From contig CACVBU010000682.1 in NCBI GenBank assembly GCA_902728285.1, forward strand, positions 463,970 through 527,969: 64,000 nt of DNA. The letters run 5' to 3'. Below, piece by piece: positions 1 to 64,000 of the stretch (the first letter of the stretch is position 1; the number at the start of each line of letters is the position of its first letter). Both the position numbers and the translations under genes were made by a program. The notes below the pieces were generated by a model, which was given only the letters and a program-made list of their open reading frames with translations, was not told where the DNA came from and ran no database searches. The DNA is from Clytia hemisphaerica. Taxonomy: Eukaryota; Cnidaria; Hydrozoa; Leptothecata; Clytiidae.

Positions 1-39
1 CTTTTACAACAAAAACTTTTTTTCAAAAAAAAAACTTAC

Positions 40-3000
40 TCTATTCAAAGCTTCCAAAACATCAGATGGTGCAAGATTCAACTCATCCAAGATTATCCAG
101 TGACCTTGTCTCATAGCAGTCACCAAAACACCTATGGCATAGAATGTAAAAAAGTAAACACAAAATATTCACTTTCCTTATATCAAATACAGTTTTTAGC
201 AAAAGAATCAAATTGATTGTTACCTTCTTTGAACACCAGATTTCCATTACTATCAGCACCATAGCATCCAACATACTCTTGAATATCTGTATGCTCATGA
301 TTGTTAATTCTCATGCATTGATTTCCTGTAAGGTTTGCCAAATATGAAATCAAACTGGTCTTTCCAACTGATGTTTCACCTTGGATGAGTACAGGAAACT
401 GTCTGAAAATATGAAAATAGATATTGTAAATGGTTTTGGCATCTAAGGTATGTCTTTCATTAGACTTCAGAAAATTAAACTTTAATGATTTAAAGATTAG
501 AAAGTTTTAATGATCCACTTCTTTAAAGAAGGCATTGAATTTTTTGGAATTTTAAGATGTTTGATATTGCTTACCCTCCTGCAACAACTCTTGCCAAATC
601 TTTGAGATTCTTCTTTACACTTTTGGTTAGAACATAAGATTCATCTTCAAGCACCTTCTTTGCACCGATTGGTATCCAATAGCCTTCAGCATTGATCATA
701 TTTTCTTGAGGTTGAGGAATAGTTCTTCCCAAAAAGGATTTGATGTTAGAAACTGTCTTGAAAACATGTTTCAATATGGTTCCTTCAACTATTGGATATG
801 ATGCCCTGTTCAACTGGGTTAAAAAACTTGTACATAAACCCTGAAAGAAAAAGAGGATTAGTTAGTTGATTAGGAATTCATTATATGAAGAATATTATAG
901 ATGTGCTTTGCAGGCATATCATTACATATTGACAAAAATAAAACATTATCAATACTTACCTCATAAACAGCTCGCATTGGAGCCATATAAGTTTGTTTGA
1001 TTGCATATTCCAAACCTCTACACAGTGTACGTAAGCTAAAATATTTATTTTATATAATTTCTATTTATACAATAAGTTTGATGCAGAGGGTTTTATAGAT
1101 TAAGTTTTCAGAAGGAGTTTAATTTTTGGAAATTTCTAAAGGATATGTACAACATTCACTACTAGGTAAAAAAAACATTATTTAAGTTCAATGCTTTTCA
1201 CTGACTATCAGTAACTTTTATTCACTGTCATGTCAACTTAGTAGTGATTGTTGTTTGATCTAGCATTTTTTGTATGAAGGGTTAAAACTGATTTGTGAAA
1301 TTGACTGGAGTTAGAACTGTTACCTGAAATGGGGTCTATGACCAGAGCCATCTATCAGCTTGTCTTTAGCAAGTGAACGAATATCCAAGTAAAAGCTAAA
1401 GGCAAGGAGGATATATAAGTTTCTTTACATCTTCAAAATATGAATATTTAACTGTTAAATTGTTCCTGCGGCCTGACCTTAATCTTATAAAAAGAAGGAC
1501 TTTTCAGGAATTCTTTGCCCTGAAATCAATTTCTGGACCTTCATCTTCAAAATATTGAAACATAATGATGTAACTAATGATATGGCTTACTTGACAATTC
1601 CATCAATAATGGCTGAAGAAATGTTCATCTTCTTTAGATAGCATGCAACAAGTGTTTTTAAATCCCCTTCATCTTTTAACTCATCCACATATATTTCTGT
1701 AAACCTTAAAAAGTAAAATATACATTTGAGCTATATAAACTTTATGAAATCTAGTGACAAAAATCACCATAAAATTACTCACCGCCATAAAGTTCTCTCA
1801 TTAAGCAAAGGACAATACATAATAAAAAGCAATACTTTTGATACACATATTGGTTGGAAAGATTATATCCAAACTGACATTTAAAAAATAATTATCTTCT
1901 TGCTAAACTTTAACATGAATTAAATCCAGTAGTGAGTATTAGGTTGGAATCTTGTATTGCAAGCATCAACTTACTTGAAAGCCAGTTCTCATATAAACCA
2001 AATCATGTAATTGGTTTAATAATAACACAATGAAAAAAAATCCAAATTTAAGTCTGGCTACAAAGAGGTTTACCTGTTTCTAATACTGTAGGGTAGGTCT
2101 TTTTTACCGACATCAGTTGCTGGGTTCATGCAAGCAAAAATTCGAAAATTGTCATCTCTCTTGATCTCTTCAATATCTCTATAAAATAAAAACAATTCAA
2201 TTCCTCAGAAAGATGTATAAAATGAAGTTTAGAGGAACAGAGACTTTACATATCAATAAAATAGAACATACCCTCTTTCACTCAAAACAGTTGATCCTGA
2301 TTGACTGTCCAAAAGACCACTTAAGCACTCAAGAGTTTCTGTTGATGCCAAGTTGATTTCATCTAACAAGATCCAGTCTCCTTTTTTTAAAGATTGGACA
2401 AGAACACCTTCGATGAAACTAAAGACCAAACCAGTCTGTGATGAGATTTTGGTTTCTAGGGATTTGATGTCACCTTGTATTTGTATCCATCTTTTTGTAA
2501 TTTCTTGATGGATGGATTCTAAAAAAGGGTTTGTGTAAAGCTGGTAATAGATTGATCTAAGGGAAAGTATTAAACAAAATGTCTTTTTCATAACACTTCA
2601 ATGATGAATATCTAAAAGATTCAAAAAAAAGGAAGAAAATCACTCACTACTTTCTTCTTCTTTTTGTTTTCTTTCTATGGCTTTGGTACAACAATGAGTC
2701 ATCAATTTTATTAATATACTCCATCTTCGATTTGAAAAACATTGATGAACATGCCCTAGAAATTTCACATTTTGTTTTCTGGAATAGGTATCAATAAATA
2801 GCTCCACAAAGGCGTCTTGAATTGGTCTCACTGTTTCCTGAATATCAATTGGTTTGAATCCACCTAGAAGATCAGCAATATCACTTTGTTGGCTCATGTT
2901 AACTACATTCAACTTGCATCCACATTGATTGGCAAGGTATTGAACTGTTGAAGTTTTACCCCCTCCTGTTTCTCCTACCAGCAATACAGGTTCAAAGTTT

Positions 3001-6000
3001 TTCACACAGACAGTTATATCTTCAAGTAATCGTAGAGAATGCATCGTGAATGCAAAGTTTTGTGAGTCGACTTTCATCGAGATTTTATTGTCAATCCTTT
3101 TTACCATTGTTGTTAAGCCAATACTCAAGGTTGTGTCACCTGTTCGAATATTAGGTTTATATTTGAGCAAATAATATTCTACTTTTGCTTTTGTCAGCCC
3201 CAATTTTGCACCTAGAGCATAAGCTATGGATTGTCTTGCTTCAAATGAAGGATTTGAGGTGCAAAAACATTGCAAGGCATGTAGAAAAACAAATTCAACA
3301 GTTGGTGCTGTATTTGATGTTTTGTAATACTCATTCAGGCGGTTGCACCATTTGAATAAATCTCGAGGTGTGTTTTTACGTCCATTGACTTCAATAAAGT
3401 GAACATCCTCATCTGTTTGTAGGTTAGAATCTGTTGATAACATACAGTAAATATCAACTAATTTATTGGTAATGCTGACCAATTTATCATACTTCTTCTC
3501 GATAATCTAAAAAATGAAAAATAAAGCTTTTTTTTGTATATTATGTTTAAATTAATGATTTGTTGTGATGTGTAGGTTTTGCATATTGTTCATAATACAT
3601 TCTGCTTAAATACATTAATCAAATCTTTGAAAAATGAAAGAATTGTAATGGTGTTCAAAGCCAAATATTTATTTCACTCAGAAAACCAACTTAACACAAC
3701 AATAAATGGAGGGTACGAGGAAGCCCTCGTGAAAAATTATATTTTAAAAAGATTTTTTGTACAAGAACGGTTTAGAGGCCCTTGTGCCTCAACTGTAATC
3801 ACCTTACAAATTGTAAAGTAGCGTTGACTTTTATTAGCCTTTGTTGCTACCTGTTCGTCAACTTGAAATAAATTATTACATACTTACATACATACACAAT
3901 TTAGCCAAACAATAATTTTAAGACCAAAATGCAAAGTATTTGTATTTTATAAGTGTTCAAGTTTGGAAGGGATGTTAGGCATTGAAAAAGTAGCAAGATT
4001 ATTTTTACTACCTCAATAAGTTCATCTTTGGTAGCGGATATCATGTTGACAATATGAGATTGCTTCAGCAACATCTTTAAAACTGAATTTCTTTGACCAA
4101 AGTTCGACCTGAAAAATGAGAAAACAAAAAGCATTGTAATAAGTTCAAGCTTGATTTTGCCAAAGAAACAACTGCATTTAAATCATTCTAATATAATAGG
4201 TAGATCTTTTCCATTTAACCTTTTAGTGGCAAATATTTGGAAGCCTTTCTTCATTGGAATGCTTTTACAGTGCCCTGGTATGGCTAGTGATTTCGATTTG
4301 ACCAAGGTTAACAATGTGGAGATAACATCAGAAGGAGCTTGATCAATGTCTTCCAGCAAAATCCAACTTCCAAATTGAACGGCTTGTGTTAGGGTTCCAG
4401 CTTGCCAAACAAACTCTCCTGGCTTGTCTGAGCAAACATATGTACCTAACAGGGACTAAAATGCAAAAATATATATATAATAGTATAAGGGTTTATTTTA
4501 AACACCAAACAAATGACGGTAAAAGGTAAAAAAAAATAACTATAACCAGAGAGATAAGTAATCTTCTCATTCATCAAGATTCTTTTTTCTAATAATTGAA
4601 GACCAACTGTAATTTTTTTAAGAGCAATTATTGTTGCCCTGTTGTAAGAATACAAAAAAAGAGACATTTAATACAGAATCAAGAAGATTTTTTTGATTGT
4701 TTATACAAAAAAACATACTTTGCTGTCAGTTTGTTCTCCGAGTTGCAGTTTCAGTAACTGTGGTGACTTCTTCCTACCCATTTGGTTTGCAACAAACTCA
4801 ATCAACCTTGTTTTCCCACAACCAACAGATCCTGACAAAACAACCAGGTTATTGCAGAAATAGCCATATGTCAACGACTCTAAATTTCTCAGTGTTGAAT
4901 TTGTCAGCACCAAATCATTTGTTGGCAGCTGTTCAATAGTGCTATCTTTGCTGACTTCAAATGGCAATCCAAGGATAGGCATCAAGTCACTTTTGAAATT
5001 CGATCTATCAAAAGATTTATGCAAGTTAACACTAATGCCACTTTGACAACCAGTATCTAAACTTTTCAGTCTCCATGTTTGTATATTGCTTATTTTCTGG
5101 TAATGATTCACTTCATCTTGATTAAAAAATTTCAACAAAAAAGAGTCCATATCAATGATGCCATGATTTAGCCCAATTAATTTATATGCATAAAACTTGA
5201 TTGTTGTTTTGTTAGAGCTACGAAATGTAAGAATGATCTTCTCTTTGCATAAATCAGTTGGTAGTATTTGTGATTCACAACACCAATGAAATAAGATTTT
5301 CAAAGCTAGTTCAATAGTTTGTTCTGATGTATATTCTGAGATTCTCCTTGATATGTAGCTCATAAAAATTGATAATGGTGACTTCCAAAATGATGCGATT
5401 TTGTATGAAATCAAAATTTCAACAACTAACAGTAATTCCAAATCTTTCGTTTCTGATTTTTGAGAAACAGTAAGAAGTCTATGCACTAATTCTGGCATCA
5501 ACTTGGGAAAGTATGTAATGACACTGGACAATGTTTTTGAGCATTCCAAAAGATTTGATAACCATACCAAGATGTCTTCTTTGTCGTTTAGATTCCATAT
5601 CTAAAGAATTTAACAGTTATTCATGTGAAGGATTGTATAACGCAAGATAGTATTAATAAGAATCTACATTAATAAGGTCGAATGCAATAAAATAATGCAA
5701 TTATTTGAAGAAGTTTTTTTTAAATGACTAATTTCAGTATTCTTTTTTCCATAAACCGACAAAAGAACTTGAAAGGAACTTGAAAGGTTTCAAAAAAAAT
5801 ATACAAATTTCTGAGATTCAATCATCATAATTCTTTAAATTAAATAAGAGGAAAAATTCTTCCTACCAATCTTGTGGAGATTTCTTTTAGTCTGTTAAAG
5901 TCCTTTGCAAATTTGGGAGATATGATCTTGCTTTCTTCTGCATGTTGGCAAAACTCTGACAGCTGTGTTGACACATCTATCAGAAATAGGTTTTTGCTTT

Positions 6001-6004
6001 CCAT
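40..6004 (-). CDS. MDN1: Midasin, N-terminal part (dynein-like AAA ATPase of 60S ribosome assembly)
   Basis: Midasin is a giant nuclear AAA+ ATPase that removes assembly factors from pre-60S ribosomes. Thirteen exons join in phase: 5867-6004, 4719-5600, 4220-4455, 4012-4108, 2648-3506, 2272-2518, 2074-2178, 1591-1704, 1324-1395, 960-1035, 575-840, 224-402, 40-131 (1,121 codons). The start at 6004 follows an in-frame TAA and gives a family-like N-terminus (MESKNLFLI). Visible motifs are AAA1 Walker A GSVGCGKTRL and Walker B WILLEDIDQAP; AAA2 Walker A GETGGGKTST, Walker B WILLDEINLA and the RNRF arginine-finger region; AAA3 Walker A GETSVGKTS and Walker B WIILDELNLAP. The rest of the ATPase ring, the linker and the MIDAS domain lie beyond the left edge. 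No break is seen. For the exon ending at 2518, an acceptor after CCCTTTTTTAG was chosen because it alone keeps phase with the donor at 2648. Confidence 0.95.
3700..3830 (+). repeat. 3'-end fragment of a LINE
   Basis: This lies in a midasin intron. The stretch around 3768-3805 (GGTTTAGAGGCCCTTGTGCC, then ACTGTAATC) closely matches the 3' end of the LINE near 63455-63480 (GGTTTAGAGGCCCTCGTG, then ACTGTAAATC). It is therefore probably a severely 5'-truncated insertion of the same or a related family. The open frame across it is not a gene. Confidence 0.6.
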
Positions 6005-6270
6005 TTTTTAAAACATGTTTATAGTTACCTAAAAGAGAAGCAGTTTTTAATTGAAAATTTGAAAATTGGCAAAATGTGACAAATTTACAAGTAGTATACA
6101 GCTTCTTTCTATTCAATTCTAGCCGGGTAGTCTCACTAGTACCGGGTACGGTCTCACTAGTCCGACAACAAAACAGTCCTTAATCCAGATGAAATTGAAT
6201 CAGCCCAGAAGTTTGTCTGCTTCGACTGTTTTGTCAGAAAATAGTCTCACGATCTTTTATCATTTACCCT

Positions 6271-6972
6271 AGATTCGTCTAACCTCAACATGCGTCTTGT
6301 TATCTCAACATGGGTGTACGTTGGTCTGTAAAACAAAAAATCAAACATAAACAAATACATACCTAAGTTACCAATCAATCAGTAAAATGTACTCTCTCTG
6401 TCATGCCACAGATCTTTTTCTTTTTTTCTATTTGGTTGAGTCACAGGAGGCTTTAAGGCCCATTCTCGCAACTATAGACGCTTTCAATTAGCGCCCTGTC
6501 AACACCTTGAACTAATTACCAGATTCCCTTCACATGGCATGGGTTGACCCAGGCGAAGGTTCAATCACTTGCCAAGTGAACCGCTGCAAGTGGGAATCGA
6601 ACCTCAGTCGCCTGTGTAGCAACCAAGGTCAATGACCACTATACCACAGGGCCTTATTAGATTGTTGATATATGAGAAATGTGAATTGTTATGTTTGAAA
6701 AGAAAACATGACCTGAAGCGTAATAAGTTTAATAATTTTAATGATGGACACAAGAACATTTGCATGTGTTTCATGTTTTTGTGTAAAATTGCTATTCTCA
6801 TTTGGTTGTATTTTTAATTGAAAGAATTGCAATGTTAACTGAACTTCTTGTTTGATAGATGAACTTGTTCAATGAGAATAAACCAAGAATTTCATTTAAG
6901 GTTTGTTTTAACTATTTTGCAGATCCGGTGTTGAGATAATAGCAAGACACATGTTGAGGTCAGACAACTCTA
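6271..6972. repeat. Inverted-repeat element containing a SINE
   Basis: About 40 bases at 6271-6310 (including CCTCAACATGCGTCTTGTTA) recur in reverse complement at about 6929-6972 (including AGACACATGTTGAGGTCAGA). The arms differ at a few positions. They look like terminal repeats of a non-autonomous DNA element into which the SINE at 6428-6654 inserted. No target duplication was identified. Confidence 0.5.
6428..6654 (-). mobile_element. tRNA-derived SINE, copy 1
   Basis: Read on the minus strand, it begins with a tRNA-like head: a box-A-like TGGTATAGTGG and a box-B GGTTCGATTCC at tRNA spacing, followed by a roughly 150-bp body ending CTCAACCAAATAG. A second copy in the same arrangement is at 56239-56466. 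Two copies with a shared unrelated body, plus internal RNA polymerase III promoter boxes, define a SINE rather than a tRNA gene. Confidence 0.8.
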
Positions 6973-9476
6973 CGATACCGTTAGCCTGGAAATCCAAGCT
7001 CATAATCTTAGAAAAAAACAAAAAATACCTCACCTCACAAAGTTCTAAGATTATAGAGCTTTGTGCAGGTAGATTAGTCTGACACCCAGGCAAACACACA
7101 TAATCAACTTACCTTAAAAACTCTTTCACAAGCTCTAAAGATTTTCAAAACTACTAAAAACCACATCAAAACATCAGCCTCATGTATTTAGACTTCCAGC
7201 CAACAGCCATTTTGTTTCGAAATGAATCTATGTTTTATTTTCATTTGTTTTCCTTTTTTCTGCAGAGTCAGCTTTTTCCATAAATTATGCGTGCCCATCG
7301 AAATTATCAAAATGCGCGCGGAAGTGCTGCTAAGTAATACGCCAAAAGCTGGCCAATCAGGCCGAACCTGCATTGCAGGGAAAAAATGTCCCTGCAGGCT
7401 AAATTATCACTATACAAAATATACAAAGACATTGCATTCACATGAATTATTATTGAACATTTATTCCTAGCTACTCTGAACACTAACAAGTCTCTTGGGA
7501 TAATTTGGCAGTAATTAAAAATTACATGATGACGACATTTGATATTTTTAAATTACTCAATAATTAACTCATCCTTTCCATTTCTTGGTTCCGTATCACT
7601 TAACAACGCCTTCAACTTGAGGCGCAATGGGCGATTCGCGTATTAACACAAACAAATTTCCGTCCTAACTTTAGTAGAATAATAGAAATACGAAGAATAG
7701 ACATTGTTTTTCGTTTAGTGAATCAAAGATTGTATACAACTGGCTTTCGTAGAACACAATGCCAAAGAAATTTTAAATCACAGTCGCTTCATTATTTCTT
7801 ATTTGGCATTTCAAAAAAGGGCCGAAAATCAGAAGGTTTTCTTCTTCAATTTCTGAAGAGCATGTTCCAAATCTTCGAAGCAGGGATCGAATTAGCATAT
7901 CACATTTCGCAATTCGCGATGTGTTTTTGGATTTCTTATAAGCTAAAAATTGAAAATTGATCCATTTTAGGATGCAAAATCATGTTTTTCAAAAAATTGC
8001 GATGCACTTTCTATCTCTTATTTCGATGCCTGCGAAGCTATATTTTTCTGATAGCTTGATCGATCGGCGAACGGGATCTGAAAACAGAATGGAAAAAGAC
8101 ATCGTCAGTGAAGTATGAGAGGCAATTAAACAAATTATCCGATTAACCACGGGTATCCAATTCACCCCGTTGTTAATAATTGATATGGATAATGGTAATC
8201 TTCAAATACTTTTATGGTCTTGAAAATACACTTGAATATCGGTTGTTTTCAGTAAAATCTTACGTCACTTTCGTTTTCAATACCCTGTGCAATTGTAGGC
8301 TCCTGCTCATCCTCTAGCGAAAAAAGTTTCTTAAAGGAAGTATATCTATAGAGGTCTGCGATTCAGACTAGTGCAATTGCAACGAGTCGCGGGCGCCAAA
8401 ACCTCGTGCTAATGATTGCAAGGATTTGTACTAGAGACTGGTTAAGAATCAAGGTAAAATAAGGAGGTCCATAAGAGATATCTCAGATGACTTTTTAAAG
8501 TGAATTAGAGGACTGAGACATCGAAAATAAAGTTTTAGAAAAATGCCGCCCGGATAACCATCCGGGCGTTTTTGAACACCCGGATTAGGCCTGGAATATC
8601 CCCGGCGGCATCCGAGATGTTCGAGGGTCCTCAGGCGAGTTACCTGTGCCAAGCATTAAACAAGCAGCAAAAATATCATAAACTAAACACTGTGAACAAA
8701 GTTTAACGCTTGGATTCCCTATTGTATTGTCTAGCAGTGGCCGACCCAAAATTAAGAACTCTTTGAAACTGACTATTTTGCTCAAATTTTTATTTTTTTA
8801 ATATCACTAATTCCTCTATACTTTATCAGTAATCAGTGAAATCTCTCCCTCCCAATGCAATGTATTGTCAGACTTTTTTGTGGTCGGACTAGATATATGA
8901 TATGATATGATATATATTCTTGAATATGTTTTGATATGAACTCTATGTACACGAGTTAACCCATTGGGGTTTTCGGCCTATGTACAGGTTAAAAATTTAA
9001 CTATATCAATAATATTGTTGATGATAAAATGACAATTAAATTGAGTAAATAATGTAAGGGGAAAAGAAAGGAAAAAACTAAATAAATGAAATAAAATAAA
9101 AATTAAAAAAAAAAAAAAAAATAAAAAATAAAAAATAAAAAATATAAACTATAACTAAGAAAATCGTAGGTTAAAATATGATAAACTGTGTGTAAACTAG
9201 GTAGCAGTTCCTTTATTTAGTAAGTGTATTTGCACCAAGAAAAGAAAATTGGGATCAATATTTTTATGATTTCAAAGTGCTGGAAACAGAGAAGACTTAA
9301 TGAAGAAACAGGTATGTATAATTATTTACATGTAAACAAAAGAAAAAAAAAAAAAAAAAAAAAAAAAGAGATATGTTAGTCGTTTTGCTGAAGAAAACGT
9401 TCCTTTAAGTTTTTGGTAAAACTAGAAAGTGTCGGACTTCTGAAAACTATCAATTCTAGCCAAATAGCATGCATAA

Positions 9477-9570
9477 TTTACAGATTTTAACAGACTTGAC
9501 CAGTGGAGAAGAGAATGACCCACACAGCCAAGGTATGATGGCACCCCAGCTTTCTTGGGTCAAAAAAAAG
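9477..9570 (+). repeat. Dispersed repeat, copy 1 of 2
   Basis: This shares an ordered set of blocks with 10674-10756: ACAGACTTG, CAGTGGAG, GACCCAC, CAGCCA and CCCAGCTTTCTTGGG. The two copies are in the same orientation about 1.2 kb apart and moderately diverged. The family is not recognised. Confidence 0.5.
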
Positions 9571-10114
9571 TTCCGTACATGACCCGAGAAGCTGATTCAT
9601 GTCCCTCCCTCATGTCCTGGCAGGAGTCCTGCTATAAACTTGCTCTTGTATCAGAAAAAAGCATTCCAATACTATACTAATCAAAAATAGCTTAATGACT
9701 CAACTGTCCTTTTTATACCAATAATATTCAACAATTTTAATACCTTCTACCTTCCAAGATTTTTATGAGGTTTGCTACACTTGTTTACATTTTTTTCTTG
9801 CGACCATGTGTTTGCAAAGTGTTGTTATGTACAGTTTTAGACGGATGCATTATGTTGCTTTTGTTGCAAGGGTGATAACACCATTTGGTCCTGCACATAG
9901 TAAGCACTAAAGTCACGTTCACAAATCATGCATGGTTCTTCCTGCAGAATAGTAAACCAGTAGAGAATGACTCCAATTCATGTAAGACGAATTTAAATTC
10001 AGAAACGTTGGGTTATCAGTCTCGAAACGTTGTGCGAACAGGAAACGTTGCTTGAAATGAAGGCGTATTCCGATCTAAGAAATGTTCCGTACTTAGACAC
10101 CTACAGGCCATAAC

Positions 10115-13100
10115 ATGGTTTGGCTGAAAAGACTTGTCCTTTCTGGATCTTGTGGTGCAATTGCCAGTAGCTTTTTTAATCTGTCAACGTTGATCGCAAA
10201 GGAAGATGAATTCAAAAAGAATCTACAGCTTCGTCAAGTTCAAGTTATATTTAGACATGGTGCAAGAACTCCAGTTTACAGTCACAAAATTGAAAACACA
10301 AGCTTCACTGATGCAATTTGGGATAAGGAAAAACTGAGCAAGACATTAGACCATTCCAATATTCCATTCTCACTAAGGCTAAACAGCGGAAAAATATGTA
10401 AAGAGATTTCTTTGGACAATGTCTATCAAGATAGACCAAAATTAACTGTAAGTTTCTTTATATTATTGTCGCATTAATATTCATGCGGCATGGCCTATGG
10501 CATGGGCTATCAGCATGATGCATTTGGTGGTTGGGGTTTACTTTCTTGTGTCTTGTCCTTGTGGGGAGTGGGGAGTGGTAGGGTTTGTAGTTTCCCAACC
10601 AAAAATATTTCTTGCTGGTCCTCTAAGTAAGAAAGTCTTGGCACAGCTTCTTTCTATTCTATTATAATTTTTACAGATTAAAAACAGACTTGCGCAGTGG
10701 AGGAGGGGAGGACCCACCCAGCCATGGTACGATGACCCCAGCTTTCTTGGGCCACTTGACAATTTTGAACATGAACATGTTCTGTCCAGGTTTTCGGAGG
10801 TGAAAATCCAAAGTTTTGTGGCCCGAATTTGGGCCATTTTGAAAGGCCCCCTCTCTCAAGTTTCATTTATTTTCACAGTAAAAGTATTAAAAAGACCTGA
10901 TGGTGTACATGTTTGAGCCATATTGTGGGTTGGCGGGGGTTCTCCAGAAATACTGACTGACATAACCCCTTGCTTTCAAGTAAGTAAGTAAGTAAGTAAG
11001 TAACTATTTATTTACCATTTGAACACTTAAAATACATGAGACGGTATCCACAAAATAAAAAAGGATGGAGACCGCCTTATAGCCTGGACTAATCATATGC
11101 AGCCACCTAAGTGCAAGTAACAATTGTAAAATACATAAATTATTTCAGTAGATTAATTTGAAAATTTTTATTTATTTACGGATTAAAGATAAGCTGTGGG
11201 TAGGGAGTGTGCTCTATTCCCTAAGACAGTGAGTAAAGGCAAGAGATTTGACAAAGCTAGAATCAGATGAGCTCAGAGTAATATTTGGATAAGATCGCTG
11301 AATACTATTCCATTGTATTATGCAGATTTTAGAAAAAGATTTGTTACCAAAAGTAATGGTATTGTAGGAAGGAACAAAAAGGAGATCTTGAAGATCTTGC
11401 TCCTCTGGTACCTTGATTATCGTCACCTTCAGCTTCAAGCTGAACAAATTCAAAAAAATTAAGAAGATCTTGGGGTAATCTATTGTTCAAGAATTTGTGA
11501 ACAAATGAAATATAGAGATTTGACTAGGTCAAAGATTTTAAGAATTTTAAGATCAGAAAAGAGTGGAGAAGAAGGTCATTGAAAGGAATTAAAAGTCATG
11601 AGACGTAAGGCTTTCTTATGAAGAATAAATATAGGTTTGGATGTGGTGTTTTCAGTGAGGCCCCAGAGCTGACAACCATATTGGAGATGAGAGTGAAATA
11701 GAGCGAAGTAGATGTTAACTAGAGTTTTTGTTGGAACGTAGTGCCTGAGCTTAGATAAGATACCATTTGCTCGAGCAAGTTTGGCTGACAAAAAAGTGGT
11801 GTGAGCTTTCCAATTGAGATGTGAATCAATCAAAATACCAAGATATTTGATATGGGAGCTTTGAAAGATTTTCTTACCTCCGATTTTAAGAAAAGGGATG
11901 AAAGGAAGAGGTTTGCGACAATGTCTAAAGATTAAAAATTCTGTTTTCCCTGCATTAAGGGAAATTTTATTCGCTTTCAACCATGTTTGGAGGGATCTCA
12001 AGTCACGATTGACTCTGTTGCATAATGAAAGCAGATCAGGGTTAAAATGTAAGAGGTGGGTATCATCAGCAAAATGAAAAGTTTCACTTGAAAAGATGGC
12101 ATTGTGAAGATCGTTTATATAAATTAAAAATAAAAGGGGTCCAAGAACAGAGCCTTGTGGAACTCCATGAGGAATTATTTTAATAGAAGACTCAGTGGAG
12201 GAGATGGAAACAAATTGAGATCTATTGGATAGATACAATCTAAACCATTCATTAGCTTTGCCTCTGATTCCATAATGATTTAATTTTGAAATCAGAATAG
12301 AGTGATCAACAGTGTCAAAAGCCTTTTGCAAATCAACAAACACACCGCATGCAAAGTCACCACTATCAAGAGATTTACGAATACGTTCAACAATGTTAAG
12401 CAAAATGTGGATTGTTGAGTGAGATCTACGAAAACCAAATTGACGTTCAAAAAATACGCGATGAGAATCTAGAAAAGTAATGATACGAGAGTACATAAGT
12501 TTTTCAAGAATTTTTTCGATGTTTTGGAAAGTAAAGAAATTGGGCGGTAATTAGAGATCTCAAGAGGGGAGCCTTTGTTTTTGAAAACAGGAATCACTTT
12601 GCAAAGTTTAAGCATTGTGGGGAAAGAACCACATTCAAAAGAAAGGTTAAAAAGAAAATATAGCGGTCCAGAAAGGTCAAATTTTAAAAGGCGAAGGATT
12701 TTTTGGGGGATGCTATTGGGACCAGATGATTTATTTAGGGGAAGGGATTTAATAATTAATAAAACTTCAGCTGGGTTGACACGGTCAAGAAAAATAGAAT
12801 TTCTGATGCGGTTCTTAAGATAATGGGAAAAGTGATGGTTGGTTGGACCAATTTTGGAGCGAACAGTCTCTGCAATGGATGTAAAAAAGTCATTGAAGCC
12901 ATTGGCAACAACTTTTGGATCTGAGGTAAGATGACCATTAACACGAATAGACGAGGGAGATGATTTAGAATTTGAGCCAATGATCTCTCTGATACCTTCC
13001 CAGACTTTCAAAATATTAGTAGCATGGACAGAGTTCATATAAGTTAAAGGCTGAATATCCGGGGCGCGACACTGACCTTGACCGACGGAGATGTGTCCCG

Positions 13101-16100
13101 CATGGAGTTTGAAAAGTCGACCCGTCAGATATGAATTTTTGGTCAAATCAAGACCGTCAGAACAAAAAATTGAAAAATTTTGCCATTTTCACCCTGACAA
13201 GTGGCAAAAATGACTATTGTGATGTCATCAACTTGACATTTCCAGAACATTTGTATAATTCTCATGGCTGGAACCCCCCTGGCCGTAGGGGGGGGGGCTA
13301 AAAGGTCGAGCAGCAATTGGTACCTGATTTTTTACTGTGGCTAGGGGGGAGTAACCATGTTAGGGGTCACCTAATTTTTCAGATGGACCTGGGGGCTAGA
13401 TTCTATATTTGGTGATTGAATTATAAGCAGCCTACCAGACCATAGGTTGGTACTTTCTCATCTTATATTTTAATCTAAGCAATGCTCAAAAACTGACAAT
13501 TTGGTATCTAATATATTATCTGCAGTGCCGTAGCAACTGGGGGGGGGGCTATACCCCCAATAATTTTTTAAAAAATGGTTATTTTGCAAAATGCAAAGTT
13601 TTTCTTTTTTAATTTGTCATAATTGTCTTATAAGTGCATGTTTTGAGTGCATTTTCAAGCAATCTAGAGCTCAAATTTTCAAAATTCCCCCCCTCGGGCC
13701 AAACCATGGTTGGCCCTCGCAGTGCCACCAAACGTCAGCCCCCCTAATATGAAAATGCTTCTTACGGCACTGATCTGTAAAAATTCTTTATATAATCCTG
13801 TTGCATTTACTTAGATAAAAAATCTGTCTGGCTAGGGATCTGCACCCTGACTTACAAACCTTGATAATGTAGCATGAACCTTCAGTAGTTAGCTTATCTC
13901 TTATTTCTTAGGGCATTTATTCTATTTAGCAATAAGCTAAACTAACTGTTGTATTTGTTTGATTGTTTGAAAAGGATTTTCGAAAAAATTTGACGTGTCA
14001 TTGGCTTAGGGGTCCCCTGAAATATTTGGCGACCAGGGGTTACCTAAATCTTAGGGGTCACCTGAATTCTTAGGGGGCACCTATAACCTGCTGCCAAGCC
14101 ATGATTCTCACTTTCAACACTTATCTTAAAATCATTTATCAAACATTTGCAGTAAATCCTTACATAAAATCAACAAGCTTTACTACATCAATTATATTTT
14201 CCATCCTTTCAATCTTCTTCTCCCTTGTCATAGATAGTGGCAGTCTATTTCAAGTGTTTTTTCTTTATCTTCGAATGTATTATCTGCAACGTTAGTGGCA
14301 GAACGGGTCAAAGATGTGGCAACTTTGTCCAGTGGGTAGTACTTCTCTAGCTAGTTTTTGGTATCTTCGGCAGGTCCGTAGGTTTTATGTTTCAGTTTGT
14401 TTTTATACTTTTGCGCGTGTTTTAATAATTCAAAGAAACACATTTATTTTTACAACCTCATCTGTGGTGATGCCTGATCAACATTGCTAGGCCTACCTAC
14501 ATTACCCTGTTTATATCATTTGGGAGGATATTTTCGAAAATGGCCGAAATCCTATGTAGGTTGAAAACTGAAGAACAGAGTTTGTGTTTTCTTTGAATAT
14601 ATTTAATTGATTCATATTGAGTCACTTTTATTTGTGCTTAATTTTACTTTTTCTCACATTGAGTTGCTTCTTTCCTTTTGGTCGATTTAGATCATGATGT
14701 GCATTTTTGCTTTAGAGATACTTCCGAAGAATACACCATTGTCCCATTTCTGTTTTTCTGCTCCATCAGAATTATGTACAAATAGTTTAGATCTTTTGTC
14801 ATCATTTGATATCACATACCTGGTTTCCATTTTATGAATATTCATCCTGAGCATGTTGTGTTGTTGTGTCCTCTTGCTGGTATTGTTTTGTCTCTTTTTG
14901 TTTATTACATTTTTTGAATAGTTGAAGGTTCAATACTTCTTTGACTATATATGTACATTTTGTAATTGCCTATGTCAAAAGCTGTACATATGAATTTACT
15001 TCAAAACCAAATTTTTGGACCTACCCGGTGGAGGTCCTATAAATTAATCTGTGTTTGTCGGTCCGTTCGTTCGTCCGTTCGTCTGTTACCAACTTTTCTC
15101 AGGATTGAATCATAGGAATCTTTTGATTTTTGGTACAAAGGTGCAAAATGGTGGTGGCAAAAATGTGACGGAGCCCGATTTTCGAAAAAAAAATTTGGGG
15201 GGCAAATTTGGGCCAAAAAACGACTAAAAAACGGGTTTTTTGGACTTTGTGAAAAATTGGATCATTAATTTTTCTGATTTTTTGCATGAAAGTAGGGTAC
15301 CATCATAGGTAAAAGATGGCTCAAACAGATTTTTGCCAAAAATTTTTGTTGGCGCAAAAAACGCATGTTTATCTATAAGAATCACTATTAATAAGCATAC
15401 ATCAATGTCCTTAGTCAAATTACTCAATTTTGTTATGAGATAGATCTGGATAGATTTTTTTTTTGCTCACGAGGGCTTACCTTTGAAGAATATGTGTGTT
15501 TAGACATGAAATTTTGGTTGCTGGGTGTGTTTCTATAGAAAAACTGGCCAAATTCAATATTTCTTTATAAGCACATTATCAATTACTTAGGTATTAGCTT
15601 TTCTCGAGATTGGCTCTTTCATTCTTTATGATTTTTTTGCACAAAGATGCATAACTATAAACCCTCGTATGTGACAGAGCTTGTTTTTTTAAAAGAAAAC
15701 TTGAGGTAAATTTCAGCTAAAAAACGGCTAAAAAAAGGGTTTTTTGGACTTTGTGAAATATTGGATCATTGTTTTTTTCTGACTTTTTGCATGAAAGTAG
15801 GTAAAAGATGGCTCAAGCAGATCTTTGTAAAAAAAAGAATTTTTCAGCTCAAAAAACGCATCTTTATATATAAGAATCACTATTAATAAGCATACATCAA
15901 TGTTCTTAGCCAAATTACTCAATTTTTGATGAGATAGATGTTTTTTTGCTCACGAAGTCTTGAATATGAAAGAATATTTCAAGAGCATGAAATTTTGGTT
16001 TCTAAAACGTTTTTTTTTATAAGAAACAAATGACTAATTTTAATAGATTGTCACTATTTGTGTTCTGAATGATTGTTTAATGGTCACACTCACGTATATA

Positions 16101-17870
16101 TCAATTATTTATGTGTTAAATGCATAACCAGGTAGGTCCATAAAAGTATCACTTGTTTATTGAAAATTCATGGAATCAAAAATTCGAGGAAGGGGATTGA
16201 GGGTCACAGACCTACATGTATTCTTTCTAAGTCACAGCTTCCACATTGTTTCATTGGGGGAGGGGTTAAGTGGCTTCCAGGCTATATTCTCAACATTTTT
16301 TATCTTTTAGATCCTGAGATCCTAAGGTCTTAAGTCATAAGTTTGCCAAATTTTTCGGGGGTCTTTATAGGGGGTACCAGGATTTGGCTAAAAACCAGGG
16401 GGTGAGGATGAAGGATGGATCAAATAAGAAAGGGGGGTTTGGAAATTTCGCTCAATTTAATCATAAACAAATGGTAATAGTCTTGAATTAAAAATATGTA
16501 TATACTTGGTTAAAATGACCATTATTGTTTCCTATCAAGGGAACCTTTTTGGTAAGATATCCATCAGCAAATGGTTATAGCATCGTCCTCCAACATAGTG
16601 TCCTTCAGGGTGTCTCCCCCCCCATGCCTAGAATGAAATTTTCCATTCCCCCCCTCATTTTTCCCCACCCTGCCTCCAAAAATTTCTGTTCCCCCCTCAA
16701 GTATAAAAAGCTGTAATTTGATGAATTTAACGCTTATTGTTTTCCCTAAGGTAGTTCTAATTTAAGAATAAATGGAAAGGATGGTTATTTTTAAACCGTA
16801 ATATTGCTGGTTGAAATAAATGAAAGAAAAACTAAGCATATGATATACACCCAATTGAGTGATAGTAAAACCAGATGTTTTTCAATTTTGAATTGATTTT
16901 GGTGAGTTCCTCCCCCCCCCATGCTTAGAATGAAAATTTCCCATTCCCCCCTCGTTTCCCCCCACCCTGGCTTCAAAAAAAAATCTTTCCCCCCTATATG
17001 TCCTTTTCACCTCAAAACCCATTCCCCCTGAATCCAAGGGGGAGGACACTATGTCAAAAGTGCTAAAGTTACATACCTTTTAATTTAATTCACATTTTTA
17101 GGGTGGAATGACAGTGGGTCAATTAACAACAGTTGGTCAACAACAAGCTTATGATTTGGGTCAACTTTTCAACAAAGATTATATCCAGAAATTCCAACTT
17201 CTGTCAGATCATTATCTCCACAGCGAAGTGAGGTAAAGCATTTTGTTTTCTTCGTCTATGCTAACTATTGGCTTTATTTTTGACTAATGCTGTAAGTAGG
17301 GCTAAAATAATTACTCAGAATATGGAATTTGAAATGTTGTATTAGACAGTACCAAAAGGCACTAAAGAGTTAATATTTGTGACTTATAGGTTACAATAGT
17401 TGATGCAGTGAAAATTATTGTATCAATACTGATAGTTTCATGTATTATTCAAACAATCCTCAGTTGAAAATAAAATGTGTAAAAAACTGGAGTTCCGTTG
17501 CTCGGTGGATGGTTTGGCTAGTTCTTGATGTATTGAGTCTTGTTGTCTATTTTGGAGTTCCGTCATTCAAATTGAACGTAACGTCGAGAAATATTTAACA
17601 ACTTTCTTGTTGCATCCAATCACAATTTCTAGTCATATTCGACTGCAGATCCTTTTTGATTCGTTCGGATTTGCCATTAACATTTTTGAAAACGGAAAGA
17701 TCATCGTCGTGGTCTCATACTTATAGGTTATACATTCTTTCGATGGTATTTGCTTCAACTTCAAATGCCCTCCTATATTATTTTCAGGGTACAGAGCACT
17801 AATGTGAGGAGAACAATATTGACAGCAAGAAGTGTTGTTGCTGGAATGTATGGAAAGTCTAATATCAAAG
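10115..17870 (+). CDS. ACP6: Lysophosphatidic acid phosphatase-like (histidine acid phosphatase), 5' exons only
   Basis: The family hydrolyses lysophosphatidic acid, typically in mitochondria. Three exons join in phase: 10115-10447, 17102-17232, 17788-17870 (about 182 codons). Residues 41-53 read VQVIFRHGARTPV, which holds the catalytic RHGxRxP histidine. Exon 2 (GGMTVGQLTTVGQQQ) and exon 3 (VQSTNVRRTILTA, VAGMY) match the following conserved blocks. The N-terminus is basic and hydrophobic, compatible with organelle targeting. The protein is truncated: family members are about 400 residues, and the second catalytic motif (HD in the C-terminal half) is not found in the window. The next recognisable downstream exon belongs to DDOST. 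The first intron (about 6.6 kb) holds a LINE and several foldback elements. Confidence 0.82.
10674..10756 (+). repeat. Dispersed repeat, copy 2 of 2
   Basis: Second copy of the repeat at 9477-9570, in the first intron of the ACP6-like gene. Shared blocks include ACAGACTTG, GACCCACCCAGCCA and CCCAGCTTTCTTGGG. Confidence 0.5.
10978..13060 (-). mobile_element. 5'-truncated non-LTR retrotransposon (CR1/Jockey-like LINE)
   Basis: The minus strand encodes the reverse transcriptase in two overlapping frames, about 13050-12530 and 12520-11576. Visible motifs are NKSSGPNSIP, NYRPISLL, FGFRRSHSTI, DLQKAFDTVDH, HGVPQGSVLGPLLF and the catalytic FADDTHLL. The two parts are offset by a one-base frameshift near 12525-12535, so it is inactive. 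No endonuclease domain is present, consistent with 5' truncation. The 3' end runs into an (AAGT)n tract on the plus strand at 10978-11003, which is the short tandem-repeat tail seen in some LINE clades. It sits in the first ACP6-like intron, opposite to the gene. Confidence 0.9.
13523..13772. mobile_element. Small inverted-repeat element with CAGTGCCGTA termini
   Basis: The 250-bp unit begins CAGTGCCGTAGCAACTGGGG and ends CTTACGGCACTG. The terminal 10 bases form an exact inverted repeat. It is flanked on both sides by ATCTG (13518-13522 and 13773-13777), an apparent 5-bp target duplication. The interior is C/G-run rich and non-coding. It resembles non-autonomous cut-and-paste elements; the CAG..CTG ends recall hAT, but that superfamily makes 8-bp duplications. 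Confidence 0.7.
15018..16150 (+). mobile_element. GGACCTACC-family repeat, copy A
   Basis: It begins TTTTTGGACCTACCCGGTGG followed by a GTCCGTTCGTT-type tract, and ends GGTAGGTCCATAAAAGTATC. GGACCTACC and GGTAGGTCC form a 9-bp terminal inverted repeat. The body contains two diverged sub-repeats about 500 bp apart (around 15288-15440 and 15790-15935). Related copies are at 17.9-20.3, 20.5-22.1, 27.2-28.3, 34.1-35.1 and 51.9-52.1 kb. Non-coding; short minus-strand frames recur in each copy because the DNA is repeated. Confidence 0.8.
16256..16345 (+). repeat. Dispersed repeat, 'GGCTTCCAGGCTATATTCTC' family
   Basis: It contains GTTAAGTGGCTTCCAGGCTA followed by TTTTAGATCCTGAGATCCTAA. The same order occurs at 39963-40060, and in reverse orientation with more divergence at about 26180-26275. 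Its limits are uncertain. Confidence 0.6.
16594..17053. mobile_element. C-rich inverted-repeat element, CATAGTGTCC termini, copy 1
   Basis: It begins CATAGTGTCCTTCAGGG and ends GGGGGAGGACACTATG, giving an inverted repeat of about 10 bp. The interior is full of C runs and contains an internal duplication of a block with CCCCCATGC(C/T)TAGAATGAAA. No clear target duplication was found. A second, larger copy is at 56507-57498. Confidence 0.75.
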
Positions 17871-17944
17871 GTATGTAAATATTTTTGTGTCATACTTTAA
17901 GGTGTGGCTCATTTAAATTGGAAGCTAGTCTTCCAGGCCAATTT

Positions 17945-20268
17945 TTGCACCAACCTCCGAGTACCCCGGTGGATGTCCTATAAATTAACCTGTGTTCGTC
18001 CGTCGTCCGTTCGTTTGTTCGTCTGTTACCAGCTTTTCTTGAGATTGGCTCATTAGTTTTTTCTGATTTTTGGCACGAAGATGCAAAATGGCAATGGCCA
18101 AAATGTGACGGAGCCCGATTTTCGAGAAAAATATTTTCCGGCCGAAAATGCCGGAAACATGCCGGAAATTGCTGTTTTTCTAGATTTTCATTGGATTTTT
18201 TCCTTATAATTGGTTGTTTTTTCATTCAAAAACATTATTAATAGAAATGCCGGCACCATCAAGCATGTTTCAATTTTGAATAAAATTGATTCTTGAAGCC
18301 AGAACTATTTAAAAATCACCGGAACAACCTATTTTCTCCGGAAAGACAGTATTTCTTGAATTTCTCGAGCTGTACTTTATATTTTTTTATAAAATTTTGC
18401 ACACTGATGCAAAATGACAATACCTAAAAATGTGACGGAGCCCAATTTTCCAAAAAAGATTTTTCTGGCCGAAAATGCCGGAAATATGCCAGAAAAACTA
18501 AAACCGGTTTTTTGACACTCAAATTTTCATCCTTAGTTTTTTCTGATTTTTGCAGAAAGATGCGTATTCGCAATGCTCAAAACATGGCGAGTTCGATTTT
18601 TGAGAAAAAATTTTTCCGGTTGAAAATGCCGGAAATCGCCTTTTTTGCAGATTTTCATTTGATTTTTTCTTGATTATTTCTGTTTTTCACACAAAAACAT
18701 TATTGATAACAATGCTCACTATCAAGCATGATTCAATTGTCAATAAAACTGATTTTTGCGACCAGAACTTTCTATTTATTTTCTCCCTACAACCCTTCCC
18801 TCTCCCCCCATCAACAATCAATGATGAATTTATTTCATTATGCATTTTTGCTAAACGTTATATTTTCTGACTGATTTTTTTCATTTTTGGACCTACCTCC
18901 GGGTGCCCCGGTGGAGGTCCTATGAATTAACCCATGTCCGTTCGTTCGTTCGTTCGTTCGTTCGTCCGGTCTGTACCGCTTTTTTCAGGATTGGCTCATA
19001 GTTTTTTTGATTTTGACCAATGAGCAAAATGGTAAGCCCAAATGTGACGGAGCCGATTTTCGAAAAAAAATCATTTCCGGCCGAAAAGCGGAAACATGCC
19101 GGAAAAACCGGTTTTTTGGGACTTTCTCAAGATTCATCATAGTTTTTTCTGATTTTTGCAAAAGATGCGTATTAGCAATGGCCCAAACTTGGCCGAGTCC
19201 GATTTTTGAGAAAATCTTTTCCGGGCGCAAATGCGGAAAATATCCGGAAATCGCCATTTTTGCAGATTTTCATCGGACTTTTTCCTATATTTCGTTGTTT
19301 TTTCACACAAAAACATTATTAATAGCAATGCCCCATGACATGGTTCAATCGTCATAGAACTGGAGTTTGAAGCCGGAACTTTAAAATCGCCGGAGCAGCC
19401 CATTTCGCCGGAAAAACGGTATTTCTTGATTTCCCGAGCTGTACTTTATTTTTATGAAATTTTGCACATGATGCAAAATGATAATACCTAAAATGTGAGG
19501 AAGAGAAAATGTCACGGTGGGGTAACGATTTGAGTCTTCTAGAAACTTCTTATTTTTTTTTGGCTGAAAAACGAATCTTATCTATAAGAATCACTAATTA
19601 TAAGCATAGATCAATGTTCTTAGCCAAATTATTTTATTATTATTTTTTTTCTAAAACAAAGAAAATGTCACCTTAGAGCGCGATGATTTGAGTTTTCTGT
19701 AAACACTTATTATTTTTTTGACTGAAAAACGAATTTTTATCTATAAGAATCACTATTTATAAGCATAGATCAATGTTCTTATCCAAATTATTATTTTATT
19801 ATTATTTTTTCTAAACAATGAAAATGTCACCTTAGAGCGCGATGATTTGAGTTTTCTGTAAACACTTATTATTTTTGTGGCTGAAAAACGAATCTTTATC
19901 TATAAGAATCATTATTTATGAGCATAGATCAATGTTATTAGCCAAATTATTTTTTTATTATTACTTTTTCTAACAGAACAAAATGTCACGATAGAGCGCG
20001 ACGGTTTGAGTTTTCTGGAAACCTTTTTTATTAAGCTGTGCATTTTTCTGATAGTGGTTTTTATAAAGAAAAGCGCTTAATACAGCTTAATAGCTTTTTT
20101 ATTTCTTTTCAAAAATCTTTTTCAATAGTGTTGATAGTTTCTCTCAATAGATATGCTTTCATTTTCTTTATTTTTTTGTATTTTGACCAGTTATGTCTTA
20201 TGTGTTTCATTGTTTCAATGTTCACTGATTAGTTTGATAACCAGGTAGGTCCATAAAAGTATCGCTTG
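17945..20268 (+). mobile_element. GGACCTACC-family repeats, copies B and C (CCGGAAA subtype)
   Basis: A left end at about 17950 (diverged, ACCAACCTCCGAGTACCCCGG) runs without a right end into a second left end at 18893 (GGACCTACCTCCGGGTGCCC), followed by a (GTTC)n tract. The single right end GGTAGGTCCATAAAAGTATC is at about 20244-20263. The bodies share GTGACGGAGCCCGATTTTCG and many CCGGAAA units. The middle part holds about 160-bp tandem units (GAATCACTATTTATAAGCAT) near 19560-19960. The block lies between the last ACP6-like exon and the first recognisable DDOST exon. Confidence 0.75.
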
Positions 20269-20491
20269 TTATATTTGATTTAATAGTAAGATAAGAGATC
20301 TTTTGAAATTAGCTGAACAACCCCCAGAGTCTCAGTCAGATCATATAGGTCCCCCCCCCAACAATCTAGGTCCCCCCAAATATTTTGGTAATTTTAGCCC
20401 CCAGGCTCTTTAAAGGCCAAAATGTTTCTTTGCCCCCCCCCTCCAAAAAAAATAAGGGGGGCTGATGCTATGGTTACCGAAGTTGTTTTTT

Positions 20492-22075
20492 GGACCTACC
20501 CCGGTGGAGGTCCTATAAATTAACCTTTGTCCGTCTGTCCGTCCGTTAGTTACCAGCTTTTCTCATGATTGGCTCATTAGTTTTTTCTGATTTTTTGCAC
20601 AATGATGCAAAATGGCAATGCCCAAAATGTGACGGAGCCCGATTTTCGAAAAAAAAATTTTTCGAAAAAAAAATTTTTGGGGCAAATTTGGGCCAAAAAA
20701 CGGCTAAAAAACGGGTTTTTTGGACTTTGTGAAAAATTGGATCATTAATTTTTTCTGATTTTTTGCATAAAAGAAGGGTACCATCATAGGTATAAGATGG
20801 CTCAAGCAGATTTTTGCAAAAAAATTTTGTTGGCTCAAAAAACGCATGTTTATCTATAAGAACCACTATTAATAAGCATACATCAATGTTCTTAGTCAAA
20901 ATACTCAATTTTTTTATGAGATAGATGTTTTTTCTGCTCATGAGGGCTTACTTTTGAAGAATATGTGTGTTTAGACAGGAAATTTGGGTTGCTTGGCGTG
21001 TTTTCATAGAAAAACTGGCCAAATTCGATATTTTTTATAAGCACATTATCAATTACTTAGGCATTGGCTTTTCTTGAGATTGGCTCTTTCATTCTTTATG
21101 ATTTTTTACACAAAGATGCATAACTATAAACCCTTAAATGTGACAGAACCCGATTTTCGAAAAAAAATGTTTTTGGGCAAATTTGGGCCAAAAAACGGCT
21201 AAAAACGGTTTTTTTGGACTTTGTGAAAACTTGGGTCATTAATTTTTTCTAATTTTTTGCATAAAAGTAGGGTACCATCATAGGTAAAAGATGGCTTAAG
21301 CAGATTTTTGCCAAAAAAATTTGTTGGCTCAAAAAACGCATGTTTATCTATAAGAATCACTATTAATAAGCATACATCAATGTTCTCAGTCAAATTACTC
21401 AATTTTTTTATGAGATATATGTTTTTTTTTCTCACGAGTGTTTAGACAGGAAATTTTGGTTGTTTGGCGTGTTTTTATAGAAAAACTGGCCAAATTCGAT
21501 ATTTTTTATAAGCACATTATCAATTGCTTAGGTATTAGATTGATTGGCTCTTTCATTTTTTACGATTTTTTGCACAAAGATGCATAACTATAAATCCTCG
21601 AATGTGACGGAGCCCGATTTTTGGAGAAAAAACATTTGGGTATATTTCAGCTAAAAAAACGGCCATAAAAGGGTTTTTTGGACTTAGTGAAATATTGGAT
21701 GATTGTTTTTTTCTGATTTTTTGTATGAAAGTAGATAAAAGATGGCTCAAGCAGACTTTTGTAAAAAATGAATTTTTCAGCTCAAAAAAAGCATCTTGAT
21801 CAATAAGAATCACTATTAATAAACATGCATCAATGTTCTTAGCCAAATTACTCAATTTTTTGGAGATGTTTTTTTGCTCACGAAGTCTTGAATATGAAAG
21901 AACAAGAGCATGAAATTTTGGTTTCTAAACGTTTTTTTTATAAGAAACAAACGACTAATTTTAATAGATCGTCACTATTTGTGTTCTGAATGATTGTTTA
22001 ATGGTCACGTCACGTAGATATCAATTATAAACGTGTTAAATGCATAATCCAGGTAGGTCCATCAAAGTATCACTT
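20492..22075 (+). mobile_element. GGACCTACC-family repeat, copy D
   Basis: It begins GGACCTACCCCGGTGGAGG and ends GGTAGGTCCATCAAAGTATC. Inside are three diverged tandem sub-repeats of about 480-500 bp, each with AAAACGCAT(G/C)TTTATCTATAA-like and AATAAGCATACATCAATGTT-like blocks. It has the same subtype as copy A. Non-coding. Confidence 0.78.
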
Positions 22076-22336
22076 GTTTCTTTTAAGAACTTCGATAATG
22101 TCTGTTTTGTTCTATCCCTTTTAGAATTCCCTTTTAGTTGTTCCATTTACATTTCAAAATTGCCCATATGTAAACAGATTCCATAAATTGTCAAAATAAA
22201 AAATATTTCTGAGCAACCAATCCACCTCCAAAATTTAGAGTTGGGTGACAGGAAACAAACATTGTATTTAAAGTCTAGCCAAAAATAAATTGTGTTGCTG
22301 GTAAACTATGATATATTCATTTTATTTTATTTTCAG

Positions 22337-25172
22337 AACAAAACCATGAGCTTGTTTTCAAAGCAGCAGATGATCCCAGTCTTATGTTGACAAAGTATGG
22401 AGAACATTTGTACGATCATTTAGTCATTTTTGCTCCATCTGTTGAAGGTATGAATTTACTAAATTATATCAATATTAATGAAAATAATTAGTGGGTAACT
22501 ATTACCTTAAGCAGGCTGAATCATTTGAGGCATGCGATGGCGCTTGCTCACACCTCCACACACGCCTAAAATTTCTGAGGAGACTACTATTAAAAGTGGT
22601 GAATAGCATGCCATATCACACGCTAATTTAGCAAAACTAAGATTTTAGGAGCGTGATTGACCACACTCCTGGAGTTTTCAAATTACAAAGCTTGCATAAG
22701 TTGTTAGAGAGATAGGAATATAGGAGGTTGGAATCGCTGATAGACTGCCTCTCTGATTGTGACAATAATTTTTTTCAAATATCTAAAGTCACTTTGACAA
22801 CCAATTATTTGATTAGTACCACTCTCTTGTTTAGAATTTGGTGGATCAATCAGCGTTAAGTCAATCACAGCATTCATTGATAATGGCGGCAACGTTCTTG
22901 TCACTGGTAGCTCATCTGTTGGTGAGTAACATAACAAAAATTTAGAGGTTTTTTTTTTTGCTTTCAAAGATCACAATATGCTTTCGACTTGAGTTATTCA
23001 GTAATGTAAGTTTTTTGATGATTTAATTTTCCATCTATGATTTCAATTATCTCACCTGATTTGCTGGCTAGATTACAATCCTTTAATATCTTATTATTTT
23101 TTTGCCAGGTGGTCCAATCAGGGAGCTTGGAAGTGATTGTGGAATTGAGTTTGATGAAGAGAAAACCTCCGTTATTGATCACCATAATTTTGATTCTTCT
23201 GATGAAGGAAGTGTGAGTTTTTTTATTTTATCATGTGTTGGACAATCTTCTGCTTGCCGTTACGTCATCCTTGGTCAAAGGTTTTTAGAGATGGGTCAGG
23301 CTAATGGTAAACCAAGATAAAGTCCAAGCATCAGAAGTGTGAATACAATAGAGAAATCAAATTTTAAGTAATATGATAATTAGCAATCATATTATATCAT
23401 TTTATGATTGCTACATGGAATTGATATTTCATGAACCATGTATCAACAAGGACATGCTTCAACCATCGCCTCAAAAGGTTCTCATATAATTGGATAGTGG
23501 GTGGCATTTTGAGACCTGGATTAAAGAGTGCGTGATTTTTTGCATCAGCAGTGGTTACTTTGGTTTATTCTTATTAATGTTTATTCTCTCCTTTGTTTTC
23601 ACATACAGCACACCACCATCTTGACAGACGGTAAGAACATCATCAAATCTGATGTCATCATCCCATCAAAGATCGAAGCACCAATCATGTTCAAAGGAGT
23701 TGGAATGACCGCAGACAATGATAATCCTCTAGTGTTGGAAATCCTCACTGCTTCATCCACTGCATATTCATATTATCCTGATGAAAAAATCTCCGAAGTA
23801 ACTATTTTGATTTACTTATTTTTGCAAATTTTGTCTCGCTTTTTTCTGCAAGCATCGATAGCGTCTTACAAGGCTCAGATTTGTTATTCTAATAATGTAG
23901 CTGAAAGAATTTCTTTTTCAAAAGTATATGGAATTGAAATCTAAGAAGAATTCATTCTTCCTTACTTTTGGTATTAAATTGTTAAATTTTTCTCCTTCCA
24001 GTACCCATTAGCCGTCGGCCGCAACACCCTTCTCATTGGTGGCCAACAATCACGAAACAATGCTCGCGTTGTGTTCTGTGGTTCCCTTGATCTCTTCAGT
24101 GATCGATTCATGATGTCCACTGTTCAAAATGCTGCCCAAAGTACATCTGAAAGGTAAGAAAGAATGGTACAAATAAGATAAATCTTTGATTTGCCCTTAA
24201 CGAAGAAATTTTTAATTGATCCAAACAGGTCTTTAGACCACGCAGATTGTTTAACAGAAAACCTAACAATTTTTGAATGGTATGCTTGATTAAAATTGAG
24301 ACTATTCTCTGTCCGTCAAAATACAAATGCACTGTTAAGAGCTGTCTTTGTAATCTTTTTCCCTCGTTTGTCTTATTCAGTTTCACAAGAAGTGGAAACA
24401 TGGAATTAGCTTTCGATATCGCTCAATGGACATTCAAACAAAACGGTGTTCTCAGAGTCATCAATGTCCAACATCACCTTGAAGGGGAGACAACACCACC
24501 AAATGCTTACACCATCGAAGAAGATGTTGTTTACTCCATCAAGATTGAGGAACTCAATAAGGGTGTATGGAGACCATTCCAAAACAAGGATGTCCAATTA
24601 GAATTTTTCCGTATCGATCCTTTCGTAAGAACATACTTGACACCGACAGCATCTGGTGAATTCAAAGTCCACTTCAAACTTCCCGATGTTTACGGTGTCT
24701 TCAAATTCAAAGTGGATTATGATCGTATCGGATACACTCACCTTTTCAGCTCAACTCAAGTAAGATTTTGTTTACTTTGAATTTAAATTCGTTTCTTTTG
24801 GTATAAAGAAGCTTATCTTTGACTAACTGACATCTAAATTTTTAAACTTCAAATACTGACCCTTTTCCGTTGATTATTTCTTGAGTTGATGATTCCTTTA
24901 CAATTTTAAGATTATTGAAAAGGAAATCAGATAAGTAGAAAATGTCATATTTCCTTAATCATTTCCCTAACTATCCTTTAAATCTTCTTATTCATTCATC
25001 TCTTTTTCTTTGTTAGGTTTCAGTACGACCCAAACAACACACGCAATACGAGCGATTCATTTCGTCCGCTTACCCTTACTACGCGTCCGCTTTCAGTATG
25101 ATGATCGGTATCTGTATTTTCAGTGTTGTTTTCTTGCACCACAAGGAGGATAAGAAAATCAAAGATGAGTAG
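22337..25172 (+). CDS. DDOST: Oligosaccharyltransferase 48-kDa subunit, 5' end missing
   Basis: DDOST (OST48) is a type I membrane subunit of the ER oligosaccharyltransferase that N-glycosylates nascent proteins. Seven exons join in phase: 22337-22447, 22835-22921, 23109-23212, 23609-23797, 24002-24153, 24381-24759, 25017-25172 (about 391 codons to TAG). Conserved blocks include [77 protein letters not shown] and [10 protein letters not shown], followed by a C-terminal transmembrane segment ([13 protein letters not shown]) and a short lysine-rich tail. The signal peptide and first roughly 50 luminal residues are absent: no matching exon was found upstream, where repeats begin. The first exon starts in phase 2, which matches the donor of the last ACP6-like exon. 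Confidence 0.93.
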
Positions 25173-25908
25173 AAATCATAAAAATGAATAGGTGAAGCTT
25201 TTCAATGCACCAGTGATGTACATTTAATAGGACAATTTTAATTACGCAAAAACGACTGCGTTTTTCAATTTTTTTCGACAATTTTTTATAGGCAGTTAAT
25301 TGTGTAACACAAGATTCTTTTGGAAATTTTTGTTTTTTGATAGACATGGGTAACGATGAAAGATCTTTTTTGGGAAATCGAAATATCTCTACAGTTGATA
25401 GAAGCTTTTTACAAAATCTTTCGATTTGAGTTGAACGGGCAGGGCGTCCATAGGCGGGTGTGTTGTCTTAAAGATGACCCTTCTGGAAGTTTTTGGCCTT
25501 TCCTGTCTATAGCAATCTGGGTTTAGTTAGTATTTTGTAACTTATTTTGAAATTGTGCTAACTTCAATATGAAAAGAAATGATTTTTCAAAGAAACGTTC
25601 GTGTTTTTCCATTGTCTCGAATTAAACTCCATTACCTTCATTACCTTAATACCGGCTCATCAAAAAACCAAATATCTTCCTTTCGTAATTTTAGGGGACC
25701 TAATTGGGGTTATGAAATTCTTTGCATCGACATTTTTCTTCTAATTTCTAATTATTCCATCTCTTTCCACTCTTTTCGCTTATATGTAAAAGTCAGTTTT
25801 TCCATTTGAAAGACATTTTTAGATCCTGAAGTAAGCAACCGTAAAGCTGAACTTTTCCACTATCTTTTCCACTGTCCCCACTATAAGATCAGGAAAATAT
25901 GACTTGTT

Positions 25909-25914
25909 AATAAA
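25909..25914 (+). terminator. Candidate polyadenylation signal for DDOST
   Basis: AATAAA lies about 740 bases after the DDOST stop. It is positioned as a plausible 3' end; nearer signals were not obvious. Confidence 0.4.
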
Positions 25915-27299
25915 ATAGAAATAAGTGAAAATAGTTTTAGCTGTTTGTTTTTCTTTATACCTCCATGCAACCACTTAGGGTTTCGTGTTCCTTATAGAGG
26001 ATGCTTAGATGCTATATGCGGTTTTGAAGAGGTTTACGATTCAGACTACAATAGTCCAATTCCTGGACAAAATATTTGAGACATGAAAGGGGATTTCCCT
26101 GCGAAACACCACAAATGATTTTTAAGCGCATTGAACTACAGTTGGAAAGTAGAGTTGTAATTCTTTAGTTTTTACATGAGACGTAAGACCACTTACCTTA
26201 GGATCTTAGGGTTTAAAAGATCAAACTTGCTCCAATAAGGTTTGGGATATAGCCTAGAAGCCACCCGAACTTTAAATTCTGAAAAAGGTTAGAATATACT
26301 AAAATCTTAATCGATTTCGAACATGATTGTCTGAGAATCTATCGATGAAATCTGAAGAAAATCCCGAAAAAACCCTTTTTGGAACATTTCCGGTTCTTCA
26401 GACCAGAATTTTTTCTTCGAGGGTGAAGTCATAATTTCACATCTTTGTGCAAAAAATCAGAAATCGAAGGAGCAGCCAAACTCCAGAGAAGCTAATAGCG
26501 GACTACAGATACAATCATGACCAGAATATGTTGGCATCTTTGGTTATTTTAGCGTTTTACAGAATTGTTTACAGTAGGTGACCCCCAAAACGTCTATCCA
26601 AATTGAAATTTTTCTTGTGAATTAAGCTTCAACATGTCTAGTTTCTTTCTCAAAAGATAATTTTCTTAAAATAAAGGTTTTTTGCATGATTTTTGTTCAG
26701 TCAAATTTGAGTCACATTTCTTTAATGGCCCCCAAAACGGAATTTTATTTTTTTCGAAATATCTTGATCAAAAAGGGGTCAAAAAGCATAGCGCTGACAT
26801 CAAATTACTATCAATGCGTATGATGGCAATGCTTTACGACTTAAAAAAGTCAAAATTAACTTTTCTCTTTATCTTCATACAAATGGTTGTCAAAACAGAG
26901 GTTAGTGGCCCCCAAAACGTCGATTCAATTAAATTGAAATTGTTAAAAATCTATTACTAAAACATATCAAAACAATAAGTGTCTCGGGCCTGGCTGATTT
27001 CAAAATCCCGTGCAAAATACTAGTAGTCTCTAATGTTAATTTTCCGTGAAATATTTCGAATTTTCTGAAAACTTTGAGTTACTGAGTATGTATGTTTGTA
27101 TATGTTTATACTTTACAGATATACCCAGTTTTTAGGGGTTGATTTCAAATTTTGTTTGACTTTTGACTGTTTTGGGGGCAACATGCTGAATGGACCTACC
27201 TAATGATTAACATCAGATGAAAATAAGAAAAAAGTGACAATCATTGTACAAAAATTCAAATATATAAAGCTTGTGTTTTGAATAATTTAAAATGGTAAA

Positions 27300-28260
27300 A
27301 AGGAATTTCCCCAAATACGAAAATCACTTAAACCATTCAGGCCCAAAAACCTTTTAAGCTGTTTTTGGCCCAAATTTGCCCAAAAAAATTTCCTTATGAA
27401 TCTGGCTCCGTCACATTTTGGGCATTGCCATTTTGCATCATTGTGCAAAAAATCAGAAAAAAATTATGAGTCAACATTGAGAAAAGCTATATTTTTTTCT
27501 TTGGTTAAAGGGAATTTCCCCAAAGTACGAAAAGCCTTCTTTAAAGGCGAATAAGAATTTTCCGGGAAAAACCACTTCAGCCATTCTTTAGAGAATCTTG
27601 CCCTCCATCTTTGTACAAAAAATCAGAAAAAAGTAATGACAGGATTTTGCACAAAAAACCCTATTTTTAGGCAGTTTTTGGCCCAAATTTGCCCAAAGTA
27701 CAATATATTTTTTTTTCGAAAATCGGGCTCCGTCACATTTTAGGCAGTGCCATTTTGCATCATTGTGCAAAAAATCAGAAAAAAATAATGAGTCAACTTT
27801 GAGAAAAGCTATATTTTCTTATTTGGTTAAAGGGAATTTCCCCAAAATACGAAAATCCGTTTTTTAAGGCGAATAAGAATTTTCCGAGAAAAACCATTTC
27901 AGCCATTCTTTAGAGAATCTTGCCCTCCATCTTTGTACAAAAAATCAGAAAAAAGTAATGACAGGATTTTGCACAAAAAACCCTATTTTTAGGCAGTTTT
28001 TGGCCCAAATTTGCCCAAATACAATATATTTTTTTTTCGAAAATCGGGCTCCGTCACATTTTAGGCAGTGCCATTTTGCATCATTGTGCAAAAAATCAGA
28101 AAAAAATAATCAGTCAACTTTGAGAAAAGCTATATTTTCTTATTTGGTTAAAGGGAATTTCCCCAAAATACGAAAATCCGTTTTTTAAGGCGAATAAGAA
28201 TTTTCCGAGAAAAACCATTTCAGCCATTTTTTAGAGAATCTTGCCCTCCATACTCCAGGC
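27300..28260 (-). repeat. Tandem array of about 321-bp units derived from the GGACCTACC family
   Basis: The marker GGCTCCGTCACATTTT occurs at 27403, 27726 and 28047, a period of 323 then 321 bases. Units two and three are nearly identical and the first is more diverged. Each unit contains TTTTGCATCATTGTGCAAAA and AAAGGGAATTTCCCCAAA. The sequence is the reverse complement of the body of copies A-D. A GGACCTACC terminus is at about 27192. Confidence 0.75.
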
Positions 28261-28752
28261 TATATCCTCAGCTTAGTCGGACTACTTGCAGTTTTCAAAA
28301 ATTTGCAGGAAAATTCCTTTTGTGCAAAATATTATGGCAGTTGTAGTCGTTGTAGGTCTAAAAAATTCGAAAACGTTGATTTGTGAGATGAATTTTCCCA
28401 AGATAAGCAATAGAATTGATCGAACATTCATAAACTTTCATTACTACAATATGACGGATAAATACAAACTGTGCAAAATATATTAATTAAATAAATTCTA
28501 CAAAAATCAAATATAATTAATCTAATGCTTATATAAGATGTCACTCAAGCTACACAAAAAATCGGCAAATCTTTAAAATAAAAAAAAGGGATTTAAAGAG
28601 AATCAGGGTAAGGCTGCACTTCAAAATTTAGCAAAATTATAGGTACATAAATATAAACTCCAATGGAAACATTTTAAGAGACAACAATCACAGAAGACAA
28701 CCATTAAAGTTTTTGATGATTGTTTTTTAGTGTCCGGTTTTTAGATGTCCGA

Positions 28753-31700
28753 TTATTGGAACATGGTATTGACTTGATTGTCTTGAGTTCTCGACGTTAA
28801 CAAACTTTCAACTTTCTTCATTCTTACTTCATTGGGCTGTAAGAAGTCCTACAAAAATAAAGGATGCTTTTATCTATCGCATTATAAGATTTGGAATGGT
28901 TCTTTTAAAAATTTTAGATTTCTAGAAAATTAGTTTTAAAGAGAGAAACTTTTTTGTGGCGCACCCGGTATTGTTCTAAAAAAAGCTTACAAAGAACAGA
29001 AAATTTGCATTTTATACATATAGCCTTTGTAAAATCGCTGCACAGAAATTGGTAAATTTGCAAAATTAGTTCAGTTCAAACTAAAACTTTTTATATAAAA
29101 TATTTCTCAGGAAAGATGACCAAATTGGAAAATTGTAGCCAAGGAGAAGTGAATAATTTCAAAATATTTCACGGCAAATTTTCACCGATAAAATATAACA
29201 ACCGATAACAATCCACTTTTGTAGAAAAGAAAGACCGTTGGCAAAAAAAATGAAACATGTTGCTTACGTCAGAAAGATCATCTTTTGTCAATACTTCAAA
29301 ACCACTGTCTGTGATATGGATTGTATGTTCGAATTGAGCGGCTCTAAAAAATGTTTTGAGAATAAGGGTTGTGACAGGGAAACAATGTACAATACAGAGG
29401 CATAGGTATGTATCATCAATAATATTTATCTAGCAAACTCCAAAATATACCCAAACATCTCGTACCGTACTATAACAATCGAAAAGCGTCAAGACGACAA
29501 AAAGTTACTGTAGAGCAGCACTTTTCCGAGTATTTGCGATTTAAGCGGTTTTGATTTTCAAGGGAACTTTTGGATTGCTATAGGTAAGTACGGTAAGTAT
29601 TAAAAAATCAATTTATAGAAAAATTTGAGCGAGATTAGACAGCAAACTTGATTCTTGACCGTAACTCCTCAGTCCTCTTCCAGAGCGTCTAAGAAAAATT
29701 CTATCAACAGTTTCAAGGTTTTCAAGGTCATAAGGGCCAAACTTCGGCCCTGAGGGTTACAGGTCGCCCCCTATAATCACATGACCAAAAAGCAGTTTGC
29801 GTGACGCGTGGATAGAATAGAGCTTTCAATAAGTTTAAAGAAAAGACCTTAATTTATCTAAAACCACTGATTCTGAAATATCGCCCTCGAATACATGAAT
29901 TATTCAGACAGGTAGAGGTTTTCTACAAAAATAAAACGTTCTTTTTCTCCATCTTCAAAAAAGAAGTTTCAAGTGAGTTGCTATCGGTTACAGGTGTAAA
30001 ACAATGAGAATAGAAAATTATCTGTACACTTTTTCATTTAAGAAAAATAACTCGAACCATGAAGTTTTGATGATATATAGGAAGTAAACTTAATAAGAAT
30101 CTGATCAAAATTTGGAGATTATTTACAACAAAGCACACTAGAAGCAAGCTTCATCTGAAAGGTAAGTGCAAAATTTCCTTGTCCTTGTTCAAAAGCCACA
30201 TAAGAATATTCCGATAGGATTCAAAATTTTACCACTCAGTAGCGTAAAAAAGATGGATACAAAATTCATAAAGATGACTCTAGCTTACACATATTCCTAC
30301 AGAAATCATGGTCTCTCTTTTATTTTAATGAAAATCTTTTGAACCCTCTCTGAATCTTAATTCAACAAAATCCTTCCCACAGATCGCAAAGATGAGTTGC
30401 AGTCGCCTCCGTCGTAAAGGTTCGTCCTTACAACAATCACACAACAACCACAACAATTACAAGATCATTCTGGTCGAATGGGAAGACTGCGGGCAACAAT
30501 TCCTCAATGGAATATCATTCGCTTCCAAACAAGAGAACATACAAGTTCACATTTTCGTTAACCAATCAAAAGAAAGTACAACAGCCAATCAGAACATACA
30601 AAATACTCGTATCGCTCTCAAAAATGTCGCAGTTTTTCACGAGAGTTTGACCGATGGTAAAGATGCATCGTGGACGGACTTACTCGCTTATTTAATCAAT
30701 TTTTACGCGCGCACAACTTTTTCGTGTCATCATTGCGCGGCCATGCATTCGAAGCCGAACTACCAGGTTACTTTAGCAGCACGTGACCAGGGGAAATATA
30801 AAGAGTTGAATGCTCTTTTGAAGTCGAATAAAACGGAAACGAAAGTCGTGGATGGATGGAAGACAACATTACTGGATCTATTCCCTCACGTGTGCACAGA
30901 GTGTAAAATAATTTTTAATGACCAAAGAGCGGCCCAGTTACACGACAAAGAAGATCATAACTATCTCTGCGAGAATATGTCGTGTGAACGGAGCCGTAGA
31001 GAGAATGGATTTTACAGCCACAAGGAATTATCGAAACACCAACGACGTCAACAACAATGTGAATTCTGTCACGGGAAAATATTCTGCGACAGCGCAAAAT
31101 ATCAAGAACACATGAGCAAATATCACATCTTTTGCGATTGTTCGTGTCAAAAATATTACAACACCTTGGAGGAGTTTATACAACATTACGGTGGAGTGTA
31201 CCCGCTTCCTTGTCTGGAGGTGCCCGATTGCAAGGAGCGTTTCCGAAACATCGATGAACAAGCTTTCCATCATAAATCAAGCCACGGTTCAAAGTATCCT
31301 TATTACTGCATAGCGTGTTACGGCCATCAGAAGTTGACGTGTTTACGTACGTCCGGAGAGCTTATGAAGCACGTGAATGACGTGAAACATAAGAAAAACG
31401 AATTTCAGATTGTTATGATTCCAGAAGAAAGCCCTTTCGCTCATATGTATCAACAGCAGCAGAATTCATCCAGTGAAAATTCAACGTGAGTGAATGACCC
31501 TACACTAAAGTGTATTGGAAATCAAACTTCAAGATTCGATTTTTTCATCTAATAAAGAGCGTTTATTAAATTTTCGGATGAGCTTTTTTAACAATTACAA
31601 GTTATATATATTATAAATTAATTTGTACCGGTTCCCATAAGTTCAAGGAAAAAAATTCGTCAGCGTTTATACTTTCCCCTAAAAACAGCCCATGTGAAAG

Positions 31701-34700
31701 ATTTCTACGTCCGGACACACTCTAGAGTAAGGAAATTTGAATCTTAAAAACAAACTTTCCATTAGGGCAAAAAAGAAGCTTATGATTGAAATACCTTTTC
31801 CCGTCCTTGGTGACGACAGTCCATCCATCTCTCCAATGGAGTACGTCTGTTCCACCTTCACATAACACTGGTTCTAGAATGAAAATAAGAAGTCTCTTAT
31901 AATCTCTTCTTGATAACATTTGATGATGTGAAAATAAAATGTAATTGGCAAATGTTGACAAATGCAAAACAGTACATGAATAGTATGCTTCTGATCTCAT
32001 TCTTAAAAAAAATTATGTAGCAGTTTAGTAAACTTTACTTTATCATCCCTCGATTTTATACAGGCACTCATTTCCCTTCCAAACGCGTTACCCGCGTGGT
32101 TTCCATACAAAAGCTAGATTGATTATCTGGTAGTCTAGCAAGCTAGACGACTAATTCAGACATATTAGAAATAAAGCAATAAAGTAAATTTTAGTCGTCT
32201 AGAAACCTTTGTGCACTAACTCCAAACAAAAAAAAAGTGTCAATATCGCAATTAAAATTTTTTCCTGCTCAAAAAAAATTCTTGAAAATAAAATGTGTGT
32301 GGATTTGTGTGTTAAAAATGTTTCATTTGAGTTGATTTTATTTTAGTAGGGGGAATTTTGTTCGATTTTTTGGAATCGCTTGACTGTTTTGTTAGAAGCA
32401 CTTGTTATACATTTTTGGAAAGCTAAGGGGTAGGGGAATCGAAATTACTATGTTTCCAATTTTGTTTCGGACACTTTGGTGTGATTTTCGGACAAATATG
32501 ACGGTCTCAGGCAAAAATCATAGGGGTAAAAATTAATGAAAATTTTAGTTCGAGAAAACGGAGACCTGTTGTATATTTTTGGAAAGCTCTCAAAAAATTA
32601 GGATTAGAGATATATTGCAAATATAGGTGATTTCAGTACCTAACTCGAGATATTGAGCTTCAAGAAGCGCAAAAACTGGACAAAATAGCTGTTTCTGGCT
32701 GAAAAACACGGTTTTCAAGGGTTAATATCTCGAGTTAGGTACAGAAATCATCTATATTTGCAATATATCTCTAATCCTAATTTTTTGAGAGCTTTCCAAA
32801 AATATACAACAGGTCTCCGTTTTCTCGAGCTAAAATTTTCATTAATTTTTACCTCTATGATTTTTGCCTGAGACCGTCGTATTTGTCCGAAAATCACACC
32901 AAAGTGTCCGAAAAAAAATTGGAAACATAATAATTTCGATTCCCCTACCCCTTAGCTTTCCGAAAATGTATAACAAGTGCTTCTAACAAAACAGTCGAGC
33001 GATTTTACAAAATGCCCTCTACTATTTTGAGAGTTTGTTGTTGCTTAATAAATTGTTTTCTCGCTACGCAAGTTTCTGCGTAGCTAGGCCCGGTATCTAT
33101 AAGGCTGGAACACCGGATTCTTCCAGTCGTTTATACAAACTGAATCCCGTATCATTATTTGTGTTTATTATTAGTATTACATGCATTATAAACGACTCCA
33201 GTCTAATTATCTGGCACCCTGATGCAGAAATTTTCATCCGACACGCTAAAGCCTAACACCTGGAAGGTTTAGATTACAGAGTTTTGGAAGACCATGGATT
33301 TTTTTCAAGGATTTTGCAGCGGGAGGCCTGGTAACCTAGTACTCGTTTTCGGGGATTGGCGGGTCCAACTGAAATATTCTTAGGTTTACGCACAAGGGTA
33401 GTTGAACCCGACTGGGGATGCAGCACATGAAATGCCGACTACGAATCATCTCCGATGGGAAACTCACATAATATCACACAATTAGATTGAAAACCCAACT
33501 CACCGATGGTAAACACCATTCCTGGGACCATGTTTCCAGGGTAATCGTTGTCATGGTGCAGGATTTGTGGCATCTCATGAAACTCTTCTCCAATGCCGTG
33601 ACCGACGTAATGTGGACATACTGTGTACCCGTGAGCATGCGCGATCGAACTGAAAAAGAAGTGTGAAGAAGTAATGATTAAACAAGAAATAACCTTGACC
33701 AAAACATAACCATCTTAAGATAATTAAATAATTCTTAAAGACTTTTCACACAAATCATTTTTGAGGGTCAAGCTAATAACAAAAGACATCGTAAATAATT
33801 CCTTGTTGGGTTTTAATACCATAACTTTGGGCTTGCTGTTTTCGTCGTGTAATATCAAAACCTTATGTAGACAAAAACTCAGGTATTCGTAACTGTCTGT
33901 CCAGAACCTCGGCGTGCAAAGTAAATATCATAATATAGACGAACGCCGGTATACTACTGCACGACTTACCTTATACTCTGTCCAATCTTTTGAAGGTGTT
34001 GACCAGGCCCGCAAATAGAAATTGCTTCGTGTAAACACTGCTTTGTCACTTCAACCAATTTCTTCCCTTTCTTTTCCACGTCTCCCACCAAGTAGGTCTC
34101 GGATAAGTCCCCGTGCACACCGTCCAAGAAAACCTGAACAAACGAAAGTGGACAAGTGATACTTTTATGGACCTACCTGGTTACCAAAACTAACCAATGA
34201 ACATTGAAACAATGAAACACATAAGACATAACTGGACAAAATACAAAAATATATAAAATGAAAGCATATCTATTGGTAGAAATTATCAATACTATTGAAA
34301 AAGACTTATGAAAAAAAAGTAAAAAAGTTATTAATCGCTTTTCTTTATAAAAACTACACTATCAGAAAAACGCACAGCTTAATAAAGAAGGTTTCTAGAA
34401 AACAAAAGCGGCGATTTCCGGCATTTTCGGCCGGAAAAAATTTTTTCTCAAGAATCGGACTAGGTCATGTTTCGGGCATTGTTAATACGCATCTTTGAGC
34501 AAAAAATCAGAAAAAACTAATGATGAAATCTCGAGAAATTGCCGAAAAACCTTTTTTCCGGCATATTTCCGGCACTTTCGGCCGGAATTGAATTTTTTCG
34601 AAAATCGGGCTTCGTCACAATTTAGGTATTGACATTTTGCATTAGTGTGCGAAATTTCATGAAAAAATTTAAAGTACAGCTCAAGAAATTCAAGAAATAC

Positions 34701-37700
34701 CGTTTTTCCGGCGAAAATCGGCTGTTCTGGCGATTTTTAGAAACTTCCGGCTTCAAGAATCAATTTTATTGAAAATTGAAACATGCTTGATGGTGGGCAT
34801 TGCTATTAATAATGTTTTTGAATGAAAAAAACAACCAATTATATGGAAAAAGTTCAATGAAAATCCAGAAAAACGGCGATTTCCGGCATATTTTCGACCG
34901 GAAAAATTTTTTTTTCGAAAATCGGGCTCCGTCACATTTTGGGCATTGCCATTTTGCATCATTGTGCAAAAAATTAGAAAAAACTAATGAGCCAATCTCG
35001 AGAAAAGCTGGTAACTAACGGACGGACGGACAGACGGACAAAGGTTAATTTATAGGTCCTCCACCCCACCGGGGTAGGTCCAAAAAGCAAGGTAAGGTAA
35101 GAATAAGGCAGATTTAACTTAAGGGAATATCTTTATCGTGAATACCAAGTGGATTTGTTTGTTACACAACGATCAATGACCTTTATATATCCCTGGACCA
35201 AGTTACTCAATGCCGGCCAAGAAAAATATTATGATCGGAGTTTTTTTTTTTGGCCCAGCGCTAGCGAGTGGGCCTTTAAAGAGAGTGTCACTATTTTTTT
35301 CCGTGTTTCCTTCTGTGTGTCCGTTTTGGTAGAAACGGCGCTTTATACCAGTAACACACTTTTTGCCGTCTGGAGAGGGAAAAGCTTGCGAAAGTCGGGT
35401 ACTGGCTAAAAAAGATATATTTTCTGATTTCGCGCTCCTTAAACAACAAACGTTTTCAAAACAAAACAGATACAAGATGGCGGTTGAAGCGAGGAGATTG
35501 ATTTCATGTGTTGATTCTTACTTTCTTGAACATTTTCTTTGCTTTAGTGGTCAAGAGACTTTCAAACCAAAGAAACTTTGTAGTGATTTTTTTTTGTAAA
35601 CTTTTTCAACATTCTGTCATATGTTATAGTTTTCATAAAGCTTTCTGAGTGAAATTCTATACCTTAAATCAATTTCTGACTTTCACTTTTAGTTTCTTGT
35701 TTTCAAAAAGACTTGATTCTGGAATTTGCTGATGAACACTAAAATGGAGTTCATGTGTAAATTATAGCAAGATTGGAACTTTTTCAATCATACTACGTGT
35801 GAAAATGGTTATTTCTAGATCTGTCTCGTTTAACGAATTGGTGGCTTGATTTTTTCAAACTCAACACGGAATTATTTCAAATACCGATATTAAATGGAAT
35901 ATGGCAATGGAGACTAAAATGCAGCTCATGTGTAAATTTGAACAAGATTGGAACTTTTTCCATGATGCTACGTGTGAAAATGGTTATATATTTCTAAGTC
36001 TGTCTCGTTTAACGAATTGGTGGCTTGATTTTTCAAACTCGACACGGAATTATTTCAAATACCGATTAAATGGAATATTGCAATGAAGACTAAGATGCAG
36101 CTCATGTGTAAATTTGAACAAGATTGGAACTTTTTCCATGATGCTACGTGTGAAAATGGTTATATATTTCTAGATCTGTCTCGTTCAACGAATTGGTGGC
36201 TTGATTTTTCAAACTCGACACAGAATTATTTCAATTACCAATTAAATGGAATATGGCAATGGAGACTAAACTGCAGCTCATGTGTAAATTTGAACAAGAT
36301 AGGAACTTTTTCCATGATGTGCTACGTGTGAAAATGGTTATATATTTCTAGATCTGTCTCGTTCAACGAATTGGTGGCTTGATTTTTTCAAACTCGACAC
36401 AGAATTATTTCAAATACCGATTAAATGGAATATGGCAATGGAGACTAAACTGCAGCTCATGTGTAAATTTGAACAAGATTGGAACTTTTTTCATGATGCT
36501 ACGTGTGAAAATGGTTATATATTTCTAGATCTGTCTCGTTCAACGAATTGGTGGCTTGATTTTTCAAACTCGACACAGAATTATTTCAATTACCAATTAA
36601 ATGGAATATGGCAATGGAGACTAAACTGCAGCTCATGTGTAAATTTGAACAAGATAGGAACTTTTTCCATGATGCTACGTGTGAAAATGGTTATATATTT
36701 CTAGATCTGTCTCGTTCAACGAATTGGTGGCTTGATTTTTCAAACTCGACACAGAATTATTTCAAATACCGATTAAATGGAATATGGCAATGGAGACTAA
36801 ACTGCAGCTCATGTGTAAATTTGAACAAGATTGGAACTTTTTTCATGATGCTACGTGTGAAAATGGTTATATATTTCTAGATCTGTCTCGTTCAACGAAT
36901 TGGTGGCTTGATTTTTCAAACCCGACACAGAATTATTTCAAATACCGATTAAATGGAATATGGCAATGGAGACTAAACTGCAGCTCATGTGTAAATTTGA
37001 ACAAGATTGGAACTTTTTCCATGATGCTACATGTGAATATGGTTGTTTCTGGATCTGTTGTGTTTTACGAATTGGCGGCTTGATTTTTCAAACTCGACAC
37101 AGAATTATTATAAATACTAATTTTAAATGGAATATGGACATGGTAAATGTAGACTAAAATGCAGCTCATGTGTAAATTTGAACAAGATTAGAACTTTTTT
37201 CATGCAATGATGTTGTTTCTTATGGAAGTTGAATTTAATGATATTTTGAATTTGATTGTTTACCTTCGGGTAGAAAGTTTCGAGCTTTCAACATTCAATT
37301 TATTTTTGATTGACTACTGTACATTATGTTTCGTTTATTTTTTCACTTCCCTGTTCTAAGAAATGAAGAAAGGGAGAATTATCCTTGTCGACTTATTTTT
37401 CATTTTATTTTGCTCGACGCAGTAAAATTTTAAATCCTTTGGACATCCCTTTCCTGAAATCTTGTTAAACATTTTTTGGAATTTTTGGAAATCGCGTAAA
37501 TTACGCTTTTGCTGGGCCTTCACGCCTAACGGGCTTCTTGTCTTTTTTTTTAAATTGGTACCCGCAGAGAGAGCGCTAGATCTAGTTTCATTGTACACTA
37601 AAGACGTAGCGCCGTTTGTCTTTAGGTAAAGTTTCAAACACTATAATGGCTTCTTTGCAGGTAGCAACTTTCAAAAAAACTTCGACCAAAGATGGCGGAT

Positions 37701-40700
37701 ATAGCTTGGTCCAGGGATATATAAAGGTCCGTGACAACGATAATTAGTTGATAGTAAATCTCTTATATGGGATTCACTACCTACATAAGTTGCATAAAAA
37801 TTAATTTCACATGTCGCGCTATTTGTCGTGATTTTAATGGTAAGATAATATTTGAATTGTTTTTCATATCTTTTGCCCTAGGAAGCCTCAATCATTTTTG
37901 TATTTTATTCATTAGAAATGAGCACTTCCTATAGAGTTATTAATTTGTCAAACAGTTAAGCTGTGACCTGAACCAAAAGAATTAAGATTATATATTATGA
38001 ACTTAACGATAAACTTTATCTCGTCATCTTTAAAACGTAGGGGGTGGAGTGTTTTTTTTATTATTACATGAAGTCAAATGAGTAACAAATTACTCCTTAT
38101 CCGAGGGGAATTAGATAAGTTAGCCATTTTCTCTACCTGAAGTGAGTATGCAAAACATGTACTCGTAAACGTTAAGAAAGAAAAATATTCTTTTCGGTGA
38201 AGTCAGATTTGCATGATGGGTTTGATAGTGAAAGAATATTACAGAGAAAATACAAAGAAGTCAAAAACCACTCTGGTCCAAGAATACATGTTGGGCGTCA
38301 ACCAAAAGGCTCTCAAGAACAGTCAAAACATTTTCTCAAGTTTTACACTGTTAATAAAACTCCTTTTGACAAGGATTGTGATAGGCTTACAACCAAGATC
38401 CGCGATCTCAAACATAACATCATTGCTACGTAATGTTTTGCTACCAGTTGGTTACCCCGATTCGGTTTGTCCAGAATACATCGAATTCCAATTTTGGGAT
38501 ACACTACAAGAAGCGTGTGGATATTTCCGTGCCATCTTGAAGAATCAAGCCTGGCTGACCGTCTTGGGTGTTGGAGATGCACAGGCTAGTGTTGTTAGCG
38601 CTGTCACCATGACGATGATGGTCGATTATTCCGGGATGGTCAGCGGGCTGTATTTTGCAGGATCACAAAAACGGGTCAAGAAATTTGCAGCAAATCAGAA
38701 ATACTGGACTATGGTACATGAAGTTTTGATCCTGATTTCTGCCGTATTGACTCTTGTTTCTTCCGTATTTCCTAAACATCTCATTTTGATTTTGGTCATC
38801 GGGCGGGTGATTTCAACCGCCGCTGGCGTGATGAACGGAAGCTGTCAATCCAACTTGGTGACTCATATCGCAAGGAACAACAATTTTGCTGATTGCAATG
38901 CAAAAGAAGGCAACCAAAACCGAATGTTGAAGCTTCTACTCATCGGGATTGGGTACAAGTTTCTCATTTTCGTTAACAAGACTGGGGAGAGAGTCTTATT
39001 GGCTTTTATTGTTCTTTCCATGGGGAAGTTGTTTTGTAAGTACCAATCTTTGGTGACATTGAGACTAAGAACTTTGAGTGAGAATCGTTTTTTCTTCTGT
39101 ATCAGACAATGGTACAAAGGTAACATTGAGAATATGACCACAAACAAAATTTCAAGAGAAGAAAGCGTTCTACTTCCACCAAAGAGTACCATAGTCGATA
39201 CATTTGGCTGCTCTATGTCCGACTTGCACTGTTCAACAGAACATTTGGAGAACCTTGAAGAAATGCATCGAAGCTGTAAACATATTTTGATCGCAGGTGA
39301 TCAAGCAAATCAGAAAGTGAATATTCTTTTGAAAAGCGATTCCAGCGATAAAGATTACCTATGTGCATACTTACATTCTTCATTTTATCAACTAATAGCG
39401 GACGAACGTAAGTACACGGACATAGTGGAGTTGACTCGATTGTCCTTACAGAAAACAATGGCAGATCTGGACCCTTTGCTCGATCATCTTGAACAATTAG
39501 ACTGGGATATCAAGAACTTGTCTTTGTTACCCATAACAAATATTCGAGTTGATCTAACGAGTGATCATTTGAAGAATAAGTGAGTTATTAGAATAAACAT
39601 TAATCTAATTTGTCATTGTTTTGAGGTAGATTGAATTAAGGTTATGCACATTTTTATGTAATTTTTAGAAATTTTTTAAAAGCAAATATTTCAAAATATG
39701 TTACTGAGGTTAAGATGTTTATTCTACCCCGTCCAAAGAGATTGCAAACAAAAACCGACCGTAATGCAAAGGCAGAGGGTTCGGCTACGGTGCGTAATGA
39801 ATGCAGGTTCAATCCTCTGCCGGCTCATACCATAGTCTCCATAATAATTACAAAATGGAACTTCAATCAGCGCCGAAATATATTGGCAATTTTGGGTATT
39901 TTAACGTTTTTGGGCGAGAATTGCAGTACTTCCACTTTGCTTCATTTGATTTTTCGATTCAGGAGGGGTTAAGTGGCTTCCAGGCTATATTCTCAGCCTA
40001 ATATTGGAACATTTTTGAGCTTTTAGATCCTGAGATCCTGAGATCCTAAGGTCTTAAGTCTAATGTTAAAACTCAGAGTTCCAAACTGTACTTCAAAGCA
40101 CTTAAAAATCACTTGCGGTTTCAAAGTTTTGAGAAAATTCCATTTTTGTGCCAAATATTTCGGTGCTGATTGTAATTGCTTTGATTCTCAGCAGTTAAAA
40201 GAATAAATGGAACAATCCAAGAAAAGGAGTGGCGTTCACCCCAACCTTCGGGTAGACAGCTATCGAAAGAGGAGCTTTCAGGTCGCCCCCGACTGCGGTC
40301 GCAGACTTATTACTTTGGTCGGCGAAAAGTAACAGATTTAGAATTTTGGCCGGGCAAAAGCGACAAAAATGAATTTAAATGTTAAAAATTTTCCCAATCT
40401 AAGTTTCCCCTATCAGGTAGTTGAATACCGCTGAATTTTTGGAGACTAAATAAAATATTTGAATGTATTGGAGTACTCACCGAGATATCAATGTTGATAA
40501 TATCTCCCTCTTCAAGTTTACGGCTGAAAAGTAATACAAGAAAATCATATTATAAGACCGTGTCACATGTTTTGAGCAATGCATGCTGGTGAACAGATGA
40601 AGCTTTCAGTTATTGCAACGTTTTTTAGATAGGTTCTATATATGTAGTGACCCAACATCACTGAGGAATGGTGGATGGCACTAGGACAAAAGTCGGTAAA

Positions 40701-42096
40701 TAGGAAACATCATTTCACATTTAAAGACATTTCTTCTGCAGCATCATGATCAGAATAGAGTGAGTAGAATGGCTAAATCCCCATGCTCTTATTGTTCTGC
40801 AAATACACTTGCGAGTCATCATTATGGGGAAAGTGAAAGTGAAAGTAAATGCAAACAACATGGTAGCCTAGCTATGTACAAATGAGAAATATTACCAGGG
40901 ACATATATAATATGGTTCCCACTTATACCAGTATATGTATAGAAAAATGATAAGGGGTAAAGATTTCCGTATGAAAGGGCCAACAAAGTGTTACTTTTGT
41001 AATATAAGGGTAATTAATACAGAGCAGTAAACATGGGTTGGAAAAGGCAATGTATTATAAATATAAAATTTTATTATACCTGTCCGGGATACCGTGAACG
41101 ACGACGTTATTTACGGACGTGCAAATAGACTTGGGAAAGAATTGATAACGAAGGGGCGAAGGGTAAGCATCTTCTTCACAGATCAAGTGATGTGCAACGA
41201 AGTCTAAATCGTCTGTCGATACTCCTGGCTGTATTGATATATAAAAAAAGTTTAGAATTACAGTTGACGCTCTCTAATTCAAACACCTATTATTCGAATC
41301 TTTTTGTAATTCGAACTACAATCTCGGTCAAAATATATTGCAAATTTTGGTTGATTCCTTGTTTTTAGCATGACAGAATTCAGTAGAGATTTTTTACCCT
41401 GACAGCCTGTCCAACATGGTTCAAAACACGTCTTCCGACACGACAGGCTTGTTTGATTTTCGACACTAATGCTTCATTCTTGACAAAACCATTCGCCTGG
41501 TTCTTACTGCGACTTTGAAAGAGACTACTCAAGAATCCTTGAGGATGGTCAGTCTGTGCATAGTGTGGTTTAGTGATATGGATTGGAACGTCACAACTTT
41601 GTGTGATGATGTTTGTAGGGGTTTCAACTACCAAAGAAAATGCTCTTCGATTTCTTCGTTTGTTGTTGCTATGTGTACATGGTAACGCTTGCAATAAGTA
41701 CCTAGAGTGAGAACAATTTGATAAAAGTGAAGTCAATATTTTGAATAATCAAGACCTTGGGTTCAACTATAGATGTAAAGATGGAAATGTTGGTATTTTA
41801 GGACTTTTAAACATCCCTCTTTTTGTTGCCCATTAGTCCAATTCTAAGTTAAGCTCGTTACAGGTTTGATGACAATGGGCGAACAAGTGGTTGCAAGCCT
41901 TGTTTCAAGATACGAGAGTTTTAAACAGGTTCTCCAAGGTTAGCGTAGTTTTTTAATTTATAATGATAAGATGATTGGTAATAGGTAGACTGGGAACGAC
42001 TTAGAAAGATTTGAGAAGATTTGTGTTTGTGGCTTAAGAACTATCCCATTCTACTCACCTCAATTGACGTTGAGGGTTAGTCTTGCAAATGATCAT
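28753..42096 (-). CDS. METAP1D: Methionine aminopeptidase 1D, mitochondrial type
   Basis: This removes the initiator methionine from nascent organellar proteins. Nine exons join in phase to 364 codons: 42059-42096, 41398-41701, 41080-41228, 40481-40523, 33970-34133, 33504-33649, 31795-31873, 29268-29343, 28753-28848. The start MIICKTNPQRQLRYLLQA opens an arginine-rich leader suited to mitochondrial import. Catalytic blocks are VVHGIPD, DIINIDISVFLDGVHGDLSE (two metal-binding aspartates), CPHYVGHGIGEEFH (histidine), FTIEPVLCEGG and AAQFEHTI (two glutamates), so all five metal ligands are present. The CPHYVGHGIG block and the lack of an N-terminal zinc finger favour 1D over METAP1. The introns of about 6.3 kb and 2.4 kb contain the plus-strand RUSF1-like and zinc-finger genes. 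Confidence 0.95.
28917..28975 (+). repeat. Short dispersed repeat ending CGCACCCGGTA, copy 1
   Basis: About 55 bases containing AGAAAATTAGTTTTAAAGAG and CGCACCCGGTA recur at about 63588-63632 with few differences, 34 kb away in the same orientation. Lies in the last METAP1D intron. Origin not recognised. Confidence 0.6.
30392..31489 (+). CDS. Multi C2H2-finger protein with a possible Rossmann/PIN-like N-terminal domain
   Basis: A single coding exon of 365 codons, nested in a METAP1D intron on the opposite strand. CCCACAG just upstream (30376-30382) looks like a splice acceptor, so a 5' non-coding exon is possible. Residues about 25-165 alternate predicted strands and helices (IILVEWEDCGQ, VHIFVNQSK, VAVFHESLTDGKDASWTDLL, YQVTLAARDQGKY), which resembles a Rossmann-type PIN/NYN nuclease fold; this is inference. 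From residue about 168 there are six or so Cys2His2-like modules (CTECKIIF..H..H, CEFCHGKIF..H..H, CLEVPDCKERF..HH, CIACYGH..H..H), some atypical. A glutamine/serine-rich tail ends the protein. The gene is not recognised. Codon use and the polyadenylation signal at 31551 support a real gene. Confidence 0.75.
   Translation: MSCSRLRRKGSSLQQSHNNHNNYKIILVEWEDCGQQFLNGISFASKQENIQVHIFVNQSKESTTANQNIQNTRIALKNVAVFHESLTDGKDASWTDLLAYLINFYARTTFSCHHCAAMHSKPNYQVTLAARDQGKYKELNALLKSNKTETKVVDGWKTTLLDLFPHVCTECKIIFNDQRAAQLHDKEDHNYLCENMSCERSRRENGFYSHKELSKHQRRQQQCEFCHGKIFCDSAKYQEHMSKYHIFCDCSCQKYYNTLEEFIQHYGGVYPLPCLEVPDCKERFRNIDEQAFHHKSSHGSKYPYYCIACYGHQKLTCLRTSGELMKHVNDVKHKKNEFQIVMIPEESPFAHMYQQQQNSSSENST
31551..31556 (+). 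terminator. Polyadenylation signal of the zinc-finger gene
   Basis: AATAAA 62 bases after the stop codon of the plus-strand zinc-finger gene. Confidence 0.6.
32346..33022. mobile_element. Foldback element with about 300-bp arms
   Basis: The left arm 32346-32654 and right arm 32724-33022 are near-perfect reverse complements separated by about 69 bases. The ends are GTAGGGGGAATTTTG and CAAAATGCCCTCTAC. Each end abuts a TA, as in Tc1/mariner-type insertions; the longer flanks TATTTTA and TATTTTG are also similar. It has no coding capacity. It sits in a METAP1D intron and would form a long RNA hairpin when transcribed from either strand. Confidence 0.88.
34147..35085 (-). mobile_element. GGACCTACC-family repeat, copy E (CCGGAAA subtype), reverse orientation
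   Basis: On the plus strand it starts AAGTGATACTTTTATGGACC and ends CCGGGGTAGGTCCAAAAAGC. The interior has many CCGG-containing units and a GGACGGACGGACAGACGGAC tract near the end. It lies in a METAP1D intron. Its end falls only about 14 bases from the splice acceptor of exon 33970-34133, so the element must supply part of the branch-point region. Confidence 0.8.
35178..37729. mobile_element. 2.5-kb element with 25-bp perfect terminal inverted repeats carrying a minisatellite
   Basis: The 25 bases at 35178-35202 (starting GACCTTTATATATCCCTGGA) are exactly complementary to 37705-37729. Subterminal parts include AAGATGGCGG on both sides and diverged GGCCCAGC blocks. The middle is occupied by the 176-bp tandem array. 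Short open frames at the left end have no recognisable domain. Class is uncertain: a non-autonomous DNA transposon or a tandem-repeat-bearing Helitron relative. Confidence 0.7.
35735..37210 (+). repeat. Minisatellite of about 176-bp units, about 8-9 copies
   Basis: The marker CTCATGTGTAAATTTGAACA recurs near 35924, 36101, 36277, 36454, 36630, 36806 and 36982, with diverged end copies near 35748 and 37163. Periods are 176-177 bases in the middle and up to 181 at the ends. Central copies are almost identical while the edge copies diverge, as expected under unequal exchange. 176 is not a multiple of three, so the long overlapping frames within it are by-products. Confidence 0.92.
38213..39583 (+). 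CDS. RUSF1: RUS1 family protein (DUF647), intronless copy
   Basis: The family comprises conserved eukaryotic membrane-associated proteins (root UVB sensitive in plants, RUSF1 in animals) of poorly known function. The 456-codon frame carries the DUF647 signature: LLPVGYPDSVCPEY (residues 76-89), FQFWDTLQEACGYF, VLGVGDAQASVVSA, DYSGMVSGLYFAG, and NNNFADCNAKEGNQNR. Hydrophobic segments lie near residues 165-200 and 235-285. The first roughly 70 residues do not resemble the family; an overlapping frame at 38197-38433 leaves open a small frameshift near the start. It lies in a METAP1D intron on the opposite strand and has no introns, although animal RUSF1 genes are usually multi-exon, which suggests a retrocopy. 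AATAAA at 39592 follows the stop by 8 bases. Confidence 0.88.
   Translation: MMGLIVKEYYRENTKKSKTTLVQEYMLGVNQKALKNSQNIFSSFTLLIKLLLTRIVIGLQPRSAISNITSLLRNVLLPVGYPDSVCPEYIEFQFWDTLQEACGYFRAILKNQAWLTVLGVGDAQASVVSAVTMTMMVDYSGMVSGLYFAGSQKRVKKFAANQKYWTMVHEVLILISAVLTLVSSVFPKHLILILVIGRVISTAAGVMNGSCQSNLVTHIARNNNFADCNAKEGNQNRMLKLLLIGIGYKFLIFVNKTGERVLLAFIVLSMGKLFCKYQSLVTLRLRTLSENRFFFCIRQWYKGNIENMTTNKISREESVLLPPKSTIVDTFGCSMSDLHCSTEHLENLEEMHRSCKHILIAGDQANQKVNILLKSDSSDKDYLCAYLHSSFYQLIADERKYTDIVELTRLSLQKTMADLDPLLDHLEQLDWDIKNLSLLPITNIRVDLTSDHLKNK
39592..39597 (+). terminator. Polyadenylation signal of the RUSF1-like gene
   Basis: AATAAA 8 bases after the stop codon of the RUSF1-like frame. Confidence 0.5.
39963..40060 (+). 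repeat. Dispersed repeat, 'GGCTTCCAGGCTATATTCTC' family
   Basis: This matches 16256-16345 in order: GGGGTTAAGTGGCTTCCAGG, then a run containing GATCCTGAGATCC and CTAAGGTCTTAAGTC. Here the GATCCTGA block is duplicated in tandem. Similarity may extend to 39860-40160. Confidence 0.6.
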
Positions 42097-43339
<1,243 letters not shown>

Positions 43340-46300
43340 TCAATTTTTGTTTTTCTTGGAATCAACCCATTCCAGAATCTTGGCTTTCAAGTCAGGGACT
43401 AAAAAAGAAAACAAACAAAGTTAAGAAAAGTTTACAAGAACAATTTTATAAGGCTGAAAATTGAACAAGACCTAAGAACAAATTAAGAACAATCCCAAGA
43501 ACAAGCCTCGGATTTAAGAAATTACTTGATAAGAACATATTTTAACAGTAAATAAACTAAGCGATTAAGAACACCGTAAGAACATTAAAGCCTCAAAATT
43601 TCAAAAAAAATTAAGAAAGTCCTAGCCTGAGCCGAAGTTTATTGGTTCTTATAAAAAAAGCGTGTAAGTGAACTTGGAAGTTCTCCGTGTACCTTATCAA
43701 AAGTCAATATTAAAACTAGACCTGGAAAAACTTTCCAAAGTCACTATACGACCCCACATAGCTAACTCGGAATACGTGTTTTTGGGCAAAACTTTAACAA
43801 GCCCCCCAAAAGGTAAGATGAGCCGCTGGATGATACGCTCATTCTTAGGGAAATTCAAACATCTTAAAAAATCAGCCCGTTAAAGCTCTCATTCGTATAA
43901 CTTTCTCCGAACAATTTGAGAAAGCAAGATCAAAATCACCAGTATACTGAGGATTGAGGACCAATATATCAACAATTCAATTACAAGTGTTTAAATCATC
44001 CTTACCTGGTTTTAACATATCCTCGGTCAACTTTTGCCGACTGAAAGGATCGGTATTTGAATTTAGTAAATGACGGTCGATGACTGACCGATCCATAATG
44101 GTACCGCTGGGCAAAAGGACTGGATCCAACATTACTGTATCCATGAGAGGGTCTGGAAAAGAAAAGGGTGAAATAATTAGGAATAGCTACTTAAAAAAAC
44201 AATTAACGAATGTGTTACTAATCGTCTGAAAATCAAGATGACAACCACGACAACCTCGGATACCATTCAATTTAGAGGCAGGTTGTTCGTTTATTTGCGG
44301 ATATTGCAAAAGTTTCTTTCCGGGAAAGTTTCTTTCTAAGAAGCTAACAATACAAGCGGCATATAGCTTATAATAAAAATGACAATCTGACAGCATAATG
44401 TTTTCATCCAAACCTCTGTACTCATCAGGCGCATCGTCCAGATCGAGAGCCATTTTACTGTTCTCAATGTATATTTCCTCCACCATGTCTGTAAATCCTC
44501 TCAGTTGATATAACTTCATCTGATGGGTAGACAAAAACACAAAAGAAGTAAGAATTTATATAACTTCATCTGATGGGTAGACAAAAACACAAAAGAAGTA
44601 AGAATTTCTAAACTAAAACTGGAAAAACATTGAGTTGACACTAAACAGTTAGTGGACAAAGTCGATTCCAATATGCAAAAAATATCGGGCGTGCGAAGAA
44701 GGATATATAGCCTCCACAGAATATATGTATTCGAATATTGGGACACTAAAGACTAGCCAATCAAATGTCACTATTTACGTGCGTCGAATAATATTTAATA
44801 AGGGATAGGGGATAGAAAACTTAGCTCTGTATTAAGTTCTCGGCTTTAACGGAGAAGGATGAGTGGAGCAGTCCAGGAAGAATAAGAGAGTTGCTTTCGG
44901 ATCACCCCGACTGACCGAAGCAGAACCGAAGCAACACTTGAAGGCTCAAGGGATTTAATCACCTTGGTAATGGTTTCAAAACGAGGTAGTCGTTGTATTC
45001 AAACTAATCTTTGAAAACGCCTATTGCTTTTAAAACGTTGCAGCTTCATCACCATGATTCAGTCGCTCTAAAAGGTGCGCTATTCCTTGTTTAAAGGGAT
45101 TGAATACGCGACGTATTTGAAGGAATTATCACCAAAAGTTGCTCTAAATTGACACAAAAGAGATAAACCTACATCACTTTTTAACCCAGTTCTTTGTAGC
45201 AAGCTGATACAGTCATCGAACAGCTCTTTCCGGTATGAACGCTGAACAAGAATCAGAAATGAAATTAACAAGATTCTAAAACACCAATAATATAAATGTT
45301 GGTAGTCTAGGATGGTGTATATGACACGTAATATAAAATTAATAATTATTAATTGCTGAACTGCACTCAATGTAGCATAAAATGAGTAAAGTAAGAGTTT
45401 AAAGACCTTTTAAAGGCAAGAAATGATGAAGCCTCAAGATTTGCGCTGTATTAATGACGGATTATATCTAGCCCTTCCTTTGTTTTCACGTGTCATATTT
45501 TTCGAGATCTTGCGATAGATTTCACTTTCAATCCGGCGTTTGTGTGAACACAACGCGAGTCATGCGTTACGGATGAGAAATATTCAGAGTTGATCAAAAT
45601 TTCCAGGGCACAGAAGAACGAACTCACCTCATCAGAAGCCACTGCATTGGCAAAGGGTTTGGAATCGAGATGAATGTAGATGTCTGTGATCTTATCCAAC
45701 AGAATCTTCGGTTGAAAACCATATTTCTCTGGTTTCTTCACCTAACAAATAAAAAGTGAAGAGATTTGATATTTCAAACGTTTTACTACCTCCAAGAACA
45801 CATGTCTGGTACATGCTTTTTTTTATAAGAAAATAAGGCTTCGATGGCCAAAATTTTAAGAGCAAGTTAAGAACATTTTAAGGCTTTGGGGACTCAAAAA
45901 CACCCGATTTCTTAGTGAAATGGAACAAAATACTCACAAAATGGGGAAATCAAGAACATGTTTAAGAACATTTTTAGGCTTAAAAATGTTAAGAACATCC
46001 GAAGGCTTCAAAAATTTTGGATGTTCTTATAAAAAACACGTGTATCAATAAATTTACCCATATTTCCAACAAGCAATAAGTAAATTGTGTAAATTAGTTT
46101 CATTACTTTTTCACCGGCGATGAAAAACAAAATCTATTCTATCAAAACGAATTTTGTGGTTTGAAATATATATATAACCATCAATTATTTAGCTAAGTCA
46201 AATCAAAGTAATGTAAATTATTGAAAAGCTTAAAAAGGATCTTTACTTATTCGTTGAAATGGAAACTCATAATAAAAACAAGCTGGTATGATTTTTTTTG

Positions 46301-49300
46301 AATATTTTTTTTCGCCGAAATAACAGATGAGAATAGAAGTGAAAAAGATCTTCGTAAGATGGAACAGCTTCGAAGAAAAATACTGAGTTTGAAACCGAAG
46401 AGTATCGACACCACAAAATGTACTCCAAGAAAATCTTTATACGAACAAATCATAAGAACTTCACAGAAAAGACTTTCTCATCAAATCACACAATTCAATC
46501 TGGGTAACGGGCAAGTTTTTACCGATCCAATTCAGGCAGCAGAATATCTTTTGGAAAGGGAGTATGGCGAGTCTTTTCTCTTCCAACCAGACAACAATGA
46601 GGCCATCTTTATTCCACCTGAGTTCGTTTCCAACCAATATTGCAAACAATCACCGAATCTGGATGACAACATCGAAGAAAATGTCAGGAGAAGCTTACAA
46701 AATCTTCAAGAGCATTCACCAGAGGACTGGTTCACCAAAGCTTTGGTTGACTTTTTACAAACACCAATGGGCGGTGCTTTTAACGAAGAAAGGATCGATC
46801 AGAAAGCATTCGAGAACTGGATTCAAAACGTCAAAGTGAAGTATCTCGTATTTCAAGAATTGGGGAAAGAGAATGTGACCTTGCCTGAAACGACTTTGGA
46901 AAGCAATACTTTTATCAGTGACTGTGTCAAGCAAATCAAACTAACCAAGCCTGATTCCAAACTTTTGAAGGCTTTTAAAGGAAAGAAAACCAAAAGTCTG
47001 ATGAAAACACTCATTGAAGAAGATCTGCCAGACAACCCTACAATGAAATGGTTTTTCGATATCGAGTTATCAGAGAGAGGGGAATTTGTAGAACGAAAGT
47101 TATTTGAAGAACTTGTAACACTTAAGAATGACGAAGTCTTGCAAGATGTTGTTATTTTACAATCAGCGATTTTCATGACAGATGTGGGTAACAAGAAACA
47201 CCAAGAATTTGATTTCCTCATCTTCTCTTGGTCAAAAAAACTGATCATTGGAATCGAAGTGAAAACACAATTGTCTAGCAAGAGACCGTTCGAACAACTC
47301 GATAAATATCACTCAATCTTCGAAGAGAGGTTAGGTGATCAGCTTGGCAAAGGATGGACCTTTTGCCCAGCAATATACGTTGCAAAGGATAAGTTCTTGC
47401 TTCAGAATCGTCATTATATAAGCAAAGATACAAACATCAAGTTATGGTTGAAAATTATCATAGATTCATTCCCAGAAGTACTTTCACAGACACCCTCTAT
47501 ACATCCTATAGAGCAACTGAAGAAAATTCTCAAAATAATCGTTTTCACTATCTACGTGTCAAAGAAAGACCAGCAGAAACCAATCACTTCGTCGTGTTGG
47601 ATCAATTATGTAAGTGAAGTTATCGATTCGTTGTCGTCGAGTCAGAACATTATTTTCTACTCCCAAAAACAGCATCCAGTGTTGACAAGCAGTGACCCTC
47701 GATACAATAAACTGGTCATTTATGGCGGTTTTGGCACAGGGAAATCATTTCTCCTCCAAGAAAAGGCCATCATGATGAGCAAAGATGACAGATACAGAGG
47801 AAGTGTACTTTATTTGGTAGCATGGGAAGGGCTACTCTATCATGAAAGAAAAACAACACTTGAACCTTATGGAATCAAAGTAGGATATGCATTCGGGAGT
47901 CAGGTAAGTTAGTTAAAAAGTTCAAGGTTTTCTGACTGTTTCTGAATTCAGATTAGTATGGAGATAACAATTTAACAATCGCAGGGAATATCTATACTAG
48001 AAGCCTGAGTGGACTGGGTTGGAGTTTACAAGGAAAGATATATCTGAATCTATGGCATTTATAGAGCAGTGATTTCAAAATTTTAGTGTGTCATTCCTTC
48101 CTACAGTCAGCTTTAACGGCTGAAATATTTATTGTCCTGATATTATCAAAATCCTAAAGAATTAGAAGTACAACAAAATGACACGAATTAAAGTAAAAAA
48201 AAAACACTTCAAATCCCATTCTTTTGTTCCATAGAGGGAGTTTGATGAAAAACAAATGACAATGCAAAAAGCTGTTTTTCTTGACGAATGGGAAGAAAGT
48301 AGCACCTTCAAGTTATCAGTATTTCAAAATGCTGACGTATGCTGGATTGCTTTAAGTGCATTTGGTCGGGAAAGAAGGCATTTTGATGGAAACAAGTTTC
48401 AGTCTATTCAACTATCGCTGAATCTCCGGAACAGTAAAAGCATCGTCAAGACATCGCAAATTAAAGCCGAGAAAGAGTTGTGCGACTATTCAGATAGTTT
48501 GGAAGAGCCACCGACAAATTTTCCCACAGGACCACCAACAGACTATGTAGACTCTATCATAGAAGCTGTAACAAAAGCACGGAACGAAACCGACGGGGGT
48601 ATCTTAATTATAACAGATTGGGAGCTAGAATTTTCAGATATCAACGAACAATACAAGTTTTACATGAGAAATGGAGAAGACGACTTTTTAGGGGGAAGTG
48701 ACAACCCTTATGAATGGTTGAAGGACGGTAATATCCTGATAACATCACCCTCAAACGTAGAAGGTTTTGAATGGCCAACGATCATCTGGAGAGAAGAATC
48801 ATCCGGATATCTATATTCACTTGAAAAGTTTGGTTCTGGTACGATCATGAGATGCACAACACGTTTATATATCGTTGGTCAAGATGAAGAAAACACATGT
48901 AATCAGGAGCTCCCTTTCAACCAAATTTCAAAATTGTTAAGAATTTCAATTACAGATAATGAACTGATGGCTCTCTTCAAATCTTGTGCTAAGAGAATGA
49001 TTAGCGAACACCTTCGTTTCACCGAAAAACAAGAGTGGCTTCGGAAGTTTCTACCTATTATCAAGACAACTTTGATGAAATTTTCAGAATTAGGGGATGC
49101 ACCGTCTAAAGAAATCATCTTTTCTTCATTGAGTGAATTTTTGTTGCTCATGATTACAGAGCTTGTTAGGATACAGAACACTTTTGATGCTGACGAAGAA
49201 GATTTAGACTTACTCAGTTCGACTTTTCATTCGATCATACAAGAAGATTTCTGCAGTTTATCAACTTATTATAGTAATGAGAACTACGTAGCAGTAATAA

Positions 49301-52300
49301 AATTTGACAAAATGGAGCGAGAAAAACAAATGAAACTGTATCTGCTGAACCAAAAGTACCTCAATTATGGATGGCTACGGGCCGTGTTTGCTAGATCTTT
49401 AGAAGAGTACAGAAAGGAAAAACAGAATAATGTTCCTATGTCAGATGACCTGATAAGATTCTTTGAGATAAACTTGCGAACACCGAAGATCGATATACGC
49501 CGCCTCCAAGGTTCGAAGTTCAGCGTTTGGGCATTTAGAAAGAACTTCAAATCTTCGAGCGCTCTATAGACTCTGTTGAGGAGCAAGCTCTGCTTCTCCG
49601 TTCACCACAAGCGATTATGCGAAGCTCAACACTTAGTGTTTTGAGCACTCTGGTGACAACAACAGTCCATGCTCGCTTACCCCATGGAGGTATAAAGAAA
49701 GACAGGAGATGAATTTGTCCGTAATTGGTCGTTAAAGTCTTTTGATTTCTTTTATGTAATAAATCAAAAGAAATTCTAGGCTCGCCCGATGAAATATGAC
49801 TTTTTAGTAGAACTCAAGTTTTCTCTGAACATTCTTACTACCAGCATCGAAGATTTCTAGCCTTCTAATTATACGAGAATAAAATAAAATTTAGCTCCAC
49901 GAAATAAGTTTGCGTTCAATTTTGTCATCCATTAAATTTTGTTTTGAAAAGATATTTTCTCCAGCCAGAAAATAAAAAGTTCTTTATAAGCACACACAAT
50001 TTCAGACCCAATTTGTGGACAAAAAGTCGCTGGAGAATTTTGGAGGAAAGTATTAAGCAATAGAGTTCACCTTGAAGAAAATGTTGATCGAAAAATCTTG
50101 TCATTTGATGAAGGATTGCAAAGTTTACAGGCCTTTTTTAATCCAAATATTTTCTTACACCAATGTCAGAAACAATGGATCTCGTCTCATCTAATTTCTA
50201 CAACTGAAATAAGCCAATAAGATTTCACCTATCAACAAAAGAACTCATTAAAAATGCACGATATATGAGATTATGAGCATGCATACCTCGTAATTTTTTT
50301 AATCGTAGGGCGAGCATGGTTACAATAGTATACTTCTCCTGTTTCTTTATACCTCTATGCTTACCCGAGCCGCACTGATGAGTCCTGGGAAGGACGAAAC
50401 ACGTGTCTGCGGATAGATGTATAGGAAACATAAAAATTAAAAAACACAATTATATTTTTTGACGTATGTACCTTTAAATCTCGATATTTTTCACCAGTAA
50501 ATTGTTTGACATTGTAATTCAACATCACTGATAACCTTTCAGCTAATTTCTAAAACAGAAAAGTGGAAAACGTGTACAGCTCCCTTAAGGTAGCGTCCGA
50601 AAAAAGAACAGAATAAAACGTAAAATCCTCAAAACTGATTACTTCACTGAAGTTTATATCTTAAAATTGGAATATGATGGAATTTCTTTTGTTCAGTAGA
50701 GATAGATATTCAGTTCCCAAGGTAATTAAACTCGTGTTTTTGAAAAAGAATCCCTATAAATCATGAGAATTTTTTGTTCCACTTTAAAGGACACGTTGTA
50801 TACTGGGTGAAAGAAATTTCCCTGCATCCAAAAGCTATACTTACAAGCCAAGGTAAAAATTTATCGGAAGGCCATTGCGATGAGAATTAAATGTTTAGTT
50901 TCAGGGGGCGGCTTAAGAATAAACTCCATGTTTTAGCGAATTGTTATTAAACTTCAAAAGTCATTTTCAAGACGTGCTATTGTTAAAATAATACAAATAC
51001 GAATTTTAAACGAAAATAAGCTTCGAGTCTTAAATATCAGTTATGGTAAAAAAGATTTATTAAAAAGCCTCACCTCCTGTAAGAAAGGTTCTTTGATTTC
51101 CAGTGTCAAATAATGCAGCATATCTACCGTCTCAGAGGCTAGTGTAAGGTATGATTTACACTGCCGTTCGTCGGTCGCAAGTTGCCGTTGCCGGGACGTT
51201 CTACCCTCACGCGGTAACTTCTCCCATTCGGTCGTGTTGGCCATCAGTTCTTGTGTGTCTCGAATGTTTTTGAGCGTGTCCACAGATTCATCGAGAAGGA
51301 ATGTGGTATCGTTAATTAACATGTTGATGAAGCGTGTGAAATGATCGCCACTGAAAGTAAAGATACAGAAGATTTTAGAGCATGTTTTGTCTGGAATGCT
51401 AGACGGCTAAATTTAAGAAAGAGCAGGGTAGAGTATGGAAGACTGATGGACTTTTCTTATAGCTTTATGAAAAATTAATTTTATCCCGTAATAATTATCG
51501 TATTTTTATTCTAGGGTTTTGGTGGCATGGGAAGATCTATCAATTATCGTTTTCTTATAGCACCTTCATGACTGTACAACAACGCTCTAGACTATAGGAG
51601 ATTTCAAGGTTAATTAGCTTTGGCTGGTTGGTGTAGTTCTTGGTCGGATTATACATAGCGAATAAGCCTAAGACACTGACACAAAAAGCGATCACAAAGT
51701 TCTTTTCCCAACTTTTCCCAGCTCCATAGTGTCAAAAAATCTGTGGGTCTTCGGATTAAGCTTATGATTTACAAAAAACTATTAAACATGCTGAACCAAA
51801 AAAACAATCAAACCACAAAATCAAAGTTTATGATAACTATTCGGGAACACTGAAACGGCTCCAGGAATTATAAGAGTTCTTAGGAGTGTGTATGTACATT
51901 TTATGACTTTGAATTTCAAAAAAACAAAACAATTTTAGGCATTGCAATTTTGCGTCTTTGTACCAAAAAGCTGAAAAAAATGAGCCAATCTCGAGAAAAG
52001 TTGGCAACAGACGGACGAACGAACGAATGAACAAAAGTGAACTTATAGGACGTCCAGGTAGGTCCAAAAAGCCTGGTCTTACTTTGTTTCCAAAATAAAT
52101 GCTTGTCTATGGATGGGACGTTTCCATAAACCTTTCAATATGATGGAAATATGGTAGCGAATACCAAATTTGTCGTAAAATTCATTCGAACTTCCAGTTG
52201 ACTCAACATCTGAAAGAGAGAAATGAACAGCAGTTGAAGCAAAAGTATTGTACTCTTCAGAATAAATTTAAATTCTTTTGTTATGGTGATCTGTGCCCAT

Positions 52301-55300
52301 TGAAAGGATGGCTGTTATTGAAAATTTATATTGTTCCTCGAGGTCTTTATAGCGAGTTTATGTATTTGCACTTTTTGGGACGGTGGAGTGACTGAAGCGA
52401 TTTTCACTCGCAAAATTGAGGATGGTTTTACCGTCTTCCTCAGTTAGTCAAGATTTAGAAACATCAGAACTAATCGTCTCCGCCGTAAAAAACACATATA
52501 CATAAACTTGCTGAAAGACCACAAGAATACGCTGGAAAGAGTGCTGGGAGACGATATAGAGGTGCGATGAATGTAAAAAGCCTGATAGCAAGTAACTAAA
52601 AAAGCTTTTTACATACCAACATAAAACTTAATGAGTGCTTTCATCAAATGATTTTCAGCGATCGTATTGTTGGCGAATTTTTCGTATAAGTTTCTTGCGC
52701 GTGGTTGTAGGGCTGGATCCATTGCGAATAACAACTGGAATGTGAAAAGAAAATTTCAATCCATTTTATGTTATAATGTTATCAGGTGAAGTCCACCTTT
52801 TTCAACATTGTGTGCTTTAATAATCCGATATTGAAAATGAAAGGGACACGTTAAACGGAGCTTGCAACATTACAAACATCGTAGAATGAGCTCTGTTTTC
52901 TGTTAAAAGCTGAAGATGCGACCAAAAATCTTTCCAAATCAACCCATTAAAACTTTTCAAAACTCAGCTTTTATTGCGATTTCTTAGTAAATTCTTGATT
53001 ACTAAAAGCTAATTTCCATACAAAGGACTCATACCTCCACCAATTTGGCCACCAAGTAAGGGTTGGCGATGTAGTTGTAATTACACAAGAGGATGACAAT
53101 CAACGGAACGAAGTCGTCCATCGCTGGATCGTCCAATATCTGTGGTAAATGTCTGCGAAATAAAAAAGATACTAGTTTGAGTAAAGAAAACGAGTTTTAA
53201 GTTAATTTCATACTCAAAGTTTCATGCAATCCAGGATGGCAATCTTCAGTGAAGTAAAAGATAATGGAATAAAAATGTAAATTCAAAGCTTTGCATGTTT
53301 TAATCTTCCTCCCAAATATTTATGGCTCATTCCAGAAAAAACCTACGTCACGTCACTATCTCTATGATCACCCTTTATAACCTCGCTTTCCCAAGCCAGA
53401 GTAAAAAAAAAAGAAAAAGAATAAAAAACAAACCTAAATAAACCAAACCGTTATAAAGGCAAACAAATCAACTTCTCGACAGATTCTACTTACATATCAA
53501 TGAAGAGTAGGAACTCCACAATATCTTCAATAAAGAAATCCGGTAATGCACCGAAAACTACCGGAACATCTTCGGGTAGCGGGAATTCCGCATTTTGTCC
53601 TCGACCCTGCGTTAGGATGTCGACTAACCATCTGGCAGAACTGCTGTAAAATCTTAAACATCTTCTCATGAGTTCTTCGTCGATCAGTCCAGCTACAGCG
53701 CAAACGTCTTGTTCAACAAGTTGCTAGGGAAAGCAAAATAGAATGATTTCTGATGATGATTTCTTTTTTGAAAACAGAAAAACCATTGTTCAACAAAAAG
53801 AATATTTTTTTAAATTAGGAATCTCTTCTGGTGTTCTTTAATAGAAACTATTCTTCTGAAAAAAAGTAACATGTCAAGTGAATGGTACTGCACAAGCCGA
53901 ACTAAACTCCAGCTTGAATCTGAATCTGACTATTTCCTTTTTCACGGATTTATCAGTTTGCTTTCGCATGCTAGCAGACACACCCTCGATTTATTACATT
54001 TTTTAACGTAGCGGTATACTAATTTTCGCAGTCACTAATTTTCGCGGAACTTTTTTTTGCGATGCGAGGGTATGAAATTGGCGTTTTTTGCGGAACTAAT
54101 TTTCGCGGATGACACCCACTTTTTGTCGAAATTTTTTCATTTTTTTTGGAGTTTTCTAGAGTTTATAGTAAAAATTGCATTTCGCGGAACTTATTTTCAT
54201 GGTAAACACCCGAAAACGCGAAAATTAGTTCCCGTGAATATTAGTTCCGCAAAAATTAGTTATCACTAAAATTAGTTCCCTTAAGGTATTCAAAAAAATA
54301 AAATATTCAAAGAATATATGCCACTGTTAGATATTGCTATTTCATTGAAATTAAACCAAAAATCTTTATTTTTAATACCTTGAGTTGAGCTTTCCACTTC
54401 TTGAGTAGCATCGTGTTTCGTGCACTGAGTGAAGTATGCTTCCATTCAGATTCGTGTGATTCGATCTCCGTGATCAGTTTGTTCATATCCCGGATGGCCC
54501 GCATTCGTTGGATGTATTTCCGCATTGCGGGAATGACGGAAATGTGGTGACAAAAGTAGGTGAAGTAAAAACATTCGGTGGAGAAACTCAACTCGGAAAG
54601 TTCCTTTTTTTCATCTGTAGAATAGAGAAAAGTAAGGTGATTTATTGTTGTATACAAAGATCTAAGAAACATTAGTCTCAGATGAAAAAAAAGGAAACTT
54701 ATTTGAGCACTTGATGCTGGTCTTCAAAATTTCATGTCTGTTTTGTAGAACTAAATTAAATCTGATTAATTATAAGATCTACAATGTAATACACTTTAAT
54801 CGGCAAAGTTATTTTCTGGCCCGTCCTTGTTTCCAGCGTATTATCTGCTGGAGCCACTTACAAAGGGGGAGGGGTAAAAAATATAGCTTTTAGGATAAAA
54901 GGGAGGGTTTGTTACTGACCCAGTGAATCCTTCCATTGAGCCATTTCTTCTTTGGAAGATTTGATAGTGGAAAATTGTGACATGTTTAAGCGACTTTGTG
55001 GATTAACGACGTACGTTCTGTCAATCTAAAACAATGGGAATTAATTCTCTTTAAGACTCATTACCTAGCATAATTCCTTGCTAGAAACATCTCAGGGTTT
55101 ATAGTTAGTCAGTCCGAAATAGTTAGTGGATAGTGGTTTTTTTAAATTCGTTGACGATGACACAAACGGTATTGCACAACAAACGCTTTTCGAATTTTTA
55201 AAGAGTCCTTGATAATAATCTCAATGGCCAAACCATATACTACAAATGTGCATAAAAATCCCTTTTACTTACTTAAGTTTTAATAAAAGCTGTGGTGGAA

Positions 55301-58300
55301 ATTTTTTTTACTTGATTTGCTTTGTTAATCTGATATTTTTCTACTTTTAGAACAGAACATCTTACCTTTTCGAGTTTAACTTTTCGAAAGAGATTTTGTA
55401 GTATGGTAAGAACATTAATCATGAACCCATCGGTTGCCAGCAACTTTTCGTCTGCTTGTATTTGTGATTTCTTGGCGTTTCCTGGTCAAGACAGCTGCTA
55501 AGAAACGTAGACAATCATCTCTCAAAGAGGTGGTGATCAATAAACTGTGCACAATCTTGAACATCTCCGTCTTTAAAAAAAAATGATGATTTCAAAAGGT
55601 GTAGATAGAGAAACCATAGGGCGGGTAAACTTTTGTGTTGGTGTCATGGATGATGTTGTATTCCACTCGAATCAAAAAAGAGCCCTCAACTTAAGGGTGT
55701 TTTTTGTTTCTCGCCGACAGTTTAAAGATAAGTAGGCCCCGAGTGGGTCCATCTGTGGCTGTAAAGAAATGGTGACAGTACCCTGACTATTTGTAGAGCC
55801 ATTCTCAAATTATCTCTAATAGTCTCTGTTGCATGATTCCACGATCGTTCTTCGGGGAAATATTTCTTCGGAACTTCAGGCTATAAGAGAGAGGTTTACA
55901 ATATTCTATAGTTCACTGCATAATAATTTTATCTTCAAATGAGGTAGACTTTTTCAAACTGAAGGACTGTAACTTTTCATAAGTACAGGTATGCAAGAAT
56001 GAGAATGTTTCAAAAAAGGCTAAAAGAGGAATGATTTGAAACACGGGGTATTTGGACATTCTCATACATTGCAGTTCCAAACTGTCCTGATGAAACGAAG
56101 CCACTCCATTGGTTAGAATTGATGTAACCATTTCAATTAGCCAATAGAACTACTTCATTTTGTTTCGAAGCAGAATGGAACCATACTGTTCAAACATAGT
56201 CTTAATTAATCTTCGCAAAGTACTTAGTACTAAACACGTGGCGCTGTGGTTTAGTGGTCATTGACCTTAGTTGTGTACAGGCGACTGAAGGTTCGATTTC
56301 CGTTCGCAGCAGTTCACTTGGCAAGTGAACGAACCTTCGACAGGGTTAACCCATGCCATGTGAGGGGAATTGGGTAGCCAGTCTACGGTGCTGACGGGGC
56401 CCTCATTGAAAGCGTCTATAATTACACAGATGGGCCTCAGTGTCTCCTGCAACTCAACCAAATAGAATATCAACTGAAATTTGACTCCCCTTATTGTGAA
56501 ACAGCGCATAGTGTCCTCCAGGGTTTGCCCCCCCCCCAATTCTAATTTTTCAATCTCCCCTTCTCCCCCCCCCATAGTGTCCTCCAGGGTTTGTTCCCCC
56601 CACCAAATTCTTGATTTTTTTAAATCTCCCCCCTCTTTTTTTTCCCCCTATGACTTTTCAGTTTTTTAGTTTCCCCCCCTCTTTTTTGCTTTCCCCCCAG
56701 AAAATTCTGAAAATATCATTTCCCCCCCATATACCCGTATAAATTTCTCAAATTTCAACCTGACACAGACGTAAAATTTTGCTGCAAAAGGAATACTAGA
56801 CAAAATAGAGGAAAATTGGTTAATTTTCAATCATGATCTAATCACATGATATCATGTGGACTGACCTTGGTTGCTGAGATAAAATTGAAGTGATTTCACA
56901 CTTCCCCCCACCAAATTTGCCAACTATGGATGTTTTCCCCCCTCTTTTTCCCCCCCCCTTTACTATTCAAATTTTCATTTTTCCCCCTCACCCATTCAAA
57001 ACTGGAAAATTGATCCCCCCCCCTTTATAAAGGGGGGGGGAGGACACTATGCCCCCTATGACTTTTCAGTTTTTTAGTTTCCCCCCTCTTTTTTGCTTTC
57101 CCCTCAGAAAATTCTGAAAATATCAGTTCCCCCCATATACTCATATAAATTTCTCGGATTTCAACCTGACACAAACGTAAAACTTTGCTGCAAAAGGAAT
57201 ACTAGACAAAATAGAACGAAAATGAGTTAATGTAAACAAACATGCTTAGAAAAGCAGACTTAAAACAACAATGAAATGAAAAATTAAAATCCCAAATAAA
57301 ATCAAAACCACTTTAAAAAATACTGAATATAAGGATCCTAAAATAAACACACAAGATGAAGAAATGCACACTCCCCCAACCAAATTTGCCATTCGATGTT
57401 CCCCCCCTTTACTATTCAAATTTTCATTTCCCCCCTCACCCATCCAAAATTGAAAAATTGGTCCCCCCCCCCTTTATGAAGGGGGGGAGGACACTATGCA
57501 GCGGGTAGTGAATAATTATCTTACATCATCAGAAGCAAAGACGGAAAATTGAAGAAATGAACCAAGAAATGACAGTTTTTGAATCTCACGACCTCCTGCA
57601 TCTGATATCGGTTCCGGTAGAAAAGACGGTAATGACGTCATCTAAATCAAATCAAATCCAAACAATTTACGTTTAGAAATTCAGAAAAATGGGTTCAATA
57701 CAGTTATTAATAAGAATAAATAAAAAAAACTCGCGACTTAAAATTCTAAAATCTATAAGTGCTTTGCTTTCAGGTTCAACCTGACTTGGGTGCGTTACTC
57801 TTTAATACAGTCTCCATAACTCGAACACGCATGCGTAACACAAATTTGTTCGAGTTAAGGAAACTTCCAGTTATGGATTATGGTTTATAATGCATTTTTA
57901 ACTGAGGGGACCATAAAACTTGTTCGAGTTATAGAGGTTCGAGTTAAAGAGTACTCCAAACAGATGGTAGGTTCACACTATTATCTTTTAAAGCAAGTGC
58001 ATAATCGTTTGAATCCATATTTCCTCTAATACTTACTATTGTAACAAATGGTTTATTAAGGCATTATTATATATTTAGTTTACTATTTCCATTCTAATTA
58101 ACCCGAAACTTACCAGAGTGCAAAATGGTCTTTCGGAATCTCTGCTTTTCACTTCACATAATTCTGCCAATACCTTTAAACATTAAAGGAAAAAAATGCA
58201 TAAGCCTGAAAAAGCGTACAATAAAATTACCGTTGTACAGCAAAGAAATTCAGAAGGAAAATGTTCAAAGCTTGATGGTATGCATTTTTAGGGAGTTAGA

Positions 58301-61300
58301 AAAAGAAGTAAAAATTATTCATACCATCAAAGGGATTCTGTCTTTTTCGAAAGCTAAACTTCCACTACGCATGTCTTTCATTAAAGAATGGAGTACTGGA
58401 GTAAAAATCTAAAAAAGATAATAAGAAAATGTGATTGTAAACAATACAACAACTCAGTATTACGGCTGAAAAACCAACAGATGAAAGCTTGAGTGAACAA
58501 GAAACTTGGGCTTTTTGGGAAAAAAGTTTCTCCTTTTATTACAGATGTCCTTTATTCTCAGTTATCTTTGTAGGTTGTAGGTACACTAGATAACCCTGGC
58601 CAACCAAGGAAATATAAAGAACGACAACAAATAAGGCTTCATTCCCCAGGCAAAACAGAAGGAAAATAATCTGAAATAATAATTATTAAAATTAAAAAAA
58701 AAATCAAACACAATAATAGAAATGGTATACCTGATTAAAGGTTTTTTTAGAAATGGTATTGACAAATTCAGTAAGAAAAGTCCTTGAAATTAATTCTTGA
58801 TCGGTCAACATCAACTGGTACATGATGTTGCTCGGGTTCTCCATCCTAAAGATGCATTCGGATGAAAACAGTTATTTTCCAAAGAACGTTTTTTAAGAAG
58901 TAGTGTCGGAGTATTTCAAAAATGAAGATTAACTAAAAAGCATAAAATCAGAAAATAACTAAGAACTGTGAACACACCTTTTGTTAGTGAGTTTTCCTGT
59001 GATCAGTAGTAATGCGTATTGGATGATGAGGGTCTTGGCATTGGTTAAAGAGTCTTTCCATTTGTCATCTGAGAGGCGCTGAATAGAAAGAAGGAACGTT
59101 AGAATTAGTACGTCTAAGTATTACATTATATCAAAATTTATAAGAAGAACAAAACCCAAACATAATCAGGACAAAAGCTCAAAGAAAATTCAATTCGGAA
59201 GGCGAAGACATTCCTTCATTAAAAGACAAAGTAGATAAGAAGCACCACAGAATGCTTACTTTCCAAGTAAAAAACACAAATACCCACTAAACCAAAATAG
59301 ATTACACATAATTCATAAGGAGCAAAAATAGAGATTTGTGTTTTGTGTTTCTCCCCAAAATAGAAATTAATCGTAAAATCTTACATTTGGGTTTGAGGAA
59401 CGCTCATCAAGAACGCGTGTGAAACACTGTAGAAGAAATCGAAGCACTGCAATTCTTCTCTCCTCAATTGACAAATCAATAGGAGCCTTTTGTAGTGGTA
59501 AATTTGACAGATCATGAACTTTGTCTGTGATGTCAGCTCTTGACGGGTCCATTGAATCTTGGTTCCAAGTGACTGCTGAAGTTGGAGGGATAGGAATGAC
59601 AGGGTCACTGTTGTTGCTTGTCTTGGATAGATTTGCAGTGTTGAAGATTTGGTACATGATAATCTGTTGAATGATGTTTTGGACATTAAGATCAGCTTTC
59701 ACTAAAAATGAAGAAATATGAAAAATGAGACATGCACTGACAAGCTTTAAAACAACAATAATTGTCCTCCTAATTATTCATTTACAGCTTACTATATAGA
59801 ACGTATATTTGATAAAGAGAGATGTAAATAATTTGGTAGATGATCACAGGTGACAGCCCTAGTAGGTAAAAAAACTCTACTTTTGTAGCAAGTTCTTTCC
59901 TCTCCATGCCAGAGACCTATGTAGTGGGTGAAAAAAGAAGAACATTTTTAGGTGACTCTTTTCTTCAGAGATAAATTAAAATAAGCACATACCATTCCTA
60001 CTGTTTTCTTCGTATATTTGTTGTGCAATTTCTTCAATGTATACAAAATCGTCTATTGTGGTTTGTTGAAATTTTGCGTGGAAAATTTTTCCAATGGTAG
60101 AGATGATCGTTGACATCTGAACACCAACCTAAAATGAATTAGAAATAATTAAGTTGTGAAATATGCACTTTATCAGTTTTCGCTTTTAAAAGAAGCAAAT
60201 TGAATTGACCATGCATGTTGTATGCTTAGTACTGCTTTTCATTCAAGTGAAAAATAAAAATATACTTTTCCATTGTTTTCACTTGTTCTAGAGAATTTTC
60301 CATCTCTTGGTGATGCAGATGCCATGATGGGTCGTTTGCATGCTTGACTGGTCTTCTCAATGACAGGTGTACTTAGTATAGCATCAGGAGTGTCAACCTC
60401 CATTGGTTGAGAACCAAGACCACTGTCAAGTGAGCTGTTCTCTATATGTGGTGTTCCTATAAAGTTATGTAAATTAAAATCAAAATAAAATTGGATAATT
60501 TTAAATGGGAAAGCTTTTAGCTTAATCCAGAAGGGATGGTTTTAAGTTCAAAAAAACATTTATAATACCGGGGTTATCGTTTTTGAGCACTTTCAGAAAA
60601 TAACTTTTTTATTCAATTGAGCATAACTTCTGATCTAATGAATTGAACTTAATAAATCCAAAACAAGTAATAAAAGATATGAAGATTCTTTATACAAATC
60701 CAGATCAGTTAACATCGTTTAAGAAAAAAGAATTACAGTCCATGGCCCGGGAAGAAAAGCCCCATATAATTGCAATCTGCGAAGCTAAGACAAAAGCAGG
60801 TGCCTTGAAGGAGTTACATGAATATGAATTCAATGACTACAAAATTGTTAGCCAAGTTAACCTAGATACAGATCAAGGGCGTGGCATTGTCATATTTATC
60901 CATATCTCCATAAAACACTTGGTAATCGATGTCAAGCCTCCAGTGACTTTCAATGAAGTTTGCATGATTGAAGCACAACTATCAGGAAAAGATTTGCTCG
61001 CTGTTGCATGCATTTATCGAAGCCCAACTAGATCTGCGTCCTCCAACGAAAACAACAACAACCTAAACTTATTGATCAAGTCCATTGCATTAAACAAGGA
61101 ATATTCGAACAAATGTTTGTTAGGTGACTTCAACTTCCCAACAATCAATTGGGAAAACTGGACCACCCCGCATCTGGAGGATAGCAAAGAAGAGAAATTC
61201 TTAAATGCTTTGAGAGATGCATATCTCCATCAACATGTTTAATTAACCAACTCGATGTAGAGGAACTGATGACCCATCCCTCATCGACTTGATCTTAACA

Positions 61301-63906
61301 GGCGAAGAAAACCAAATTAGGAATCTCGACTACCTAAGACCACTAGGAAAAAGTGACCATAGTTCGTTGGCTTTCAATTTCGTTTGCTACGCATACTCCA
61401 AACCTACGCAAACAAGGTTCATCTATACTTCGGCCAATTTCAAATTAATGAAAAATGACCCAACGTTGAGGGTTTCAAAAATGCATCCGTGAATAAATCA
61501 GTGGAAGATCTTTCGGAATCGTTCAAGAAAGTTGTCATTCATCTCAGAAATCGATTTGTCCGTTTGAAAGAAGTTGGAAACGATTTTTGGAGGAAAAAAG
61601 GTAAAGTTCCAACTAATAAGAATTTTCAAGATGAAATCAAGTTAAAGAAAACGCTCCATGAAGGTGGTTAAGATCTGCACCTCTCGACAGAGATCGTCAT
61701 CGTGTCAATTACACAATTGTAAGAAACAGAGTTAATCGTTTGATGTCAAAGGCCCACAGGACTTATGAAAAAAGCATTTGTAATAAATCCAAGGAAAAGC
61801 CAAAGATATTTTGGTCTCATGTAAGATCTAAACTTAATTCATCAAGCAGAGTCTCACCACTACTTGAAAACCCTGATGACAAATCATCGATTAAACACGA
61901 CGATCTCGACCTGGCTAACATCCTACAAAAACAGTTTTGCAGCGTCTTTACCAATGAACCCCCAGGAACGATTCCCGACTTTCCTACACGAACGGAGAAT
62001 CAAGTTGAGAACATCATCATAACAGAAGATATGATGAGAAAACAGATAAAATTGCTGGACGTGAGTAAATCCTTCGGTCCGGATGATATACACCCGAAAA
62101 TGTTAGTTGAACTGATTGACCATCTAGCCGAACCCCTGACTATCATCATGAACAAGACCTTGTCTGAGGGAACAATACCAAAAGATTGGAAGATGGCACA
62201 TGTGACTCCAATTTATAAAAACAAGGGTGCCCAAAACCTTGCGATAAATTATAGACCTGTTAGTTTGACTTCAGTAGTCTGTAAGTTAATGGAATCATTT
62301 AGAAGAAAGCACATTATGAAGCATCTAACTGACGAAAAGCTTCTAACCAACAAGCAATACGATTTCATTAGTCGCCGCTCCACCACAACTCCTAAATTAT
62401 TTGGACAAGTGCTGTGAAAGTATAGCTGACGGAAGTGTTGTTGACACTATATATTTCGATTTTGCGAAAGCTTTTGATAATGTTCTCTATCGCCGTCTAC
62501 TTAAAAAGCTGAAAGGATATGGAGTATCTGGAAACATCTTGAGATGGATAGAGTCTTTTCTGACTGACAGGACCAATTCTCTTCGTTATCTACATCAACG
62601 ACCTCCATGACAATGTGCTGTCTTCGATTCTCCTATTTGCTGACGACACGAAGTTTTTCAGAGAAGTCAACTCGATTGAGGAATCATTGGCTATCCAACA
62701 AGACATACACAAACTTGAAAAGTGGTCAAATGATTGGCTATTGAGATTTCACCCAGATAAGTGCCACGTTCTCACTCTCGGTAAATATTGGAATATTGGA
62801 ATATAAAGGTGAACAACTTGAACATGTTTTTGTTGAAAAAGATTTCGGTGTTCTGATAGACTCTGACTTATCCTTTGAAAAACATATATCAAAACAAGTG
62901 AACATTCCATTCTAGGAGTCATCAGAAGAGGTTTCGAAGACCTAAGCCTTAAAACTTTCTTCACTCTGTACACAACATTTGCCCGGTCTCATCTCGAGTA
63001 TGCCCAATCTGTATGGTCACCAAAACTACGTAAGGACATCAACTTAATTGAGGGCGTTCAACGACGTGCCACTAGGATGGTCAGAAGGTTAAGTAATCTA
63101 CCATACGAAACTTGACTTGACTTCTCTCGAATTCAGAAGACACTTCGGAAACATGGTTCCGATCTACAAACACTTGCACTTCTACGATAAGGACACCACA
63201 GTTGGAAAGTTTATTCGCAGGGTGCGTCCATCTCGAATTCACGATTACGAACTGATACCAAACTTTGCAGACGATGGATTCAGAGGTGTCCAGACCAAGT
63301 CGTTTTATTATCGCTGTGTGACAGCATGGAACCAGCTACCAAAAGAGACTGTTAACACTACTAACATCAAAGCGTTCAAGGAAGAACTAACCAAGGCATG
63401 GATGGAACATCCATCGCGCTAAGAATCAAGATCTTTGTAATTGTAGACGATAGATTGGTTTAGAGGCCCTCGTGTGCCTGGACTGTAAATCTTCATAAAA
63501 AAATAAAAAAAATGACCCAGCAAATTTTAAGTTTATCTTTCTTCTTTCCAATAAAATAGTAATGGTTTTTTGTTTTTTTTGAATTTTGAGAAAATTAGTT
63601 TCAAAGAGAAAAATTTTTTTGTCGCACCCGGTACATTATTGTGTAATTCCTTTTACTTTTTACGGCTGTGCTTGCTGCTTTTTATTTTTTTTTTACGGCT
63701 GTGCTTGCAAGTAGAAAAGTTTTTGAAAAAATGAAACACTAACCGTAAAGACCATTATTTGATGCTGGACTAACACTTTCCATGTACTCTGTCATTGGTG
63801 TCATGGTAATGGCTGTGGTGTTGTTTACAGATGAGCCATCATTTCGTGTTGGTGTCGTGTTTACACGAGACATACCACCAAGACGTGCCAGACGCCTCTG
63901 GCGGAT
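43340..63906 (-). CDS. UBE4B: Ubiquitin conjugation factor E4 B (U-box E3/E4), 5' end beyond window
   Basis: UBE4B (Ufd2 family) extends ubiquitin chains and works with p97/CDC48. Twenty-four exons are found: 63744-63906, 60266-60456, 59993-60128, 59385-59701, 58978-59078, 58731-58845, 58325-58408, 58114-58173, 57525-57641, 55782-55880, 55366-55570, 54920-55025, 54379-54614, 53494-53723, 53035-53152, 52617-52734, 52083-52209, 51074-51350, 50472-50549, 45628-45741, 45173-45241, 44414-44519, 44006-44152, 43340-43398 (about 1,123 codons). The first opens [11 protein letters not shown], matching the family just after its first few residues. Later blocks include [44 protein letters not shown] and PEKYGF; the U-box starts [20 protein letters not shown]. 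Phases agree throughout except exon 55366-55570, which is one base too long. Confidence 0.95.
44509..44608. repeat. 50-bp tandem duplication spanning a UBE4B splice acceptor
   Basis: Positions 44509-44558 are repeated almost exactly at 44559-44607. The unit contains, on the minus strand, a pyrimidine tract, CAG and the first eleven exon bases ATGAAGTTATA. The proximal copy (exon start 44519) keeps the protein in frame; the distal copy would add 50 bases and shift the frame. Confidence 0.9.
46359..49569 (+). CDS. NERD-like nuclease fused to a superfamily-1 helicase
   Basis: Two exons, 46359-47903 and 48235-49569, join in phase across a GTAAGT..TAG intron to about 959 codons. The first ATG after a stop at 46299 was taken as the start; an upstream splice acceptor leaves a further 5' exon possible. 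Residues about 240-345 resemble the NERD/PD-(D/E)XK nuclease fold, with Glu245, Asp285 (EFDFLIF) and Glu300-Val-Lys302 (IGIEVKTQ). Walker A is GGFGTGKS (456-463). Exon 2 supplies a Walker B-like [15 protein letters not shown] (motif IV-like), [11 protein letters not shown] (motif V-like) and [11 protein letters not shown] (motif VI-like, with Arg). Residues 1-230 and the C-terminus are not recognised. The gene is nested in a UBE4B intron on the opposite strand. A role in nucleic-acid defence or repair, as in schlafen-type helicases, is inference. Confidence 0.82.
49758..49763 (+). terminator. Polyadenylation signal of the nuclease-helicase gene, in a hairpin
   Basis: AATAAA about 190 bases after the stop. 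It lies in the loop and 3' side of an inverted repeat TTTTGATTT / AAATCAAAA (about 49739-49769). Confidence 0.5.
50341..50429 (+). ncRNA. Type I hammerhead ribozyme
   Basis: All conserved core parts are present in order: CTGATGA (50375-50381), stem II GTCC/GGAC (50382-50385 with 50392-50395) closed by TGGGAA, GAAA (50396-50399), a minimal stem III (CACGTG, 50400-50405, palindromic), and the cleavage triplet GTC (50405-50407). Stem I pairs CCGCA (50370-50374) with TGCGG (50408-50412), then CTAT (50355-50358) with ATAG (50413-50416), TATAC (50348-50352) with GTATA (50419-50423), and GTTTC (50341-50345) with GAAAC (50425-50429). The one-sided internal loop GCTTACCCGAG contains CCC that could contact GGG of loop II, like the loop-loop contact of natural hammerheads. 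Cleavage is expected after 50407. It lies in a UBE4B intron, antisense to that gene and downstream of the nuclease-helicase gene. Confidence 0.9.
51935..52068 (-). mobile_element. GGACCTACC-family repeat, truncated copy F
   Basis: A terminal fragment in reverse orientation: TTTTGCGTCTTTGTACCAAA, a GGACGAACGAACGAATGAAC tract, then GGTAGGTCCAAAAAGCC. The rest of the element is missing. It ends only about 15 bases from UBE4B exon 52083-52209, on the donor side. Confidence 0.75.
54020..54280. mobile_element. Inverted-repeat element rich in ACTAATTTTCGC
   Basis: The left end has ACTAATTTTCGCAGTCACTA then ATTTTCGCGGAAC. The right end has the complement with changes (GTTCCGCAAAAATTAGTT then ATCACTAAAATTAGT). 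ATTTTCGCGG and CGCGAAAATTAGT recur inside. Lies in a UBE4B intron; non-coding. Confidence 0.7.
56239..56466 (+). mobile_element. tRNA-derived SINE, copy 2
   Basis: It begins GGCGCTGTGGTTTAGTGG (box A) and has box B GGTTCGATTTCC, then the same body as the copy at 6428-6654, including TTCACTTGGCAAGTGAACG and ACCCATGCCATGTGA, ending CTCAACCAAATAG. Lies in a UBE4B intron, antisense to the gene. Confidence 0.82.
56507..57498. mobile_element. C-rich inverted-repeat element, CATAGTGTCC termini, copy 2 (compound)
   Basis: The outer ends are CATAGTGTCCTCC (56507) and GGAGGACACTATG (to 57498), flanked by the exact 5-bp repeat CAGCG (56502-56506 and 57499-57503). A second left end at 56573 and a second right end at 57051 lie inside. 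A block containing TTTGCTGCAAAAGGAATACT is present twice about 410 bases apart. It therefore looks like an insertion followed by internal duplication or self-nesting. Lies in a UBE4B intron. Confidence 0.8.
57790..57955. mobile_element. Small inverted-repeat element with TTCGAGTTA arms
   Basis: The left arm TTACTCTTTAATACAGTCTC then CATAACTCGAAC is complementary, with changes, to the right arm GTTCGAGTTATAGAGG then GAGTTAAAGAGTA. About 165 bp, non-coding, in a UBE4B intron. A half-similar stretch (CTCTAATTCAAACACC, AATTCGAACTACAATC) lies at about 41268-41335. Confidence 0.65.
60600..63515 (+). mobile_element. Decayed non-LTR retrotransposon (endonuclease + reverse transcriptase)
   Basis: The 5' part (60678-61242) encodes an apurinic-type endonuclease: [27 protein letters not shown], then SDHSSL in another frame. 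The reverse transcriptase follows in pieces: [37 protein letters not shown] and the catalytic FADDTKFF, ending with [11 protein letters not shown] and a stop at 63422. At least six frame breaks (near 61242, 61495, 61671, 62410, 62610, 62806, 63110) and an apparent deletion between the DFAKAFDN and FADD blocks show it is dead. The 3' end has GGTTTAGAGGCCCTCGTG and an A-rich tail. It is near full length, unlike the LINE at 11-13 kb, belongs to a different family, and lies antisense in the first visible UBE4B intron. Confidence 0.9.
63585..63640 (+). repeat. Short dispersed repeat ending CGCACCCGGTA, copy 2
   Basis: Matches 28917-28975: AGAAAATTAGTTTCAAAGAG, an AAATTTTTTTGT-like tract and CGCACCCGGTA. 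Lies just 3' of the LINE tail in the UBE4B intron. Confidence 0.6.
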
Positions 63907-64000
63907 CTGAAAATTACAAAAGAGTAGTAAATTTAGGAGAAGACTAATTTATCTTGTTATTAAAAGTTTCTTTGCTTTTTTTTTCACTCTATTATAGCCA

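Follow-up and report, generated by a model that had tools for sequence, protein, structure and literature searches.

The window, a stretch of 64,000 nucleotides of a Clytia hemisphaerica contig numbered here from its first letter, contains the following protein-coding features:

2640–5570, minus strand: exons matching midasin-type AAA lid and AAA domains
24277–24780, plus strand: exon matching the OST48 middle domain
38213–39583, plus strand: exon matching a root-UVB-sensitive family protein
46359–49569, plus strand: two-exon-like protein, with open frames of 517 and 437 aa
48256–49569, plus strand: open frame belonging to an expanded protein family (the second frame of 46359–49569), with its last ~10 codons and stop inside a retroelement copy

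The protein of 46359–49569 received no Pfam assignment above the cut-off. Its second frame (437 aa) has 97 listed genome matches, itself included, at roughly 31–45% identity, which indicates a large expanded family; no other genome match extends past residue 405 of the 437. At its end, the frame runs into a repeat that carries a hammerhead ribozyme motif and is itself split by a DNA transposon:

49541–49682, plus strand: 5′ part of a family A retroelement copy, 93.7% identical to the copy at locus L091 over 142 nt and short of a full turn by ~20 nt at its start
49676–49682, no strand assigned: CTTACCC, left copy of a 7-bp target duplication, from alignment with transposon copies and sister copies
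49683–50359, no strand assigned: DNA transposon of 677 bp with terminal inverted repeats, recognized from its genome copies and their 7-bp duplications, inside the retroelement copy
50354–50358, plus strand: TCTAT, distal stem I strand, formed by transposon bases that equal those of the family by coincidence
50360–50366, no strand assigned: CTTACCC, right copy of the 7-bp target duplication, from the same alignments
50360–50421, plus strand: 3′ part of the family A copy, with the hammerhead, 95.3% identical to L091 over 50359–50422 and with a 3′ end common to sister copies
50370–50412, plus strand: type I hammerhead, from sequence reading and Rfam RF00163 (its parts, below, from sequence reading)
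50370–50374 and 50408–50412, plus strand: proximal stem I, CCGCA with TGCGG
50375–50381, plus strand: hammerhead CTGATGA
50382–50395, plus strand: stem II, GTCC (50382–50385) with GGAC (50392–50395), loop TGGGAA
50396–50399, plus strand: hammerhead GAAA
50399–50406, plus strand: minimal stem III of two pairs, A50399–T50406 and C50400–G50405, loop ACGT
50407/50408, plus strand: predicted cut, after C50407

The core bases that a preliminary description of this locus had reported at 50341–50429 are all present, base for base, and its designation of the motif as a type I hammerhead with a minimal stem III is borne out by both the sequence reading and Rfam: RF00163 (type I) matches 50368–50414 at 30.4 bits, with an E-value of 5.5e-5 in 2 kb. 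The core can be called complete in the sense that every part is there; the match spans the full length of the model (1–45), yet falls below the gathering score of 34. The motif has the CUGANGA, GAAA, and NUH core elements and stems I–III that define a type I hammerhead, with stem I as the open stem, and both a stem I internal loop and the stem II loop are present. The hammerhead was the sole Rfam match above chance level in 49300–51300, and a scan of the entire window returned no families at or above gathering score. A loose core pattern by itself occurs once in the window, and 10 of 100 shuffled sequences also contained it. With at most three mismatches, a 26-base pattern spanning core and stem II gave 179 matches in the 417-Mb genome, as compared with none for the reversed pattern; together with the E-value of the RF00163 match, these counts place the window hammerhead beyond chance. 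Judged by its sequence, the window motif is a real hammerhead, for which self-cleavage is predicted. The hammerhead-constrained fold of the window strand (−24.4 kcal/mol) is not its minimum-energy fold (−28.7 kcal/mol), and the same applies to the sister copy L033 (−19.2 vs. −22.1 kcal/mol).

The 179 matches also agree with the earlier view of the locus as a solo, retrozyme-type copy with relatives elsewhere in the genome; the statement that only one full copy is seen is true of the window and untrue of the genome. The genome search with the Rfam hammerhead model that had been proposed as a check returned 65 matches at E ≤ 10, none of them above gathering score and the window copy not among them; this search scored 74 of 48,628 candidates, and its matches are no census. 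RF00163 matches at E ≤ 10 were also produced by 11 of 14 control genomes.

The region upstream of the hammerhead requires a different description from the one first given. The 677-bp transposon has the inverted ends CATGGAGGTATAAAGAAA and TTTCTTTATACCTCTATG; its first bases, CATG, are presumably reminiscent of P-element ends. Its first 118 bp were matched by 40 scored genome copies at 97–100% identity, the window copy included, and the family as a whole is represented by many nearly identical copies. A 7-bp duplication flanks 15 of 15 copies that could be aligned at both ends, again including the window copy, from 20 fetched copies of which the remaining five aligned only partially. Once the insert and one CTTACCC are removed, the window sequence aligns unbroken with sister copies, and the retroelement copy therefore consists of 49541–49682 and 50360–50421. 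The four-segment stem I of the preliminary description does not survive this finding: 50342–50359 is the transposon end, and the outer segments pair that end with host flank. In a comparison of 61 family copies, each with its 3′ flank paired to this transposon end, the window flank came second by duplex energy, which is unusual but explicable by chance. The supposed second monomer end at 49689–49701 is instead the other end of the transposon, and the match near 25955 lies in a further end fragment of the same transposon family (25946–25967). The upstream part, 49541–49682, is not a second monomer either; alignment with sister copies shows that it belongs, as the 5′ section, to the monomer that carries the hammerhead.

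An intron placement is likewise not upheld, as the retroelement copy starts within the final codons of frame 48256–49569 and provides its stop codon. This arrangement, with the hammerhead in sense and just past the stop, would suit a ribozyme recruited by the host to control the 3′ end of the neighboring gene, which the preliminary description calls a nuclease-helicase. We regard such recruitment as highly improbable: the window copy belongs to a repeat family dispersed in many copies whose flanks are unrelated, it has been split by a transposon, and matches to the protein elsewhere in the genome stop short of this end. Taken by itself, the window copy is an unremarkable repeat, decayed and interrupted. 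On sequence grounds it can be described as a fossil in which the core could still be able to cleave transcripts that read through it. The final TA of 50360–50421 may belong to the target rather than to the element, and no clear target duplication was found at the flanks of this copy.

The window hammerhead forms, as judged from the alignment of its copies, the 3′ end of a single copy of a non-coding retroelement of ~202 bp, here termed family A. A genome query with a 100-bp stretch gave 231 candidates, and the 40 matches scored among these were mostly confined to ~50359–50421. For a fuller comparison, 82 loci were tried, and 65 distinct copies were aligned after eight same-flank duplicates and nine low scorers were dropped; a few near-duplicates persist among the 65. 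Every core base is intact in 33 of these copies, the window copy among them. One turn of the unit measures 183–207 nt in five copies (202 nt in L081), with a GC content of 0.48–0.50. Circular folds of the five one-turn units showed no extra stability relative to shuffles (z −0.7 to −1.4), and the idea of an extra-stable circular fold was rejected accordingly.

Family A copies share their 3′ end, ...GTC/TGCGGATAGATG(TA), in which the slash marks the predicted cut; beyond it the flanks are unrelated. The 3′ end thus sits ~12–14 nt beyond the ribozyme cut, and the 5′ ends vary. TA directly follows GGATAGATG in 38 of 49 copies. Of the 49 copies, 26 have a duplication alignment score of at least 9 (1.0% when flanks are swapped between copies), and 38 have a score of at least 7 (11% with swapped flanks); exact target duplications of 10–14 bp occur, among others, in L035, L083, L085, L099, and L103. 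By its sequence features, the anatomy of family A is that of target-primed reverse transcription, with TA common to primer and RNA.

The distribution of 5′ ends was assessed in two samples. In the first, comprising 28 distinct copies chosen by the hammerhead alone (30 loci, two duplicates), truncation occurs at scattered positions in 21, and the seven that reach one turn all stop 202–216 nt from the 3′ end. The second comprised all 50 hits of a pattern at unit positions 18–41, reduced to 46 by the removal of four duplicate flanks; here 27 copies start at unit positions 7–14, eight at positions 0–6, and five at 15–20, while three start no more than 6 nt past the cut and three lie further back, more than 6 nt into the previous turn. 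These start positions are alignment-derived, overlap the duplications, and are blurred by a few nucleotides, and a one-unit shift (+202) was set by hand. If truncation proceeded at the rate seen in the first sample, 8% of starts would be expected at positions 7–14 and ~34 of 46 beyond −6, as compared with the 27 and three observed; P values for the cluster presuppose independent copies and a constant rate. Nine of the 46 copies are without a good hammerhead match, four of them among the 27, and setting these aside leaves 23 of 37. Two of the loci, L105 and L108, have most of their 5′ flank in common. An inverted family A hammerhead lies directly upstream of the 5′ unit part at both, within similar flanks.

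With a 3′ end at position 12–14 and a 5′ cluster at 7–14, the two ends of a copy meet when the unit is drawn as a circle. We judge it fairly probable that family A inserts when an RNA circle made by the ribozyme is copied by target-primed reverse transcription, which usually ends after one turn. The main rival is a SINE-like scheme, in which a linear RNA starting near unit position 9–13 is copied from a 3′ end recognized by a LINE or Penelope-like enzyme, with the hammerhead either trimming the RNA or being incidental. Such an element would account for the target duplications and for the way in which copies end: a constant 3′ end, 5′ truncation, and a start that full-length copies have in common. 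However, 14 of the 46 copies hold sequence that continues the unit upstream of position 7, around the ribozyme cut, which argues for a multi-unit or circular template; the starts are scattered over about 7–14 rather than fixed, and their meeting with the 3′ end on the circle would be a coincidence. The unit moreover contains TTTT, a usual stop signal of polymerase III. On balance, a SINE-like origin seems unlikely, though worth keeping in view.

Copies extending beyond one turn bear on the template as well. A junction pattern gave eight genome hits. L082 and L084 contain all or part of the preceding hammerhead, and L085 contains a few bases of it; L172 has two cores 201 bp apart, corresponding to ~1.2 turns, with the core bases kept in both and a stem II mismatch and shortened stem III in the first. 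L044 and L083 start at the cut or within 2 nt of it, as ribozyme-trimmed linear RNA would, which suggests that linear templates may also be usable. These two starts are also consistent with a linear multimeric RNA as the general template, on which the enzyme halts at the hammerhead for a structural reason, and the cut-proximal stem I, at positions 0–9, adjoins the start cluster. Copies with the 3′ end, however, would already have been copied through the same hammerhead when synthesis started, so that the structure is presumably passable, and we consider this explanation improbable.

Under the preferred reading, copies with more than one turn would be transcribed, and we infer that their hammerheads excise unit-length RNA by cleavage, that a host ligase closes it into a circle, and that a borrowed retrotransposon enzyme, Penelope-like or LINE, nicks the target. 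A primer ending in TA would anneal to the UA at unit positions 13–14, just beyond the ribozyme cut, and the enzyme would copy the circle, usually halting at about one turn, where it runs into the beginning of the cDNA that it has made. This would leave a monomer flanked by a target duplication. The window copy would represent one such insertion, later split by the DNA transposon. Since a monomer contains one hammerhead, no new unit is releasable from it by two cuts; only copies with more than one turn, such as L172, could free a unit in this way.

Potential helper enzymes were sought through their nuclease domain. GIY-YIG matches are plentiful in the genome (150 scored of 401 candidates, many in frames of several hundred codons), and Penelope-like enzymes are thus probably available. 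The family A tail (GGATAGATGTA, at most two mismatches) was not found in six 3′ flanks beside GIY-YIG matches; a Penelope-like donor with a common 3′ tail was therefore rejected, and no donor is assigned. Inspection by eye revealed CTGATGA...CGAAACATGT downstream of the GIY-YIG matches at L130 and L134, and a TTGA[AG]AA...CCGAAA motif downstream of those at L129, L131, and L132. We take these motifs to resemble minimal Penelope hammerheads; Rfam at E ≤ 3 identified no hammerhead in the six downstream stretches (L129–L134). No shared tail was noticed by eye downstream of two LINE-like open frames in the window.

The same genome contains a second hammerhead repeat family, family B, with a unit of ~300 bp. 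Fetched loci include solo copies and tandem arrays of two to four (observed at L003–L006, L009–L026, L029, and L030). A pattern near the unit start gave 78 genome hits, for which 37 stretches were fetched, either the most upstream per array or singles. By eye, 16 of the 37 continue into the previous turn, and about a dozen start near the unit boundary, a weak indication given that this boundary is a TA run.

We lean, if only slightly, toward a broader proposition: that the genome records insertions for which an RNA circle served directly as the template of target-primed reverse transcription, with ends that coincide ~12 nt past the cut, about one lap of synthesis, and rare overruns. If this is true, a monomeric copy would lead no further, and new circles could be seeded only by overrun copies such as L172, L084, and L082; family B would be a case in which the enzyme often keeps going past one turn. 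The one-turn 5′ cluster and the TA-anchored duplications would then make the circle-template model testable from the genomes of many animals alone.

Several known systems share parts of this anatomy. SINEs are small and 5′-truncated, with a fixed 3′ end and target duplications, and family A is likewise; no tRNA-, 7SL-, or 5S-like head was noticed in family A. Hammerhead repeats of Schistosoma do have a tRNA part, according to passages of PMC4918200, which also describe duplications of 15 bp for repeats of Nematostella, as well as cDNAs that differ in length. Plant LTR retrozymes, as portrayed in sections of the same paper, resemble family A in being non-autonomous and hammerhead-processed, with circular RNA as the proposed template; they differ in their LTRs, type III hammerheads, 4-bp duplications, and circles of 600–800 nt (portions of PMC4918200 and PMC7229834).

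Penelope-like elements that carry minimal hammerheads share with family A a hammerhead near the element end, an internal start of reverse transcription, and AT-rich targets (parts of PMC11167929 and PMC7761336). The Penelope-like enzyme of PMC11167929 shows internal initiation in the portion of that paper used here, where it starts at a site non-homologous to the cut DNA, whereas the start site of family A has TA in common with its target. Penelope-like elements further encode a reverse transcriptase and a GIY-YIG nuclease, unlike the ~202-bp family A.

The closest resemblance in kind is to the metazoan non-LTR retrozymes, described in sections of PMC7229834 as elements of 170–400 nt with circular RNAs, for which LINEs or Penelope-like elements are named as candidate helpers; passages of PMC7761336 state that no motif betrays the helper of the metazoan repeats and that cDNA longer than the unit is expected. 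Family A is similarly non-coding, with a type I hammerhead and a small stem III; its unit falls within the 170–400 nt range, its GC content is below the 50% given in the text portion of PMC7229834, though above the 45% limit of a figure legend there, and it has duplications of more than 4 bp and no LTR. Ribozyme-made RNA circles have been proposed as insertion templates in parts of both retrozyme papers (PMC7229834 and PMC7761336), and the circle-template model is common to family A and the metazoan elements of PMC7229834. As far as the sections of PMC7229834 extend, those elements are tandem, from dimers upward; family B matches this published form, whereas family A is mostly a single turn or shorter. 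Mapped 5′ ends at one turn were not found in the portions of the retrozyme literature surveyed. The kind of element is already known as the retrozyme type; what merits further attention is the pattern of ends at a single turn.
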